From: an uncultured Bacteroidota bacterium
Lineage (GTDB): Bacteria > Bacteroidota > Bacteroidia > Flavobacteriales > Flavobacteriaceae
Reading direction: 5' to 3'
Assembly: GCA_902546725.1 (NCBI GenBank)
Contig: CACCLB010000001.1
Span: forward strand, 62,001 to 126,000
DNA: 64,000 bases
Shown piece by piece: positions 1-64,000 of the stretch. Position 1 is the first letter of the stretch; every line of letters begins with the position of its first letter. Made by a program: the position numbers and the translations under genes. The notes beneath the pieces are model-generated. The model saw nothing but the letters and a program-made list of their open reading frames with translations. It was not told the origin of the DNA and ran no database searches.

Positions 1-1005
1 CAAGAAACGACAACACAAAAAATTAAATTCCATCAAAAATCTTTTTTATGGAGGTTATATTTAAATTTTTTTGGCTCAAATCTTTTTTTGATCAAATTAT
101 ATAAGTTTTTATATGAGAGATTACTTAAAGACTCTGAAATTCAAATAAAAATCAAAAATTTTGACTTAATTATTTTCACAATGGGTCATAAACCCTATGA
201 ATCTAAATTTTTTATAAATAAATCAAAAAAGACAACAACTTTTAATATAATACATTCCTGGGATGTTATTACAACTAAAGGGGCATTCTTATTTGATTAC
301 GATTATACAGTTACATGGAATGAAGTTACAAAAAATGAGTATATCCATTTAATCCAAAAAAACAATAATTTTAGTGGTATTGTGATTGCAAACGCCCCTA
401 TCCATTTTGATATTTATAACTCTATTAAAGATAAAAAGAGTAAATATATTTTATATTCAACATCTGTTGAACGATTAGTACCAAATGAAATTGAGATAAT
501 AAAATCAATATTAGACTTCTGTATAATTGAAGGGATATCTTTGAAAATAAGGAATCATCCTCAGAGAATTAAAAATATCAATATTGAAGGTGGAAAATTA
601 ATTTTAACTGAGAATAATCCAATTAAACCATCTAGGGATAATGCTACGTTTGATTCAAATTTTTTTTCTAATCTTTCGTCTGAAATTAAGGAGAGTAAAT
701 TAGTAATTTGTATAGCATCAACAATTGCAATAGATGCTCTTTGCTTAAATAGAAATGTGATTTTTTTGAATTTCAATAATTTTTCAAAATCAATTAGGAA
801 TTATTACGAATACGAACACCTTGAGAAATTTATCAAAATATGTTCAGTTCCTGTTGCAACTGATATTAAAGAAATGAAAGTATTTATAAAGAGCTTATCA
901 AGTGAATCTAATCATGGAAAACAAAGCATTTATCCATTTATGCAAATTAAAAGTCCTCAAAAAAAATTATTAAGACTTTTAACTGACATTCCTAAATCTT
1001 ATTAA
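1..1005 (+). CDS. Surface/capsular carbohydrate biosynthesis protein, 5' end outside window
   Basis: The frame of ORF 88..1005 stays open back to base 1 (QETTTQKIKFHQKSFLWRLYLNFFGSNLFL-IKLYKF...), so the listed TTG start is probably internal. Context is glycosyltransferases and a polymerase. Confidence 0.55.
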   Translation, partial: QETTTQKIKFHQKSFLWRLYLNFFGSNLFLIKLYKFLYERLLKDSEIQIKIKNFDLIIFTMGHKPYESKFFINKSKKTTTFNIIHSWDVITTKGAFLFDYDYTVTWNEVTKNEYIHLIQKNNNFSGIVIANAPIHFDIYNSIKDKKSKYILYSTSVERLVPNEIEIIKSILDFCIIEGISLKIRNHPQRIKNINIEGGKLILTENNPIKPSRDNATFDSNFFSNLSSEIKESKLVICIASTIAIDALCLNRNVIFLNFNNFSKSIRNYYEYEHLEKFIKICSVPVATDIKEMKVFIKSLSSESNHGKQSIYPFMQIKSPQKKLLRLLTDIPKSY

Positions 1006-1054
1006 AATCATAAATTTCTTAATGTTAAATGAATAGTATCCTTGTGTTTATAGA

Positions 1055-2152
1055 ATGAAGTTTTGGATAATTGCAATTTTATTAATTTTTAATGATGTCT
1101 TCATTAATCTTTATGAAGAAAATATTTTGCCAATACCTTCTGTGCCAATCATTTTTTCAACTTTAATTTTATTTCGTTACAAACGATTTAATTTTAAAAT
1201 TAAAAAAGTCATTTTATTTTTACTTGTTTGGACTTTAATCATCTTCTTATCAATGATGTTAAACGTAGCTAATTGGAAATTTTTTTTTCATTTTTTAGTC
1301 TACGTTTTCTTCTTTCTTATACTAAAGAATAGTGGGCAATTTAGTATTATATTAGAAAAGTTTTCTAAATTAATGATTATATACTCCTTGGTATATATTT
1401 TTATTTTTTTTCTATTTACGCTTGGAATAAATATAAACTTACCAACCTTTAAATACTATGAATCAGGGAGGTTCATTTTTCTTTTTAATGAACCATTAAA
1501 TGCAGGCTTAGGTCTTTTAACTTCATTATATTTCAGCATAAAAAACCACAATAAAATTCAAATATTTTTATTCTTTTCAACAATAGTTTTAGTAAAATCT
1601 TTTACTTTTCAATTACTATCAATTATCCTTATACTTTCAAATTTAAATATACTTGTTGGGCTTGGAGCGAAAAGAAAATTAAAATTTTTTATTTTAGGAA
1701 TATTAACCACTTTCTTTATTTTTATTTATTATTATGAAAGAGCTGTTAAAGTTTTTTCATTTAGTGAAGGTTCTACAAGAATTCGTTTAGCCCAACTATT
1801 AAGAGATTTTGATATACTTAAAGAAAATTTTTTTTTAGGGATTGGACACGGTAATGCAGCTTTAAAAACAGCGGAATTTTCTAATCAATTCACTAATAGC
1901 CTTAAATACTATGAACTTACTTATACGAATACTTTTTTTGAAATTCTTACAGGTTCCGGTATAATTGGATTTATTTTTGCCTTTTTATTTTTTAAATCAG
2001 TTACTAATAAAAATAATATGATAGGATTAATCTTTTTTCTTTTATTTTTAACAAATGGTTTTTTTCTATATCCAATGCTATGGTTTTTAATACTTTTCAT
2101 TCATGAAGAAAGTTATAATAATAGACTTTTCAGGAAAAGCACCAGAATATAA
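1055..2152 (+). CDS. O-antigen polymerase/ligase-like (Wzy-type) multi-pass membrane protein
   Basis: Many hydrophobic helices; GIGHGNAALKTAEF..YTNTFFEILTGSGIIGFIFAF resembles the Wzy C-terminal region; located in a glycosyltransferase cluster. Confidence 0.7.
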   Translation: MKFWIIAILLIFNDVFINLYEENILPIPSVPIIFSTLILFRYKRFNFKIKKVILFLLVWTLIIFLSMMLNVANWKFFFHFLVYVFFFLILKNSGQFSIILEKFSKLMIIYSLVYIFIFFLFTLGININLPTFKYYESGRFIFLFNEPLNAGLGLLTSLYFSIKNHNKIQIFLFFSTIVLVKSFTFQLLSIILILSNLNILVGLGAKRKLKFFILGILTTFFIFIYYYERAVKVFSFSEGSTRIRLAQLLRDFDILKENFFLGIGHGNAALKTAEFSNQFTNSLKYYELTYTNTFFEILTGSGIIGFIFAFLFFKSVTNKNNMIGLIFFLLFLTNGFFLYPMLWFLILFIHEESYNNRLFRKSTRI

Positions 2153-3188
2153 TCGATGTCTTGAACTTGCCTTGAAATCTATAGAAAAAAACTATTTGAT
2201 TACATACAAATCGCCTACGAGTGATAAAATTTTAAAAAGATTAAATAATTTAAAGTATCGTAAAATATTTATCTCTCTATACGCAATCTTTTTTTTAATC
2301 TATTCCGCATTAAATAAATCAGTTAAAATAGTTCATTTTCAATGGTACATATTTGAAAGTATTCAGCTTGACAATTATATTTTAATTTTTTTAAAACTCT
2401 TTAAGAAGAAAATTATATCTACAGTACATAATTTATTGCCTCATGATTCAGGCTTAAAGTATTTGTCGTTTTATAGAAAAATTTATGAAAAGTCAGATTT
2501 TATCATTGTTCATGATAAAGTCACAAATAAACTTTTAACCGAAAATTTTAAAATAGACTATCGTAAAATTCAGAAAATTAATCATGGAATTGATTTAAAA
2601 ATTCAGAGAAATTTTAATAATGAAAAAAAAATAAAAGGGGAATACTTATTGATTTTTGGTCATATAAAACCATACAAAGGAGTCGAGGATTTCTTAAGAA
2701 AAATATGGTCCAATATAGACCAAAAAAAAAATAGGTTAGTAATTGCTGGAAAATTTGACAAAAAAATATATTATAATGTTAAAAAAATAATAAAAGAATA
2801 TGACTTACTGAATATAGTGATAATAGATGAATATGTGTCGGAGAAATCTCTCACGAAACTAATTATGAATGCGAAAGCAATTATTTTTCCTTATAAGCAA
2901 ATTACAACTAGCGGTGCATTATTAAAAGCAATTTCAAATAAAAAAATCTGTATAGCTCGCTCAACCCCTTTATTTGAAAATTATAAGAAAACTTATTTTT
3001 TCCCTCAAACATATAAGAATAACAAACAATTTGTTGAACTCATTAATAATATACACCCTGATTACCTAGCTGATTTTTTAAATAACTTTGAAAAGTTTAA
3101 AGCAAATTTTTCTTGGAGTACGGTTTCTTTAAAACATAATTCTTTATATGAAAAAACCATTGGTATCAATAATAACACCAACTTATAA
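2103..3188 (+). CDS. Glycosyltransferase family 4-like (GT-B)
   Basis: KIVHFQWYIFE..STVHNLLPHD..LLIFGHIKPYKGVEDFL..AIIFPYKQITTSGALLKAIS; overlaps both neighbours. Confidence 0.75.
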   Translation: MKKVIIIDFSGKAPEYNRCLELALKSIEKNYLITYKSPTSDKILKRLNNLKYRKIFISLYAIFFLIYSALNKSVKIVHFQWYIFESIQLDNYILIFLKLFKKKIISTVHNLLPHDSGLKYLSFYRKIYEKSDFIIVHDKVTNKLLTENFKIDYRKIQKINHGIDLKIQRNFNNEKKIKGEYLLIFGHIKPYKGVEDFLRKIWSNIDQKKNRLVIAGKFDKKIYYNVKKIIKEYDLLNIVIIDEYVSEKSLTKLIMNAKAIIFPYKQITTSGALLKAISNKKICIARSTPLFENYKKTYFFPQTYKNNKQFVELINNIHPDYLADFLNNFEKFKANFSWSTVSLKHNSLYEKTIGINNNTNL

Positions 3189-3918
3189 TTCAGAAAAATA
3201 TATTAAGCAAACTATTGAAAGTATTCAAGTCCAAACATTTAACAATTGGGAATTATTAATAACTGATGATAATTCCACCGACAATACCATTGAAATAATT
3301 AAGTCAATCCAAAAAGAAGACGAAAGAATAAAATTATTTATTCAACCATTTAATCAAGGTGCTGGGGTTGCAAGGAATAATAGTATTTCAAAAGCTAATT
3401 CAAGGTTCATAGCATTTTGTGACTCAGATGACCTTTGGTTACCTAAGAAATTAGAGAAACAAATTAATTTTATATTGAGTAATAAAATTAGTTTTTGTTA
3501 CACTTCTTATTCTGTAATTAATGATGATTTTAAGATTATAAATGAAATTAAGTCACCTTCAAAGTTAACTTACGAACTACTATTAAAAAATAATTACATA
3601 GGATGTTCAACTGTGATTTATGACCAAAATATCTTAGGGAAAATATTTATGCCAGAAATAAGGTCTAGACAAGATTGGGGTATGTGGCTAATTATCTTTA
3701 AAAAAATAAAGGTTTCGTATGGTTTAAATGAAAACTTAACTTTTTACCGAAAAAGAGCCAACTCAATTTCTAGTAACAAGATAAAATTGATTAAATATAA
3801 TTGGTTAGTTTACCATAAAATTCTAAACTACAATAAATTCACGAGCTCACTCTTTTTAATGATATTTTTATTTTTTTATTTCAAAAAAAATTATGGTTGT
3901 CAAGCAAAAATTAATTGA
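3148..3918 (+). CDS. Glycosyltransferase family 2
   Basis: PLVSIITPTYNSEKYIKQTIESIQVQTFNNWELLITDDNSTDNT..FCDSDDLW: classic GT2 N-terminus and DxD. Confidence 0.92.
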   Translation: MKKPLVSIITPTYNSEKYIKQTIESIQVQTFNNWELLITDDNSTDNTIEIIKSIQKEDERIKLFIQPFNQGAGVARNNSISKANSRFIAFCDSDDLWLPKKLEKQINFILSNKISFCYTSYSVINDDFKIINEIKSPSKLTYELLLKNNYIGCSTVIYDQNILGKIFMPEIRSRQDWGMWLIIFKKIKVSYGLNENLTFYRKRANSISSNKIKLIKYNWLVYHKILNYNKFTSSLFLMIFLFFYFKKNYGCQAKIN

Positions 3919-4714
3919 GCTATTACCACATAGAATATTAAAAATAATATTCTATAGGAAACAGCTTTTTTCTTCTCTAAAACATCCTCCTCCAGAAGAA
4001 GTAGAGGTTCACATATTAAAATATCTTGTTAATGAGGAGGATATTGTATTTGATATTGGAGGAAATCGAGGGTTATATTTATATTATTTTTCAAAAAAAA
4101 ATTCACCCGAGAATATTTATTGTTTCGAGCCAAACTGGAATTTGTATAAAACATTAATAAAGTTATATCCAAAAGTAACAATGAACAATCTTGCTTTAAC
4201 GGAAAAAATCACTTCACAAAAGATGGAATTTAAGATTCCAAAAATTAATGGTAAAATCCTGGAATCTAGGGGGACGTTAAGTTTTGATAATAACGAAAAC
4301 GAAGATGAAGATTCCAAGGTAATAGAAGTTAATACTACCAGTCTTGATAATTATATCGCATGTAATGGAATTAGAAAAGTTGACTTTATTAAGATTGATG
4401 TTGAAGGCCATGAGTTTAATGTAATTAAAGGTTCAAGAAAAACATTAATAAAGCATAATCCTATACTATTGGTTGAAATTGAACAAAGGCATCATAATTT
4501 TAGTGTGAATTTAATTTTTGATTATTTGAAAGATTTGGGGTATAGTATTTATTATTTTAATATTCAAAAAGCCAAAATCATTAATATCAATAATTTTGAT
4601 ATAGAGCTTCAAAAAAAAATTAAATCAAAATTCTATATCAATAATTTTTTTTTCATTCCAAAAAATAAAATCAATAGTGATCAAATTGACTCAATTAACA
4701 CGAGTCTTATGTAA
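3893..4714 (+). CDS. FkbM family methyltransferase
   Basis: DIVFDIGGNRGLYLYYFSKK..CFEPNW..SLDNYIACNGIRKVDFIKIDVEGHEFNVIKGSRKTL. Confidence 0.85.
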   Translation: MVVKQKLIELLPHRILKIIFYRKQLFSSLKHPPPEEVEVHILKYLVNEEDIVFDIGGNRGLYLYYFSKKNSPENIYCFEPNWNLYKTLIKLYPKVTMNNLALTEKITSQKMEFKIPKINGKILESRGTLSFDNNENEDEDSKVIEVNTTSLDNYIACNGIRKVDFIKIDVEGHEFNVIKGSRKTLIKHNPILLVEIEQRHHNFSVNLIFDYLKDLGYSIYYFNIQKAKIININNFDIELQKKIKSKFYINNFFFIPKNKINSDQIDSINTSLM

Positions 4715-4790
4715 CCATAATTTAAATTTTTAGTTTTTAAATATTCTTTTAATTCCTTAATAACTAGCTCCTTATGATAAATGATAATTT

Positions 4791-4820
4791 TTGAATTCCA
4801 CCTACATCGAGGTAATTTTG
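4791..4820 (+). promoter_or_regulatory. Bacteroidetes-type promoter (TTG-N19-TAATTTTG) of the 4835 gene
   Basis: TTG at 4791-4793, 19-nt spacer, TAATTTTG at 4813-4820, 15 nt upstream of ATG 4835. Confidence 0.6.
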
Positions 4821-4834
4821 ATAAAAAATTAAAA

Positions 4835-5140
4835 ATGTCAAAGTTTACCTCACAAACAGCCCGAGAAGCGGGTAGAAAATCAAAAAGAGGCCCCTCAAAA
4901 AGATTAGAGCCAAACATAGAGGAGAAAATAAAACTTCTCTATCAAGATGTTTTAGATGATCTTCTCTTAAATTCAAAAGATCTTTCTCCTACAGAAAAAA
5001 TAAAACTCCTTTCCCATCTCTCTTCCTATATCCTTCCTAAAATGAAACCTACTCGTGATGAGTTTACCATGGAGAGAATTAAAGAGTGGGAAAATAGTAA
5101 AGCTTTTCCGAACATGGATTCTCCCCACCCTACAAGATAA
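4835..5140 (+). CDS. Small charged protein of mobile-element type
   Basis: MSKFTSQTAREAGRKSKRGPSKRLEPNIEEKIKLLYQDVL...; in-frame ATG at 4835 preferred over the listed 4781 start; convergent 3' overlap with the integrase. Confidence 0.55.
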   Translation: MSKFTSQTAREAGRKSKRGPSKRLEPNIEEKIKLLYQDVLDDLLLNSKDLSPTEKIKLLSHLSSYILPKMKPTRDEFTMERIKEWENSKAFPNMDSPHPTR

Positions 5141-6300
5141 AGCGCGCTTTTTCCATAAAAGCATCTGCATAAGCATCTCTAGACTGGGTTTTTCCAATAT
5201 ACTTTAAAAAAGTAGATTCCTTTGTATGACCAGTAATATGCATAAGTATCGGAGTCTCAATCTTACCAAAATAGTTTGTAGCAAATGAGCGTCTTAAATC
5301 ATGAGCAGTAAGAAGCTCCCATTTATGATACATGCCCAAAACTTTTCTTTTAGGCGCCTTAGATAGTTTATATCCCTTAACTATATCATCAATTCCGGCC
5401 TTTTCTGCCACCTGTTTTATTAGATAATTAAACTGCTGGGCATATAACGGTTTTGGAAAGTTTTCTTTGAGTAAAAAAATCACATCTGGATCAACTACAC
5501 CAACAGTTACAAACCGTGTTGTTTTTTGTTGGATTATATCCACATAAAGCCCTCCATTTTTTGATTCACGAATATTTTTAAGATCTAAAGAAAGCAAATC
5601 AGAAACCCGCTGACCAATGTATAAACCGATAAGCATCCATGCTCTAGCTGTTCGCTCTTTTGGTGTCAGACCCTTTACATTTTTAATTTTATAAATGTCC
5701 TCAGGCGTTAAAATCTGAAGATAGCGGTCCTTTTCCTGCTGGTTAAAACAACTGATATGCTCAGCATAATAATGCACTTTAACCCCTTTTTTTCTGGCCT
5801 CACTACAGATGGCTTATAGTAGTTTAAGGGTATTGGACGTATAATTAACGCTATAGTTCATCTCGCTCATCATCCAGCTAGTAAGTGACTCAACAAATTC
5901 TTTATTAATCTCTGAGAGTAAAATTGGCGCCCCACGATAACTTTCAAAAGCAGTTAAAATTCGTTTAAGCCCGCGATAGTTTCTAATGGTGTTTTCTTTA
6001 AGGCCCATCTCACCCCCAAAGCCTTTAACCCTAAAGGGAGCCTGCTCAATAAACTGATCGATTTGGAAAAGTATAAAATCTTGTTTGTCTTTTATTTTTC
6101 GATTAAATATTTGAGCGATTTGAATCTCAAGCCAATCACCATGGGCAATAAGTCCAGAGCCTCTGGAGAGATTATACGATTTAGTAAGATGGTCTTCAAG
6201 TTTATCAAGCAAATAATTAACCCGCTCACCACTAGTTGGACAGCATGATCGCTGAGTATAAACAGACCAAAATTCAGAACGGGTATAAAACCCGGTCTTG
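5130..6300 (-). pseudogene. Tyrosine recombinase/phage integrase (degraded)
   Basis: C-terminal catalytic half 5130..5777 (ARAWMLIGLYIGQRVSDLLSL, LTAHDLRRSFATNYFG, HITGHTKESTFLKYIG) and SAM-like half (5814..6212) lie in the same frame, separated by one TAA at 5814-5816. Coding-like sequence continues upstream of 6212 (KTGFYTRSEFWSVYTQRS) up to a likely frameshift near 6300. Confidence 0.85.
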
Positions 6301-6537
6301 CGCTAAATTTTTTGATTCTCACTGTTGTGAAAATAAACATAAATTGAAGCGTATTTTTCCCTGGATCGAATTCGAAAACCTATTTTTGTCATAACTTTTA
6401 TTTTTAACGTACAACTCCCCGATATTTCCCTTTGAATAAGGTGAATATTTTAAAATCGGCATATAAAAGATACGTTAAAAAAACCGTTATTTAACGCTAA
6501 AAGTGAGTAAAATAGAGGGTTTGCAGAGAAAAAGTTT

Positions 6538-7146
6538 TTGACTCGGGATGTAAGTCAAACTACTGCAGGAGGGGCAACACTTAGGGATCATTGGCAGGGT
6601 AATAAAAATTTAAAAACCAAAAAGTTGTTATCTGAAACTTTGTACGATCGAATTGTCTTTCAAGATCAAAGCACTTACCCTATTAAGTTTAAGGATACTA
6701 CTGAACGCTACTTCGCTAACTTAAAATCGCTGTTGCCACCACAAACAAAAGTCTATCTCTATGCTACCTGGATGTACCCAAACTTTCCAGTTGATGGAAT
6801 GGTTTCAAACGATTCTAAAGAGATAGAATCCAACCTAGAGCTTATTGGAAGTCAATATAAAGATGTTGAAATCATCCCCGTTGGTAAAGCGTTTGATTTA
6901 TTTTCTTCTTTATATCCCGAGATTTCGTTGTTAACTGATGATGATAAACACCCTAGTCCTAACGGAACTTATTTGGCTGCCTGTGTAATTTACGCTTCAT
7001 TAAGTGGACAATCAGCTGTAGGACTTGATAGACGTTATGAGAGCAAAGACCAAAACGGGAAAAAGATATTTTATAGTATCGTAGAAAAGTCAGTAGTTAC
7101 AAAATGCCAGGAAGTTGCTGATCAACTTGTTTTTGATAGTAGGTAA
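6538..7146 (+). pseudogene. SGNH/GDSL hydrolase, 5'-truncated
   Basis: QTTAGGATLRDHW..ETLYDRIVFQDQSTYPI..YATWMYPN..DDKHPSPNGTYLAACVIY. The N-terminal GxS block (GNSFT-like) is missing; in-frame stop at 6508-6510 just upstream. Confidence 0.6.
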
Positions 7147-7162
7147 CTAAAAGGTAAGCCCA

Positions 7163-8209
7163 TCAAGACTCCAACGCATTTTTGCAATATTCAATACTCT
7201 TTTTGATCTCTTTTATCACAGTAGAACCTTCAGGTGTTTTGTATTCGTACTCTACAGTTGCAGCAAAAGTATAGTTTTGGTCTCGCATCAGCTTTAAGAC
7301 TTCTTTGATAGGGGTATCTCCTTGACCAAAGGGTAAATTTTTCTTTCCGTTTTCAGGATTTTGTCTGTCCTTAACATGCATGCTGAGTATGTTTTGGTGC
7401 TGCTTTTGGATGAATTCTATGCTGTCAGTATTTCCAGCAGCAGTATAGTGTCCAAGGTCTAGATTGATTGCATTGTGAGAGGATTGTTCGAGTGCAGTAT
7501 CCCACCAGTGTGGGTGTTGTTGTTCATGACCGTGATAGGCAACTTTAATTCCATTTTTTTCTGCTAATTGACCTAACTTAAGTGAGTGCAAGGGGTCTTT
7601 TGGAAGTTCGAGTGTGACATGACTAGCACCAAGCATTTTGCCTGCTTGCATTGCATAGTTGATGTCGGCATCTGAATTTCCTTTACTCAATAAATAATCG
7701 GGTTTAAAAGCATAAATTTCAACTCCAGCAGCCTTATACATTTTTTTGAGCTTGCTAAAATCATCAATTGATCGTGTTTTTTTCCAGTTCTCAATTTCTT
7801 TGTCGAAGGATTTTTGCTGTTTTTTAAGTTCGGCAAGTTCTTTAGTTTCATCCTTAGTAAGGGTTTTTTTTCGCTCCTTTCTCATAAGTCGATAAAATAT
7901 TCGACGGTTTACCTTACTCTCTGGACGTCCGATAAAAGATTCCGCAGTTCTACCCATTAATTCAACTGAATTCGCCCCACTGTCTAATGTATATTGCAGT
8001 GTGGCTTCAGCGCTTTGGTCCTCCAAAGATCTAAAGGAATAGGTAATCAGTCCAACTTGAACCCCTTTAGAAGCATTGGTCTGGAGTAAGTTTGGGAGAT
8101 AAGCAGGTGCACCCCATAGTTTTGAACTACCTACTGTAACACCAGCAGTAAGTGTTGCAATATTGTGTATGAATTTCCTTCTAGACTTCTGATTTACTTT
8201 TGTTTTCAT
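7163..8209 (-). CDS. Sugar phosphate isomerase/epimerase-like TIM-barrel protein, Tat-type signal
   Basis: SRRKFIHNIATLTAG twin-Arg start; GLITYSFRSLEDQS, KVAYHGHEQQHP, NLDLGHYTAAG, MHVKDRQ, GQGDTPIKEV, VEYEY. Confidence 0.85.
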   Translation of the reverse strand: MKTKVNQKSRRKFIHNIATLTAGVTVGSSKLWGAPAYLPNLLQTNASKGVQVGLITYSFRSLEDQSAEATLQYTLDSGANSVELMGRTAESFIGRPESKVNRRIFYRLMRKERKKTLTKDETKELAELKKQQKSFDKEIENWKKTRSIDDFSKLKKMYKAAGVEIYAFKPDYLLSKGNSDADINYAMQAGKMLGASHVTLELPKDPLHSLKLGQLAEKNGIKVAYHGHEQQHPHWWDTALEQSSHNAINLDLGHYTAAGNTDSIEFIQKQHQNILSMHVKDRQNPENGKKNLPFGQGDTPIKEVLKLMRDQNYTFAATVEYEYKTPEGSTVIKEIKKSIEYCKNALES

Positions 8210-8309
8210 CCTTTTTATTTAATTATAAGCTCTACTAAATTAAACAATTTTCTAAATAAGTTTCTCTTATTCCCTTAGTTTGAGTTTCACTTTTCTTTAT
8301 ATTTAAATT

Positions 8310-9461
8310 ATGAATAAAAAATTCAACACAAAATACCCTTCAATAGCTGATTTACGTATTAAGGCAAAATCTAAAATGCCAAAATTTGCTTTTGAATATT
8401 TAGATGGTGGATGCAATGATGATCACAACCTTAGAAAAAATACTGCTGACCTTCGAGAGATTGAGTTAGTCCCACAATATTTAAAAAGTACAGTAAATGT
8501 CAGTTTAAAAACAAGCCTTTTTGATACGGAATACGATGCTCCATTTGGTATAGCACCCATAGGTCTTCAAGGGTTGATGTGGCCAAAAGCTCCAGAAATT
8601 TTGGCAAAGGCTGCCTTTGAAAACAACATTCCTTTTATTTTAAGCACGGTAACCACTTCCAATATTGAAAAAATTGGAGAAATTACGGAAGGAAAGGCCT
8701 GGTTTCAGTTGTATTATCCCGCAAAAGAGGAGGTAAGAACAGACATTATCAATAGAGCTGCAGCTGCGGGTTATCCGGTTTTAGTTCTACTGAGCGATGT
8801 ACCTAGTTTTGGATTTCGACCTAGAGATATTCGAAGCGGTCTGGCGATGCCACCTAAAATGTCAATACGAAATTTTTATCAGATTTTTAAACGCCCTGAA
8901 TGGGCAATGAAAACGCTAATTCACGGCCAGCCTGAATTTGAGACTTTAAAGCCATACATGCCAAAAGAATTGAATTTAAGTCAGTTGGGAAAGTTTATGG
9001 ACGAAACTTTTGACGGGCGTTTAAACGAGGAAAAAATAAAACCTATTAGAGAGAAGTGGAAAGGGAAAATAGTTCTTAAGGGAGTAGCTAGTGAAGCAGA
9101 TATGGACAAAGCCATTCGCTTAGGTATTGATGGGGTAATAATATCCAACCACGGGGGACGTCAATTGGATGCTGGTCAATCCACCATCCATGCGTTGGAA
9201 AAATTAAAAGATAAGTACCAAGATAAAATAACCATCATGATGGACAGTGGTCTGCGTAATGGACCTGATGTTGCTCGAACATTAGCACAAGGAGCCTCTT
9301 TTTCTTTTTTGGGGAGGTCTTTTATGTACGGTGTTGGTGCGTTGGGAAACCAAGGTGCGTATCATACGATCGATTTAATTAAAACAGAATTAACCCAAGT
9401 CATGGAGCAAATTGGTTGTGAAAAAACAGTAGACTTACCCAAATTTATTAGTAGCAAATGA
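8310..9461 (+). CDS. FMN-dependent alpha-hydroxy-acid oxidizing enzyme (lactate/glycolate oxidase family)
   Basis: FAFEYLDGGCNDDHNLRKN, APIGLQGLMWP, WFQLYYP, ISNHGGRQLDAG, MDSGLRNGPDVARTLAQGA. Confidence 0.9.
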   Translation: MNKKFNTKYPSIADLRIKAKSKMPKFAFEYLDGGCNDDHNLRKNTADLREIELVPQYLKSTVNVSLKTSLFDTEYDAPFGIAPIGLQGLMWPKAPEILAKAAFENNIPFILSTVTTSNIEKIGEITEGKAWFQLYYPAKEEVRTDIINRAAAAGYPVLVLLSDVPSFGFRPRDIRSGLAMPPKMSIRNFYQIFKRPEWAMKTLIHGQPEFETLKPYMPKELNLSQLGKFMDETFDGRLNEEKIKPIREKWKGKIVLKGVASEADMDKAIRLGIDGVIISNHGGRQLDAGQSTIHALEKLKDKYQDKITIMMDSGLRNGPDVARTLAQGASFSFLGRSFMYGVGALGNQGAYHTIDLIKTELTQVMEQIGCEKTVDLPKFISSK

Positions 9462-10948
9462 AATATACTATTGGATATGATATAGGTAGTTCCTCTGTGA
9501 AAATAGCTTTAGTTGAAGCCGATACAAACAAGAGCATTGCAGTTGTTACGGAACCTCAAGATGAAATGCCAATTCACGCAGAGAAAGCACATTGGGCCGA
9601 ACAAAATCCACAAATGTGGTGGGATCATTTGTGTACGGGAACCCAAAGAATTTTAAAGGAAAATTCACTCCATTCGAGTCAAATTTTAGCTGTAGGAATC
9701 TCATATCAAATGCACGGACTGGTCGTACTCGATAAGCATAAAGAGCTACTTCGGGATTCAATAATCTGGTGTGACAGTAGGGCGGTGAATATAGGCGAAA
9801 AGGCCGCAGAAGAAATTGGTGAAGCAAAATTCGGAGCTCATTTGTTTAATGCACCAGGAAATTTTACAGCATCAAAACTAAAATGGGTAAAAGAAAACGA
9901 ACCAGAACTCTATTCCAAAGTCGCCTACTATATGCTTCCAGGAGATTATATTGCTTTTAAATTAACAGGCGAAATAGCCACTACCATCAACGGATTGTCT
10001 GAAGGGATGCTCTGGGATTTTAAGAAGAAAAAGGTTGCCAATTGGTTGTTGAAACATTATGGTATAGACCCCGATTTGACTCCTCCACTTGTCAATAATT
10101 TTGAAAATCAAGGAAAGGTTACCGATGAGGGTGCAGCTCAAAGTGGACTTCCTAAAGGGATTCCTGTCAGATATCGCGCTGGTGATCAGCCCAATAACGC
10201 TCTGGCACTAAATATTCTTAAACCTGGAGAAGTCGCTGCTACTGGTGGAACTTCAGGGGTTTTGTTTGCTGTTTCAGACCGGAATTCTTCTAAGGAATTT
10301 TACAGGGTAAACCACTTTGCACACGTGAATTATACTGCGCAAAATTCGTTGATAGGCACCCTACTTTGCGTAAATGGAGCAGGGATTCAATACAGCTGGT
10401 TGCGAAGAATGGCAAACCATACGGATTTCAACACCATGAATGATCTCGCTGAAAAAGTAGCTGTTGGATGTGAAGGTCTGATTAATCTCCCCTTTGGAAA
10501 TGGAGCTGAACGCATGCTCTACAACAAGACTCCTGGAGCTCAGTTTTCAAATTTAAATTTAAACCAGCATCAACAAGGACATCTATTTCGCTCCGCTCTA
10601 GAAGGGATTGCTTTTGCCTTTGCATATGGTATGGAAATCATGCAAGAGGATGCATTAAATATTAAAGTTGTTCGGGCTGGAAATGACAATCTTTTCCGCT
10701 CCTCAATTTTTGCGAACACTGTTTCAAGTTTGATTGGTCAGCCAATCGAAATTTACAACACAACGGGAGCAGTTGGTGCAGCCCGAGCTGCAGCTGTAGA
10801 ACAGGGAGGATTAGAGGATTACAGTCAAAGTATTTCATCAATTGACCGCATTAGTGAGGTTACACCGATCAAAGAAAATGAAGCCTATAAAATGGCATAC
10901 CAAAAATGGAAAATTGAATTGCAAAATAAACTAGATAAATTAAACTAA
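9458..10948 (+). CDS. xylB: Xylulokinase (FGGY family)
   Basis: [79 protein letters not shown]; immediately followed by xylA. Confidence 0.92.
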
Positions 10949-10953
10949 ACATT

Positions 10954-12279
10954 ATGATTACTACAGGAGATAAAGAATATTATAAAGGTATTGGGGGAAT
11001 CCAATACGAAGGTAAAGATTCTGATAACCCCTTTGCTTACAAATATTACAACCCAGACCAAGTAGTTGCTGGTAAAACCATGCGTGAACATTTTAAATTT
11101 GCAATTGCTTACTGGCATAGCTTTTGTGGTCAGGGAGGGGATCCTTTCGGACCAGGAACTCAACAATTTCCGTGGGACCAAGCCGCTGATCCAATACAGA
11201 GAGCTAAAGATAAAGCAGATGCAGCATTTGAATTAATTACCAAACTGGGCTTTGATTATTTTTGCTTTCACGATGTTGATTTAATCGACGAAGCACCAAC
11301 TCTAGCTGAAAATGAAAATCGCTTACAAATTATTTCAGATTATGTAGCCCAAAAGCAACAGGCTTCAGGAGTTAAATTGCTTTGGGGGACCGCAAATTGC
11401 TTTTCCAACCCTGTCTATATGAATGGGGCAGCAACCAATCCAGATTTCAATGTAGTTGCTCGAGCAGGAGCTCAAATTAAAATGGCATTGGATGTTACCA
11501 TTAAACTGGGCGGTGAAAATTATGTCTTCTGGGGTGGAAGAGAAGGGTATATGTCCTTGTTGAATACCGATATGGGAAGAGAATTAGAACATATGGGACA
11601 AATGTTAACCATGGTTAGAGATTACGCTCGATCTAAGGGTTTCAAAGGAAGCTTTTTTATAGAACCTAAACCTGCAGAACCAATGAAGCACCAATACGAT
11701 TTTGATGCAGCTACTGCAATTGGATTTCTTAGAGAATACGGTTTGGATCAAGACTTTAAACTGAATATTGAGGTAAATCACGCTACCCTTGCTCAACATA
11801 CTTTTGAACATGAATTAGCCGTTGCAGCAAATGCAGGAATGTTAGGCAGTGTAGATGCAAATCGAGGAGATAACCAAAATGGTTGGGATACTGACCAGTT
11901 TCCGGTAAATATTTATGAGGTAACTGAAGCCATGCTAGTATTTCTTAGATCAGGAGGACTCCAAGGAGGAGGAATCAATTTTGATGCTAAAATTAGAAGA
12001 AATTCTACTGATTTAGAAGATGTATTTCACGCGCATATTGGTGGGGCAGATGTGTTTGCTCGTGCTTTAATCACGGCTGAAAAAGTAATGAATGACGGAG
12101 GTCTTGAAAAACTAAGAAATGCGCGTTATGCTTCTTTCGACAAAGGGGATGGGCAGCGCTTCGAAAAAGGAAATCTAGGTTTGGATGAATTGTCAAAAAT
12201 CGCACTAGGGGGAAAAGCCCCCGATCGAATAAGTGGAAAACAAGAATTGTATGAGAATATACTTAATCAATACATTTAA
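10954..12279 (+). CDS. xylA: Xylose isomerase
   Basis: [83 protein letters not shown]. Confidence 0.97.
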
Positions 12280-13312
12280 AAGCAAAGGCTTAGGTTTTTT
12301 TATAGGAATTTTAGTCCCCTTTTTTATAATCAAATGTAGGGATGAGGTAAAGACCAATTCACCGCCTGCTGTTAAAGACGGTATGGTTTTGATTCCGGCT
12401 GGAGAATTTCAAATGGGCAGTGAGGGTGATCAAGCAAGAGATGACGAATCCCCCAATCATCACGTTGGTGTAGATGCTTTTTGGATGGATCAAACCGAAG
12501 TTACCAATGCTGAATTTAAAGCATTTGTCGATGCAACGGGTTATATAACTACCGCAGAGAAAAAGCCCAATTGGGAAGAACTCAAAAAAGAACTACCTCC
12601 TGATACACCTAAACCAAACGATTCCTTACTTCAAGCAGCTTCTTTGGTCTTTGAGTCAACAGACGGTCCTGTGAATTTAAACGACTTTGGCGCTTGGTGG
12701 CAATGGAAGCCGAAAGCCAGTTGGCGGCACCCAAGAGGTGAGGGAAGTTCTTTAGAAGGTAAAATGAATCATCCAGTAGTGCATATTTCTTGGTATGACG
12801 CCCAAGCCTATGCAGCTTGGGTTGGGAAAAGATTGCCAACAGAAGCCGAATGGGAATGGGCTGCTAGTGGAGGAAAAAAGAAAGCCAAGTATCCTTGGGG
12901 AAATGAATCCGTTACGGAAGGAGCACCTAAAGCCAATTCTTGGGAGGGCAGTTTTCCTTACCAAAATACCTTGAGAGATCAGTTTTTTTATACTGCTCCT
13001 GTAGCCTCGTTTGAACCGAATCCTTTTGGACTATTCGACATGGCTGGGAATGTTTGGGAGTGGTGTTCTGATTGGTATGATTATACTTACTATGAGTATT
13101 TGGAGCCAAAAAAAGCAATCAATCCACAAGGTCCTGAAGTTCCTTATGACCCCTATCAACCCTACCTAAAACAAAAAGTAATGCGTGGAGGTTCATTTCT
13201 CTGCAATGATACTTATTGCTCGGGTTATAGGGTTGCATCTAGGATGAAGTCAACCCCTGATACTGGCTTACAACACACCGGTTTTAGATTGGTAAAATCA
13301 GCTGATCTTTAG
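12251..13312 (+). CDS. Formylglycine-generating enzyme (sulfatase-modifying factor), lipoprotein-like N-terminus
   Basis: [109 protein letters not shown]; both catalytic Cys (CxxxxC) retained; ATG at 12251 overlaps the xylA end. Confidence 0.92.
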
Positions 13313-13340
13313 AAGTCTATTTTTTTCTTTTTTAAAAAAA

Positions 13341-13353
13341 TGACACCGTGTCA
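13341..13353. promoter_or_regulatory. Palindromic operator TGACACCGTGTCA upstream of etfBA (A/T tracts on both sides)
   Basis: Perfect 6-1-6 palindrome; identical copy at 61790-61802 upstream of a fadB-like gene. Confidence 0.7.
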
Positions 13354-13388
13354 CTTTTTTTATTAGCTTCGTATAAAATACCCTATAT

Positions 13389-14135
13389 ATGAAAATCTTA
13401 GTATGTATAAGCAACGTACCAGATACTACTTCTAAAATCAATTTTACTGATGAAAATCGTGCTTTTGATACGCAAGGAGTCACTTATATCATCAACCCAA
13501 ACGACGAGTTTGGATTGACCAGAGCTATTTGGTTACAACAGCAAGAAGAAGCCACGGTAACTGTTGCCACAGTTGGAGAGGCGTCTTGTGAGCCAATTTT
13601 ACGAAAATGTCTGGCTATAGGAGCAGATAATGCTGTACGAATAGATGCGTTTCCTGAAGATGGTTTTTATGTCGCATCTCAACTTGCAGCCTATGCTGAA
13701 AAAGAAGCTTTTGATTTGGTCATTACTGGAAGAGAGTCCATTGATTACAATGGCGGAATGGTTGGTGCAATGCTGGCTAATTATTTAGAGATGCCATATT
13801 TAGCAAATTGTATTCAGCTTGAAAAAGAGGGAGAGAGCATCCTTTTGCAAAGGGAGATTGATGGAGGGAAAGAGAATCTTAAGGGAAAACTTCCTTTAGT
13901 AATAGGAGCACAGAAGGGCTTGGTTGAAGAAAAGGATTTAATTATTCCCAATATGAGAGGAATTATGCAGGCAAGACAAAAGCCACTAGAGGTAGTGACT
14001 CCGATAGAGTCTGAGGCTTCTAGTTCCATTAAGTCATACGAAAAGCCACCTGCAAAAGGACACGTAAAACTTGTTGATACAGGGGATATAGATCAGTTGA
14101 TTGATCTGTTACAAAATGAAGCTAACGCCATATAA
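13389..14135 (+). CDS. etfB: Electron transfer flavoprotein beta subunit
   Basis: MKILVCISNVPDTTSKINFTDENRAFDTQGVTYIINPNDEFGLTRAIWL..LAIGADNAVRID..DLVITGRESIDYNGGMVGAMLA. Confidence 0.95.
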   Translation: MKILVCISNVPDTTSKINFTDENRAFDTQGVTYIINPNDEFGLTRAIWLQQQEEATVTVATVGEASCEPILRKCLAIGADNAVRIDAFPEDGFYVASQLAAYAEKEAFDLVITGRESIDYNGGMVGAMLANYLEMPYLANCIQLEKEGESILLQREIDGGKENLKGKLPLVIGAQKGLVEEKDLIIPNMRGIMQARQKPLEVVTPIESEASSSIKSYEKPPAKGHVKLVDTGDIDQLIDLLQNEANAI

Positions 14136-14147
14136 ATATTAGAAATA

Positions 14148-15104
14148 ATGTCTGTTTTAGTATACATAGAAACACAAAATCAAGAAATAAAAAAATCAAG
14201 CCTAGAGGTAGCATCCTATGGTCGCGCTATTGCTGATGCTAAGTCAACTTCTTTAATCGCAGTATGTTTTGGTTTAGAGGACAGTTCGCAATTGGCAGCG
14301 TATGGAGTTGATAAGGTTTTTGTTATTCCTACTGCTGGAGATATTCATTTTAATGCAGAACGCTACAGCAGCACTCTGGTAGCTATCGCCAAGGCGGAAG
14401 CTGTTGACCTGCTTATTGTAAGTGGGTCTGCAAACGGTCGTTTTATAGGTCCTCTTATCGCTATTAAATTTGAAGCTAGCTATTTTTCAAATGTCATTGG
14501 ACTCCCAACAGCTTATGATCCTGTTGAGGTCAAACGTTCTTGTTTTACTAATAAAGCGTTCAATCACAGTATCTCAAAAAAGGATAAAGTTGTTATTTCA
14601 CTTTCCTCCAATTCCTTTGGGTTACACGAAAAAGCAGCCGAGGCAGCACCAGTTGAAGGGACTTATTCTCCTTCATCTTTCTCATTAGAAGTGGTAACAG
14701 TAGAACAATCTTCAGCTAAGGTAAGTATTGCTGATGCCGATATCGTTGTTTCAGGAGGAAGAGGTTTAAAGGGTCCAGAAAACTGGCACTTAATAGAAGA
14801 ATTAGCGAATGTGTTAGGAGCAGCTACTGCCTGTTCTAAACCTGTTTCAGATATGGGTTGGCGTCCTCACAGTGAGCATGTAGGTCAAACAGGTAAGCCA
14901 GTTGCTTCGAATTTATATATCGCAATAGGTGTTTCGGGAGCCATACAACATTTAGCAGGTATAAATTCCTCCAAAGTTAAAGTTGTGATCAATAGCGATC
15001 CCGAGGCTCCATTTTTTAAAGCTGCTGACTACGGAGTAGTGGGTGATGCTTTTGAAGTAGTGCCTGAACTCACGTCTAAATTAAAAGCCTTAAAAGAAGC
15101 CTGA
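14148..15104 (+). CDS. etfA: Electron transfer flavoprotein alpha subunit
   Basis: C-terminal FAD domain: VVSGGRGLKGPENW..GAATACSKPVSDMGWRPHSEHVGQTGKPVASNLYIAIGVSGAIQHLAGI. Confidence 0.96.
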   Translation: MSVLVYIETQNQEIKKSSLEVASYGRAIADAKSTSLIAVCFGLEDSSQLAAYGVDKVFVIPTAGDIHFNAERYSSTLVAIAKAEAVDLLIVSGSANGRFIGPLIAIKFEASYFSNVIGLPTAYDPVEVKRSCFTNKAFNHSISKKDKVVISLSSNSFGLHEKAAEAAPVEGTYSPSSFSLEVVTVEQSSAKVSIADADIVVSGGRGLKGPENWHLIEELANVLGAATACSKPVSDMGWRPHSEHVGQTGKPVASNLYIAIGVSGAIQHLAGINSSKVKVVINSDPEAPFFKAADYGVVGDAFEVVPELTSKLKALKEA

Positions 15105-15172
15105 TTTAGTAAATGGATTTATAGGCAACTTACTTTACTTATATTTCATACATTTAAGAAATTTTTTCAATC

Positions 15173-15916
15173 ATGTATAAAAAACTTGTACTCCTTAGTT
15201 TATGTGTTTCTGCCTTGACTTTAAGCTGTCAGAACACTCCAAAAAAAGATAAAGAAAAAAGTTCAGAGGTAACCGAAGTTCAAACCAATGAATGGATGAG
15301 CCTAAGCAGCTCAAACTCACTAGATGGTTGGCATATTTTTCAAAACGAATCTGGTGAAAAAACAGGTTGGTCAGTAGCTGATGGAGTATTTACTTTTAAT
15401 TCTGAAGCAGCAGAAGGTAAAGGAAATAAGAGTTTAATCACCGATGAGAAATTCCGCAATTTTGAAATTATGTTTGAATGGAAATTATCTCCCAATTCAA
15501 ACAGCGGATTTATGTGGGGGGTAAGTGAAGATTCTAAATACGAACATCCCTACCTCACAGGACCAGAAATTCAAATTATAGATGCTGAGATTTATGGAGA
15601 CGATCCAGAAAATCAAATACATACAACAGCATCACTTTATGACATGATTGCTCCTGATCGAGTAATGGCGAAAGAAGCTGGAGAGTGGAATTCTTACCAT
15701 ATTACCATCAATCAGGACGACAATAAAGGAACTGTAATTCATAATGGAGAGGAAATTATTCGATTTACTTTACACGGACCAGAGTGGGATACTATGGTAG
15801 AAAACAGTAAATTTGCCGATATGGAAGGCTTTGGAATATATCAAGAAGGGCATCTTTGTCTGCAAGATCATCCAGGGGTCATATCCTACAGAAATATTAA
15901 AATCCGCAGATTATAA
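15173..15916 (+). CDS. DUF1080 (3-keto-disaccharide hydrolase family) lipoprotein
   Basis: LSLCVSALTLSCQ lipobox; SLDGWHIF..FEWKLSPNSNSGFMWGVSED..TGPEIQIIDAE. Confidence 0.85.
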   Translation: MYKKLVLLSLCVSALTLSCQNTPKKDKEKSSEVTEVQTNEWMSLSSSNSLDGWHIFQNESGEKTGWSVADGVFTFNSEAAEGKGNKSLITDEKFRNFEIMFEWKLSPNSNSGFMWGVSEDSKYEHPYLTGPEIQIIDAEIYGDDPENQIHTTASLYDMIAPDRVMAKEAGEWNSYHITINQDDNKGTVIHNGEEIIRFTLHGPEWDTMVENSKFADMEGFGIYQEGHLCLQDHPGVISYRNIKIRRL

Positions 15917-15918
15917 TA

Positions 15919-16254
15919 GTGAATTACTACAATAAAATAGCACCATTGCATTATAGGTTATTAGCCTTAGGCTTGCTTTTATTTTTTGTTGTACCTCCTG
16001 TTTTAAAGACCCTACACAGCTATGAGTTTCACTCTGCCCAAAAGGACTGTGAACACAGTACAACACATCTTCATTCTAGTTCAATTCACAACGATGCACT
16101 GGATTATTATTTTCAAGTCCTAGCTGGAACAGATCTTAATTCCTATAATCTAGATGAGCTTTTGTTTTTCTACAAAAACACAGCTATTTATCAATCTTCA
16201 CTTTACCACTCAAACTTTCAATTTTCCTCTACTAGGGGCCCACCTTATTTTTGA
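15919..16254 (+). CDS. Hypothetical membrane-anchored His-rich small protein
   Basis: 111 aa; one TM helix followed by HSYEFHSAQKDCEHSTTHLHSSSIHND; upstream of a lipoprotein and a TonB receptor. Confidence 0.5.
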   Translation: MNYYNKIAPLHYRLLALGLLLFFVVPPVLKTLHSYEFHSAQKDCEHSTTHLHSSSIHNDALDYYFQVLAGTDLNSYNLDELLFFYKNTAIYQSSLYHSNFQFSSTRGPPYF

Positions 16255-16329
16255 TTTTTCACTCAATATATTGTCAGCTATTCTGTAACAACTGAATAGC
16301 AATTTTAAAATCTCAAATAAATAATTAAA

Positions 16330-16878
16330 ATGAAAAATAAATTCACATTGATGCTATTTGCATCTATTGCACTAACCAACCTATTTATATCTTGTGATAA
16401 GGACGAAGATCCCGAATTAATCGAAGAACAAGAGCTCATTACCACTGTGGTACTAAATATCACCTCAGATAGTGCAGCAAATCAAACTGTTCGTTGGAAT
16501 ATGGATACGAACCAAACACCTACTATTTCACTGCAAGCTAATCAACAATATCAAGTATCGGTTTCTTTTTTAGACGAGAGTGATCCAGCGGATACGGAAG
16601 ATATTACAGAAGAAGTAAAGGAAGAGGCAGATGAGCATCAGGTTTTTTATGAGTTCTCTGGGGTGTCAATAAGTTATACTTCTGGTCAAGGGGATGTTTC
16701 AGATAGTGCGAACAATCCTCTTTACCTCAATTCTATATGGACAGCAAGCTCAGCGGGAACTGGTACAGCTCGAGTTTATTTAATTCACGAACCCACAACA
16801 AAAACGAGTACTAGTCGCGGTGGCTTTGGAGGAGAAACAGACGTAGAAGTTGACTTTACAGTCGTAGTTTCTGAATAA
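16330..16878 (+). CDS. Lipoprotein paired with a TonB-dependent receptor
   Basis: SIALTNLFISCDKDEDPE lipobox; directly upstream of the 16903 receptor gene. Confidence 0.65.
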   Translation: MKNKFTLMLFASIALTNLFISCDKDEDPELIEEQELITTVVLNITSDSAANQTVRWNMDTNQTPTISLQANQQYQVSVSFLDESDPADTEDITEEVKEEADEHQVFYEFSGVSISYTSGQGDVSDSANNPLYLNSIWTASSAGTGTARVYLIHEPTTKTSTSRGGFGGETDVEVDFTVVVSE

Positions 16879-16902
16879 ATTTGATTGGTATTGTACACCA
16901 TG

Positions 16903-19302
16903 AAACACTTTGTCCCTTTACTGTTGTTGATTCTTTCGGTTTCAACACTAAAGGGGCAATCTTGTGTTTATACTATAGAGGGTAGAGTACTGGATTTACA
17001 TGATAATACCCCGATTTTTGGAGCAATTATCAAAATTGAGGGTTCTGATTTGTTTGGACAAACAGATGAGCAAGGCTACTTCAAGATCAACCAAGTTTGT
17101 TTTGGTCAAGCCAAGTTAGTTGTGTCCCACATCAGTTGTGATCCTATTGATCGAACTGTGACCATACGTTCTGATGTAAAGTTGAACTTTGAATTGGAGC
17201 ACCACATAAACGAACTCAGTGAGATTATTATTTCAGATGATGGTCTGAATCAGGTCAATTCAAGTGTTAACGAGTCTCAACTCAACGCTGATCAACTCAC
17301 ACGACTCAGCAATCAAAATTTAGCTGAGACTCTCAATAGTATTGCGGGAGTTTCCTCTTTGAAAACAGGGAGTTCAATTGCTAAACCCATGATTCACGGT
17401 TTATTCGGAAGTAGAGTGGCCATTATAGCAAATGGAATGCGTATGCAAGACCAAGAATGGGGTGCCGATCACGCTCCCAATGTTGATCTCAACGGTTTCG
17501 AATCTGTTCAAGTGGTCAAAGGGGCTGCTGCTTTAAAATATGCAGGAGATACAGCAGGTGGAATGATCTTGCTTTCCCCTGAAAGAATAAATTTAAAAGA
17601 CAGCCTTTACGGGAGTACTGTTCTCAATGGAGTTGATAATGGAAAAGGAGGGAGTATTAATACGCGTTTGACCAGATCGTTTGACAATGGCTATTTTATT
17701 TCAGGACATCTTAACACAAAACAATTTGGAGACCGTCAAGCTCCTGAGTATAATCTGACCAATTCAGGTCTTAAAGAAACCAGTCTTGGATTTCGTTTAG
17801 GAAGGACAAAAATTTTAAAGGGATGGGAAGTAAATTACAGACGTTTTCAAAATAGTACAGGAATTCTAAGATCTGCTCATATTGGAAATATTGAGGATTT
17901 TTTGAGAGCCCTAGAATCTAATAGTCCTTTACGTATCGAGCCTTTTGATTATGTAATTAATTCACCAAAACAAGAGGCAATCCATCAAAACTTCAAAGCC
18001 ACCTACTTTAATCAGTATTCTGATAGGTCTAAACTGAAGTTGGATTATAATTATCAGATAAGTAATCGAAAAGAATTTGATGTCCGAAGAGGAAATCGTT
18101 CAGCAAAAGCTGCAATTGACTTAACACTTAAAACTTATGACTTTTTAGGGAGTATCCAATGGAAAAAAGATTTTGAATGGAACTTTGAATGGGGGGTAAA
18201 TGCCTTGCTTCAGGATAATTTTTCAAATCCAGAAACCGGGGTAAAACGGCTAATTCCAGATCATCAAAAATATCAAGCGGGTACTTTTCTTACTGGAAAT
18301 TACCGTCCATCTAATAACTTTAGTTGGGAATGGGGATTTCGGTTTGATCAAGTTATTATTGATGCACAGAAGTTTTACGATACCTCTAATTGGATTTCAA
18401 GAGAGTATAACATTCGTTATGCTGAATTTGAACAAAAAGATTTTGGCACACAAATTTTAACCAATCCAAGATTGAATTTTTCAAATATTAGCGCTCAAAC
18501 TGGTTTTGCTGTTGGGATTGGGGAGTCGGTAGAAACTACCTTTTCTTATATGCTTACTCAGCGCGCTCCAAATGTTTCGGAATTGTTTAGTGACGGCTTG
18601 CATCATTCATTGGCATCTATAGAGTATGGATTTATAGGGCTTCAAAAAGAAACTTCTCATAAACTGATTTTAGGGATTAATACACAGAATAAATTCTTAA
18701 GTATAGGTATTGACCCTTATTTAAACCGAGTTTCTAATTTTATTTTTATTCAACCCTCTGGGGTTGAACTTACCATACGAGGTGCGTTTCCAGTTTGGGA
18801 ATATCAAGCGACAGATGTACTCATGTGGGGTTGGGACGCCAATGCAAAAATCAATCTATCAGAAAATCTAAAATACAATATCAATGCAGCCTACACTTAT
18901 GCCCAGGATATTTTAGACGCTAAGCCGTTAATTTTCGTACCGCCTTTTAGTCTGTTTCAACAGTTGTCTTATACTTTTCCCAAATCAGAAATAGAAATTG
19001 AGATGGCGCATCGTTTTACTGCAACTCAAAGCAGATTTCCCGACACTAACTTTAGGGTGAACCGTATCGAATCTGGGGTAATTGTTCAACAAGAAGTCGA
19101 TATCAGTACCCCTCCAAATGGATATCATAATTTTGACTTGTATTTTTTGTTACCTTTGGCAAAGAGTAATTTTAAAAGTACGCTCCGTCTTATCGTTCAA
19201 AACCTAACTAATGCATCCTACAATGATTATTTAAATAGATTGCGATTTTACGCTACCGAAATTGGTCGAGCAGTTCAGCTCCAGCTTGTTTTTAATTATT
19301 GA
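16903..19302 (+). CDS. TonB-dependent receptor with N-terminal carboxypeptidase-regulatory-like domain
   Basis: YTIEGRVLDLHDNTPIFGAIIKIEG; plug LAETLNSIAGVSSLKTGSSIAKPMIHGLFGSRVAIIANGMRMQDQEWGADHAPNVD; C-terminal beta-barrel. Confidence 0.92.
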   Translation, partial: KHFVPLLLLILSVSTLKGQSCVYTIEGRVLDLHDNTPIFGAIIKIEGSDLFGQTDEQGYFKINQVCFGQAKLVVSHISCDPIDRTVTIRSDVKLNFELEHHINELSEIIISDDGLNQVNSSVNESQLNADQLTRLSNQNLAETLNSIAGVSSLKTGSSIAKPMIHGLFGSRVAIIANGMRMQDQEWGADHAPNVDLNGFESVQVVKGAAALKYAGDTAGGMILLSPERINLKDSLYGSTVLNGVDNGKGGSINTRLTRSFDNGYFISGHLNTKQFGDRQAPEYNLTNSGLKETSLGFRLGRTKILKGWEVNYRRFQNSTGILRSAHIGNIEDFLRALESNSPLRIEPFDYVINSPKQEAIHQNFKATYFNQYSDRSKLKLDYNYQISNRKEFDVRRGNRSAKAAIDLTLKTYDFLGSIQWKKDFEWNFEWGVNALLQDNFSNPETGVKRLIPDHQKYQAGTFLTGNYRPSNNFSWEWGFRFDQVIIDAQKFYDTSNWISREYNIRYAEFEQKDFGTQILTNPRLNFSNISAQTGFAVGIGESVETTFSYMLTQRAPNVSELFSDGLHHSLASIEYGFIGLQKETSHKLILGINTQNKFLSIGIDPYLNRVSNFIFIQPSGVELTIRGAFPVWEYQATDVLMWGWDANAKINLSENLKYNINAAYTYAQDILDAKPLIFVPPFSLFQQLSYTFPKSEIEIEMAHRFTATQSRFPDTNFRVNRIESGVIVQQEVDISTPPNGYHNFDLYFLLPLAKSNFKSTLRLIVQNLTNASYNDYLNRLRFYATEIGRAVQLQLVFNY

Positions 19303-19320
19303 CGCTATATATTTTCCCAA

Positions 19321-19960
19321 ATGAAGTCCATAGTTCTTGCTTTCTTTTTCATCATTACTTTTTTAGATTCCTATTTTTATAGACAAGGTCTAGAAAAATA
19401 CCAGTTTTCTTTGAACCGCTAATTGTACCTTCAATTTTAGTTTACTATCTATTCAGTACAAAAAAAAGGGATCCATTAATTTTATTAGGTTTTTTTTTAT
19501 GGTTGGAGATCTATTATTATTAATTGAACTATCCCCTGTTTTCTTACAATGGGCAGTTTTCTGCTACTGGCTAATGCAATTGTGTTTTATAGGAGTTTAT
19601 AAAAATTATTTGGAGGGGTATTCATATAAAGCACACCTGCTTGGACTGCTGTTTTGAGGGTCTTATTTGGTGGTTTTTCTAAATCATGTTTACTCTTCTT
19701 TGGGATATATGAAGGTTCATGGATTAGTGTATGGAGTAACTCTTTTGGCTTTTGGAAGTTTAGCCATAATAGAACTACTTAGAAAAGTTTCGCGGAAGTA
19801 TATTTATTTGGTTTTAGGATTGTTAGTGTTTTCTGTACGCGATGTTTTTTTGACTTACAATAAAAAATATTTTAATGATGATGTGTTTACATTTTCAATT
19901 CCTATCTTGCATGGGATTATTCTTTTTATCATTATAAAGGCCTTGCTTTATTTTGAATAA
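19321..19960 (+). pseudogene. YhhN-like membrane protein, disrupted by frameshifts and an internal stop
   Basis: Fragments MKSIVLAFFFIITFLDSYFYRQGLEKYQF / FEPLIVPSILVYYLFSTKKRDPLILLG / FFFMVGDLLLLIELSPVFLQWAVFCYWLMQLCFIGVY..LLGLLF*GSYLVVFLNHVYSSLG lie in three different frames; in-frame TGA at 19655-19657. Confidence 0.7.
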
Positions 19961-20007
19961 GGAAAAGTGTCAAGTTACGACCAGAGGTCTTATATTAAAA
20001 TTTAACA

Positions 20008-20565
20008 TTGAAAACGCTTTATATTAACTTGGTTGTTATCCTTTTCGCTTCCGTAGCATTTGCCCAAGAGGCAGAGCCGCTTATTGAAAATTATGAATTT
20101 TATTCAGACCCCTCCTTGGATACTCAATACGCTTTTGTTCAGGAGCTAATGTATGTTGCAGGCTATGTCCCTGAAAAAATAACTGTTTATCAAACGCTAC
20201 CCAATAATGCACATGTGTACCGAGTTACCCTTGATTCAGTTAATGGTGGTTTTCTTTTTGTCCGTTGGAATAAAAAAGAGAAAAAGCATTACGTTGCAAA
20301 TAAAATGATAGATGCTGGAATGTATTACAATTTGAAAGCAGCAGAGGAAATTATGCGAAAGCAAACAGAAAATGCTTCTTTTTCAGCTGATGATATCAGC
20401 ATACAAGCTGGAGATCAATTTAAGATTTCAGGAGAAGACATAAATGGACTTAGAGATGAATATGATAAAAAAATGGAAGCAAAAAAAGAATTCCAGACAA
20501 ATCTTCATAAAAAACAAGCTGAAAAAGCCAAACGTAAAGTGGAACGTAAAAGTACTAAAAATTAG
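20008..20565 (+). CDS. Secreted hypothetical protein
   Basis: Signal peptide LVVILFASVAFAQ; Lys-rich C-terminus; no recognised family. Confidence 0.5.
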   Translation: MKTLYINLVVILFASVAFAQEAEPLIENYEFYSDPSLDTQYAFVQELMYVAGYVPEKITVYQTLPNNAHVYRVTLDSVNGGFLFVRWNKKEKKHYVANKMIDAGMYYNLKAAEEIMRKQTENASFSADDISIQAGDQFKISGEDINGLRDEYDKKMEAKKEFQTNLHKKQAEKAKRKVERKSTKN

Positions 20566-21002
20566 AATTCAATTGTTAGAATATTACCCTCTAAATTGGT
20601 CTCATAGCATCTGAGTGAACCGCTACAAGAAGCAGAAAATGAATTGTTGTGATTACTACAAGTAAAATTACTACCATCAAATGACCAAAGATTTCTTGCA
20701 CCTTGATGAGGACAGGCATTATCAAAAACTCTAATTTCTTCATCACTTATTCTAACAAGAAGTATGTTTTCAGCTGTGAAGTTTAACCAGCCACCAATCT
20801 GTTTTAAGTCTTTGAATCTATCATCATCCAAATTAATTTCAAGCTGATTTCTACTTGAATTCTGTCCGGGTTGATTATTATTAAGTATATCAATATTAGA
20901 AGAATCGTTTTCTGTAGAACAGGATTCAATTAACGGGATTCCTAGCGCTGCTAAAACAATTGGCTTACAGGCTGTTTTTAAAAAGTTTCTTCGGTTATTC
21001 AT
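20562..21002 (-). CDS. Rieske [2Fe-2S] domain protein, exported/lipoprotein
   Basis: CPHQG...CSNHNNSF Rieske ligand pair (CxH/CxxH); N-terminal NNRRNFLKTACK..LIESC. Confidence 0.85.
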   Translation of the reverse strand: MNNRRNFLKTACKPIVLAALGIPLIESCSTENDSSNIDILNNNQPGQNSSRNQLEINLDDDRFKDLKQIGGWLNFTAENILLVRISDEEIRVFDNACPHQGARNLWSFDGSNFTCSNHNNSFSASCSGSLRCYETNLEGNILTIEF

Positions 21003-21085
21003 CTTAAATTATTTTTTGTTTAAAGATAACATAAAATAATTAAACAATAATTAAGTTAGAATTTAAAAATAAGGTAATTTTGGGC

Positions 21086-23446
21086 ATGCAAAATATATTT
21101 ACTTCTTTACTGTTTTTTGTTTCAATTGTAGTGTTTTCACAAAATACGGGTACTTTAAACGGCCGTATTGTCGATGCACAAAATGAATTTCCTCTTGAAG
21201 GTGCTACTGTAGTTGTCGTAGGGACAAATATTGGTGTTGTTTCTGGTGAAGGAGGATACTTTACTATTGAAGACATACCAACCCAGACCTATAATATTGA
21301 GGTAAGTTATTTAGGATATGAAACACAAACCTTATTTAATGTGATCGTTAAGTCCGTCGGGAATATTCCGCTCTTTTTTGAATTAGAGGAAATTGCTGAA
21401 GATTTAGATGAGGTTGTTTTGATTCAGAGTCCATTTAAAACAAGTAGCGAGACTCCTTTATCTACCCAGACTTTTTCAGCTGTAGAGATCGAAACCTATC
21501 CTGGTGGGAATAATGACATTACAAAAGTGGTTCAAAGCATGCCTGGTATCTCACCTTCGATTGGAGGATTCCGAAATGATATCATCATTCGTGGTGGAGC
21601 CCCTAATGAAACGGTTTATTATTTAGACGGTATTGAGATTCCAAATATCAATCACTTCAGCACTCAAGGAAGTGCAGGAGGTCCCGTAGGGATGGTTAAT
21701 GTATCTTTTATCCGTGAAGTGACCTTGGCGAGTTCTTCTTTTGGCGCAGAATATGACAATCCGCTATCAGGTGTTTTGGCTTTTGAACAACGGGAAGGAG
21801 ATGTCAATAAATTTGGAGGAAATTTTCGTGTAGGAGCAAGTGAAACTGCGCTTACTTTAGAAGGTCCACTTTTAAGAAAAAATAAAGATGAACCTGCAAA
21901 AACAAACTTTCTTCTCTCTGTTCGAAGAAGTTATTTACAGTTTTTGTTTGAATTAATAGGACTTCCTATACGACCAGATTATTGGGATTATCAATGGAAA
22001 ATTAAGCATGAAATTGACGCATACAATTCGCTTACTTTTATCGGTATAGGAGCCATTGACGATTTTTCAGTCAAAGCTCCAGACGAGTTTGATGCAGGGC
22101 AACAAGCGGACTTAGAGCAGGTGCCGATTATCGATCAGAGAAGTACAACAGTGGGCTTGTCATGGAAGCGCAACTATAAAAACGGAAATGGTTTTATGAA
22201 CACTGTGGTAAGTACTAACAGGCTGGAAAATATTTTTGCCCGATATGAAGACAATACTACTAAAACAGGAACCATCTTTCAAAACGATTCTTTTGAATGG
22301 GAGACTAAACTGCGTTTTCAAGCTACTCAGTTTACTGAAAATTGGAAATGGTCAACGGGATTTAATGTTCAAAATTCATCTTATCAAAACAATACTCGTT
22401 TTGTTTATTATGATATTGCTTACAAAACCGATCTTAACTTTACCAAATACGGCCTGTTCTTTAAAGCATCCCGTTCTTTTTTAAACGATCGCTTAGATTT
22501 TTCTTGGGGTATACGTTCAGATGCTGATAGTTTTTCAACAACTTCTAATCTGTTAAATAACATATCACCTCGAGCTGCAATTTCTTATGACTTAACCAAG
22601 AGTCAGAAATGGAAATTCAACGCCTCAATTGGGCGCTATTTTAAAATACCAACTTATACCATGCTGGGTTTTCAAAATCAAACCGGGGCTTTTGTAAATC
22701 AAGACGCAGCATACACACGTAGTGATCATTTGGTTGCGGGTTTGGAATACAACCTTACTCCAGCATCGCGTTTTACAGTAGAAGCGTTTAGGAAAAATTA
22801 CGCCAATTACCCTATTTCAGTAATTGATGGTGTTTCTTTGGCAAACAAGGGGGGTGGTTTTGAAGTTCTTGGAAATGAGGAGATTGTTTCTGATGGCAAA
22901 GGTCAAAGTTCTGGGATAGAACTCTTATTCCAGCAAAAACTATCCAACAATTTTTATGGAGTCTTTGCATACACCTATTTTTCGAGTGAATTTACAGGAG
23001 CTGATGGTGTATTGAGGCCTTCTGTATGGGATAGTCGACATCTTATTTCTTTTTCGGGAGGATATAAATTAAAACGCAACTGGGAACTCAGTGCAAGATG
23101 GCGATTTGCTGGAAAGAATCCTTACGTACCCGTAGATTTATCAGCCAGTATCAATTCTTACCCTGAACTCGTCTTAGATTATGATCGTTTGGGGGAGATC
23201 AAACTCAACAGTTTTAATTTGGCTGATATCAGAATTGATAAAAAATGGAATTTTAAGTCACTCTCTTTTAACTTCTATTTTGAGGTGCAAAATTTCTTAG
23301 CCCAACCTAATCCTACACCTCCTGAATACGGTTTAAATCGTACTGCTGAGGGAGAATTTATTAATCCAAGAAGTTTGATCGAAGTTTCCTTAAACGATGG
23401 AAATAGTTCTCCGCTTCCTACCTTTGGTTTAGTTCTCTATTTTTAA
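21086..23446 (+). CDS. TonB-dependent receptor with carboxypeptidase-regulatory-like domain
   Basis: GTLNGRIVDAQNEFPLEGATVVVVGTNIG; plug VVQSMPGISPSIGGFRNDIIIRGGAPNETVYYLDGIEIPNINHFSTQGS. Confidence 0.92.
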   Translation: MQNIFTSLLFFVSIVVFSQNTGTLNGRIVDAQNEFPLEGATVVVVGTNIGVVSGEGGYFTIEDIPTQTYNIEVSYLGYETQTLFNVIVKSVGNIPLFFELEEIAEDLDEVVLIQSPFKTSSETPLSTQTFSAVEIETYPGGNNDITKVVQSMPGISPSIGGFRNDIIIRGGAPNETVYYLDGIEIPNINHFSTQGSAGGPVGMVNVSFIREVTLASSSFGAEYDNPLSGVLAFEQREGDVNKFGGNFRVGASETALTLEGPLLRKNKDEPAKTNFLLSVRRSYLQFLFELIGLPIRPDYWDYQWKIKHEIDAYNSLTFIGIGAIDDFSVKAPDEFDAGQQADLEQVPIIDQRSTTVGLSWKRNYKNGNGFMNTVVSTNRLENIFARYEDNTTKTGTIFQNDSFEWETKLRFQATQFTENWKWSTGFNVQNSSYQNNTRFVYYDIAYKTDLNFTKYGLFFKASRSFLNDRLDFSWGIRSDADSFSTTSNLLNNISPRAAISYDLTKSQKWKFNASIGRYFKIPTYTMLGFQNQTGAFVNQDAAYTRSDHLVAGLEYNLTPASRFTVEAFRKNYANYPISVIDGVSLANKGGGFEVLGNEEIVSDGKGQSSGIELLFQQKLSNNFYGVFAYTYFSSEFTGADGVLRPSVWDSRHLISFSGGYKLKRNWELSARWRFAGKNPYVPVDLSASINSYPELVLDYDRLGEIKLNSFNLADIRIDKKWNFKSLSFNFYFEVQNFLAQPNPTPPEYGLNRTAEGEFINPRSLIEVSLNDGNSSPLPTFGLVLYF

Positions 23447-23448
23447 AT

Positions 23449-23967
23449 TTATAAATCTAAAAGTCCTTCTGGAAGCTGAACACGGATCAAGTTTTTTTTG
23501 CGATCTACCTCAAGAATAAAATCATCGTGTATTGGGATAAGATGTATTTTTTTGTCAGTGGCTTCCACTTGAAATAAGGCCTGAGGACCTTGCTCGAGAA
23601 CGGCAGTAATCAGCCCAATTTCTTCAGCCATAGTGCTTACTGTAAACCCTATGATTTCGTGGTAGTAGAACTTGTTTCCATCTAGAGGAGGCAATAAGTC
23701 TAAAGCTAAATAGAGGTTTTTCTTGATTAGGGCATCTGCCTCTTGCTCGTTTGAGATTTCTTCAAAATCTATTCTTAGAAGTTCCGATTTGTGTAATTGA
23801 CATTTATTTATAAAAAATGGAACCAAGCCTGTGGATAATTCCACAAAAATTGATTCCAATTCTGTATAATCTTTAGGATTGTCACTGTCTACTTTAACTA
23901 GTAACTCTCCTTTAAAGCTGTATTTTCCAACGACAGTACCTAAATAAAAGCAATCTTGCTTTTGCAT
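23449..23967 (-). CDS. rimM: 16S rRNA processing protein RimM
   Basis: DCFYLGTVVGKYSFKGELLVKVDSD..YYHEIIGFTV..LIPIHDDFILEVDRKKNLIRVQLPEGLLDL; downstream of rpsP. Confidence 0.95.
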   Translation of the reverse strand: MQKQDCFYLGTVVGKYSFKGELLVKVDSDNPKDYTELESIFVELSTGLVPFFINKCQLHKSELLRIDFEEISNEQEADALIKKNLYLALDLLPPLDGNKFYYHEIIGFTVSTMAEEIGLITAVLEQGPQALFQVEATDKKIHLIPIHDDFILEVDRKKNLIRVQLPEGLLDL

Positions 23968-23985
23968 CGTTGACTAGAAAAGAGT

Positions 23986-24651
23986 TTACTCTTCTTTCTC
24001 TTCGGAAGCTTCGGTTTGCTCAGCTGGAGCTTCGGTTTGCTTAGCCTCTTGCTCAACTTCTTCAGCAACAGCCTCTTTTTCTGTTGTTGCTTCTTCAGCC
24101 ACAGCTTCGGTTTGCTCAGCCAGGGCTTCAGCAACTTCAGTTGTAGCTTCCTCAGCTTCGGTGGATTCAGCGGCGGCTTCTTCTGCCGCAGCCTCAGCTT
24201 CTGCAGCCGCTGCATCAGCTAATCGCTTGTCGCTTACTGCTTTTTCGTCAGCTAATCGCTTGGCTTTTAACTCACTTTCACTTTGAGAAAGACCTTCTTT
24301 TTTAGCTTGAATTTTAGCTTCTTTTTCTTCTAACCAAGCCGCAAATTTTTTATCAGCTTCTTCTTGGCTCAAAGCACCTTTTCGAATTCCTCCGTTAAGG
24401 TGATGTTTTAGCATCACACCTCTGTAAGAAAGTAAAGTTCGAGCTGTATCTGTGGGTTGTGCCCCTTTTTCTAACCAGTTTACAGCATTGTCTAATTTGA
24501 CCTCGACTGTGGCTGGATTGGTGTTGGGGTTGTACGTTCCTAATTTTTCGAGATAACGTCCGTCTCTTTTAGAGCGGGCATCTGCGGCGACGATCCAATA
24601 AAAGGGGTTTCCTTTTTTACCGTGCCTTTGTAGTCTAATTTTTACTGGCAT
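23986..24651 (-). CDS. rpsP: 30S ribosomal protein S16 with long Ala/Glu-rich C-terminal extension
   Basis: MPVKIRLQRHGKKGNPFYWIVAADARSKRDGRYLEKLGTYNPN; the S16 core is followed by more than 100 low-complexity residues. Confidence 0.97.
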   Translation of the reverse strand: MPVKIRLQRHGKKGNPFYWIVAADARSKRDGRYLEKLGTYNPNTNPATVEVKLDNAVNWLEKGAQPTDTARTLLSYRGVMLKHHLNGGIRKGALSQEEADKKFAAWLEEKEAKIQAKKEGLSQSESELKAKRLADEKAVSDKRLADAAAAEAEAAAEEAAAESTEAEEATTEVAEALAEQTEAVAEEATTEKEAVAEEVEQEAKQTEAPAEQTEASEEKEE

Positions 24652-24796
24652 ATCACATTAATTATGAGGATACTCGACCCTCTGGTTATTAATTCAAGTT
24701 TGCAAATATAATTTAATTTATGACTCTAGAGGTATTTCAATGAATATTTGTTAAATGCAGGGAAAATAATTTTTATCAGCAGGAGTAATGGGTCCT

Positions 24797-24913
24797 AAAA
24801 AAAAGAGAGGAATAATAGCCCCCGGTTGTTCCGCCAAAAACATACACACGCACTACCGTGTTACCGAGGGCCTAAAATTTAGATTGCGGTAGTGAGTAGT
24901 AATGTTTTTTGGC
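24797..24913 (-). ncRNA. Candidate structured ncRNA (6S-like)
   Basis: Interrupted long hairpin: GCCAAAAACAT 24833-24843 pairs with 24902-24913 and CACTACCG 24851-24858 pairs with CGGTAGTG 24887-24894. 9-nt complementarity 24863-24871 / 24818-24826 (ACCGAGGGC / GCCCCCGGT, one G-U). Minus-strand promoter TTG-N21-TAATTTTG immediately upstream; U8 tract at the end. Confidence 0.6.
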
Positions 24914-24919
24914 TTGGAG

Positions 24920-24951
24920 CAAAATTAATAAAAATCATTGTTTAAAAACAA
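24920..24951 (-). promoter_or_regulatory. Promoter of the candidate ncRNA (TTG-N21-TAATTTTG, minus strand)
   Basis: CAAAATTA at 24920-24927 and CAA at 24949-24951 on the + strand. Confidence 0.55.
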
Positions 24952-24968
24952 AAGCAACTATGTTAAAC

Positions 24969-24999
24969 TTGTTCAAGGGAATAAAAAAATGTAATTTTG
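24969..24999 (+). promoter_or_regulatory. Promoter of tig (TTG-N20-TAATTTTG)
   Basis: TTG 24969-24971, TAATTTTG 24992-24999, 21 nt before ATG 25021. Confidence 0.6.
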
Positions 25000-25020
25000 C
25001 GCACTAAAATTTATTCCAAA

Positions 25021-26352
25021 ATGAACATCAGCAAAACAGATTTAGACGCCTTAAACGCAGTAATAAAAATTACTGTAGATCGCTCTGATTACGAAACTAA
25101 AGTAAATACCGTGTTGAGTGATTATAGGAAGAATGCCAACATTCCTGGTTTTCGTAAAGGTCATGTCCCTATGGGTATGATTAAAAAGCAATACCAACAA
25201 GCTGTCATTGCTGATGAGGTTAACAAACTTCTCAGAGAGAATCTTGAAAAATTCATCAAAGAAGAAAAACTTGACCTTTTGGGAAATCCCCTTCCTAAAG
25301 CTGCTGATGAGGAACTCGATTGGAATGCAGATCAGATGGATTTTGAATTTGAATTGGGTCTTGCGCCTAAATTTGAAGTCAAATTAGGCCAGCTTAAAAA
25401 AGTAGTTCGATATGAAATTGACCCCGAAGCAAAAATGATCAATGAGCAATTGGATTATATTAGAAAGCAGTACGGTAAACTAGTTTCGCAGAAAAACCCT
25501 GATAAAGATTTTGAAATCACTGCTCAATTTAGAAACGAAGAATTAGAGATTGAAAAAATCAGTAGTTTTAAACTCGATGATTTTAAATCTAAAAAAGCAC
25601 TTAAATCCCTAAAAGAGGAAACGATTAATTCAGTAGTGAACTTTCCAGTAAAGGGATTGTTTAAAGAGGACGAGTTACTTAAGAGTTTACTTTCTTTAGA
25701 TGATGATAAACTCAAGGAACTCAAAGACTCAAATATCACCTTGGAAATCAAGGAGATCAACGAACGAATACGAGCTGAACTAAATCAAGAGCTATTTGAC
25801 AAGCTCTTTGCTCCTGGAACAGTGACTTCAGAAAAAGAACTCAAGGAGCGAATTAAAGAAGATCTCCAGAAGCAATTTGAGCCCCAAGCAGACCAAAAGC
25901 TTCTAAACGATATCACTGAGTTTTTAGTCGAAAAAACAAAATTTAAATTGCCAGCAGATTTTCTTAAACGTTGGATGCAAACCTCTGGTAAAGAAGAATT
26001 GACTCCTGAGCAAGCCGCTGAGGAATATGAAAAGTCTGAAAAGGGAATTCGCTATCAGCTTATTGAAGGTCAAATCATTACCGAGAATAAACTCGACATT
26101 TCATTTGAAGAGTTAAAAGACTTTGCAGGAACTTTGGTAGCCAACCAAATGAGACAGTACGGACAGGAACCAGACGAAACACAAATAGAGGGTATCGTTT
26201 CAAACGTACTTACGAATCCAGAGGAGACAAGAAGAATTTCCGAACAATTAATGAGTAATAAAATTTTAACCTTTTTTAAGGAAAACGCTCCACTGAAACA
26301 AAAGAAAGTCGGTTTTGATGCTTTTGTAAAAGAGGCATACGGCAAAGCATAA
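25021..26352 (+). CDS. tig: Trigger factor
   Basis: MNISKTDLDALNAVIKITVDRSDYETKVNTVLSDYRKNANIPGFRKGHVPMGMIKKQYQQAVIADEVNKLL; upstream of clpP/clpX. Confidence 0.93.
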   Translation: MNISKTDLDALNAVIKITVDRSDYETKVNTVLSDYRKNANIPGFRKGHVPMGMIKKQYQQAVIADEVNKLLRENLEKFIKEEKLDLLGNPLPKAADEELDWNADQMDFEFELGLAPKFEVKLGQLKKVVRYEIDPEAKMINEQLDYIRKQYGKLVSQKNPDKDFEITAQFRNEELEIEKISSFKLDDFKSKKALKSLKEETINSVVNFPVKGLFKEDELLKSLLSLDDDKLKELKDSNITLEIKEINERIRAELNQELFDKLFAPGTVTSEKELKERIKEDLQKQFEPQADQKLLNDITEFLVEKTKFKLPADFLKRWMQTSGKEELTPEQAAEEYEKSEKGIRYQLIEGQIITENKLDISFEELKDFAGTLVANQMRQYGQEPDETQIEGIVSNVLTNPEETRRISEQLMSNKILTFFKENAPLKQKKVGFDAFVKEAYGKA

Positions 26353-26382
26353 AATTTTCCTTATTTTTAATAAATTTAGAAT

Positions 26383-27048
26383 ATGAACTACGGTAAAGAA
26401 TTCAAGAAATACGCTACAAAACACCATGGAATCAATGCCATGTATTACGATAAAATCGTAAGTAGTATGACTCCCTATATCATTGAAGAGCGCCAACTTA
26501 ATGTAGCGCAAATGGATGTTTTTTCTAGATTGATGATGGATCGAATTATGTTTTTAGGAACTGCCATCGACGACAATGTAGCGAACGTAATTCAGGCACA
26601 GCTTTTGTTTTTGCAAAGTACGGACGCTAGCCGTGATATTCAGATGTACATCAACTCTCCAGGCGGTGGTGTCTATGCCGGTCTTGGGATTTATGATACG
26701 ATGCAATTTATCAGTCCAAATGTAGCAACCATATGTACAGGGATTGCTGCCTCCATGGGTGCAGTACTATTATGTGCTGGTCACGAAGGAAAGCGTTCTG
26801 CATTACCTCACGCAAGGGTAATGATACACCAGCCCCTGGGTGGTGCTCAAGGACAGGCTTCAGATATTGAAATCACAGCCCGTGAGATTCTTAAACTCAA
26901 AGATGAATTGTATCAGATCATCTCCAAACACTCTGGTCAGGATATGGAAAAAGTGACCAATGACAGTGATCGTGATTACTGGATGAAAGCCGAAGAAGCT
27001 AAAAAATACGGTATGGTCGATGAAGTGCTAAAAAACAGCCCAAAATAA
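26383..27048 (+). CDS. clpP: ATP-dependent Clp protease proteolytic subunit
   Basis: DRIMFLGTAIDDNVANVIQAQLLFL..INSPGGGVYAGLGIYDTMQ..CTGIAASMGAVLL..ARVMIHQPLGG. Confidence 0.98.
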   Translation: MNYGKEFKKYATKHHGINAMYYDKIVSSMTPYIIEERQLNVAQMDVFSRLMMDRIMFLGTAIDDNVANVIQAQLLFLQSTDASRDIQMYINSPGGGVYAGLGIYDTMQFISPNVATICTGIAASMGAVLLCAGHEGKRSALPHARVMIHQPLGGAQGQASDIEITAREILKLKDELYQIISKHSGQDMEKVTNDSDRDYWMKAEEAKKYGMVDEVLKNSPK

Positions 27049-27060
27049 ACCCCAGCTGCC

Positions 27061-28290
27061 ATGAGTAAACCTGATTTAAACTGTTCTTTTTGCGGTAGGC
27101 CAAAGCCCGAAACCCAGCTCCTTATTGCTGGATTGGATGCCCATATTTGCGATCTTTGTATCACTCAAGCTCATGGAATAGTTCAGGAAGAAGCAAGCCT
27201 AGAGGAGGGAGCTGAAGCAGATAGTATAGAGCTTAAACCGCCCAAAGAAATTAAATCGTTTTTAGATACCTATGTTATCGGTCAAGAGGCTTCAAAGAAA
27301 GTTTTATCCGTAGCGGTTTACAATCATTACAAGAGATTGATCCAACAAACTTCAAAAGAAGATGTTGAAATTCAAAAAAGTAATGTTTTAGTTGTTGGTC
27401 CTACTGGAACAGGTAAAACCTTATTGGCTCAAACCATTGCGCGTTTGCTCAATGTGCCCTTAGCCATAGTAGATGCAACTGTTCTCACTGAGGCAGGATA
27501 CGTTGGCGAAGATGTTGAAAGTATCCTTTCTCGTTTGCTTCAAGCAGCAGATTACGACCTGAGCCGAGCACAAAAAGGGATCGTTTTTATAGATGAAATT
27601 GACAAAATTGCGCGAAAAAGTGACAACCCATCAATCACCAGAGACGTTTCTGGTGAAGGAGTTCAGCAAGCCTTGCTAAAACTTTTAGAAGGAACAGTTG
27701 TTAATGTCCCACCTAAAGGAGGAAGAAAACATCCAGATCAGAAGTTCATTGAGGTGGATACCTCAAATATTTTATTCATTGCTGGAGGGGCATTTGATGG
27801 GATAGAGCGTCACATCAACAAACGATTGAATCTTCAGGCCATCGGTTACAATACGACTGTAGAGCAAAATAAGATCGATAAGGAAAATATATTACAATAT
27901 ATTACTCCTCGCGATGTACGATCGTTTGGATTGATACCTGAAATCATTGGTAGATTACCGGTGTTGACCTTTATGAAACCGCTTGATAAAGTCACACTTT
28001 TAGAGATTTTAACCACCCCTAAAAATGCACTGATAAAACAATACATTCACCTCTTTGACATGGACGGCATTAAATTGCAATTTACCTCAGGGGCATTGAA
28101 TTACATCGTAGAAAAATCAATGCAATACAAATTAGGAGCGCGTGGGTTACGCTCCCTCTGTGAAGCAGTTTTAAACGATGCCATGTTTGAATTACCTGAC
28201 TCTGATGTCAAAGAATTAAAGGTTACCAAGCAATATGCCGATCAAAAACTTTCCAAAATAGAACTGCCAAAACTAAAAGTAGTTTCTTAA
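27061..28290 (+). CDS. clpX: ATP-dependent Clp protease ATP-binding subunit ClpX
   Basis: CSFCGRP zinc finger; [47 protein letters not shown]. Confidence 0.98.
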
Positions 28291-29801
28291 TCAGTATTCA
28301 TTTTTAGCAGTTCTTCCAATAATTCTCTTGAATTTGAGAGTCTGGGTATTTTGTGCTGCCCCCCTAATTTGTTTTTATTTGAAAGCCATTGGTAGAACAA
28401 ACCTTCTTTTGCTTGATGGAGGTGTAAAGCTTCTAAGCTTGAGTTTCGTTTGGCTTCATAATCTGAATTTTCTTTTTGAAGCTCTTCGTCTAAAAGTTTC
28501 GAAAACAATTCCAAATCCTGCGGTTCTTTTTCAAACTCGACGATCCATTCGTGTGCACCTTTTGAATTGTTTTTCATAAAAATTGGTGCCGCACTGTAGT
28601 TTGAAACAATACTTTTTGTCTGTATGCTCACTGCTGAGATTGCTTTCTCCGCATTATCGATGATTAATTCTTCACCAAAGGCATTGATGTGATGTTTTGT
28701 TCTCCCTGTGACTTGAATGCGATAGGGGGAGAGATTCGTAAAACGGACGGTATCACCAATTCTATAGCGCCATAGACCAGCATTGGTAGTAATCACAAGT
28801 TCGTAATTAGTGTTTAGCTCAACTTCAGATAAAGGGATAACCTTTAATTCATTTTTATTGGAATTGGGTTGGAAAGGAATAAACTCATAGAAAATACCAT
28901 AGTCAAGCATTAAGAGAAGATCGTCGGCATCGTTGCGATCTTGAATACCAAAAAACCCTTCAGAAGCATTGTAAATTTCGTAAAACTTAAAGTCTTTTTT
29001 TGGAAACAAACTTTTGTATAATTCGTGATAGGGCTTAAAGCTGACTCCTCCATGAAAATAAACTTCTGCATCTGGCCAGATCTCAGTAATGGTCTTACTC
29101 GCTGTTTCTTCGAGTACTCTTTGAAGGAGTATAAGCATCCAAGAAGGTACACCTGCCAAACTTGTTACTTTCTCAGTTAAGGTTTCCGTTAATATCGCTT
29201 GCATTTTGGTTTCCCATTCAGAAATTAATGAGGTTTTATGACCGGGTGTGCTACTCAGTTCTGCCCAAAAAGGCATATTCTGAATGATGATGGCAGATAA
29301 ATCTCCAAAATAACTGTTGTTTTCGTTATAAAGTTCGTGGCTACCACCCAAACGAAGACATTTTCCGCTCAAGAGTTGAGAATCGGGATTATTGTTAAAA
29401 TAGAGGGACAACATATCCTTTCCAGCCTTGTAGTGACAATCTTCAAGAGCTTCAGTACTAACGGGAATAAATTTACTTTTCGCATTCGTAGTCCCACTAG
29501 ATTTGGCAAACCACTTTATGGGACTGGGCCAAAAAATATTTTGAGTTCCGTTTCTACACCTTTCAATTTGAGCAGCGATAGACTCGTATGTACTCAGAGG
29601 AATTTTTGATCTAAATTCATCGTAGTTTTTAATATTAGTAAAATCATAACGAATTCCCATCTCAGTATTTTGAGCTTTATTTAAGAGTATGCTGAGCAAT
29701 TCATTTTGCACCTCCCGAGGATATTTCATAAAGAGTTCCATCTGGTGAATTCTTTTTTTCAGAATCCATGAGGCAATTGAATTAAAGATCGAAGTGGGCA
29801 T
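28287..29801 (-). CDS. GH3 auxin-responsive promoter family protein (acyl-adenylate/amidosynthetase fold)
   Basis: [62 protein letters not shown]. Confidence 0.88.
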
Positions 29802-29851
29802 AAAATTATCGTTATCTTACCAATGTAAATTTAAATAATATTCCTTAGGAC

Positions 29852-30646
29852 ATGTTTCAAGCAACCTTAAAAAAAATGAGGACCGAAAATCTTCAACCCA
29901 TTAATTATTTTTTGGATGTAGAATCTGGATTTCTTCACCTCAATCAGTTGTTGGGTAAAACTATTCGAGTGGAACATAGCGGTTCTCAGTGTTTAAATTG
30001 CGGTTTGAGTAAGCTAATTTTTCGGCAGGGTCATTGCCAATCATGTTTTTTTGACAGTCCGGCAACGGGTGATTGGATTATGCGTCCTGAGTTGAGTAAA
30101 GCTCATTTAGGTCAAGAGGATCGAGATTTGGAATACGAGTCTAAAATGCAATTACAACCCCATACGGTATATCTGGCATTGAGCAGTCATCTCAAAGTAG
30201 GGGTAACCCGCAAAAGCCAGTTACCCACACGATGGATTGATCAAGGGGCTCACCAAGCTACGGTAATTTTAGAAGTGCCTAATCGATACCTTGCTGGAGT
30301 GGGTGAAGTAGCGCTCAAAAACTTTTTTTCTGATAAAACCAATTGGCGTAAAATGTTACAAAACAATGCTGAAGCGGTGGATTGGGAAAAAGCTCGAAAC
30401 CTTGCAATTGATAGCATTCCAAACGACTTAAAACCCTATGTAGTAAGAGAAACAACTGAAATACAAAGCTTGACATTTCCCGTATTGCAATATCCTGAAA
30501 AAGTAAAGAGTTTAAATCTCAGTAAAACTCCTCTTTACGAAGGGAAATTGATGGGAATTAAGGGGCAATATTTAATCTTTGAAGATGCAACGGTATTCAA
30601 CGTTCGCTCGAATGAAGGCCAATGCGTCAGACTTTCAATCAATTAA
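29852..30646 (+). CDS. DUF2797-like protein
   Basis: CLNCGL..CQSCFFDSP zinc-binding Cys pairs; LSSHLKVGVTRKSQLPTRWIDQGA. Confidence 0.75.
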   Translation: MFQATLKKMRTENLQPINYFLDVESGFLHLNQLLGKTIRVEHSGSQCLNCGLSKLIFRQGHCQSCFFDSPATGDWIMRPELSKAHLGQEDRDLEYESKMQLQPHTVYLALSSHLKVGVTRKSQLPTRWIDQGAHQATVILEVPNRYLAGVGEVALKNFFSDKTNWRKMLQNNAEAVDWEKARNLAIDSIPNDLKPYVVRETTEIQSLTFPVLQYPEKVKSLNLSKTPLYEGKLMGIKGQYLIFEDATVFNVRSNEGQCVRLSIN

Positions 30647-31377
30647 CTTAAATGCTTTTTAGAATCTAAGAGTAAACGATTGAGCTCGCTTAATTCTTTT
30701 TTCGTGAGATCTCGGTATTTTCCAACACCTAAATTGAGTTCAATATTCATTATTCGAATACGCTTGAGCTTGACTACTCGGTAATCTAAATATTCACACA
30801 TACGTCTAATTTGCCTATTTAAACCTTGAGTGAGTACAATTCGAAATTGTTTTTTATGAATTTGTTCTACTTCGCATTTGCGTGTCATCGTGTCTAGAAT
30901 GGGCACTCCATTTGCCATTCGCTCAATAAATTCTGCTGTGACAGGCTTATTCACCGTAACGATGTATTCCTTTTCGTGCTTGTTTCTTGCTCTGAGGATT
31001 TTGTTTACAATATCACCGTCGTTTGTCAATAATATTAAACCTTCGCTAGGCTTATCGAGTCTTCCAATGGGAAATATTCTTGAGGGATAATTGATGTAGT
31101 CGATGATGTTGTCTTTTTCAACCCTAGTGTCTGTCGTACAGACAATACCTACTGGTTTATTAAAGGCCAAATACACATTGCGTTCTTGAAGGTTTTCAAC
31201 CAACACACCGTCTATTTCGATCCGGTCTGAGGGACTTACTTTTTGTCCTATAACTACTTTTTGTCCGTTGACCTGTATCCGTCCTGCATCAATTAATTTA
31301 TCTGCAGAACGTCTTGAACAATGTCCAATTTCACTAAGGTATTTGTTAAGTCTAACGCCCTGTTGTTGATCGTTCAT
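30643..31377 (-). CDS. Pseudouridine synthase (RluF/RsuA-type)
   Basis: VRLNKYLSEIGHCSRRSADKLIDAGRIQVNG; IFPIGRLDKPSEGLILLTNDGD; GLNRQIRRMCEYL. Confidence 0.93.
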   Translation of the reverse strand: MNDQQQGVRLNKYLSEIGHCSRRSADKLIDAGRIQVNGQKVVIGQKVSPSDRIEIDGVLVENLQERNVYLAFNKPVGIVCTTDTRVEKDNIIDYINYPSRIFPIGRLDKPSEGLILLTNDGDIVNKILRARNKHEKEYIVTVNKPVTAEFIERMANGVPILDTMTRKCEVEQIHKKQFRIVLTQGLNRQIRRMCEYLDYRVVKLKRIRIMNIELNLGVGKYRDLTKKELSELNRLLLDSKKHLS

Positions 31378-31382
31378 ACAGT

Positions 31383-32084
31383 TTAAATTTTTAGTTCATC
31401 AGTAGGTTTGAGATCAAACTTTTTTCTAAATAGAAAAACAAATAAATAAAGCAACGGAGTATCCAAAGCAGCTACAAATACTTTAAATAAAAAACCTGAA
31501 AGTACAAGTCCCCAAAACAAATCCCATTCTAAAACTCCAAAGAGGCTAAGCAAACTGATGACTGAGAACGTATCAATGAATTGAGAACTAAAGGTTGAAA
31601 AATTATTCCGCAGCCAAAGCATCCGACCTTTGGTGAGTTTTTTCCAAAAGTGATACAGACGAATATCGACAAATTGTGCGCCGAGATAAGCCATCATGGA
31701 TGCCAAAACAGCAACTGGTGAAAGCGCAAATACAGTTTGAAAAGTAGCATCGTCAACGGGAGAATTTGAAAGTGCTGGGACGACATTCGCCATCCATAAA
31801 ATACCCATGGAAAAGAAGGAGGCAAATATTCCAGCAATTACAACCTGATTGGCTTTTTTCTTACCGTAGATTTCAGAAATTAAATCGGTGATTAAAAACG
31901 TGATTGGGTAAGGGAGTATGCCTACTGAAAGCTCGAAAAGTTGATTTCCAAAAACAGTAAGTTCAAAAGGTCTCCAATAAAAAAATTTTTGAAAGATTAA
32001 ATTCGAAACGACTAATGAGGTTATAAATAGCCCTCCCAAATAGAGGTATATTTTTTTAGCAAGTTCAGTTTTTTTTTCTGTCAT
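31383..32084 (-). CDS. Queuosine precursor transporter (YhhQ/VUT family)
   Basis: ILPYPITFLITDLISEIYGKKKANQVVIAG..AYLGAQFVDIRLYHFWKKLTKGRMLWLRNNFSTFSSQFIDT. Confidence 0.9.
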   Translation of the reverse strand: MTEKKTELAKKIYLYLGGLFITSLVVSNLIFQKFFYWRPFELTVFGNQLFELSVGILPYPITFLITDLISEIYGKKKANQVVIAGIFASFFSMGILWMANVVPALSNSPVDDATFQTVFALSPVAVLASMMAYLGAQFVDIRLYHFWKKLTKGRMLWLRNNFSTFSSQFIDTFSVISLLSLFGVLEWDLFWGLVLSGFLFKVFVAALDTPLLYLFVFLFRKKFDLKPTDELKI

Positions 32085-32085
32085 C

Positions 32086-33852
32086 CTAATGAATCTTTAA
32101 TTCAAAAGGCAGCAATAACTGCATACGAGCTGCTGGCTTTACTTCAATAAGTTGATCAAATTTGGGTTGAATGGTATAGGGTAAAAATAAATTCCACAAA
32201 CGGTCCAGACTGAGTGAAATATTCATATCTGACAAAATAGCGGTCAGATCATCTTCAAACTTTGGATAGTCCATGACGTTATAATTTTCAATATTAGCGA
32301 GTTTAGCAGCAGCCTGGATTGCGGCTTGAAGTCCTCCCAAAGAGTCAATCAGTCCATTTTCTAAAGCTTGTTTTCCAGTCCAAACTCGTCCTTGAGCAAG
32401 CTCTTCCACTGTTTCCTCAGGAAGTTTTCTGCCATCAGCTACGCGCTGTTTAAAAGTTGAATAGGTTTTTTCAATGGATTTTTTAGTTTGAGCTTCAAAG
32501 GCAGGACTCAGCGGTTGAAAAATGCTGTAACCCATGGCATTGGGATGGGTTTCAACAGTCTCTGCATTGATTCCCATATTTTGCATCAAACCGCTGGCAT
32601 TTGGTAGGGACGCAAACACTCCAATAGAACCAGTGATGCTCATGGGATCAGCAAAAATCTGATTGGCTCCTGCAGCTATATAGTAACCACCAGAGGCCGC
32701 CACATTTCCCATTGAGACCAGAACAGGTTTTTGTTTTTTGACCTCATTGATCGTTTGCCAGAGCAATTCGGAAGTTAGCGCACTTCCTCCTGGGGAATCT
32801 ACACGAAGTACAACTGCTTTTATCCAATCGTCTTCAGCTAGTTCTTTTAAGGTTTCAATAAAGACCCCTTGAGCTATGATGTTTTTTGTGCCTTCACCGT
32901 AAAGGATGGGTCCCTTGGCGAAAACTACTGCGATTCGATCTTTTATTTCTTTATTGTAATCCGACTTGCTTTGGTTTACAGCAGAAACTGAAGTAAAGTT
33001 AAGCTCATCTTTTTCTTCAAGTTGCAAGCGTGTTTTGACCATTTCCTCAAGGTCTGACTCATAGCCAAGCAAATCGATTAGGCCTTGGTTGACTGCATCT
33101 CCAGGTGTAGCTATTTTTTGTTTGTTGATTAAGTCATCTAAAGTATCAACGTTTAAATTTCGTGCTGATCCGACTTCTTTATTTAGCGTGCCCCACAGGT
33201 CCATGAGTAAGGATTTAATTTGAAGACGATTGGCATCACTCATCTTGTTATCCAAAAATGGTTCTACGGCGCTTTTGTATTTTCCTAAACGAACAACTTC
33301 CATTTTAACTCCGTATTCATCTTGAAAATCTTTGTAGTAAAGAACTTCTGAAGCCAATCCTTTGAATTCAAAAGCTCCTACTGGATTGAGGACGATGGTA
33401 TCAGCAACTGAAGACAAATAATAACCCTTTTGGGTGTATATATCTGCATAAGAATAAATAAACTTACCCTCTGCTTTAAAGTTTTCGAGAGCTTTTCGAA
33501 TGCTACGGGTCTGAGACCAGCCGGCAGTTATGAAGTCAGATCGGAGTCGAATCCCTTGTATTTTTGGATTTTGAGCAGCTTTGTCAATTGCACTTAAAAT
33601 CTCAGGAAGCCCGAGGACTTCATCGTTTAAATCGAGGATAATTTCTAACTCGTCAAAAGAGGGATTGCGGTCAGTAATGGGTACGTTGAGGTTTAGGTCT
33701 AAAATGCTATTTGCTTGAACGGCTTTACTGCCAGAGGGGGATACAATTATACTGGCAGCAGCAGACACGAGCATAAGGATTAGGGCAAAGAAAAGTCCAA
33801 TTGCTGTTAGCGTGCCTAAAACCGAGGCAAGGAAATTCTTAAAAAAATTCAT
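32086..33852 (-). CDS. sppA: Signal peptide peptidase SppA, 67 kDa type
   Basis: Start at MNFFKNFLASVLGTLT (33852); VLRVDSPGGSALTSELLW..VSMGNVAASGGYYIAAGANQIFADPMSITGSIGVF. Confidence 0.93.
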   Translation of the reverse strand: MNFFKNFLASVLGTLTAIGLFFALILMLVSAAASIIVSPSGSKAVQANSILDLNLNVPITDRNPSFDELEIILDLNDEVLGLPEILSAIDKAAQNPKIQGIRLRSDFITAGWSQTRSIRKALENFKAEGKFIYSYADIYTQKGYYLSSVADTIVLNPVGAFEFKGLASEVLYYKDFQDEYGVKMEVVRLGKYKSAVEPFLDNKMSDANRLQIKSLLMDLWGTLNKEVGSARNLNVDTLDDLINKQKIATPGDAVNQGLIDLLGYESDLEEMVKTRLQLEEKDELNFTSVSAVNQSKSDYNKEIKDRIAVVFAKGPILYGEGTKNIIAQGVFIETLKELAEDDWIKAVVLRVDSPGGSALTSELLWQTINEVKKQKPVLVSMGNVAASGGYYIAAGANQIFADPMSITGSIGVFASLPNASGLMQNMGINAETVETHPNAMGYSIFQPLSPAFEAQTKKSIEKTYSTFKQRVADGRKLPEETVEELAQGRVWTGKQALENGLIDSLGGLQAAIQAAAKLANIENYNVMDYPKFEDDLTAILSDMNISLSLDRLWNLFLPYTIQPKFDQLIEVKPAARMQLLLPFELKIH

Positions 33853-33892
33853 GAGTAAAGTATTTATGCTACAAATATAGGGTTTTGTAGCT

Positions 33893-35032
33893 TTGCTGAA
33901 TAGGAAGGAAACCGTGAAAAAAAACCAAGCCGTTATCTCTTTAGGAAGCAATTTGGGCAATCGTCTGGAGCTGCTTCAAAAAGCACTGGTGTTGTTAGAA
34001 CAAAACGACATCAAATTGACTGCGATTTCTTCTTTATATGAAACACCAGCCTGGGGGTTTGACAGTACACCCTTTTACAATGCTTGTGCTCAGATTGAAA
34101 CTGACTTCAATCCAGAAGAATTACTTTCTGTTTTTTTGGAAATAGAGGAGCAACTGGGTCGTGTTCGACAACAAAGTGACCGATATACTGCACGTCAGAT
34201 TGATTTGGACTTGTTGTTCTACGAAAATTTAATCTTGAACACCGATGGGCTTGTACTCCCTCATCCAAGACTTCATTTGAGAAATTTCGTCTTGGTGCCT
34301 CTTAAAGAAATTGTGCCTCAATTGCAACACCCTGTTCTGAACTTAACAGTTAATGAATTACTAGAACAGTGTTCAGATCAAGATGACTTAGAAAAGTTGC
34401 CCTTTCGTAAATGGTCACCACCGATTTTTGATTTATTTCCTTACATCACCATAGAGGGCAACATTGGAGTTGGTAAGACAACTCTTGCCCACAAAATGGC
34501 TACTGTCTATGAACTCCCTTTACTTAAAGAAGCTTTTGCCAAAAATCCGTATTTAGAAAAATTTTATGCTGATCCAGTCCCCTATGCCCTAGCAGTGGAA
34601 GCGTATTTTTTAGAGGATAGGATCAATCAAACCCAATTGTTTTGGAAACAAAATAAACATAAGGCAGTTTCAGATTATAACATTCATAAGTCTGTAGTCT
34701 TTGCTCGGCAAAATTTGAATTCAGCCGATTTTAAAAATTATCAAAGTCGTTTTAACGAAAATTTACACAGTCAAAAATTACCAAATTTGATGGTTTACCT
34801 CCATACAGACATTGACATTCTTCAAGAGCAAATCAAAAAGCGTGGGCGTCCGTATGAGCAAAAAATAAAAAACCAATATTTAAAACAAATTGAGCAAGGT
34901 TATCAAGATCTAATTCAATCGGATTTACCATATCCTGTAGTTTCCATTTCCACTAAAAATTTAGATTTTGAAACTAAAGAAGCTGATTTTCAGTCTCTCT
35001 TAAGGATTATTTATCGGGCATCATTTTCGTAA
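33893..35032 (+). CDS. folK: FolK (HPPK) - deoxynucleoside kinase fusion
   Basis: N-term VISLGSNLGNRLELLQKALVLLE..RQIDLDLLFY..LPHPRLHLRNFVLVPL (HPPK); C-term YITIEGNIGVGKTTLAHKM..YFLEDRINQ (dNK). Confidence 0.93.
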   Translation: MLNRKETVKKNQAVISLGSNLGNRLELLQKALVLLEQNDIKLTAISSLYETPAWGFDSTPFYNACAQIETDFNPEELLSVFLEIEEQLGRVRQQSDRYTARQIDLDLLFYENLILNTDGLVLPHPRLHLRNFVLVPLKEIVPQLQHPVLNLTVNELLEQCSDQDDLEKLPFRKWSPPIFDLFPYITIEGNIGVGKTTLAHKMATVYELPLLKEAFAKNPYLEKFYADPVPYALAVEAYFLEDRINQTQLFWKQNKHKAVSDYNIHKSVVFARQNLNSADFKNYQSRFNENLHSQKLPNLMVYLHTDIDILQEQIKKRGRPYEQKIKNQYLKQIEQGYQDLIQSDLPYPVVSISTKNLDFETKEADFQSLLRIIYRASFS

Positions 35033-35543
35033 AGAAATCCCAAAGCATCACTCCAGCGGAGACACTGATATTTAAAGAATGTTTGGTCCCCAATTGCGGT
35101 ATTTCAAGGCTTTGACCGCATGCATCAACGACCTCTTGAGATACTCCTTTGACTTCGTTTCCAAGGACAAAAGCGTATCTAATATCCTTTTGAGGTATAA
35201 ATTGATTCAGCTGTACTGCTTGCTCTGTTTGTTCCACTGCCCAAACAGAGACCTGTTCTTTTTGGAGTTGTTGAACAACTTCAAGTGTGTTATCAGCATA
35301 TTCCCAGCTTACATTATCGGTTGCTCCTAGGGCTGTTTTATGGATGTCTCTATGGGGTGGGGTAGCTGTTATGCCACAGAGGTATATTTTTTCAATTAAA
35401 AAGGCATCAGCAGAACGAAAGACAGAACCGATATTGTTAAGACTACGAATATTATCTAATACCAAACTAAGTGGGGTTTTTACGGCAGCTTTAAATTCAG
35501 CTATCGTTTTTCGTTCCAATTCTTCGTTTTTAAGTTTGCGCAT
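35007..35543 (-). CDS. TrmH/SpoU-family RNA methyltransferase
   Basis: LSLVLDNIRSLNNIGSVFRSADAFLIEKIYLCGIT..FVLGNEVKGVSQEVVDACGQSLEIPQLGTKHSLNISVSAGVMLWD. Confidence 0.92.
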   Translation of the reverse strand: MRKLKNEELERKTIAEFKAAVKTPLSLVLDNIRSLNNIGSVFRSADAFLIEKIYLCGITATPPHRDIHKTALGATDNVSWEYADNTLEVVQQLQKEQVSVWAVEQTEQAVQLNQFIPQKDIRYAFVLGNEVKGVSQEVVDACGQSLEIPQLGTKHSLNISVSAGVMLWDFFTKMMPDK

Positions 35544-35654
35544 AAGTTGTTAGAAAAAACAAAAGTACAATCTCTAATTTTTTCTATGCTATTTGCATCT
35601 TTGTTTTTCATAGGGCGGTAAATTTTAAATACATTCGTAAAAACCGAAATTATT

Positions 35655-38264
35655 TTGGCAAAAGCAGCAAAAGAGACACCTTTAATGAAACAGTACAACA
35701 GCATCAAGGGAAAATACCCTGATGCCTTATTGCTTTTTCGCGTGGGTGATTTTTATGAGACTTTTGGATCGGATGCCATCAAAGCTTCAGGGATATTAGG
35801 AATTATACTGACCAAGCGAGGTGCTGGGAGTACCAGTGAAACCGCCTTGGCAGGCTTTCCCCATCACTCACTCAATACCTATCTACCTAAATTGGTTAAA
35901 GCAGGCTGTCGTGTAGCTATTTGCGATCAGTTGGAAGATCCTAAGATGACCAAAAAAATAGTCAAAAGAGGAGTAACCGAATTGATTACCCCTGGCGTTT
36001 CACTTCACGACGATGTATTGGATCAGAAAAAGCACAACTACCTTGCAGCTGTATTTTTTAATAAATCTTGGGGGGTTTCTTTTTTGGATATTTCAATAGG
36101 TGATTATTGGGTTGCGCAGGGGAGTACTGAGCAAGTAGAACAATTACTTCAGAGTTTTTCTCCCAGTGAAGTTTTGGTTCCCAAACCCAAAAAGAAATTA
36201 TTTATAGAAGAGTTTGGAAGTACTTTTCACTGCTTCTATATGGATGATTGGGCTTTTGAAGAGAGCACTGCAAGGGAAAAATTAACCACTCATTTTCAAA
36301 CCAATTCACTGTCTGGTTTTGGGATTCAAGACTATTCTACGGGGATATCTGCTGCAGGAGCAATTTTACATTATTTATCCGATGCACATCACGAAAAGTT
36401 GAAGCATATCAGCCAAATAAGTCCTATTGCTCAGGATCGCTATGTTTGGTTGGATCGTTTTACCCAACGCAATCTAGAATTATTTCAATCAACCTATCCA
36501 GAAGGAGTTCCATTGATTCAAGTCATCGATCAAACTCAAACAGCTATGGGAGCTCGATTACTCAGGCAGTGGTTGGCGTTTCCCCTAAAAGAACAAGCAC
36601 AGATTGAATACCGCCACCAAATTGTTCAAGACTTTGTAAGTCAAGAGGTTTTATTGGAAACAACTCAACAGGCTTTGTCGCAAATTGTGGATATGGAGCG
36701 TATTGTTGCTAAAATTGCCACAGAAAAAATAAGTCCTCGTGCATTGAATCAATTGCAAAATTCACTGGATGCAATAAATCAGTTAAAGCAGAATCTAAAA
36801 GAAAAAGCGCATAAGACCCTTTTAAAGCAATTGGATCAGCTCCCCGACACTAATCCAATTAGAGATTTAATCAGTCAAACACTAGACCCAGAAGCTCCAG
36901 TTTTAGTTTCTAAAGGACAGGTAATTGCTTCGGGATTCTCTGAGGATTTGGATGGATTGCGAAGTTTGAGAGACACTTCCCAGTCACATTTGGATGCCAT
37001 GCTCAAACGTGAAACCGAACGCACCCAGATACCCTCACTTAAAATTGCCTTCAACAATGTGTTCGGCTATTATATAGAAGTTCGCAATACACATAAAGAT
37101 AAGGTTCCTGAAGATTGGACTCGAAAGCAAACTTTGGTCAATGCGGAACGGTATATTACAGAAGAGTTGAAAATATTTGAGTCAGAGATTTTGCAGGCAG
37201 GTGAACGAATACAAACATTGGAGCAGCAATTGTTCGCTGAATTGATTGCAAAACTTCAGGGTGATTTGGAAATTTTAAAACACAATGCAGAGGCTATTGC
37301 TCAATGGGATGTTCTCAGTTGTTTTGCCAACTCAGCTAAAAAGTACAATTATTGTTGTCCTGAATGGACTACTGCTACCACGCTAACAATCCAAGGTGCG
37401 AGACACCCAGTTATCGAGCAACAGCTACCACCGGGCAGCCCTTACATTTCCAACGACCTCACAATTGATCAAGATACTCAGCAAATATTGATGATTACTG
37501 GACCCAATATGTCAGGAAAATCAGCTTTACTTAGACAAACAGCCTTGATTGCTTTGATGGCGCAGATTGGGAGTTTTGTCCCAGCAACCAAAGCCCAATT
37601 AGGAGTAGTGGACAAAATTTTTACTCGAGTAGGAGCAAGCGATAATATTTCAATGGGCGCTTCCACCTTTATGGTAGAAATGAATGAAACAGCATCTATT
37701 CTAAACAATATCTCCGAACGCAGTCTGGTCCTCTTAGATGAAATTGGCAGAGGTACAAGTACTTACGATGGAATTTCTATAGCCTGGGCCATAGCAGAAT
37801 ACTTACACGAACATCCCTTCCGACCCAAAGTATTATTTGCGACCCACTACCATGAATTGAACGACATGACACTTCAATTTCCGAGGATTAAAAACTTTAA
37901 TGTAGCGATAAAAGAATCAAAAGAGAATGTGTTGTTTTTGCGGAAACTTGTTCCAGGAGGAAGTGCCCACAGTTTTGGAATTCACGTAGCTAAAATGGCA
38001 GGAATGCCACAGCACGTTTTACAAACTGCTAAACAAAAACTTAAAACCTTGGAATCTTCACACAGTACTAAGGATAATAATAAAAAAGAGGAAGTTGTAA
38101 AAAATGAGGATTTGCAACTCAGTTTTTTTAAACTGGACGATCCAATATTAGAAGCTTTAAGAGATGAAATTACAGCCTTAGACATCGACACCTTAACTCC
38201 AGTTGAAGCTTTAATGCAATTGAATCAGATCAAGCGGAGGTTGTCTCAAAAGAAGGGTAATTAA
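35655..38264 (+). CDS. mutS: DNA mismatch repair protein MutS
   Basis: TPLMKQYNSIKGKYPDALLLFRVGDFYETFGSDA..MITGPNMSGKSALLRQTALIALMAQIGSFVPA..LLDEIGRGTSTYDGISIAWA. Confidence 0.98.
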   Translation: MAKAAKETPLMKQYNSIKGKYPDALLLFRVGDFYETFGSDAIKASGILGIILTKRGAGSTSETALAGFPHHSLNTYLPKLVKAGCRVAICDQLEDPKMTKKIVKRGVTELITPGVSLHDDVLDQKKHNYLAAVFFNKSWGVSFLDISIGDYWVAQGSTEQVEQLLQSFSPSEVLVPKPKKKLFIEEFGSTFHCFYMDDWAFEESTAREKLTTHFQTNSLSGFGIQDYSTGISAAGAILHYLSDAHHEKLKHISQISPIAQDRYVWLDRFTQRNLELFQSTYPEGVPLIQVIDQTQTAMGARLLRQWLAFPLKEQAQIEYRHQIVQDFVSQEVLLETTQQALSQIVDMERIVAKIATEKISPRALNQLQNSLDAINQLKQNLKEKAHKTLLKQLDQLPDTNPIRDLISQTLDPEAPVLVSKGQVIASGFSEDLDGLRSLRDTSQSHLDAMLKRETERTQIPSLKIAFNNVFGYYIEVRNTHKDKVPEDWTRKQTLVNAERYITEELKIFESEILQAGERIQTLEQQLFAELIAKLQGDLEILKHNAEAIAQWDVLSCFANSAKKYNYCCPEWTTATTLTIQGARHPVIEQQLPPGSPYISNDLTIDQDTQQILMITGPNMSGKSALLRQTALIALMAQIGSFVPATKAQLGVVDKIFTRVGASDNISMGASTFMVEMNETASILNNISERSLVLLDEIGRGTSTYDGISIAWAIAEYLHEHPFRPKVLFATHYHELNDMTLQFPRIKNFNVAIKESKENVLFLRKLVPGGSAHSFGIHVAKMAGMPQHVLQTAKQKLKTLESSHSTKDNNKKEEVVKNEDLQLSFFKLDDPILEALRDEITALDIDTLTPVEALMQLNQIKRRLSQKKGN

Positions 38265-38391
38265 ACAACAAAAAGATATTGGGAATTTGATGTATTTGAC
38301 TACAGGGGGAAAGATCTTTTTTTATGTTAAAAGCAAGCTATTTATATCAAAAAAAATTAAATTTTATTTTACATTTGCAATCCAATAAATA

Positions 38392-38439
38392 AAAGTAACT
38401 CAGGGGTAGAGCATTATCCGCCAGAGGCGGATGAGGGTC
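38392..38439 (+). pseudogene. Truncated tRNA-Gly-like fragment
   Basis: AAAGTAACTCAGGGGTAGAGCAT..GAGGGTC matches tRNA-Gly 38467-38512, but the anticodon arm is replaced by ATCCGCC-AGA-GGCGGAT and the T-arm/3' acceptor is missing. Confidence 0.65.
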
Positions 38440-38463
38440 TTTTCAGGAGTTTGAAATAAAAAT

Positions 38464-38535
38464 GCGAAAGTAGCTCAGGGGTAGAGCATCACCTTGCCAA
38501 GGTGAGGGTCGCGGGTTCAAATCCCGTCTTTCGCT
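38464..38535 (+). tRNA. tRNA-Gly(GCC)
   Basis: GCGAAAG...CTTTCGC acceptor, CACCTTGCCAAGGTG anticodon arm, GCGGGTTCAAATCCCGT T-arm. Confidence 0.95.
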
Positions 38536-38544
38536 CTGTCGTTT

Positions 38545-38629
38545 GCTCGAGTGGTGGAATTGGTAGACACGTTGGACTTAAAATCCAATGACCATTGCGG
38601 TCGTGCGGGTTCAAGTCCCGCCTCGAGTA
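38545..38629 (+). tRNA. tRNA-Leu(TAA)
   Basis: GCTCGAG..CTCGAGT acceptor, TTGGACTTAAAATCCAA anticodon arm, long variable arm, GCGGGTTCAAGTCCCGC T-arm. Confidence 0.95.
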
Positions 38630-38630
38630 C
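38616..38630 (+). repeat. Left att-like copy TCCCGCCTCGAGTAC (within tRNA-Leu 3' end)
   Basis: Identical 15-mer at 42275-42289. Confidence 0.75.
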
Positions 38631-38636
38631 TTTAAG

Positions 38637-38679
38637 AATCCGTAACATATTGTTTTACATGACGTTGCGGATTTTTTTA
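38637..38679 (+). terminator. Terminator after tRNA-Leu (island side)
   Basis: AATCCGTAAC...GTTGCGGATT followed by a T tract. Confidence 0.6.
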
Positions 38680-38734
38680 TTTTCAAATGGCAACATATTG
38701 GCAACAAATCATCGTGTTTCATGATTATTTAAAG

Positions 38735-38832
38735 CTAAAACTTCTCAGGCACTCCTAATCCAAACACAGGGGTATGGGTTTTAGGAAACGGTTTTTCTAT
38801 TGGAACATGGGGATTGGGATTTGATATGTAAT
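38735..38832. repeat. Copy 1 of ~95-bp imperfect repeat
   Basis: ctaaaacttc..caggggtatgggttttaggaaacggtttttc..gatttgatatgtaat; partner at 40318-40413. Confidence 0.7.
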
Positions 38833-38915
38833 CTAATATTTCTAAATTCAGTTTTTAATTAATTAGATTGATTTTTAAAGTTCTTGAATTAAATTATTAG
38901 ATTTTTCATAAGCAA

Positions 38916-40289
38916 ATGGAATTTAAAACTAAAATAAAAGCTTTTTATGAGGATATAAGTAAAAAGAGCTACAATTCATTTGAAGATGCCAGAGAAGATG
39001 CTGCATTATTAGGGAAAAAACTATTTCTTTTTAAAGAATTTGATTTAAGAGGAACTGAAAATTTACCACAAGAATCGGGGATTATATTTATTTACAATCA
39101 TATTTCTAATAACCCAAACTATACTTTAGAAGATGATTTTCAAATCACACTTGACAGCCACTTTATAAGCAGTATGATTTCACAAAACTATTATAAAAAA
39201 CCTGGTGTTCGCATTATAAGATATAGCCTTGATAATGAAAAAAAGCATTCGGAATACTATAATTTATTTAATTATATCAGAGTTTACTCAAAAGACTTTA
39301 TACCAAATTATGTAACACAACAAGATCTTGAAGAATCTAAAAATATTTTTTATAGTTTATGCCACTCAGCCCTTTTGGAAAAAGAAAATTTAATTATTAA
39401 TCCAGAGGGAAAGTCATCAAGTACTAAAAATTCACCTTCAGATTTCAAGGCTGGGATTTTTAAAATGGTTATAAAATCACAATTAGATCCTCTAATAGTA
39501 CCACTAGTAATGGTAAATTTTGACTATCTCAACTCAGAAACTACTTACCGTTGTGAAATAAAAAAGCCTTTTAGACTGTCTTCTAAATTAAATGATTTAA
39601 AAAACAAAAAAGATTTAAATGATTTTGTAATATCATTTCAGGAAAAATATTCTTTGTGGGTTGATAATTTGAGAAAAGTAAGTTCAAGCTATGAAGATGA
39701 AATAAGATTATTAATTGAAAAGAAAATCAAACATTCACAAAGAAAAAATTTAATTGTTTTTTATGGCAGTTCAACTTTCAGACTGTGGGATAAAATTGAA
39801 AATGATTTCAGTCCCTTTAATGTATTGAATTTTGGATTTGGAGGTGCATATATTGAGGATTGCATAAAATACTTTGATTCATTATTTTTTGATTTAAATC
39901 CAAATGGAGTTGTGCTTTATGTTGGAGGAAATGATTTATCCCTGAACTATTCACCAAAAAAAATATTTAATCTTATCAAAAAACTCACAGAAAAATTTCA
40001 GACAAAACTACCTCAATGCAAATTATTCATTATTTCGATTAAACCGAGTTATCATAGGATTGAAAAGATGAAGCAAATTATTACCCTAAATCAAATGATA
40101 AAAAACTACTATGATAAATCTGACAGGGTGTTTTATGTCAATATTTTTGACTTATTTTTTGATCGCAGGAAGAAAATTATAAAAAAATATTACCTAATTG
40201 ACAATTTACACTTAAGTAGTGAAGGCTACTCTGTATGGAAAAGGGAAATTCAAAAATCAATTGTTAAAGAGTTAAATTATCTTATTTAA
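38916..40289 (+). CDS. Putative acyltransferase (PlsC-like) fused to SGNH/GDSL hydrolase domain
   Basis: N-term IIFIYNHISNNPNYTLEDDF..LIINPEGKSSSTKN..FKAGIFKMVIKSQLDPLIVPLVMV; C-term LIVFYGSSTFRLWDKIENDF..VLNFGFGGAYIEDCI..VVLYVGGNDLSLNYS..DNLHLSSEGYSVWK. Confidence 0.75.
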   Translation: MEFKTKIKAFYEDISKKSYNSFEDAREDAALLGKKLFLFKEFDLRGTENLPQESGIIFIYNHISNNPNYTLEDDFQITLDSHFISSMISQNYYKKPGVRIIRYSLDNEKKHSEYYNLFNYIRVYSKDFIPNYVTQQDLEESKNIFYSLCHSALLEKENLIINPEGKSSSTKNSPSDFKAGIFKMVIKSQLDPLIVPLVMVNFDYLNSETTYRCEIKKPFRLSSKLNDLKNKKDLNDFVISFQEKYSLWVDNLRKVSSSYEDEIRLLIEKKIKHSQRKNLIVFYGSSTFRLWDKIENDFSPFNVLNFGFGGAYIEDCIKYFDSLFFDLNPNGVVLYVGGNDLSLNYSPKKIFNLIKKLTEKFQTKLPQCKLFIISIKPSYHRIEKMKQIITLNQMIKNYYDKSDRVFYVNIFDLFFDRRKKIIKKYYLIDNLHLSSEGYSVWKREIQKSIVKELNYLI

Positions 40290-40317
40290 AACACATCATG
40301 TATTTGCTTAGAAAATA

Positions 40318-40413
40318 CTAAAACTTCAAAGCACCCTTAACCCAAAAACAGGGGCATGGGTTTTAGAAAACGGTTTTTCGATTGTAACAAGGATGGGAGA
40401 TTTGATATGTAAT
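40318..40413. repeat. Copy 2 of ~95-bp imperfect repeat
   Basis: ctaaaacttcaaagc..caggggcatgggttttagaaaacggtttttcg..gatttgatatgtaat. Confidence 0.7.
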
Positions 40414-40459
40414 ACATTCTCTATATCTTAGAGGTATTAATAACCATAAATAAATTATA

Positions 40460-41677
40460 ATGAAACTTTTTTTTATTCTATTCTTTAATTTATTAATGAT
40501 TCAGTGTCAAAACTCAAATTTCCAACAAGTTAGTTCTAGATGGTCAGAAGAAAAAATATGGAATTGGTATAACAATCAGCCTTGGCTTATAGGAACGAAT
40601 TTTATAACAAGTTCCTCAATAAATCAACTTGAATTTTGGCAAGAAAAAACTTTTGATCCGGATTTAATAGATAAAGAGTTAAAACTCTCTGCTAGTATTG
40701 GAATGAACACCCATAGAGTATTTCTCCATGATTTACTGTGGCAGCAAGATTCAATGGGGTTTCTGAGTCGTATTGACAAATTTTTAGAAATTTCACATAA
40801 AAATGGTATAAAAACATTACTTGTTTTTTTTGATGATGTTTGGCATCCTATGCCTAAGCTTGGTAAACAACCTGAACCAATACCACATGTACATAACTCA
40901 GGATGGGTTCAATCTCCAGGAGCAAAAATTTTATATGATTCTTTAAGCCACAACAAACTAAAATCTTATGTGAAAGGAATAATTGGAAAGTTTGCAAATG
41001 ATCAAAGAGTTCTTGGGTGGGATCTTTACAATGAACCTGGTCAAAAAGGCATATCTTCACATAATATTCCCAAGGAAAGATCAATAGAATTATATAAAAA
41101 AGTAGGGATTAAAATTACGGATAATAATTATTCGGAATACAATCTAAATGAAATTGATCCCAAAGACAAAAAGCAGAAGTATACTCTATCTTTATTAAAA
41201 TACACTGTGAAATGGGCTAGAGAAGTAAACCCGTCTCAACCACTAACGATCGGGATTTATGAGTGGGACATTAAATGGGACAGTATGAATAATTTATCTG
41301 AATTAAATCAATTTATACTTAATAACTCTGATATTATTTCTTTCCACTCATATGCGTCAAAAAAAGAGGTATTAAGAAAAGTTAATGAGCTTCAAAATTA
41401 TAATAGACCTATTTTGTGTACAGAGTATATTGCTCGAGAATACGAGAATACATTTGAGAACGTATTGCCGATTTTTAATGATAATAAAATTGGAGCTTAT
41501 AATTGGGGTTTAGTTTCTGGTAAGACTAATACTATATATCCATGGAAAAGTTGGGATTCAACATATACAGGTCCACCAAAGAAATGGCATCACGATATTT
41601 TTTATAAAGATGGGAAGCCATACTCTTCAGACGAAATAGAATTAATAAAAAGTTTATCATTATCTGGAACAAAATAA
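40460..41677 (+). CDS. GH5-like (cellulase-fold) glycoside hydrolase lipoprotein
   Basis: FFNLLMIQCQ lipobox; MNTHRVFLHDLLW, VLGWDLYNEPGQK (acid/base Glu), PILCTEYIARE (nucleophile Glu), YNWGLVSGKT. Confidence 0.78.
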   Translation: MKLFFILFFNLLMIQCQNSNFQQVSSRWSEEKIWNWYNNQPWLIGTNFITSSSINQLEFWQEKTFDPDLIDKELKLSASIGMNTHRVFLHDLLWQQDSMGFLSRIDKFLEISHKNGIKTLLVFFDDVWHPMPKLGKQPEPIPHVHNSGWVQSPGAKILYDSLSHNKLKSYVKGIIGKFANDQRVLGWDLYNEPGQKGISSHNIPKERSIELYKKVGIKITDNNYSEYNLNEIDPKDKKQKYTLSLLKYTVKWAREVNPSQPLTIGIYEWDIKWDSMNNLSELNQFILNNSDIISFHSYASKKEVLRKVNELQNYNRPILCTEYIAREYENTFENVLPIFNDNKIGAYNWGLVSGKTNTIYPWKSWDSTYTGPPKKWHHDIFYKDGKPYSSDEIELIKSLSLSGTK

Positions 41678-41949
41678 AAACTGTATAAAGGTGGATGGTT
41701 TTTCTTTTAAACCAATGGATATAATCCAAACCCTCTCTTATCCATTGCTATAACTTACCTAACCCGAGATGCTCTTACTACAAAATGGGGGTGGTTTGTT
41801 TAGGGTTTCTGTGGATACGCGATGGATCTTAGCTTTTATCCAAAAACATCTAAAATCACTTAAAAATGATCAAAAAACGCTAAAAATGAGTCGAAAATAG
41901 ATTAAAAATGGCTAAAAATGATCAAAAAACAGCTTTTTTTTAATTTCTG

Positions 41950-42129
41950 TCATAGAGACATTATATAATTATAAAAATCTTCAGTGACTCGAAACCAATA
42001 TCCGTTTTCTTCATGTAAGCTTCCATCACCTTTCCCATTACAAGAATGATACTTTTCTATATGGTTTTTAAAGGATTGCAAATCTGAAACCTTATAATCT
42101 TTACCGTAATCATCTTTTATAATTGTCAT
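41950..42129 (-). CDS. Small ORF (59 aa) not in the supplied ORF track
   Basis: MTIIKDDYGKDYKVSDLQSFKNHIEKYHSCNGKGDGSLHEENGYWFRVTEDFYNYIMSL*, read by hand from the minus strand. Confidence 0.45.
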   Translation of the reverse strand: MTIIKDDYGKDYKVSDLQSFKNHIEKYHSCNGKGDGSLHEENGYWFRVTEDFYNYIMSL

Positions 42130-42274
42130 CTACCCTTTGTATTTGTAATAAGCAACTTTTCCTTCCCACCAGTCATATAGATTTATTTAATACCTTCTGT
42201 AAAGTATTGTAAATAATAAGTTATACAGCTAAATATGGTAAGATCGTCAAAGCGCATGTTTGCATAGGCGGTAC

Positions 42275-42289
42275 TCCCGCCTCGAGTAC
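42275..42289 (+). repeat. Right att-like copy TCCCGCCTCGAGTAC (orphan tRNA-Leu 3' end)
   Basis: Exact 15-nt match to 38616-38630, immediately followed by a strong terminator. Confidence 0.75.
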
Positions 42290-42295
42290 AAAAAA

Positions 42296-42317
42296 CCCTC
42301 CTATTGGAGGGTTTTTT
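42296..42317 (+). terminator. Rho-independent terminator
   Basis: CCCTCC-TATT-GGAGGG-TTTTTT. Confidence 0.9.
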
Positions 42318-42385
42318 AATTGTATCAACTGACCTTAAATATGGCGGTCATCTCAGAATATTTATTTTAATTCCAACGATCTTAA

Positions 42386-43393
42386 CTATTGAATGTTTTC
42401 AACAAAGGCTAAACAGCGTTTGACCTCTTGAACTGCATCTGAACCTTCAGGAATATCGTATTCGAGTTCAATAGTTACAGAAAAATCATAGTCATTTTCT
42501 TTGATCAGTTTAATGACTTCAGCTATGGGTGTATCACCTTCACCCCAGACTAAATTTCCTCCACCATTGCTTTTCTTTTGTCGATCCTTTAGGTGCATAC
42601 TCACGATTTTGTGATGTTTGCTTTTGATGATTTCAAGAGGGTTTTCGTTTTCAGCAGCAATGTAGTGTCCAAAGTCAAGATTCATGCGGTTTGCATCTGA
42701 CTGACTCATGGCGGTATCCCAAAGAGTAGGAGTTTGTTGTTCGTGACCGTGATAGCCAATCAGCATTCCTTCTTCTTCTGCTATTTTAGCTAGTCTGGCA
42801 GTGTGTTCGTCATCTTCAGGGTGTTCCAGTGTTATGTGGCTAGCGCCAAGTGCTTTTGCAGCACGCATACCGTATCTTATATCGTCATCACTATTGTTTT
42901 TTCTAAATACGCTAGGTTTAAAAGCATAGATTGAAATCCCAGCTTGGTCGTATAAACTTTTGAGTTCTTCAAACTTTTTGAAATCTACATCTTTGCGCCA
43001 GGCAGCAACTTCTGCATTATAAGTTTCTCTCATTGCAGCCACTTCAGCAGCTATGACTTTTTCATCTTCAGTAAGGGGTTCTTTTCGGTATTGTTTGATA
43101 AGAACAGCCATTTTAGAAGGATCATTGATTGGACTTTCAGGTGCACCAGCAAATGGCTCAGCGTGATTTCCCATCAGCTCAACTTGTTTAATTCCAGTTT
43201 GCTTGATGTATTCCAATATTGCCAATGGACTTTGATCTTCCATGGTTCGAAATGAATAGGTCTGTACACCTATAGATAGCTCGTTTTTTTTCTTTGTTTC
43301 AGATTGGCAAGAAATGGTAGTTTGTGATATTATAGCAAAGGCTACAATTAGTTGAAGTAATACTCTCATAAGTTTTGATTTTGTTTTGACCAA
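42386..43393 (-). CDS. Sugar phosphate isomerase/epimerase-like TIM-barrel lipoprotein
   Basis: AIISQTTISCQS lipobox; VQTYSFRTMEDQSPLAILEYIKQTGIKQVELMGNHAEPFAG, GYHGHEQQTP, MNLDFGHYIAAENENP, MHLKDRQ; paralogue of 7163..8209. Confidence 0.85.
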   Translation of the reverse strand: MVKTKSKLMRVLLQLIVAFAIISQTTISCQSETKKKNELSIGVQTYSFRTMEDQSPLAILEYIKQTGIKQVELMGNHAEPFAGAPESPINDPSKMAVLIKQYRKEPLTEDEKVIAAEVAAMRETYNAEVAAWRKDVDFKKFEELKSLYDQAGISIYAFKPSVFRKNNSDDDIRYGMRAAKALGASHITLEHPEDDEHTARLAKIAEEEGMLIGYHGHEQQTPTLWDTAMSQSDANRMNLDFGHYIAAENENPLEIIKSKHHKIVSMHLKDRQKKSNGGGNLVWGEGDTPIAEVIKLIKENDYDFSVTIELEYDIPEGSDAVQEVKRCLAFVENIQ

Positions 43394-43548
43394 ATTTAAT
43401 GAAAATGGTTTAAGTCTATTTTATGAGACTAGACATTTCATTTTGAAAAATTGATTTAACTAGCAAGCTAACAAAAATCCCCTCTAATTAAAGGGGTGTA
43501 AAAATTTGAAACGTCGGTTAATTCTATTTATTGAACCAAAACTATTTA

Positions 43549-44076
43549 TTAGTTTTCTTCAACCGTTTGAGCTTGATATAGTGCAATCTCTTTGAAGAGT
43601 TCGGTGGGGTCCAAATAGCATTTTGTACTTACAATTTTATCTCCTTCCCATTGCCACCAGCAGTGGAACGTGTTTTTTTGAACTTCACCAGTGATTTTTG
43701 ATGTTCCAGACCAGTCTAACCAATGATTGGTATAAACCTCACCATTGTTGTAGTACATGGTTGTTATCATGGGATTTACGTGTTTTAAATTATCATATAA
43801 AACGGAATGAAAATTATATCCATCAATGATTTCGTCAGTAGTGTATTCTATATTTTTAAAATAATGTTTACCGTCGGGTGTAAAGTATTCTCTTGCGATT
43901 TCAAAATTTCCATCTTGATAACCTTGGGCTAATTTTCTGACGGCTTCTGATTTTTCATCACTTTGATTTATGGTTCCACTAAAAGGAGCTGAGTTGATAG
44001 CGTTTACTTCGCCGTTTTGACATCCTATTATAAGGGTACTTAATACTAAAAGGGTAACTAGTTTTTTCGTTTGAAT
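43549..44076 (-). CDS. NTF2/SnoaL-like lipoprotein, start codon uncertain (listed ORF 43549..43770 is only the C-terminal part)
   Basis: The same frame reads upstream QTKKLVTLLVLSTLIIGCQNGEVNAINSAPFSGTINQSDEKSEAVRKLAQGYQDGNFEIAREYFTPDGKHYFKNIEYTTDEIIDGYNFHSVLYDNLKHVNP-MITTMYYNNGEVYTNHW; lipobox IIGC; only ATT (44074-44076) is available as a non-canonical start before the stop at 44086-44088. Confidence 0.55.
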   Translation of the reverse strand: MQTKKLVTLLVLSTLIIGCQNGEVNAINSAPFSGTINQSDEKSEAVRKLAQGYQDGNFEIAREYFTPDGKHYFKNIEYTTDEIIDGYNFHSVLYDNLKHVNPMITTMYYNNGEVYTNHWLDWSGTSKITGEVQKNTFHCWWQWEGDKIVSTKCYLDPTELFKEIALYQAQTVEEN

Positions 44077-44283
44077 TGATTTTGGTTATTTTCAAAAATG
44101 ATAAGAATTTCTAATCACTTAAACGTTACATCCTTAAAATTCAATTGTTTACTTATCTTAGAGTTGTGTTATAAACAATAGAAAAGTTTGTGTATTAGAG
44201 AAGGGTATTTAGGCTAAAGATCGTTATTAACTCAGCCTTATAAGGTTGAGTTTTGTACATTTGATTTCTTTATCAACTTAATT

Positions 44284-44580
44284 TTGAAAAAACTCTTTTA
44301 TTATTTAGGATTTTCTTACCTCAAGCCAAAAGTTTACCGACCGCTTAGAATTATTTTAATCTCGTATTATACCATTTTGGTTGGTGGTCTTTTTTATGAT
44401 TTGTCAATTGAACGCGTTGGATATTATTCGACTAAATCAGATTACATCCAAATATTATTGGCGGATTCTGCCTATTATTATATGTATATAATGCCCTTAG
44501 TCTTAATTTTTATTGTTTCTTATTTATGGGATTTTTTTCTGTCAATGGAGAAAAAAAATTCTTCTAAAAATAAGTCTTAA
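44284..44580 (+). CDS. Small membrane protein, unknown function
   Basis: 98 aa, two hydrophobic segments. Confidence 0.45.
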   Translation: MKKLFYYLGFSYLKPKVYRPLRIILISYYTILVGGLFYDLSIERVGYYSTKSDYIQILLADSAYYYMYIMPLVLIFIVSYLWDFFLSMEKKNSSKNKS

Positions 44581-45220
44581 TCTTTGAGTAATGGATTTCT
44601 TTGAATGAAGTGATGGTTAGGTCTGCCTTACTGTAATCTTGGTTTTTTGAGTGTGGACTGTCAAAGCCTACGCAAAAAAGCCCTGCTGCTTTTGCAGCAA
44701 GTATCCCATTTGTCGAATCTTCAATCACAAAGCAATTTTCTTTTAAATAACCTGTGGCAGCAGCAGCTTTGATAAAAATTTCAGGATGTGGTTTAGATGC
44801 TTTAAGGTCAGCACCACTAAATTTCGTTTTAAAATACTTGTCTAAATCAAAGCGTTTAAAAATCCGATTGATGTTTTGCATGGATGCTGAAGAGCCTAAT
44901 ATTAGTGTTAGTCCAGCTTTATAGTAATCTTCAATAAGGTCTAAAACACCAGAGATTAATTCAAAATCTTGAGCCTCTTCAAATAAAATATCAAAATGTT
45001 GACGCTTACTATTTATTAGAACATCAGCTTTAAGCTTAAGGCTGAATTCATGGCATAAGCGCTGACATATTGCTAATGTTGCTTGCCCAGTAAAGGATTC
45101 GTATAATTTATCAGAAACATTTAAATCAAAATCTAAAAACATTCTTTGATACGCTTTGTGATGAAGTGGTTCACTATCTACAATGACCCCATCCATATCA
45201 AAAATTACAGCCTTAAGCAT
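44564..45220 (-). CDS. HAD-superfamily hydrolase (beta-phosphoglucomutase-like)
   Basis: LKAVIFDMDGVIVDSEPLHHKAYQRMF..LILGSSASMQNI..KPHPEIFIKAA..CFVIEDSTNGILAAKAAG. Confidence 0.92.
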   Translation of the reverse strand: MLKAVIFDMDGVIVDSEPLHHKAYQRMFLDFDLNVSDKLYESFTGQATLAICQRLCHEFSLKLKADVLINSKRQHFDILFEEAQDFELISGVLDLIEDYYKAGLTLILGSSASMQNINRIFKRFDLDKYFKTKFSGADLKASKPHPEIFIKAAAATGYLKENCFVIEDSTNGILAAKAAGLFCVGFDSPHSKNQDYSKADLTITSFKEIHYSKIKTYF

Positions 45221-45386
45221 CTTTTTTTAGCAAATTTAAATTAACTTCTCAATCCTGTCATGATAAATTTAGGACATAATAAACCAAGCCATTTTTATTG
45301 ATTTTTCCATTAACGAGCTGTACTTTATTCAAAAAAAGACCTTTGGCTCTATCTTACTCGATAGGCTTCTATTGAATAAAAACTTA

Positions 45387-46253
45387 CTATTTCTGATGGA
45401 AGTGATCGGAAATAAATTCAAGTACCTTGGGAAGTGAAGCCCTCCAATAGCTCCAACTATGACCACCGTCTCGAATTCTGAATTCGTGTTTGACATTTTT
45501 TTCTCTCATTTTAATGTGCATCAAACTGTTGGATTTATATAAAAAGTCGTCGTCACCGCAATCGATATACCAACGCACTGAATTTAGATCTTTAGCTTTC
45601 ATATTCTCAACCAGTTGCAAAGGGTTATTTCTGTTGGAATAGCGTTCAAAATCTTTCTGGTTATGGTTTGAACTCGTATAGCCTAAATAGGTGAAATCTT
45701 TCATTTCTTCTAAACTTTGTGGTCCGAGCGAAGCGCTTAGTGGAGCTGCGTAAGAAAATAAATCAGGCCTTCTTAAAGCATAAATAAAGGAGCCACCACC
45801 TCCCATTGAAAGTCCAGCGATAGCCCTGAAACGTTTGTCTTTTTTTATTCTAAAACGCTCTTCAATATGGGGCATAAATTCTTCAAAGAAAAAGTCTTCA
45901 TAATTCCATTTACCTGAAAGAGCATTTGTATAGCCTGCTCCACCTGTGTCAGCGTCAGGCATTACAATTATCATAGCTGTTGATTCGCCGTTCAATATGG
46001 CCCTGTCTGCAATGTGGAGTACTTCTCCAAACTGAATCCAACCAGTGTGGTCGTCAGTATATCCGTGAAGTAGATACAAAACAGGATAGCTTCTGCTGGA
46101 TGAGTCGTAATCTGGGGGAAGATATACAGCAAATTTGCGTTCTCCTTTTAAAATTTTGCTCGGCAAACTCAGGTCATCCATTACTTTTCCATATTGTGCA
46201 TTAGAAACAAAATAGAGAAAAAAAAGTAGGACGGGTACAAATCTTAGTTTCAT
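45387..46253 (-). CDS. Secreted alpha/beta-hydrolase esterase (esterase D / CE1-like)
   Basis: Signal LLFFLYFVSNAQ; RSYPVLYLLHGYTDDHTGWIQFG, AIAGLSMGGGGSFIYALRRPDLF, HSWSYWRASLP. Confidence 0.88.
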   Translation of the reverse strand: MKLRFVPVLLFFLYFVSNAQYGKVMDDLSLPSKILKGERKFAVYLPPDYDSSSRSYPVLYLLHGYTDDHTGWIQFGEVLHIADRAILNGESTAMIIVMPDADTGGAGYTNALSGKWNYEDFFFEEFMPHIEERFRIKKDKRFRAIAGLSMGGGGSFIYALRRPDLFSYAAPLSASLGPQSLEEMKDFTYLGYTSSNHNQKDFERYSNRNNPLQLVENMKAKDLNSVRWYIDCGDDDFLYKSNSLMHIKMREKNVKHEFRIRDGGHSWSYWRASLPKVLEFISDHFHQK

Positions 46254-46374
46254 GTTATTGCTTTTCAGAAAATTACAAAAAAGAATAGATTTTAAGTGCT
46301 CAATTAAAAATTTAGGCGGAAAGTTAGACAAGGCTTTTAAATAAGTTTTATTTTAGGTCAATCAAATACAATTT

Positions 46375-47685
46375 ATGCGTTTTTTCTTCCCCCTCAGCTT
46401 GATTTATTTTGGAATTGTTTTGAATCTTTCATTGGTTCAGGCGCAAACAAATTCTTTAAATGTTAATGCTGATCGTTTAACAACTCAATTAAAAAAACTA
46501 TCCACTTTTGGAATGAATAAAAAGGGAGGTAACGATCGAGTAGCTTTTAGTGATTACGATATTCAAGCCAGAAGCTATTTAAGCAATTATCTCAAAGATT
46601 TGGGTCTTAAAGTTTACACAGATGCAGCTGGAAATTTAATAGCAAAAAGAGAAGGAAAAAAGAATTCGCTAAGTCCAATTGTATTTGGTTCTCATATTGA
46701 CGCAGTACCAAATGGAGGTCACTACGATGGTGATGTTGGAGTAATGGGAGGGATAGAGGTTTTGGAAACCTTAATCGAAAACAATATTCAAACCAATCAC
46801 CCCTTAGAGCTCATTATCTTTTCCAATGAGGAAGGTGCCATATTCGGCTCTCGTGCTTTGGCAGGTAAAATTGATCAGGCTACTCTAGAGGTTCAGACCG
46901 CTTCTGGATATACGAATGGCGAAGGAATTACTCGAATTGGTGGAGATCCTGAAAAAGTAATGCAATTAAAACGGAGACCAGAGGATGTCCATGCTTTTTT
47001 GGAATTACACATAGAACAAGGGAACGTGCTACATAAAAACAATCTTGATATTGGAGTAGTAGAAGGTATTGTCGGTTTAAAATGGTGGGATGTGGAAATT
47101 ACAGGCTTGACAAACCACGCTGGAACTACACCGATGAATGATCGCAAAGATGCCATGATAGCTGCAGCACAATTTGTTTTAGCAGTAAATGAAATAATTA
47201 CTGGAATTGAGGGCGCACAAGTTGGAACAGTCGGAAGGATAGCTGCTTTTCCCGGAGCACCCAATGTGATTCCAGGGAAAGTCATTACCAGTTTGGAAAT
47301 TCGAGACTTAGACGCGGCTAAAATTAAAATGCTTTTCGAAAAGGTTGAAGCACGTGCTCATGAACTTGGTGAAGCAACACGAACGACTTTTGAATTCAAA
47401 CCTATCGACGCTACTGCCGAGCCCGCACTGACAGATGTAAGAATTCAAGATATCATTCGTCAGAATGCAATTGACCTCAATTACAGTCATAAAACTATGC
47501 CAAGCGGTGCAGGTCATGATGCCCAAGATATGGCAGTGATTACACCTACAGGAATGATTTTTGTTCCCAGTGTTAACGGAATTAGTCATGCGCCAGAAGA
47601 ATTTTCAACACCTGAAGCCATTGCCAAAGGAGCTAACGTTTTACTTCAGAGCGTACTAGACATTGACAAAATAAATTTAAACTAG
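46375..47685 (+). CDS. Secreted M20-family Zn amidohydrolase (hydantoinase/carbamoylase/allantoate amidohydrolase type)
   Basis: Signal NLSLVQAQ; PIVFGSHIDAVPNGGHYDGDVGVMGGIEVLETL, IFSNEEGAIFGSRALAG, FLELHIEQGNVLHKNN, GLTNHAGTTPMNDRKDAMIAA, MPSGAGHDAQDMA. Confidence 0.9.
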   Translation: MRFFFPLSLIYFGIVLNLSLVQAQTNSLNVNADRLTTQLKKLSTFGMNKKGGNDRVAFSDYDIQARSYLSNYLKDLGLKVYTDAAGNLIAKREGKKNSLSPIVFGSHIDAVPNGGHYDGDVGVMGGIEVLETLIENNIQTNHPLELIIFSNEEGAIFGSRALAGKIDQATLEVQTASGYTNGEGITRIGGDPEKVMQLKRRPEDVHAFLELHIEQGNVLHKNNLDIGVVEGIVGLKWWDVEITGLTNHAGTTPMNDRKDAMIAAAQFVLAVNEIITGIEGAQVGTVGRIAAFPGAPNVIPGKVITSLEIRDLDAAKIKMLFEKVEARAHELGEATRTTFEFKPIDATAEPALTDVRIQDIIRQNAIDLNYSHKTMPSGAGHDAQDMAVITPTGMIFVPSVNGISHAPEEFSTPEAIAKGANVLLQSVLDIDKINLN

Positions 47686-47742
47686 GATTAAGGAGTTGTG
47701 TTTTTATCCATTACTTTCTAGACAATATACTTTACTATTTAA

Positions 47743-49221
47743 ATGATCGAATTAATTCAAAGAGCAAGTAAACATGCCGATAGGCAGGCTATTTTTTCAA
47801 ATGAAAACTCTTATCTGTACAAGGATTTACTCAAGCGTTCAAGTCAAATTGCCTCGAAACTATTGAATGGAAAGTTAGATTTAAATGGGGACCGAATTGC
47901 CTTTATTATTGACCCAAGTTTTGAATATGTAGCCGTACAATGGGCAATTTGGAGAGCTGGAGGAGTAGCTGTTCCTCTGTGTACTAAACATCCCCTACCT
48001 TCCTTGGAATATGTAATTGATGATACGCAAGCAAAGGCACTGATTTACGTTGACAACTACAGTTCACTTATTGCCCCTTTACTCAATAAAACTACAGGCA
48101 TCAAAGAGGAGAGCATTCGCGATGTACAGTCTGATTTACCAGATGTTGATCCGCTTAGAAATGCCATGATTTTATACACCAGTGGAACTACAGGTAAGCC
48201 CAAAGGAGTGGTCAGTACGCATCAAAATATTGAAGCACAAATCAAAATGTTGGTAACGGCATGGGAGTGGAGTCCTGAAGATCGCATTTTAAATGTCCTT
48301 CCACTGCATCATGTCCACGGGATTATCAATGTGGTAAGTTGTGCAATGTGGAGTGGTGCAAGCTGTCGGTTTCAACCAAAATTTGATGAAGCCTCCATCT
48401 TTGATGTTTTTAAAAGCGGGAAAATCAACTTATTTATGGCTGTACCAACCATTTATTACAAACTGATCAATTTTTGGAAAGCAGCCTCCCCAGAAGAACA
48501 AAAAATAATTACGAGAGCTTTAAATAAATTTCGTTTGATGGTTTCTGGTTCTGCTGCTCTACCGATTTCTACTCTGGAAGAATGGAAAAATATCAGCGGT
48601 CAAGTACTTTTGGAGCGATACGGAATGACCGAAATGGGAATGGCCATCAGTAACCCCTATGATGGGGAACGTGTTCCAGGAAGTATTGGTTTTGCACTAC
48701 AAGGCATGCAAGTACGCCTAGTCAATGAAGAGGGCAAAGTAATAAAAGACGGAAGTCCAGGAGAGATTCAAGTTCAAGGGCCAAATGTGTTTAAGGAATA
48801 TTGGGAAAAGCCAGAGGCAACAAAAGACTCTTTTGTTGAGGGTTGGTTTAAGACCGGCGATATGGCCGTTGAATTAAATGGCAGGTATCGTATTTTAGGA
48901 AGGAATTCAGTAGACATTATCAAATCAGGTGGACATAAAATTTCTGCCTTAGAAATTGAAGAAGTCATTCGTAAGAGTCCCGTTGTCAAGGATTGTGGAG
49001 TAGTTGGAATACCAGATGAAGAATGGGGGGAAATTGTCGTTGCTGGTTTAGTGTTAAATCAAGACTTTGAAGCTTTGCCTGAAACATTTGAGCCTTGGCT
49101 TAAAGAGCAACTACCAAATTTTCAATGGCCAAGGGAATACCTACTCCTAGACGACCTACCAAGAAATGTGATGGGGAAAGTCACCAAAAAAGAATTACAA
49201 AAACAATTTCAGAACCTATGA
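47743..49221 (+). CDS. Acyl-CoA synthetase, malonyl-CoA synthetase (MatB/ACSF3)-like
   Basis: MILYTSGTTGKPKGVVSTHQNIEAQ, LPLHHVHGIINVV, FRLMVSGSAALPISTLEEW, LLERYGMTEMGMAISNP, KTGDMA; coupled by ATGA overlap to madL. Confidence 0.82.
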   Translation: MIELIQRASKHADRQAIFSNENSYLYKDLLKRSSQIASKLLNGKLDLNGDRIAFIIDPSFEYVAVQWAIWRAGGVAVPLCTKHPLPSLEYVIDDTQAKALIYVDNYSSLIAPLLNKTTGIKEESIRDVQSDLPDVDPLRNAMILYTSGTTGKPKGVVSTHQNIEAQIKMLVTAWEWSPEDRILNVLPLHHVHGIINVVSCAMWSGASCRFQPKFDEASIFDVFKSGKINLFMAVPTIYYKLINFWKAASPEEQKIITRALNKFRLMVSGSAALPISTLEEWKNISGQVLLERYGMTEMGMAISNPYDGERVPGSIGFALQGMQVRLVNEEGKVIKDGSPGEIQVQGPNVFKEYWEKPEATKDSFVEGWFKTGDMAVELNGRYRILGRNSVDIIKSGGHKISALEIEEVIRKSPVVKDCGVVGIPDEEWGEIVVAGLVLNQDFEALPETFEPWLKEQLPNFQWPREYLLLDDLPRNVMGKVTKKELQKQFQNL

Positions 49222-49586
49222 AAATTTATGGTGTTGCGCTACTGGCTTTTTGTTTTCTATTTGGAAAACTCCTTGGAAATTACCTCGGTGTACTTATCGG
49301 TCTTAAAAGTGATGTAGGTGGAGTAGGTTTTGCTATGCTTTTGTTAATGATATCCTATACCTATTTTAAGAAAAAGGGTGTTGTAAAAGAATTGACCACT
49401 CAGGGAATATTATTTTGGAGCTCAATGTACTTACCAATTATAGTTGCCATGGCTGCAACTCAAAATGTGAATGCAGCAGTATCTCAAGGACCCATCGCTG
49501 TTGTCATTGGTATAATTGTTACCCTGTGTGGGTTTTTCCTAGTTCCTCTGATTTCAAAAATCGGACAATCCAAAAATCAGAAGTAG
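49218..49586 (+). CDS. madL: Malonate transporter subunit MadL
   Basis: MKIYGVALLAFCFLFGKLLGNYLGVLIGLKSDVGGVGFAMLLLM..SSMYLPIIVAMAATQNVNAAVSQGP; ATGA overlap with the synthetase; followed by MadM. Confidence 0.88.
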   Translation: MKIYGVALLAFCFLFGKLLGNYLGVLIGLKSDVGGVGFAMLLLMISYTYFKKKGVVKELTTQGILFWSSMYLPIIVAMAATQNVNAAVSQGPIAVVIGIIVTLCGFFLVPLISKIGQSKNQK

Positions 49587-50339
49587 ATGGAGCTAGTGTA
49601 TAAATTAATAGATAAAAATGGATTAGTCTTTGCCTTTTTGGTGGTGGGGATTATCATGTATTTATCATTTTTAATATCTGAAAAGTTATTTAGGAAAAAA
49701 ATACCAGGTGTTGCCTTAGCAGTTTTTGTGGGTTTACTTCTGGCATTGTTAGGATCCAAAAAAGGGATAGCTGATATTCCTCTTTTCTCAGGAATGGCTC
49801 TTTTAGGGGGCTCTATGTTAAGAGATTTTTCAGTGGTAGCTACAGCTATGGGAGCTGATCTTTCTAAGATCAAACAGGCAGGCTGGGCAGGTATCGTGGG
49901 TTTGTTTTCAGGGGTTTTCTTCTCCTTTTTTGTAGGAGTACTTCTCGCCTTTCTGTTGGGATATCGCGACATAGAGAGTTTGACTACCATAGGTGCTGGG
50001 GCCTGTACTTATATCGTCGGTCCAATTACTGGAGCTGCAGTAGGTGCGGGTTCAGATGTTATTGCAATCAGTATTGCTATAGGAGTGGTTAAAACCATCG
50101 TTGCCACCATTGGAACTCCACTCATTGCAAAAACTATTGGTTTAGATAATCCTCATTCTGCCCTTGTCTTCGGCGGATTGATAGGAACTACGAGTGGAGT
50201 AACCGCAGGTTTGGCAGCTACGGACCCTAAATTGGTTCCCTATGGTGCCTTTACCGCAACATTCTACACCGGCTTAGGCTGTTTACTTTGCCCCTCTGTA
50301 TTCTATTTTGCCTTGAAAGCTTTTTTGTTAAAGATTTAA
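49587..50339 (+). CDS. madM: Malonate transporter subunit MadM
   Basis: GLVFAFLVVGIIMYLSFLISEKLFRKKIPGVALAVFVGLLLAL..LFSGMALLGGSMLRDFSVVATA..GAGACTYIVGPITGAAVGAGSDVIA. Confidence 0.88.
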   Translation: MELVYKLIDKNGLVFAFLVVGIIMYLSFLISEKLFRKKIPGVALAVFVGLLLALLGSKKGIADIPLFSGMALLGGSMLRDFSVVATAMGADLSKIKQAGWAGIVGLFSGVFFSFFVGVLLAFLLGYRDIESLTTIGAGACTYIVGPITGAAVGAGSDVIAISIAIGVVKTIVATIGTPLIAKTIGLDNPHSALVFGGLIGTTSGVTAGLAATDPKLVPYGAFTATFYTGLGCLLCPSVFYFALKAFLLKI

Positions 50340-50388
50340 GTAATTTTAATTGATAACTTTACCTTAGAACTCATTCAAACTTTACGAT

Positions 50389-51309
50389 ATGAAGTATGCT
50401 ATAGTGTTAGGTCTTTTTTCTTTGCTTGGACTTTTTTTCTTTGCTCCGAAAGAACTCGGTCAAAATAATCCCGACCACGAAGATTGGATTTCACTATTTA
50501 ATGGAAAGGATTTATCAGCATGGGATATTAAAATTGCAGATCGCCCTCTGAATGACAATTACCTCAATACTTTTCAAGTAGAAGACGGAATGCTTAGAAT
50601 CGTCTACGATCAATATGAGAATTTTGACGATAAGTATGGTCATATGTACTATAAGAAGCCTTTTTCATATTACAAATTGAGATTTGATTACCGATTTGTA
50701 GGTGATCAAACTCCAGGCGGAGAGGCTTGGAATGTTCGCAATAGTGGTATTATGGTGCATTCCCAATCAACAGCAAGCAATACATTCGAGCAACACTTTC
50801 CAGTTTCCATTGAAGTTCAATTACTGGGAGGGTTAAGTGATGACAAAGTCCGTACTACCGCCAACTTATGTTCACCAGGTACTGCGGTAGAACGTTTTGG
50901 AGCAATTGATTACAGTCATTGTATCAATTCCACTTCCAAAACCTATCACGGTGATCAGTGGGTACATGTTGAAGTCGTGGTTATGGGAGAAGAATACATT
51001 GCCCACCTTATTGACAACGATACCGTGTTGCGTTACGAACATCAACAAATTGGAGGGGCTTTTATCAGCAAAGCTCTAAAAGGTCAAGATTGGGAATCTA
51101 TGGGAGTAAGCAATAAAGAAAAATGGATCGCAATGGAAGGTGAAAGACTGAGCGAAGGTTATATAGCCGTTCAAGCCGAAAGTCACCCCATTGATTTTAA
51201 AAATATTGAGTTATTGGATTTATGCGGCTGCACAGACCCCAAGGCTTTAAACTATAAATCATATTTTATAAAATCAGATAACAAAGCATGTATTTACAAA
51301 TCAAATTGA
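50389..51309 (+). CDS. DUF1080 family secreted protein with C-terminal GCTDPxAxNY Cys motif
   Basis: WISLFNGKDLSAWDIKI..RNSGIMVHSQS..FPVSIEVQLLGG..CGCTDPKALNYKSYF. Confidence 0.82.
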   Translation: MKYAIVLGLFSLLGLFFFAPKELGQNNPDHEDWISLFNGKDLSAWDIKIADRPLNDNYLNTFQVEDGMLRIVYDQYENFDDKYGHMYYKKPFSYYKLRFDYRFVGDQTPGGEAWNVRNSGIMVHSQSTASNTFEQHFPVSIEVQLLGGLSDDKVRTTANLCSPGTAVERFGAIDYSHCINSTSKTYHGDQWVHVEVVVMGEEYIAHLIDNDTVLRYEHQQIGGAFISKALKGQDWESMGVSNKEKWIAMEGERLSEGYIAVQAESHPIDFKNIELLDLCGCTDPKALNYKSYFIKSDNKACIYKSN

Positions 51310-52172
51310 AAGCATTAAAAATAATACGCTTTTATAAATTCACAAGTCTAGTCCTAACAGTATTCTTTTTTTGGGCAGTTCCCTCCGCGAATTTTGCTCA
51401 AGAATTGGATGTAATGTCATACAACATTCGATATGCGAGTCCAAATGATGGCCCTAATCTTTGGGAAAATAGAAAGGGAGCAATGGTAGAAACTCTATCA
51501 AATATCAATCCCGATCTTTTGAGTTTGCAAGAAGTTTTGCATACACAATTGCTTGAGCTGACCAATGGATTGAAAGAATATTCCTACATAGGAGTGGGTC
51601 GAGAGGACGGTAAAACCATGGGCGAATACAGTCCCATCCTATATCGAAAAGACACTTTTGAGGTTTTAGATTCAGGAACTTTTTGGTTATCGGATACACC
51701 CAGTCAAATATCTGTAGGTTGGGACGCTGCTTTGGAGCGAATATGTACTTACGCTCGTTTTCTTCACCGGCAAAGTGGTAAGGAGTTTTGGATGCTCAAC
51801 ACTCACTTTGATCATGTTGGAGTGCTTGCTAGAGCGAACGCCGCGCGTTTGATTCTAGAAAAAATAAACACCTTAAACACTTCCAGTCTCCCAGTAGTTG
51901 TAACTGGAGACTTTAATCTAGAACCCTACGAAGAGCCAATTCAAATAATGCAATCTGCCTTTGAAGATGTCCAGAAAGCCCTTGCTTCTTCAGCACGAAA
52001 TTACGGGACTTATAACGGTTTTGATACCCGATCTTCGGGAGAAAGGAGAATAGACTATATCTTCCAGAAAGGTTTTAAATTGAGAGAAGCCGATCATCCA
52101 TGGCTTAAAACAAAAAACGGTTATTGGCTTTCAGATCATCATCCTGTCAGAGCACTTCTTTTGATTGAATAA
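51288..52172 (+). CDS. Endonuclease/exonuclease/phosphatase family protein, secreted
   Basis: LDVMSYNIRYASPNDGPNLWENRK, LSLQEVL, MLNTHFDHVGVLAR, VVVTGDFNLEPYEEP, RRIDYIF, LSDHHPVRA. Confidence 0.93.
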   Translation: MYLQIKLKALKIIRFYKFTSLVLTVFFFWAVPSANFAQELDVMSYNIRYASPNDGPNLWENRKGAMVETLSNINPDLLSLQEVLHTQLLELTNGLKEYSYIGVGREDGKTMGEYSPILYRKDTFEVLDSGTFWLSDTPSQISVGWDAALERICTYARFLHRQSGKEFWMLNTHFDHVGVLARANAARLILEKINTLNTSSLPVVVTGDFNLEPYEEPIQIMQSAFEDVQKALASSARNYGTYNGFDTRSSGERRIDYIFQKGFKLREADHPWLKTKNGYWLSDHHPVRALLLIE

Positions 52173-52240
52173 TTGAAATAAGTTCATTTAATTCGAAAGA
52201 GAAGTTTATATTAGTATTCTAAATTCTAAAATCTTACAAA

Positions 52241-52774
52241 ATGAAATATTTAATAACATTTGCCCTTATATTTATCGTATCCATTTCAAGCGGTCAAGCC
52301 CAAGAATTTAAGGGCTTGGACAAAAGTCCTTTGGATCTAATTGAATACCCGGGAGATCGAGGTAAAAGCCAGTGGGTAAGGATTTTATACAGTCGCCCTC
52401 AGTTAAAAGGTAGAGCTATTGAGTCTTTAGTTCCCGAAGGAAAAATCTGGAGAATGGGTGCAAATGAGTCTACAGAATTAACCCTTTACATTCCTATGAA
52501 AGTTGGAGGAACTTCACTACCAGCAGGAACTTATACCATGTATGCGCTCCCTAGCGAAGGTGAAATGACTATCATCATCAATAAAGCAACTCATGTTTGG
52601 GGAGCATATATGTATAATAAGGAACTTGATGTTGCCAGAATTGCAATACCATTGACGGAAGGAGATGAGTCTATAGAAGCATTTTCCATGATTTTTGAAG
52701 GTACAGGGGATGATATGATGGACCTTCATTTAGGATGGGATTACTACAGAGCAACCCTTAGATTCTCAAAGTAG
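52241..52774 (+). CDS. DUF2911 family protein
   Basis: GKSQWVRILYSRPQLKGRAIESLVPEGKIWRMGANESTELTLYIPMKVGGTSLPAGTYTMYALP. Confidence 0.85.
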   Translation: MKYLITFALIFIVSISSGQAQEFKGLDKSPLDLIEYPGDRGKSQWVRILYSRPQLKGRAIESLVPEGKIWRMGANESTELTLYIPMKVGGTSLPAGTYTMYALPSEGEMTIIINKATHVWGAYMYNKELDVARIAIPLTEGDESIEAFSMIFEGTGDDMMDLHLGWDYYRATLRFSK

Positions 52775-52777
52775 GCT

Positions 52778-53935
52778 TTATTTGAGAGTAGATTGAAGCT
52801 CTGAAATAGGGAGACGGCTAAAATATATTCCGTTATTGTCTCTTTCATAAAAAAGACCAATGGTATTCTGCATCGATTTGAACCAAATCGGAATAAGCTG
52901 AGGTTCCAGAGTAAATTTCCTTTTCTAAAACCCATTTTTCCCGCTGTCCAAACTTCCTTTCACAGTCATTTTTTCTCTGTTTGTTCTGCTGTTTGGTCCT
53001 GAATAGAGTAAGATTGTATCTTGTTTTCCCTTAAATAAAAGTACACTTGATTGGCAAACTGGAGAGATTAATTCGGTATCAAAATATTCAGTGTCCCATT
53101 GTTTACCTCCAGTAGTACTAATTGCGATTAATCGCTCTTTACGAGCCCCATTTTGTTCTCTTACATTGAGCATTAAGCTTCCATCTGTCAGTTCAACCCC
53201 TATGGCTTCATTAGAAGAAGGCATATTGATATCTGGACTTGTTTGAAAGTCTTTGCCGTGGTTGTCTGTATAAAACCCATAGGCTCGGTATTCGTTAAAG
53301 CCCTCTTGAGGTTCTCCCTGAGAATGATTAGCAGGAACATATATTCGACCCGTATAGGGAGCCTTGGTTAATTGGATCGCATGACCTGGGGTAGTGGCAT
53401 TGGTACGCCAATCTTTTTCTGCTTGAGTTGTGGTTGAATTGAAATGTACTTGATTCGTGATATTGGTTGGTTTAGACCAATTTTTTCCCTGATCGGTACT
53501 GGTGATAAAATGAACCTCTCTGACACCCTTTCCAAGTCGCATATTGTGTTCTGAAACATCACCAGTGTTATAAAATAAAAACACTCTTCCCTCTGGAAAA
53601 CGAGGGTCAAAAAGGTCCTCTACTGGAGCTGGATTACCAGCTTGAAGTCCACCGAATTCAGCGACGACTTCCATTTCGGTCCAATGCAGTCCGTCGTCAT
53701 AACTCATTCTCAATAAAATATCGACATTTCCAAAGTCACTACACCCCGTTTTTCTACCCTCAGCAAACGCCATTAAGGTACCCTCTTGGGTTTTGATGAT
53801 GGCTGGAATACGATAGCAGGCGTATTCGCCTTCACTATTTTTGAATAATTGAATTTCCAACGGAGCTAGTGACTCAGTACAACTTAAGTACATCATCCCC
53901 AAAAGGCAGTAAAATATATGAATCCGAATAGTCAT
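52778..53935 (-). pseudogene. Exo-alpha-sialidase (GH33-like), interrupted by two frame changes near the C-terminus
   Basis: IPAIIKTQEGTLMAFAEGRKTGCSDFGNVDILLRMSYDDGLHW; Asp-box-like STDQGKNW. ORF stops at 52925, but homologous-looking sequence continues in another frame (WVLEKEIYSGTSAYSDLVQID) and then back (MQNTIGLFYERDNNGIYFSRLPISELQSTLK*). Confidence 0.7.
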
Positions 53936-54054
53936 ATTAGTTGATTGTGCATAAAAGGTACAATGAAAAAGGGATTTTAGAAAATATGAGTTAGAATTGG
54001 TCTCGTTTCAAAAAAATTAAAATTCTTACATTTAAGAAACTAAACACGGAAAAT

Positions 54055-55398
54055 ATGAAGCCATTGAATTTTAAGCAGCTCATTGGGTGCTGTTTCTTTC
54101 TCTTTTTAATTCCCAATCTTAATGCTCAAACCTATGAGCCCAGTCCAGAAAATCTCCAGGCTAGAACTTGGTTTCAAGATGCCCGATTTGGACTCTTTGT
54201 TCACTGGGGAGTTTATAGTATACTAGGAGATGGTGAATGGGTGATGAACAATCAAAACATCAGTGTTGAAGAGTATGAAAAACTTCCTCAATTTTTTAAT
54301 CCCATTGACTTTGATCCAGTAGAATGGGTCGCCATGGTTAAAGATGCAGGAATGAAATATATTACCATTACAAGTAGGCATCACGATGGCTTTTCGATGT
54401 TTGATTCAAAAGCTACCGATTACGATATCGTTGACAGTACTCCTTACGGTAAAGATGTATTGAAAATGCTTGCAGAAGAATGTCGCAAGCAGGGGATCAA
54501 ATTATTCTTTTATTACTCTTTATTAGATTGGAATAGAGACGATTATTTTCCTAGAGGTAGAACAGGGACAGGGATTGCAGGACGTGGAGAAGGCGAATGG
54601 GAAGAATATATCGCTTTTATGAAAGCACAACTCAAAGAACTTTTAACCAATTACGGTGAAATTGGAGGAATCTGGTTTGACGGACATTGGGATCAAAAGG
54701 ACTGGGATGGAAAAAAATTTGGAGCTGTTAAGGTTAACTGGCATTACGATGAGATTTATGGTATGATACACCAGATGCAGCCTCAGGCGCTTATTGGAAA
54801 CAACCACCATATAGGGGTCATTGAAGGGGAAGATTTTCAAATGTTTGAAAAAGACCTACCCGGAAACAATACTACTGGATGGGGAACACCTGCTGATCAA
54901 ATTGGAACGGTTCCCCTCGAAGTTTGCGAAACGATCAACGGTTCTTGGGGTTTCAATCTTCAAGATCGCAAGCATAAAACAGAAAAAGAACTCATCCATT
55001 ATTTAATCAAAGCAGCTGGTTATGGAAGTAATCTGCTTTTAAATGTGGGTCCCATGCCCAATGGAAAAATCCAGCCCAAACATCAAACTTCTTTAAAAGC
55101 CATGGGTGATTGGCTAAAGAAACACGGAGAAACCATTTACGGTACTAGAAGAGGCCCCATTCCTCCTAATGAAGATTTTGTTTCAACCCAAAAAGGAAAA
55201 ACGGTCTTTGTACACCTTCTCAATCCTGAAATTGACGTAATTCATGCTGATGAAGTACCCGTAAGAATTAGAGGTATTTACGATATGAAAACAAATAAGA
55301 AATTGCCTTTTAGAAATGATAGTTTTGGTTTAGCAATTGATGTTTCAACTCTTTCTAAGGACGATATAGATACTGTGATTAAAATTGAATTAAGATGA
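54055..55398 (+). CDS. Alpha-L-fucosidase (GH29)
   Basis: WFQDARFGLFVHWGVYSILGDGEWVMNN, MKYITITSRHHDGFSMFDSKATDYDIV, GIWFDGHWD, LLLNVGPMPNGKI. Confidence 0.93.
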   Translation: MKPLNFKQLIGCCFFLFLIPNLNAQTYEPSPENLQARTWFQDARFGLFVHWGVYSILGDGEWVMNNQNISVEEYEKLPQFFNPIDFDPVEWVAMVKDAGMKYITITSRHHDGFSMFDSKATDYDIVDSTPYGKDVLKMLAEECRKQGIKLFFYYSLLDWNRDDYFPRGRTGTGIAGRGEGEWEEYIAFMKAQLKELLTNYGEIGGIWFDGHWDQKDWDGKKFGAVKVNWHYDEIYGMIHQMQPQALIGNNHHIGVIEGEDFQMFEKDLPGNNTTGWGTPADQIGTVPLEVCETINGSWGFNLQDRKHKTEKELIHYLIKAAGYGSNLLLNVGPMPNGKIQPKHQTSLKAMGDWLKKHGETIYGTRRGPIPPNEDFVSTQKGKTVFVHLLNPEIDVIHADEVPVRIRGIYDMKTNKKLPFRNDSFGLAIDVSTLSKDDIDTVIKIELR

Positions 55399-56492
55399 AT
55401 GAGGTTAGTAAATTGAAGAACCGCTTAGTCTCCTTGGACTTTTTTAGAGGCTTGGTCATGTTTTTGCTCATCGCTGAATTTGCTCATCTTTTTGAGGTCT
55501 TAATGGAATCTGGTAATGCACAGCTCTCTGCAGCCATGGATTTTCTTTTTCACCATGCCAAGTGGGAAGGCTTGCATTTTTGGGATCTTGTACAGCCCTT
55601 TTTTATGTTTATAGTAGGGGTTTCAATCCCACTGTCTTACGCTAACCGAAAGAAAAGGGGAGCTTCTGAAAAGGCAATTCGAAATCACGCCTTCCGCAGA
55701 GCATTTTTGCTGCTCCTTTTTGGATGGGGACTCTATTGTATTGGGCCAGAAAAAATTGTTTTCCAATTTGACAATGTACTGGCTCAATTATCCTTTACCT
55801 ATTTGATTTCATTTTTATTGCTTAAAAAATCTTCTACTGTACAAATTGCTATGGGCTTTCTGTGCATATTGATTTCTGATTTATTGTACCGCTTCTTTCC
55901 AGTTGTCGGTTTTGATCAAGCTTTTGTCGCTGGAGAGAACTTTGGAGCTTGGTTTAATATTTTTATTTCAGGCTATGAATACGGTGGTCATTGGGCGGCA
56001 TTTAATGCATTGCCTACGGCTGCTCACACCCTTTGGGGAGTTGTAGCTGGAAAATGGCTGATGGATACCACTCAGCAGTCAGAAAAATTAAAACGTTTGC
56101 TAATTGCTGGACTAGTTGCTTTGGTTTTGGGGTACATCACAACCTTTTTTACTCCTGTAATCAAAAGAATTTCTACCACCTCATTTGTGTTGCTTTCTGG
56201 AGGATGGACCTTTCTCGCTTTAGCAGTCTGTTATTGGCTTATAGATGTTAAGCAACTCATTAAAAAGACTTTCGTTTTTAGAGTTGTAGGGGTCAATCCC
56301 CTCTTTATTTACCTCTTTGCATCCATCGGAGGTGGAGGACTTTTCTTAAAAATTATCCGACCATTTTCAAATTCTATAATCGGTGGATTTTTACCTTGGG
56401 CGGCTGACTTGATTTCAGGTTTTGCAGTACTGTTCGGATTGTGGTATTTGTGCTATTGGTTGTACAAAAAACAAATTTTTATAAAAATATAA
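55395..56492 (+). CDS. DUF5009/heparan-alpha-glucosaminide N-acetyltransferase-like membrane protein
   Basis: NRLVSLDFFRGLVMFLLIAEFAHL..WDLVQPFFMFIVGVSIPLSYANR..AAHTLWGVVAGKWLM. Confidence 0.85.
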   Translation: MNEVSKLKNRLVSLDFFRGLVMFLLIAEFAHLFEVLMESGNAQLSAAMDFLFHHAKWEGLHFWDLVQPFFMFIVGVSIPLSYANRKKRGASEKAIRNHAFRRAFLLLLFGWGLYCIGPEKIVFQFDNVLAQLSFTYLISFLLLKKSSTVQIAMGFLCILISDLLYRFFPVVGFDQAFVAGENFGAWFNIFISGYEYGGHWAAFNALPTAAHTLWGVVAGKWLMDTTQQSEKLKRLLIAGLVALVLGYITTFFTPVIKRISTTSFVLLSGGWTFLALAVCYWLIDVKQLIKKTFVFRVVGVNPLFIYLFASIGGGGLFLKIIRPFSNSIIGGFLPWAADLISGFAVLFGLWYLCYWLYKKQIFIKI

Positions 56493-56493
56493 T

Positions 56494-57978
56494 ATGAGAT
56501 ATTCCATTCTAACGCTTCTTTTTGGTTTACTTCTTTTAGGTTGTCAACCTACTGAGCAAAGCCCAAAGCAATCTCCAAATATAATTTATATTTTAGCTGA
56601 CGATTTAGGCTATGGTGAATTGGGTGCTTACGGCCAAGAAAAAATAAAAACCCCCAACTTAGACCGTTTGGCTGCTGAAGGAATGCGATTCACACAGCAT
56701 TATACTGGAGCACCTGTTTGCGCACCTTCCCGCTATATGTTTTTGACCGGGACTCACGCCGGTCATGCCTACATCAGAGGAAATTACGAATTGGGTCAAT
56801 TTGAAGATGAAAATGAGGGGGGTCAAATGCCCATACCGGAAACCACACCCACCTTAGCAAAAATGCTTAAAAAGGCAGGCTACCAAACCGCTATGGTTGG
56901 AAAATGGGGTTTGGGTATGAATGGGACTACGGGCAGTCCTCTGCTTCAAGGATTTGATTATTATTACGGTTATTTAGATCAAAAGCAGGCACACAATTAT
57001 TACCCTACTCACCTTTGGGAAAACGATGAGCCAGCTCAGCTCAATAACGATTATTTTTTAGTGCACAGTCCGATAGAAAAGGGAAGTGGTCAAGATGCTT
57101 TTGATCAATTTAAAGGGGATGATTATGCCCCAGACCGAATGTTAGGAAAGGCGCTCCACTTTTTAGATACTACTACTGTAAAAAAACCTCTCTTCCTTTA
57201 TTATCCTTCTCCCATACCTCATGTTTCTATTCAAGTTCCCGATTCTTTACTACAACAATATGAAGGACAATTTGAAGAAAGCCCCTATTATGGAAATAAA
57301 GGATATACAGCACATCAAACACCGCGTGCTGCTTATGCCGCTATGATAACTCATCTGGATACTGAAGTAGGAAAGATTTGGGATGCTGTAAAAGCACGAG
57401 GTCAAGAAGACAATACCCTGATCTTGTTTACCAGTGATAACGGGCCCACATTTGCTGGAGGAGTTGAAGCTGACTATTTCAACAGTGCAGCAGGCTTTAG
57501 AGGGTTAAAAATGGATGTGTACGAAGGGGGGATCCGTATTCCTTTTATCGCTTATTGGAAAGGAAAAATTCAACCCGGTTCGGTTTCTGAATTGGTCTCT
57601 GGGCATTGGGATATGTACAACACCTTTGCAGAGTTGAGTGGGCAAAATCAAAGTTCGCCTGATGGAATTTCCATAGTACCTGAATTGTTGGGTAAAAAAG
57701 GACAACAGCAACATGAGTATATCTATTTTGAATACCCTGAAAAAAGGGGACAGATTGCCTTGAGAATGGGAGATTGGAAAGGAGTGAAAGTGGAAATGAA
57801 AACAAATCCCAATGTTGCATGGGAATTGTACAACCTTAAAGAAGATCCCGAAGAGCAAAACAACCTAGCAGGTCAACATCCTGAGATTGTGGGACAAATT
57901 GACTCAATTCAACGAATTGCCCATCGACACCCACATATCAGAGAATGGGAATTTATAGATCCAAAATATAAACGATAG
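56494..57978 (+). CDS. Type I sulfatase (arylsulfatase family), lipoprotein
   Basis: NIIYILADDLGYGELGAYGQ; GAPVCAPSRYMFLTGTHAG (CxPSR formylglycine motif); SDNGPTFAGG. Confidence 0.95.
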   Translation: MRYSILTLLFGLLLLGCQPTEQSPKQSPNIIYILADDLGYGELGAYGQEKIKTPNLDRLAAEGMRFTQHYTGAPVCAPSRYMFLTGTHAGHAYIRGNYELGQFEDENEGGQMPIPETTPTLAKMLKKAGYQTAMVGKWGLGMNGTTGSPLLQGFDYYYGYLDQKQAHNYYPTHLWENDEPAQLNNDYFLVHSPIEKGSGQDAFDQFKGDDYAPDRMLGKALHFLDTTTVKKPLFLYYPSPIPHVSIQVPDSLLQQYEGQFEESPYYGNKGYTAHQTPRAAYAAMITHLDTEVGKIWDAVKARGQEDNTLILFTSDNGPTFAGGVEADYFNSAAGFRGLKMDVYEGGIRIPFIAYWKGKIQPGSVSELVSGHWDMYNTFAELSGQNQSSPDGISIVPELLGKKGQQQHEYIYFEYPEKRGQIALRMGDWKGVKVEMKTNPNVAWELYNLKEDPEEQNNLAGQHPEIVGQIDSIQRIAHRHPHIREWEFIDPKYKR

Positions 57979-57983
57979 ACCAA

Positions 57984-59450
57984 ATGAAGTTTTCAGTAAA
58001 ACAGAAATTAAATATTCTAAGTATCCTTTTGATTTCAATCTCGAGTTGTACTTCAGTTGAAGAACCGCTAACAGCTGAAGGTCCAGTTCCTAACGAGTAT
58101 CAATTGGCTTGGCAAGAATTGGAGTATTACGCTTTTATTCATTTTAATATGAACACCTTTACCAATAAAGAATGGGGTTATGGTGATGAGCAGCCTTCTC
58201 AATTTAACCCAACTGAATTGGACACCCGCCAATGGGCAAGAGTGGCTAAAGAGTCGGGAATGAAGGGAATTATAATTACCGCCAAACATCACGATGGATT
58301 TTGCTTATGGCCCAGTAAGTTCACAGAGCATTCAGTTAAAAATTCTCCATGGAGAGAAGGTAAGGGAGACTTGATTCGAGAATTGTCTGAAGCTTGTAAG
58401 GAATACGGATTGAAATTTGGTGTTTATTTGTCACCCTGGGATCGAAATCATCCCGCATACGGATCGGCCGAGTACATCACCTATTTCCGCAACCAATTAA
58501 GAGAGTTGTTGACCCAATACGGAGATATTTTTGAGGTATGGTTTGACGGTGCCAACGGAGGAGATGGATATTATGGAGGAGCAAATGAGGAACGCAGAGT
58601 AGATAAAAAGTCTTATTACGATTGGCCCACAACTATTGAAATGGTTCGTAGGCTTCAACCTCAAGCAGTAATTTTTAGTGATGCAGGTCCAGATATACGC
58701 TGGGTTGGAAACGAAAAAGGATATGCCAATGAAACAACTTGGTCACCGATTTATCGCGACAGCGTCTATGCTGGTATGCCTGATTTTCAACGTTTTGCTG
58801 CAGGACAGGAAAACGGAACCCATTGGGTGCCAACAGAAACAGATGTATCTATTCGTCCCGGATGGTATTACCACCCAGAACAAGACAATCAAGTCAAATC
58901 ACTTTCTAAACTTGTGGATATTTATTACAATTCAGTTGGGCTAAACAGTTCGTTATTGCTGAACCTTCCTGTTGACACCCGCGGTCTAGTTCACGAAAAT
59001 GAAGTGGCTAATCTCAAGGCTTTGGCTGAATTTTTAAAGGAGACCTTTGCTGTCAACTATGCTAAAGGGCTGCAGCTTAAAACCAGCACAACGGCAAAAG
59101 GCTATAGTAATACGGCCTTGTTAGATGACGATTTAAAAAGCTATTGGGTTTCTCAATCTAAGGATCCATCACCAACAATCGAACTCCTGCTTGAAAAGCC
59201 CGTTGAGGTAAACACGTTTATGATTCAAGAATACCTACCCTTGGGTCAGCGGATCAAGTCTTTTAGCTTAGAGGTTTTAAGCAATGGAGCATGGGAAAAG
59301 GTGTATGAGGGTTCTACCATCGGAAATAAGCGGCTGGTTCGTTTTGACACCCAAGCAGTCGAAGGAATTCGATTTACAGTCACAGATACGAAAGATCGAG
59401 CAGTTTTTTCCAATATGGGATTGTTTAAAGCACCTAAATTAAATGAGTAA
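57984..59450 (+). CDS. Alpha-L-fucosidase (GH29) with C-terminal discoidin-like region
   Basis: WQELEYYAFIHFNMNTFTNKEWGYG, MKGIIITAKHHDGFCLWPSKFTEHSVKNSPW, FGVYLSPWDRNHPAYGS, EVWFDGANGGDGYYGG. Confidence 0.92.
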   Translation: MKFSVKQKLNILSILLISISSCTSVEEPLTAEGPVPNEYQLAWQELEYYAFIHFNMNTFTNKEWGYGDEQPSQFNPTELDTRQWARVAKESGMKGIIITAKHHDGFCLWPSKFTEHSVKNSPWREGKGDLIRELSEACKEYGLKFGVYLSPWDRNHPAYGSAEYITYFRNQLRELLTQYGDIFEVWFDGANGGDGYYGGANEERRVDKKSYYDWPTTIEMVRRLQPQAVIFSDAGPDIRWVGNEKGYANETTWSPIYRDSVYAGMPDFQRFAAGQENGTHWVPTETDVSIRPGWYYHPEQDNQVKSLSKLVDIYYNSVGLNSSLLLNLPVDTRGLVHENEVANLKALAEFLKETFAVNYAKGLQLKTSTTAKGYSNTALLDDDLKSYWVSQSKDPSPTIELLLEKPVEVNTFMIQEYLPLGQRIKSFSLEVLSNGAWEKVYEGSTIGNKRLVRFDTQAVEGIRFTVTDTKDRAVFSNMGLFKAPKLNE

Positions 59451-60993
59451 TATGTTCAGATATTTTTTATTTTTTTCATTTTTAATAAGTTTTTTTATTG
59501 CTTGTGTAACTCCAAAGCAAGAGGCACCACCCAATATTGTGCTGTTTTTTGTTGACGATATGGGTTGGCAAGATACCTCGGTTCCTTTTTGGAATCAGGT
59601 CACAGCTTTTAATGAAATTTATCAAACCCCTAATATGGAGCGTTTGGCAGCAAAAGGAGTCAAATTTACCAATGCTTATGCAACTCCCGTTTGCTCTCCA
59701 ACACGAGTAAGTTTGATGACGGGCATGAACGCCGCCAGACATCGGGTTACCAATTGGACGTTAAGACCTGATCAAAAGCAACCGATGGAACTCAATCATC
59801 CCAGTTTGAGTTTTCCAGATTGGAATTTTAATGGTATCGGTTTAGATCCATCTACACCAAATGCAGCTTATGCAAAACCCCTTCCACAACTATTGTCTGA
59901 AAAGGGATATTATACCATACATGCAGGTAAAGCCCATTTTGGAGCCATTGGCTACCCGTCTTCCAATCCAATCAATTTGGGATTTGACATTAATATTGCA
60001 GGCCATGCAGCTGGAGCACCAGAAAGTTATCTAGGTAGAGATAATTTTGGAAATGGAAAGCCCGGTAAAGAAGTTTGGGCCGTTCCTGGTTTGGAAAAAT
60101 ACCACGGTGAAGATATCTTTTTGACAGAAGCTCTCACCAAAGAAGTACTCCAAGCTGTGAGTGAGCCAGTAGAAAATAAGCAGCCTTTTTTTCTGTACTT
60201 TGCACTCTACGGGATTCACACACCTTTAATGGCAAATGACCGTTTTGTGGAACCCTATCGCAAAAGGGGTATGGAGGAACCTGAGGTACGATATGCTTCC
60301 ATGATTGAAAGTATGGATGAAGCTTTAGGAGGGGTGCTCGATTATCTCGAAGCCAATAAACTCGAAAACAATACTGTCATCTTGTTTATGTCTGACAATG
60401 GGGGACTTAGTGCTGTGGCAAGAGGGGTTGAAAAACACACCCATAATCTTCCTTTGAAAAGTGGAAAAGGTTCGATATATGAAGGAGGGATACGTGTACC
60501 CATGCTGGCTTATTGGCCAAATAAAACTCCTGTCAATGCAATTAATCCCACTCCCCTAATTATTGAAGATTTTTTCCCGTCTATTTTGGAAATTGCTAAA
60601 GTGAATGACGATTCCTTACCTCAAATTGTAGATGGACAGAGTTTTGTTCCATTGCTCGTAAACAAGTCTGAGGAAGCAATCAACCGCCCACTATTTTGGC
60701 ATTATCCAAATGAATGGGGTCCAGAGGGACCGGGTATAGGGAGTTATAGTGCTGTTCGAGAAGGAGATTGGAAGTTGATTTACTTCCACACTGACCAGAG
60801 CTTGGAGCTGTACAATTTAAAAGACGATATCCAAGAGAACAATAATCTAGTCGAATCAAATGCTGAGAAAACAAAGGAACTGGTGACAGTTTTAACAGCT
60901 CACCTACAAGCAGTAAATGCTCAAATGCCAGCAGATAAAATCACTGGAGAAATCGTACCTTGGCCAAAGACTATATTGAACGCAAAAAAATGA
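59443..60993 (+). CDS. Type I sulfatase
   Basis: NIVLFFVDDMGWQDTSVPFW; ATPVCSPTRVSLMTGMNA (CxPTR motif); LFMSDNGGLSAV. Confidence 0.95.
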   Translation: MSNMFRYFLFFSFLISFFIACVTPKQEAPPNIVLFFVDDMGWQDTSVPFWNQVTAFNEIYQTPNMERLAAKGVKFTNAYATPVCSPTRVSLMTGMNAARHRVTNWTLRPDQKQPMELNHPSLSFPDWNFNGIGLDPSTPNAAYAKPLPQLLSEKGYYTIHAGKAHFGAIGYPSSNPINLGFDINIAGHAAGAPESYLGRDNFGNGKPGKEVWAVPGLEKYHGEDIFLTEALTKEVLQAVSEPVENKQPFFLYFALYGIHTPLMANDRFVEPYRKRGMEEPEVRYASMIESMDEALGGVLDYLEANKLENNTVILFMSDNGGLSAVARGVEKHTHNLPLKSGKGSIYEGGIRVPMLAYWPNKTPVNAINPTPLIIEDFFPSILEIAKVNDDSLPQIVDGQSFVPLLVNKSEEAINRPLFWHYPNEWGPEGPGIGSYSAVREGDWKLIYFHTDQSLELYNLKDDIQENNNLVESNAEKTKELVTVLTAHLQAVNAQMPADKITGEIVPWPKTILNAKK

Positions 60994-61220
60994 ATTCCTT
61001 TTTAAAGTCTAAATTATTTACTCCACTACTACTTTCATTAACCCTTGGTCTAGCACCTTTTACCCCCGAACCTCATTTGGCAGGGAAAATACGTTGGGTT
61101 ATGGGAGGAGGAGTAGGGATGTCTACCATGGATGTTTTTGATCTTGTTCTTCACGGAGCTCCTTGGATTTGGTTAGTCTATACTTTAGGAACAAGTTTAA
61201 AGACTTCTGCGAAAATATAA
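60990..61220 (+). CDS. Small membrane protein, unknown
   Basis: MNSFLKSKLFTPLLLSLTLGLAPFTPEPHLAGKIRWVMGGG; ATGA overlap with sulfatase stop. Confidence 0.55.
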   Translation: MNSFLKSKLFTPLLLSLTLGLAPFTPEPHLAGKIRWVMGGGVGMSTMDVFDLVLHGAPWIWLVYTLGTSLKTSAKI

Positions 61221-61251
61221 GTAAATTAGATTCAACTAAAAAAGTAGAATT

Positions 61252-61443
61252 ATGGCAACTTACGAATGTGCATCATGTGGAATGGCGGTTAATGCAAGCT
61301 GTGCTAAATGTGAACAACCACTTGAAAACGATCACCTAACACTTGACGATGGCAGTATTGTTCAAATTTCAATTTGTAGAAATTGTGAAGGTAAAATCAA
61401 ATCACCACAGTGTTGTGGTGCTGATATGAGTTGCGAGGTATAA
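61252..61443 (+). CDS. Small Cys-rich zinc-ribbon-like protein
   Basis: YECASCGMAVNASCAKCEQPL..ISICRNCEGKIKSPQCCGADMSCEV: multiple CxxC pairs. Confidence 0.6.
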   Translation: MATYECASCGMAVNASCAKCEQPLENDHLTLDDGSIVQISICRNCEGKIKSPQCCGADMSCEV

Positions 61444-61460
61444 ATTACTTTTAGAGGGTA

Positions 61461-61757
61461 TTATCCCATCAAGGACTGGACTTTCATCGCCAATCCCATA
61501 TCTCCAGTAATTTTTATTTGACCTCCCATTACGGCCATCATTGGATTGATATCTCCATCTCTTAGTTTTTGAAGGACCTCAGCTGTTAGGCTGATGGTAC
61601 AATCAGCTTCCCCGTTTGAGGCAGTCACCGTATTAGTTTCTCCAGTACCGTCAATTAAAATCCCCTGACCGTCAACTTCAAATTTAATTGAACCACCAAT
61701 AGGGGCTGCAGTTGAAGCGCGTTTTTCAAATTGGGAAATCATGTTTTCTAGACTCAT
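61461..61757 (-). CDS. SCP2 sterol-binding domain protein
   Basis: GGSIKFEVDGQGILIDGTGETNTVTASNGEADCTISLTAEVLQKLRDGDINPMMAVMGGQIKITGDMGLAMKVQSLM. Confidence 0.9.
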   Translation of the reverse strand: MSLENMISQFEKRASTAAPIGGSIKFEVDGQGILIDGTGETNTVTASNGEADCTISLTAEVLQKLRDGDINPMMAVMGGQIKITGDMGLAMKVQSLMG

Positions 61758-61783
61758 AATATTGTTTTTTTAAAAGTAAAAAT

Positions 61784-61808
61784 AAAAAATGACACCGTGT
61801 CATTTTTT
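61784..61808. promoter_or_regulatory. 25-nt perfect palindrome AAAAAATGACACCGTGTCATTTTTT between SCP2 and fadB-like genes
   Basis: Core identical to 13341-13353. Confidence 0.75.
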
Positions 61809-61839
61809 TAATTAAATTTAAAGATTCAAAATCTACAAT

Positions 61840-64000
61840 ATGAATTATCGATTGAAAAAAGTAGCCGTTTTAGGATCAGGAGTAATGGGCTCTGGAATAG
61901 CTTGCCATCTAGCAAATGTTGGTATGGAGGTATTGATGTTGGATATAGTCACCCCCAATCTTAGTGACAGTGACTCCAAAGACAGTACACTTAGAAATAA
62001 GTTAGTCAACACAGCTTTACAAAAAACAATTAAATCCAAACCGGCTCCATTATACCACAGTTCATTTGCTTCGCGAATTCAAACCGGTAATTTTGAAGAT
62101 CACTTTGAAAAGATCACCGAGTCTGACTGGATTATAGAGGTAGTAGTAGAAAACCTTAAAATCAAAAAGCAGATTTTTGAAAAAGTAGATCAGTACCGAA
62201 AAAAGGGGAGTTTGATCAGTACCAACACTTCAAGTATTCCCATTCACTTATTAGCAGAAGGACGTTCAGATGATTTTAAAAGCTGTTTTAGCGGAACTCA
62301 TTTCTTTAACCCTGCACGTTATTTAAGATTGCTAGAGGTCATTCCAATCGCTGAAACCAAAACAGAGGTTGTTGATTTCTTTATGGAGTTTGGAAAGGTG
62401 ACTCTCGGAAAGCAAACAGTTCTTTGTAAAGATACGCCTGCTTTTATTGGGAATCGTATAGGGGTGATGTCGGGTACGGAAATGACATTACTCACAGATA
62501 AATACGATTTCAAAATCGAAGAGGTCGATGCCATGACGGGTTCCTTAATCGGTCGTCCAAATACTGCAACCTTTCGTTTACAGGATTTAGTTGGTTTGGA
62601 TACAGGGGATAATGTGACTCGTTTTGTATCAGCAAATGTCCAAGGAGACGACTATATCGATCAACTTAAAAATCGACCTGAGCCCAAGTTTGTAAAGTTT
62701 CTTTTGGACAACAAATTCCTTGGAAATAAAACAGGGAAAGGATTTTATGAAAAGACCTCGGAGAAAGATGAAAAGGGAAAAACCATCATCAATGCACTCA
62801 ATCTTAAGACCCTGACCTATGAAGCTGCCATACGACCCAAAATGGAGCTTGTAAAAACAGCAAAGGGAATGGAGTTGATGGATAAAAGACTGCAATACCT
62901 CGTTGAAGGTGATACCAAAGGGCAGCAATTTTTTGCAGAATATTTCGGCCAATTATTTGGTTATTCAGCGGCTCGAGTTCCAGAAATATCCGATCAATAC
63001 TATCCTGTAGACGATGCCATGCGCACCGGTTATTTTTGGGATTATGGACCTTTTGAATATTGGGATCTGATGGGATTTGAATTGGGAGTAAATCTAATTG
63101 AAAAAGTGGGTGCGGTTGTTCCCACTTGGATTACAGAAATGAAAGCGAATGGGAATTCTCAGTTCTACAAATTTGAAGGAGGCAAGAAAAAATTCTATAA
63201 CATTGAAACTAAAAAATACGAAGCTGTTCCTGGAACAGAAGCCTTTGTACTTTTGGACAGTTTTAGATCCCAATCCCCACTGGTAAAAAACAGCGAATGT
63301 GTTGTTCACGATATAGGTGAGGGTGTTCTTTGTTTAGAATTTACTGGTAAAAGCAACTCTATAGGCGAAGGGGTTGGTAAAGCATTATTGGAAACCATTC
63401 AATTGGTTGAAGAAGGGAATTGGAAAGGCTTGGTTATCGGAAACAACGCCAAACAATTTTCTGTAGGAGCCAATTTGATGAATATCGGCATGTTTGCAAT
63501 GCAAAAACAGTTTGATGTTTTAGAACGCTTTGTAGATGATTTTCAGCAGATCAATATGAAAATACGCACCTCTAAATTTCCTGTAGTTGTTGCTACTCAG
63601 GGCTATGTCTTCGGAGGAGGATGTGAAATAGCCATGCACTGCGACGCTGGAATTTACGCAGCAGAATCTTATATAGGTTTGGTTGAAGTTGGAGTAGGAC
63701 TTCTTCCGGGAGGTGGAGGAACTAAAGAATTTGCTCTTCGAGCCTCAGATGATTTTTTTGAAGGAGATGTACAATCACCCACTCTGATCAATTACTTTAA
63801 ATCCATAGCTACTGCAGCCGTTTCTACTTCAGCACATGAAGCCTTTGATTTAAAATACCTCAGAAAAGAAAGAGACGAGGTTTGTGTCAATACTCCAATG
63901 AATATTGGTCTGGCGAAAGCCAAAGTATTGGATTTGGCTCAAAATTATATTGCACCTTCCGCAAGGGAGGACGTACAGGTTTTAGGAAGAGCAGGAATGA
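61840..64000 (+). CDS. 3-hydroxyacyl-CoA dehydrogenase / enoyl-CoA hydratase (FadB-like), runs off right edge
   Basis: Hand-translated (absent from ORF track because no stop in window): MNYRLKKVAVLGSGVMGSGIACHLANVGMEVLMLDI..GTHFFNPARYLRLLEVIP..KDTPAFIGNRIG; later the crotonase motif GYVFGGGCEIAMHCD. Confidence 0.92.
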   Translation, partial: MNYRLKKVAVLGSGVMGSGIACHLANVGMEVLMLDIVTPNLSDSDSKDSTLRNKLVNTALQKTIKSKPAPLYHSSFASRIQTGNFEDHFEKITESDWIIEVVVENLKIKKQIFEKVDQYRKKGSLISTNTSSIPIHLLAEGRSDDFKSCFSGTHFFNPARYLRLLEVIPIAETKTEVVDFFMEFGKVTLGKQTVLCKDTPAFIGNRIGVMSGTEMTLLTDKYDFKIEEVDAMTGSLIGRPNTATFRLQDLVGLDTGDNVTRFVSANVQGDDYIDQLKNRPEPKFVKFLLDNKFLGNKTGKGFYEKTSEKDEKGKTIINALNLKTLTYEAAIRPKMELVKTAKGMELMDKRLQYLVEGDTKGQQFFAEYFGQLFGYSAARVPEISDQYYPVDDAMRTGYFWDYGPFEYWDLMGFELGVNLIEKVGAVVPTWITEMKANGNSQFYKFEGGKKKFYNIETKKYEAVPGTEAFVLLDSFRSQSPLVKNSECVVHDIGEGVLCLEFTGKSNSIGEGVGKALLETIQLVEEGNWKGLVIGNNAKQFSVGANLMNIGMFAMQKQFDVLERFVDDFQQINMKIRTSKFPVVVATQGYVFGGGCEIAMHCDAGIYAAESYIGLVEVGVGLLPGGGGTKEFALRASDDFFEGDVQSPTLINYFKSIATAAVSTSAHEAFDLKYLRKERDEVCVNTPMNIGLAKAKVLDLAQNYIAPSAREDVQVLGRAGM

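Follow-up and report, generated by a model that had tools for sequence, protein, structure and literature searches.

How did the 3' end of one tRNA gene come to lie twice on the same strand, 3,659 bp apart, and is the DNA enclosed between the two copies, or was it once, a mobile element? We addressed this question in a 64-kb window from an uncultured marine Flavobacteriaceae bacterium, the whole stretch of DNA analysed here, drawing on its 1.70-Mb assembly and on related genomes of the same genus. Our reading, to which we assign a probability of about 0.82, is that positions 38631-42289 constitute an integrase-less island at tRNA-Leu, with two genes of a genus-wide cassette array as its interior (Table 1). 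According to this reading, a tyrosine integrase would have integrated the island at the 3' end of tRNA-Leu(TAA), thereby duplicating a 15-nt core, while the incoming element would have restored the tRNA end, supplied its own terminator and pushed the original terminator 3.66 kb downstream. The element would belong to a family residing in the MS024-2A clade of marine Flavobacteriaceae, and the junction of its excised circle (attP) would be expected to read ...GTTTGCATAGGCGGTAC-TCCCGCCTCGAGTAC-TTTAAGAATCC.

Table 1. Features of the tRNA-Leu locus (window coordinates)
Feature	Position	Strand	Basis
tRNA-Gly(GCC)	38464-38536		tRNA scan
tRNA-Leu(TAA), target gene	38545-38630	+	ARAGORN and Rfam tRNA
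Left attachment-core copy, last 15 nt of tRNA-Leu (TCCCGCCTCGAGTAC)	38616-38630		
Element-borne terminator, replacing the displaced native one	38634-38676	+	Fold -15.6 kcal/mol, z -4.6
Arm-type repeat TGGCAACATATTGGCAACAAAT, left end, putative integrase-binding site	38688-38709	+	Repeat comparison
R1 repeat, tRNA-proximal, ending with -33 box TTTG at 38820	38735-38832	+	nhmmer
Cassette gene 1, 457-aa fusion of a PlsC-like acyltransferase and an SGNH/GDSL hydrolase	38916-40289	+	Pfam
Second R1, -33 box at 40401	40318-40413	+	nhmmer, promoter scan
Cassette gene 2, putative secreted GH5/clan-A-like glycoside hydrolase, 405 aa	40460-41677	+	Predicted structure
R2 repeat, type A, 3' of gene 2 (HMM core 41695-41809)	41685-41845	+	nhmmer
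Low-complexity tail, AAAAATGATCAAAAAACGCTAAAAATGAG type	41846-41940	.	Sequence
59-aa ORF, small family	41950-42129	-	ORF and genus comparison
Right end (RE) of element	42177-42268	+	Homologous to RE in G020, where the element retains an integrase remnant
Right attachment-core copy, displaced 15-nt tRNA-Leu 3'-end fragment	42275-42289	+	Exact 15-mer
Native tRNA-operon terminator, displaced by insertion	42290-42317	+	Fold -17.9 kcal/mol, z -5.5

The last 15 nt of tRNA-Leu, TCCCGCCTCGAGTAC, recur exactly and in the same orientation ahead of a terminator. With up to two mismatches allowed, no third match was present in the window (0.01 expected), and the same two sites alone were recovered from the whole assembly. 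The preliminary description of this DNA, which had proposed an island from the duplication, had named dispersal of the 15-mer through the genome as grounds for giving the idea up; the pair is instead unique in the assembly. It had also pointed to a strong terminator directly after the distal copy and a different one after the intact tRNA, and both are present: AAAAAACCCTCCTATTGGAGGGTTTTTT directly abuts the distal 15-mer and corresponds in position to the terminator that island-free relatives have immediately behind tRNA-Leu, whereas the intact tRNA-Leu is followed by AAGAATCCGTAAC..GTTGCGGATTTTTTT, a terminator module that relatives also have behind Leu(TAA), Leu(CAA) and Met tRNAs. In an Rfam search of the island flanks, the tRNA alone scored above the gathering threshold, with weaker matches below it.

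Relatives of other species, represented by MAGs or SAGs (our own genome being 75% complete), include both empty and occupied versions of the site. Six genus members (G001, G002, G004, G008, G015 and G024) have a simple terminator immediately behind tRNA-Leu, so the 3.66 kb is not common to all relatives, an outcome that had likewise been held decisive against an island; in G002, the genes flanking the island in the window are present, and the downstream genes come directly after tRNA-Leu and its terminator. The anticipated alignment with close relatives thus succeeded as regards the island-free tRNA-Leu, but in these other species we did not observe the exact, uninterrupted tRNA-CCCTCCTATTGGAGGG junction. 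Elements that share the site but carry different cargo, the other object of search suggested earlier, were recovered in G011, G017, G022 and G023, which share the left junction at tRNA-Leu(TAA), and the same junction also occurs at Leu(CAA), Met and Asp tRNAs in relatives. Among the sampled loci, none of the other occupied tRNAs had an exact displaced copy of its 3' end 11 nt or longer, so intact two-ended elements are rare.

All three ORFs of the island were confirmed. Gene 1 matches the Pfam families Acyltransferase (1e-7) and Lipase_GDSL_2 (2e-11), in agreement with the PlsC-SGNH fusion originally read from the sequence, and has an 81% nucleotide homologue in G011, adjacent to an R2 and to a different cassette gene. 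The GH5-like label formerly given to gene 2 found no sequence-family support, as Pfam, NCBIfam and PDB returned no sequence match; its AlphaFold model, of moderate quality (pTM 0.72), resembles beta-mannanases in the PDB by fold (E 7e-9), and the NE motif (N191-E192) and E322 are invariant, which is consistent with a probable GH5/clan-A-like enzyme. The 59-aa ORF, present on the minus strand as described, belongs to a family with members in 9 of 38 genus genomes, and contig C3 of the same genome has a second copy. No relaxase was found among the three ORFs, and the island contains no gene for a helper-phage packaging function.

The segment had been noted to lack an integrase, and indeed no PF00589 match lies between the two cores. 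Such a gene is preserved in relatives: in locus L108, integrase A (a tyrosine integrase; PF00589, PF13102) adjoins an arm repeat and the right end, with TGGCAACATATTGGCAACAAAT, known from the left end of the window copy, recurring ~19 bp before the integrase start. The window's own right end, from which both the integrase and the right arm repeat are absent, aligns with that of L113 (BLASTN 75% over 93 bp, E 3e-15) at a local score of 65, compared with a maximum of 33 in 2000 shuffles (0/2000 reach it). Truncated integrases occur in L101 and L113 and, judged from sequence, show stages of a decay path toward integrase loss. Since relatives keep the integrase beside the same right-end type and such intermediates exist, the suggestion of a non-autonomous or decayed element gains support. 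Complete members of the family would carry the arm repeat at the left end and, when intact, at the right end, and would encode the integrase just inside the right end; because the window copy has lost both integrase and right arm site, it would be either a fossil or able to move only if an integrase were supplied in trans. An independent parallel was observed in G010, where integrase B adjoins arm repeat B and the element ends in a tRNA-Ser 3' fragment and a terminator that in G018 comes straight after intact tRNA-Ser. A profile search did not support RteC as the identity of the gene beside integrase A. Separately, an arm-like match at C4:16868 of our own genome, located in a coding region and with three mismatches, was judged to be chance.

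An alternative, itself unlikely, takes the island to be alive: its ends would be recombined in trans by integrase A, and it would be packaged or mobilised by a helper, as in tycheposons or phage satellites. The identity of the two cores, the intact left end with its arm repeat, the integrase-A-like genes of some relatives and the repetition of the left module at several tRNAs are all in keeping with this, but the window's right end lacks the right arm repeat, and of the two integrase-A-like matches in our own genome, one is a copy broken by a stop and the other a short C-terminal match. Further, neither the arm repeat nor R2 matched viral contigs (IMG/VR), which speaks against a satellite and led us to reject a viral origin for either repeat.

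Returning to the integrase-less island, its interior follows the pattern of arrays seen across the genus, in which small, single, mostly co-oriented genes have standard flanks: a tRNA-proximal R1, recurring R2 spacers, a promoter/leader and a terminator. The genes include SnoaL-like, acetyltransferase, methyltransferase, beta-lactamase-fold and glycoside hydrolase types. The first R1 of the window starts 105 bp past the tRNA end, compared with 105-109 bp in other arm-A Leu and Met2 islands, and its -33 box belongs to a Bacteroidetes-type promoter. The sequence ahead of the second R1 looks, by eye, like a degenerate left end minus the arm repeats, and low-complexity tails like that of the window follow type-A R2 elsewhere (L208, L209). 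TTTG-N19-TAnnTT is present in 40/62 leaders and in none with control spacings. Each cassette gene would have a leader and promoter of its own, the -33 box of which lies in the adjacent R1 or R2, and in most cases a terminator of its own as well. Searches of 297 further genomes of the order for R1 and R2 returned only three 29-35-bp leader or terminator matches. We accordingly rejected the notion of widespread flavobacterial repeats, and in this comparison R1/R2 sites are confined to the genus.

Genes 94-99.9% identical occupy different neighbourhoods across species. Cassette genes of our own genome are 95.9%, 96.2% and 95.1% identical to those of G001, G045 and G023, respectively, against a sampled core identity of 72.5-76%. 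Misbinning is possible for some of the array contigs, which are short, although genes of the shared set are also present on contigs of 139 kb, 163 kb and 1.13 Mb. Single genes appear, from sequence comparison, to have been swapped between arrays, sites and species. Identity usually falls near the gene ends, with variable breakpoints in the flanks, as deduced from a limited number of pairwise comparisons in which positions within repetitive flanks are inexact and several of which are uninformative where the global aligner left one or both flanks unaligned. The R2 copies beside 94-99% identical genes are mostly at paralogue-level identity, so that R2 does not behave as a recombination site travelling with its gene. 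Homologous recombination in the repeated flanks would most likely account for this exchange and is our preferred, as yet unproven, mechanism.

An integron-like platform, in which R1 is attI-like, R2 is attC-like, a site-specific recombinase inserts single-gene cassettes and the island is a carrier only, appears doubtful. It would fit the tRNA-proximal position of R1 (7/30 full-length copies within 200 bp after a tRNA versus 0/41 for full-length R2), the mostly one-way arrays of small single genes, a 993-bp shared stretch running from R1 to R2 and the R2 copies inverted around a gene in L208. Against it, the integron integrase (TIGR02249) scored above cut-off in 0/31 genus genomes and R2 has no conserved fold (RNAalifold on 40 copies, both strands, 0.0 kcal/mol), grounds on which the attC hypothesis was rejected; moreover, R2 does not move along with near-identical genes, breakpoints vary, and G023 (98% complete) and G045 have arrays, yet only two PF00589 genes each, at XerC/XerD score levels. 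Cassette capture of a non-integron kind, with R1 as the primary site, R2 as spacer sites, promoter halves split between site and cassette, and another recombinase acting on double-stranded sites, we consider just as doubtful. It is very improbable that R1 and R2 are merely regulatory repeats of an old regulon with stationary, vertically inherited genes: they do place the -33 box at the exact spacing in those 40/62 leaders, but near-identical genes in different neighbourhoods, at a sampled core identity of ~73%, argue otherwise, and R2 also stands after last genes and beside inverted genes, of which it cannot be the promoter. That the 15-nt repeat, short as it is, reflects a chance match or local duplication rather than an island boundary is scarcely credible, given its uniqueness in the genome with 0.01 expected in the window, adjoining sequences that match known element ends, and relatives without the island.

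Taken alone, the island is nothing unusual, though it is useful as a fossil because both of its ends survive; to our knowledge, the new part is the wider cassette-array context. If correct, small-genome uncultured members of the abundant marine Flavobacteriaceae would store and exchange single accessory genes in a standard way behind tRNAs, and would do so without an integron integrase. This would provide a testable mechanism for flexible-genome variation, one that predicts the location, promoter and boundaries of new genes.

Among known systems, Islander tRNA islands are defined by an intact tRNA gene and a same-orientation displaced 3' fragment 2-200 kb apart, with an integrase gene required (PMC4383910). 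The window island is alike in tRNA, fragment and spacing, but its interior consists of standardised single-gene cassettes and the integrase is found beside the same end type in relatives instead. NBU1 and MTnPi4, IMEs of Bacteroidetes, insert at the 3' end of tRNA-Leu (PMC5704250); the target class is shared, as is a tyrosine integrase (here in relatives), whereas the window island, only 3.7 kb long, has lost its integrase and has no relaxase or mobilisation genes. The 10K island of Riemerella anatipestifer at tRNA-Arg (PMC6764341) similarly combines a tyrosine integrase gene beside the attachment site with direct repeats by a tRNA, but has 53-bp repeats, 12 ORFs, a functional integrase and no reported cassette array. 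Tycheposons and similar elements (PMC10872708, PMC11389934) also occur in small-genome marine bacteria, with an anchor drawn from a set of tRNA genes, cargo and, in full copies, a tyrosine recombinase; the anchor is present in the window and the recombinase in relatives only, and, compared by description, our elements differ in their short single-gene cassettes with R1/R2 flanks and their two interchangeable arm-repeat modules. Chromosomal integrons and the CALINs described in PMC11389934 are alike in their mostly co-oriented arrays of single accessory genes with repeated sites between them, common to several species, as the arrays here are to several genomes. Unlike those systems, the present arrays have neither an integron integrase nor an attC-like folded site; they are located behind tRNA genes, and every gene comes with a promoter of its own and, in most cases, a terminator too.

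The 15-nt tRNA-Leu(TAA) 3' end TCCCGCCTCGAGTAC recurs exactly at the far end of the island, and no further copies with up to two mismatches were found in the window (expected 0.01), nor a third copy across the 1.70-Mb source assembly, which disposes of the concern that the 15-mer might be a dispersed sequence. Terminator AAAAAACCCTCCTATTGGAGGGTTTTTT lies directly 3' of the distal copy and a different terminator follows the intact tRNA-Leu; both fold far better than shuffles. The repeat and the displaced terminator of the preliminary description both stand. Three ORFs lie between the core copies, and the island reads left end, repeat R1, gene 1, degenerate left end/R1, gene 2, type-A repeat R2, 59-aa ORF, right end and core. 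Gene 1 is confirmed as a PlsC-SGNH fusion, with an 81% identical homologue in genus member G011, beside another cassette gene and R2, and paralogues elsewhere that are about 55% identical. Gene 2, earlier called GH5-like, has no sequence-family match and retains that label at the level of predicted structure: the model (pLDDT 63, pTM 0.72) matches glycosidases of GH5 and clan A at E 7e-9, and both E322 and an NE motif (N191-E192) are conserved. The 59-aa ORF belongs to a small family present in 9 of 38 genus genomes, and a 61-aa version occurs in some members that lack R1/R2.

Coordinates of features in the window and in genus loci
Feature	Location	Strand	Remarks
Broken tyrosine integrase	window 5154-6392	-	33% identical to integrase A; one internal TAG and one internal TAA; neighbours polysaccharide and glycosyltransferase-like genes
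tRNA-Gly-like copy	window 38392-38462		partial, degenerate, just 5' of intact tRNA-Gly (23 nt, 96%)
Core, tRNA-Leu(TAA) 3' end	window 38616-38630		
TTTG boxes (starts)	window 38820, 40401		
59-aa ORF	window 41950-42129	-	
59-aa ORF family member	G000:C3:20149-20325	-	source genome
Core, distal copy	window 42275-42289		
73-aa gene	window 43549-43770		
Integrase-sulfatase fusion	L101 790-1699		deletion joins integrase N-terminus in frame with C-terminal part of sulfatase
376-aa cassette gene	L208 4268-5868 (G003:C9)		flanking R2 copies inverted or hybrid in orientation
Third intergenic sequence	L180 1624-2261; L209 1697-2153		ATCGGCATATCC..CTTCATTAAGT..TTTGTATATTGTTG, recurring in arrays

On the basis of a shared left-end motif, the window was judged to belong to the MS024-2A clade of marine Flavobacteriaceae. 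The same 3.66 kb is not universal among relatives: in six genus members (G001, G002, G004, G008, G015 and G024) a simple terminator stands directly 3' of tRNA-Leu, and in the island-free G002 the 73-aa gene has its homologue about 110 bp past the tRNA, with those of the HAD and esterase genes next, ordered as they are in the window. Elements with different cargo at the same site were also recovered, as G011, G017, G022 and G023 share the left junction and carry SnoaL-like genes, an acetyltransferase and a gene that by eye looks like DUF2237, and G003, G010 and G018 retain only the element-type terminator. Because empty, differently occupied and terminator-only versions thus coexist among relatives, the tRNA-Leu site is an insertion hot spot.

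At the left end, tRNA, terminator (A)ATCCGTAAC..GTTGCGGATTTTTT, arm repeat TGGCAACATATTGGCAACAAAT and R1 always come in this order, an arrangement found at tRNA-Leu(TAA), tRNA-Leu(CAA) and tRNA-Met, and in modified form at tRNA-Asp. In the loci L101, L108, L109 and L113, TGGCAACATATTGGCAACAAAT also occurs at the opposite end, ~150-200 bp ahead of a displaced tRNA fragment, and in L108 a 419-aa tyrosine integrase (integrase A; PF00589 8e-15, PF13102 4e-9) starts ~19 bp from it, facing inward. The window's right end matches that of L113 (75% identity over 93 bp, E 3e-15; score 65 against a shuffle maximum of 33, n=2000) and lacks both arm repeat and integrase. In L101 the truncated integrase continues in frame as a sulfatase gene, and the L113 integrase breaks off at an R2 repeat, near codon 12; these two loci show a route of integrase loss, in agreement with the earlier suggestion of a decayed element. 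Integrase A probably made the window insertion, and the window copy is presumably immobile. The tRNA-Arg elements L106 and L114 are apparently reversed relative to the tRNA, with the right end abutting it. Elsewhere in the window, the broken tyrosine integrase represents a decayed element whose integrase belongs, broadly, to the family of integrase A.

An independent second type was found in G010, where both the integrase and the arm repeat beside it, TTGTACGGTATTTGTACGG, are different; next come a right end, the tRNA-Ser 3' fragment CTCTTTCTCCGC and a terminator that in G018 sits directly behind intact tRNA-Ser(TGA). The displaced-terminator arrangement of the preliminary description recurs here at another tRNA in related genomes. 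Since R1-bearing islands at tRNA-Ser and tRNA-Ala also have TTGTACGGTATTTGTACGG in their left ends, R1 is common to islands of two integrase specificities.

Island segments repeated elsewhere in the source genome (75-89% identity) resolve into R1 (~96 bp) and R2 (~117 bp), which across the genus separate small single genes arranged in arrays; the standard intergenic unit comprises terminator CCCTCCCAAGCGGAGGGTTTTTCTTTTACACC, optional R2 (or R2 and R1), leader CATTCTCTATATCTTAGAGGTATTATTAACCATAAATCAATTAAA and ATG. R1 is the tRNA-proximal site: a tRNA precedes 7 of 30 full-length R1 copies, and 0 of 41 full-length R2 copies, at a distance of up to 200 bp. The tRNA and the start of R1 are separated by 105-109 bp in the Leu and Met2 arm-A islands (130 bp for one Met site, 158 bp for Asp) and by 84-94 bp in those of Ser and Ala. 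A TTTG of R1 or type-B R2 stands exactly 19 nt ahead of TAnnTT in 40 of 62 leaders and in none at two control spacings; R1 and R2 probably supply promoter halves. Outside the genus, 297 other genomes of the order gave only three partial matches of 29-35 bp to R2 plus leader. Within it, G009, G010, G018, G024, G043, G044 and G052 gave no R1/R2 match, which points to the array system having been gained or lost within the genus. The R2 arrangement in L208 suggests inversion between R2 sites.

Near-identical genes occur in different contexts across species. The data come from MAGs and SAGs, the source genome itself is incomplete, and the loci were partly selected by the motifs under study. Cassettes of the source genome share 95.9% identity with G001 (1,518 bp), 96.2% with G045 (993 bp) and 95.1% with G023 (788 bp), against 72.6%, 73.3% and 72.5-76.3%, respectively, for sampled core DNA. 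A site-specific reaction carrying R2 along with the gene is disfavoured by the flanks: in the informative alignments, a limited set, identity drops within a few tens of bases 5' of the start codon and just past the terminator, and the R1/R2 copies flanking shared genes retain paralogue-level identity only. Nor are the breakpoints fixed, since the G023-G049 pair keeps ~90 bp of conserved upstream sequence. Together these features favour homologous recombination in the repeated flanks, by which the genes would move between species.

Among published systems, NBU1 and MTnPi4 target the tRNA-Leu 3' end (PMC5704250), a Riemerella island targets tRNA-Arg (PMC6764341), tycheposons are marine elements anchored at tRNA genes (PMC10872708), the Islander definition requires an integrase (PMC4383910), and a Gulf of Maine study reported one variable region adjoining tRNA-Arg in marine Flavobacteriaceae (PMC4164334). 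Our literature search, with limited coverage of subscription papers, did not turn up any account of the R1/R2 system. An integron or CALIN label was rejected, as none of 31 genomes had an integron integrase above the cut-off, R2 has a conserved fold on neither strand, and G023 and G045, which bear arrays, show no more than two PF00589 matches apiece, scoring at XerC/XerD levels. The arrays nevertheless resemble integrons in appearance, and at the level of gene storage they may work like one.
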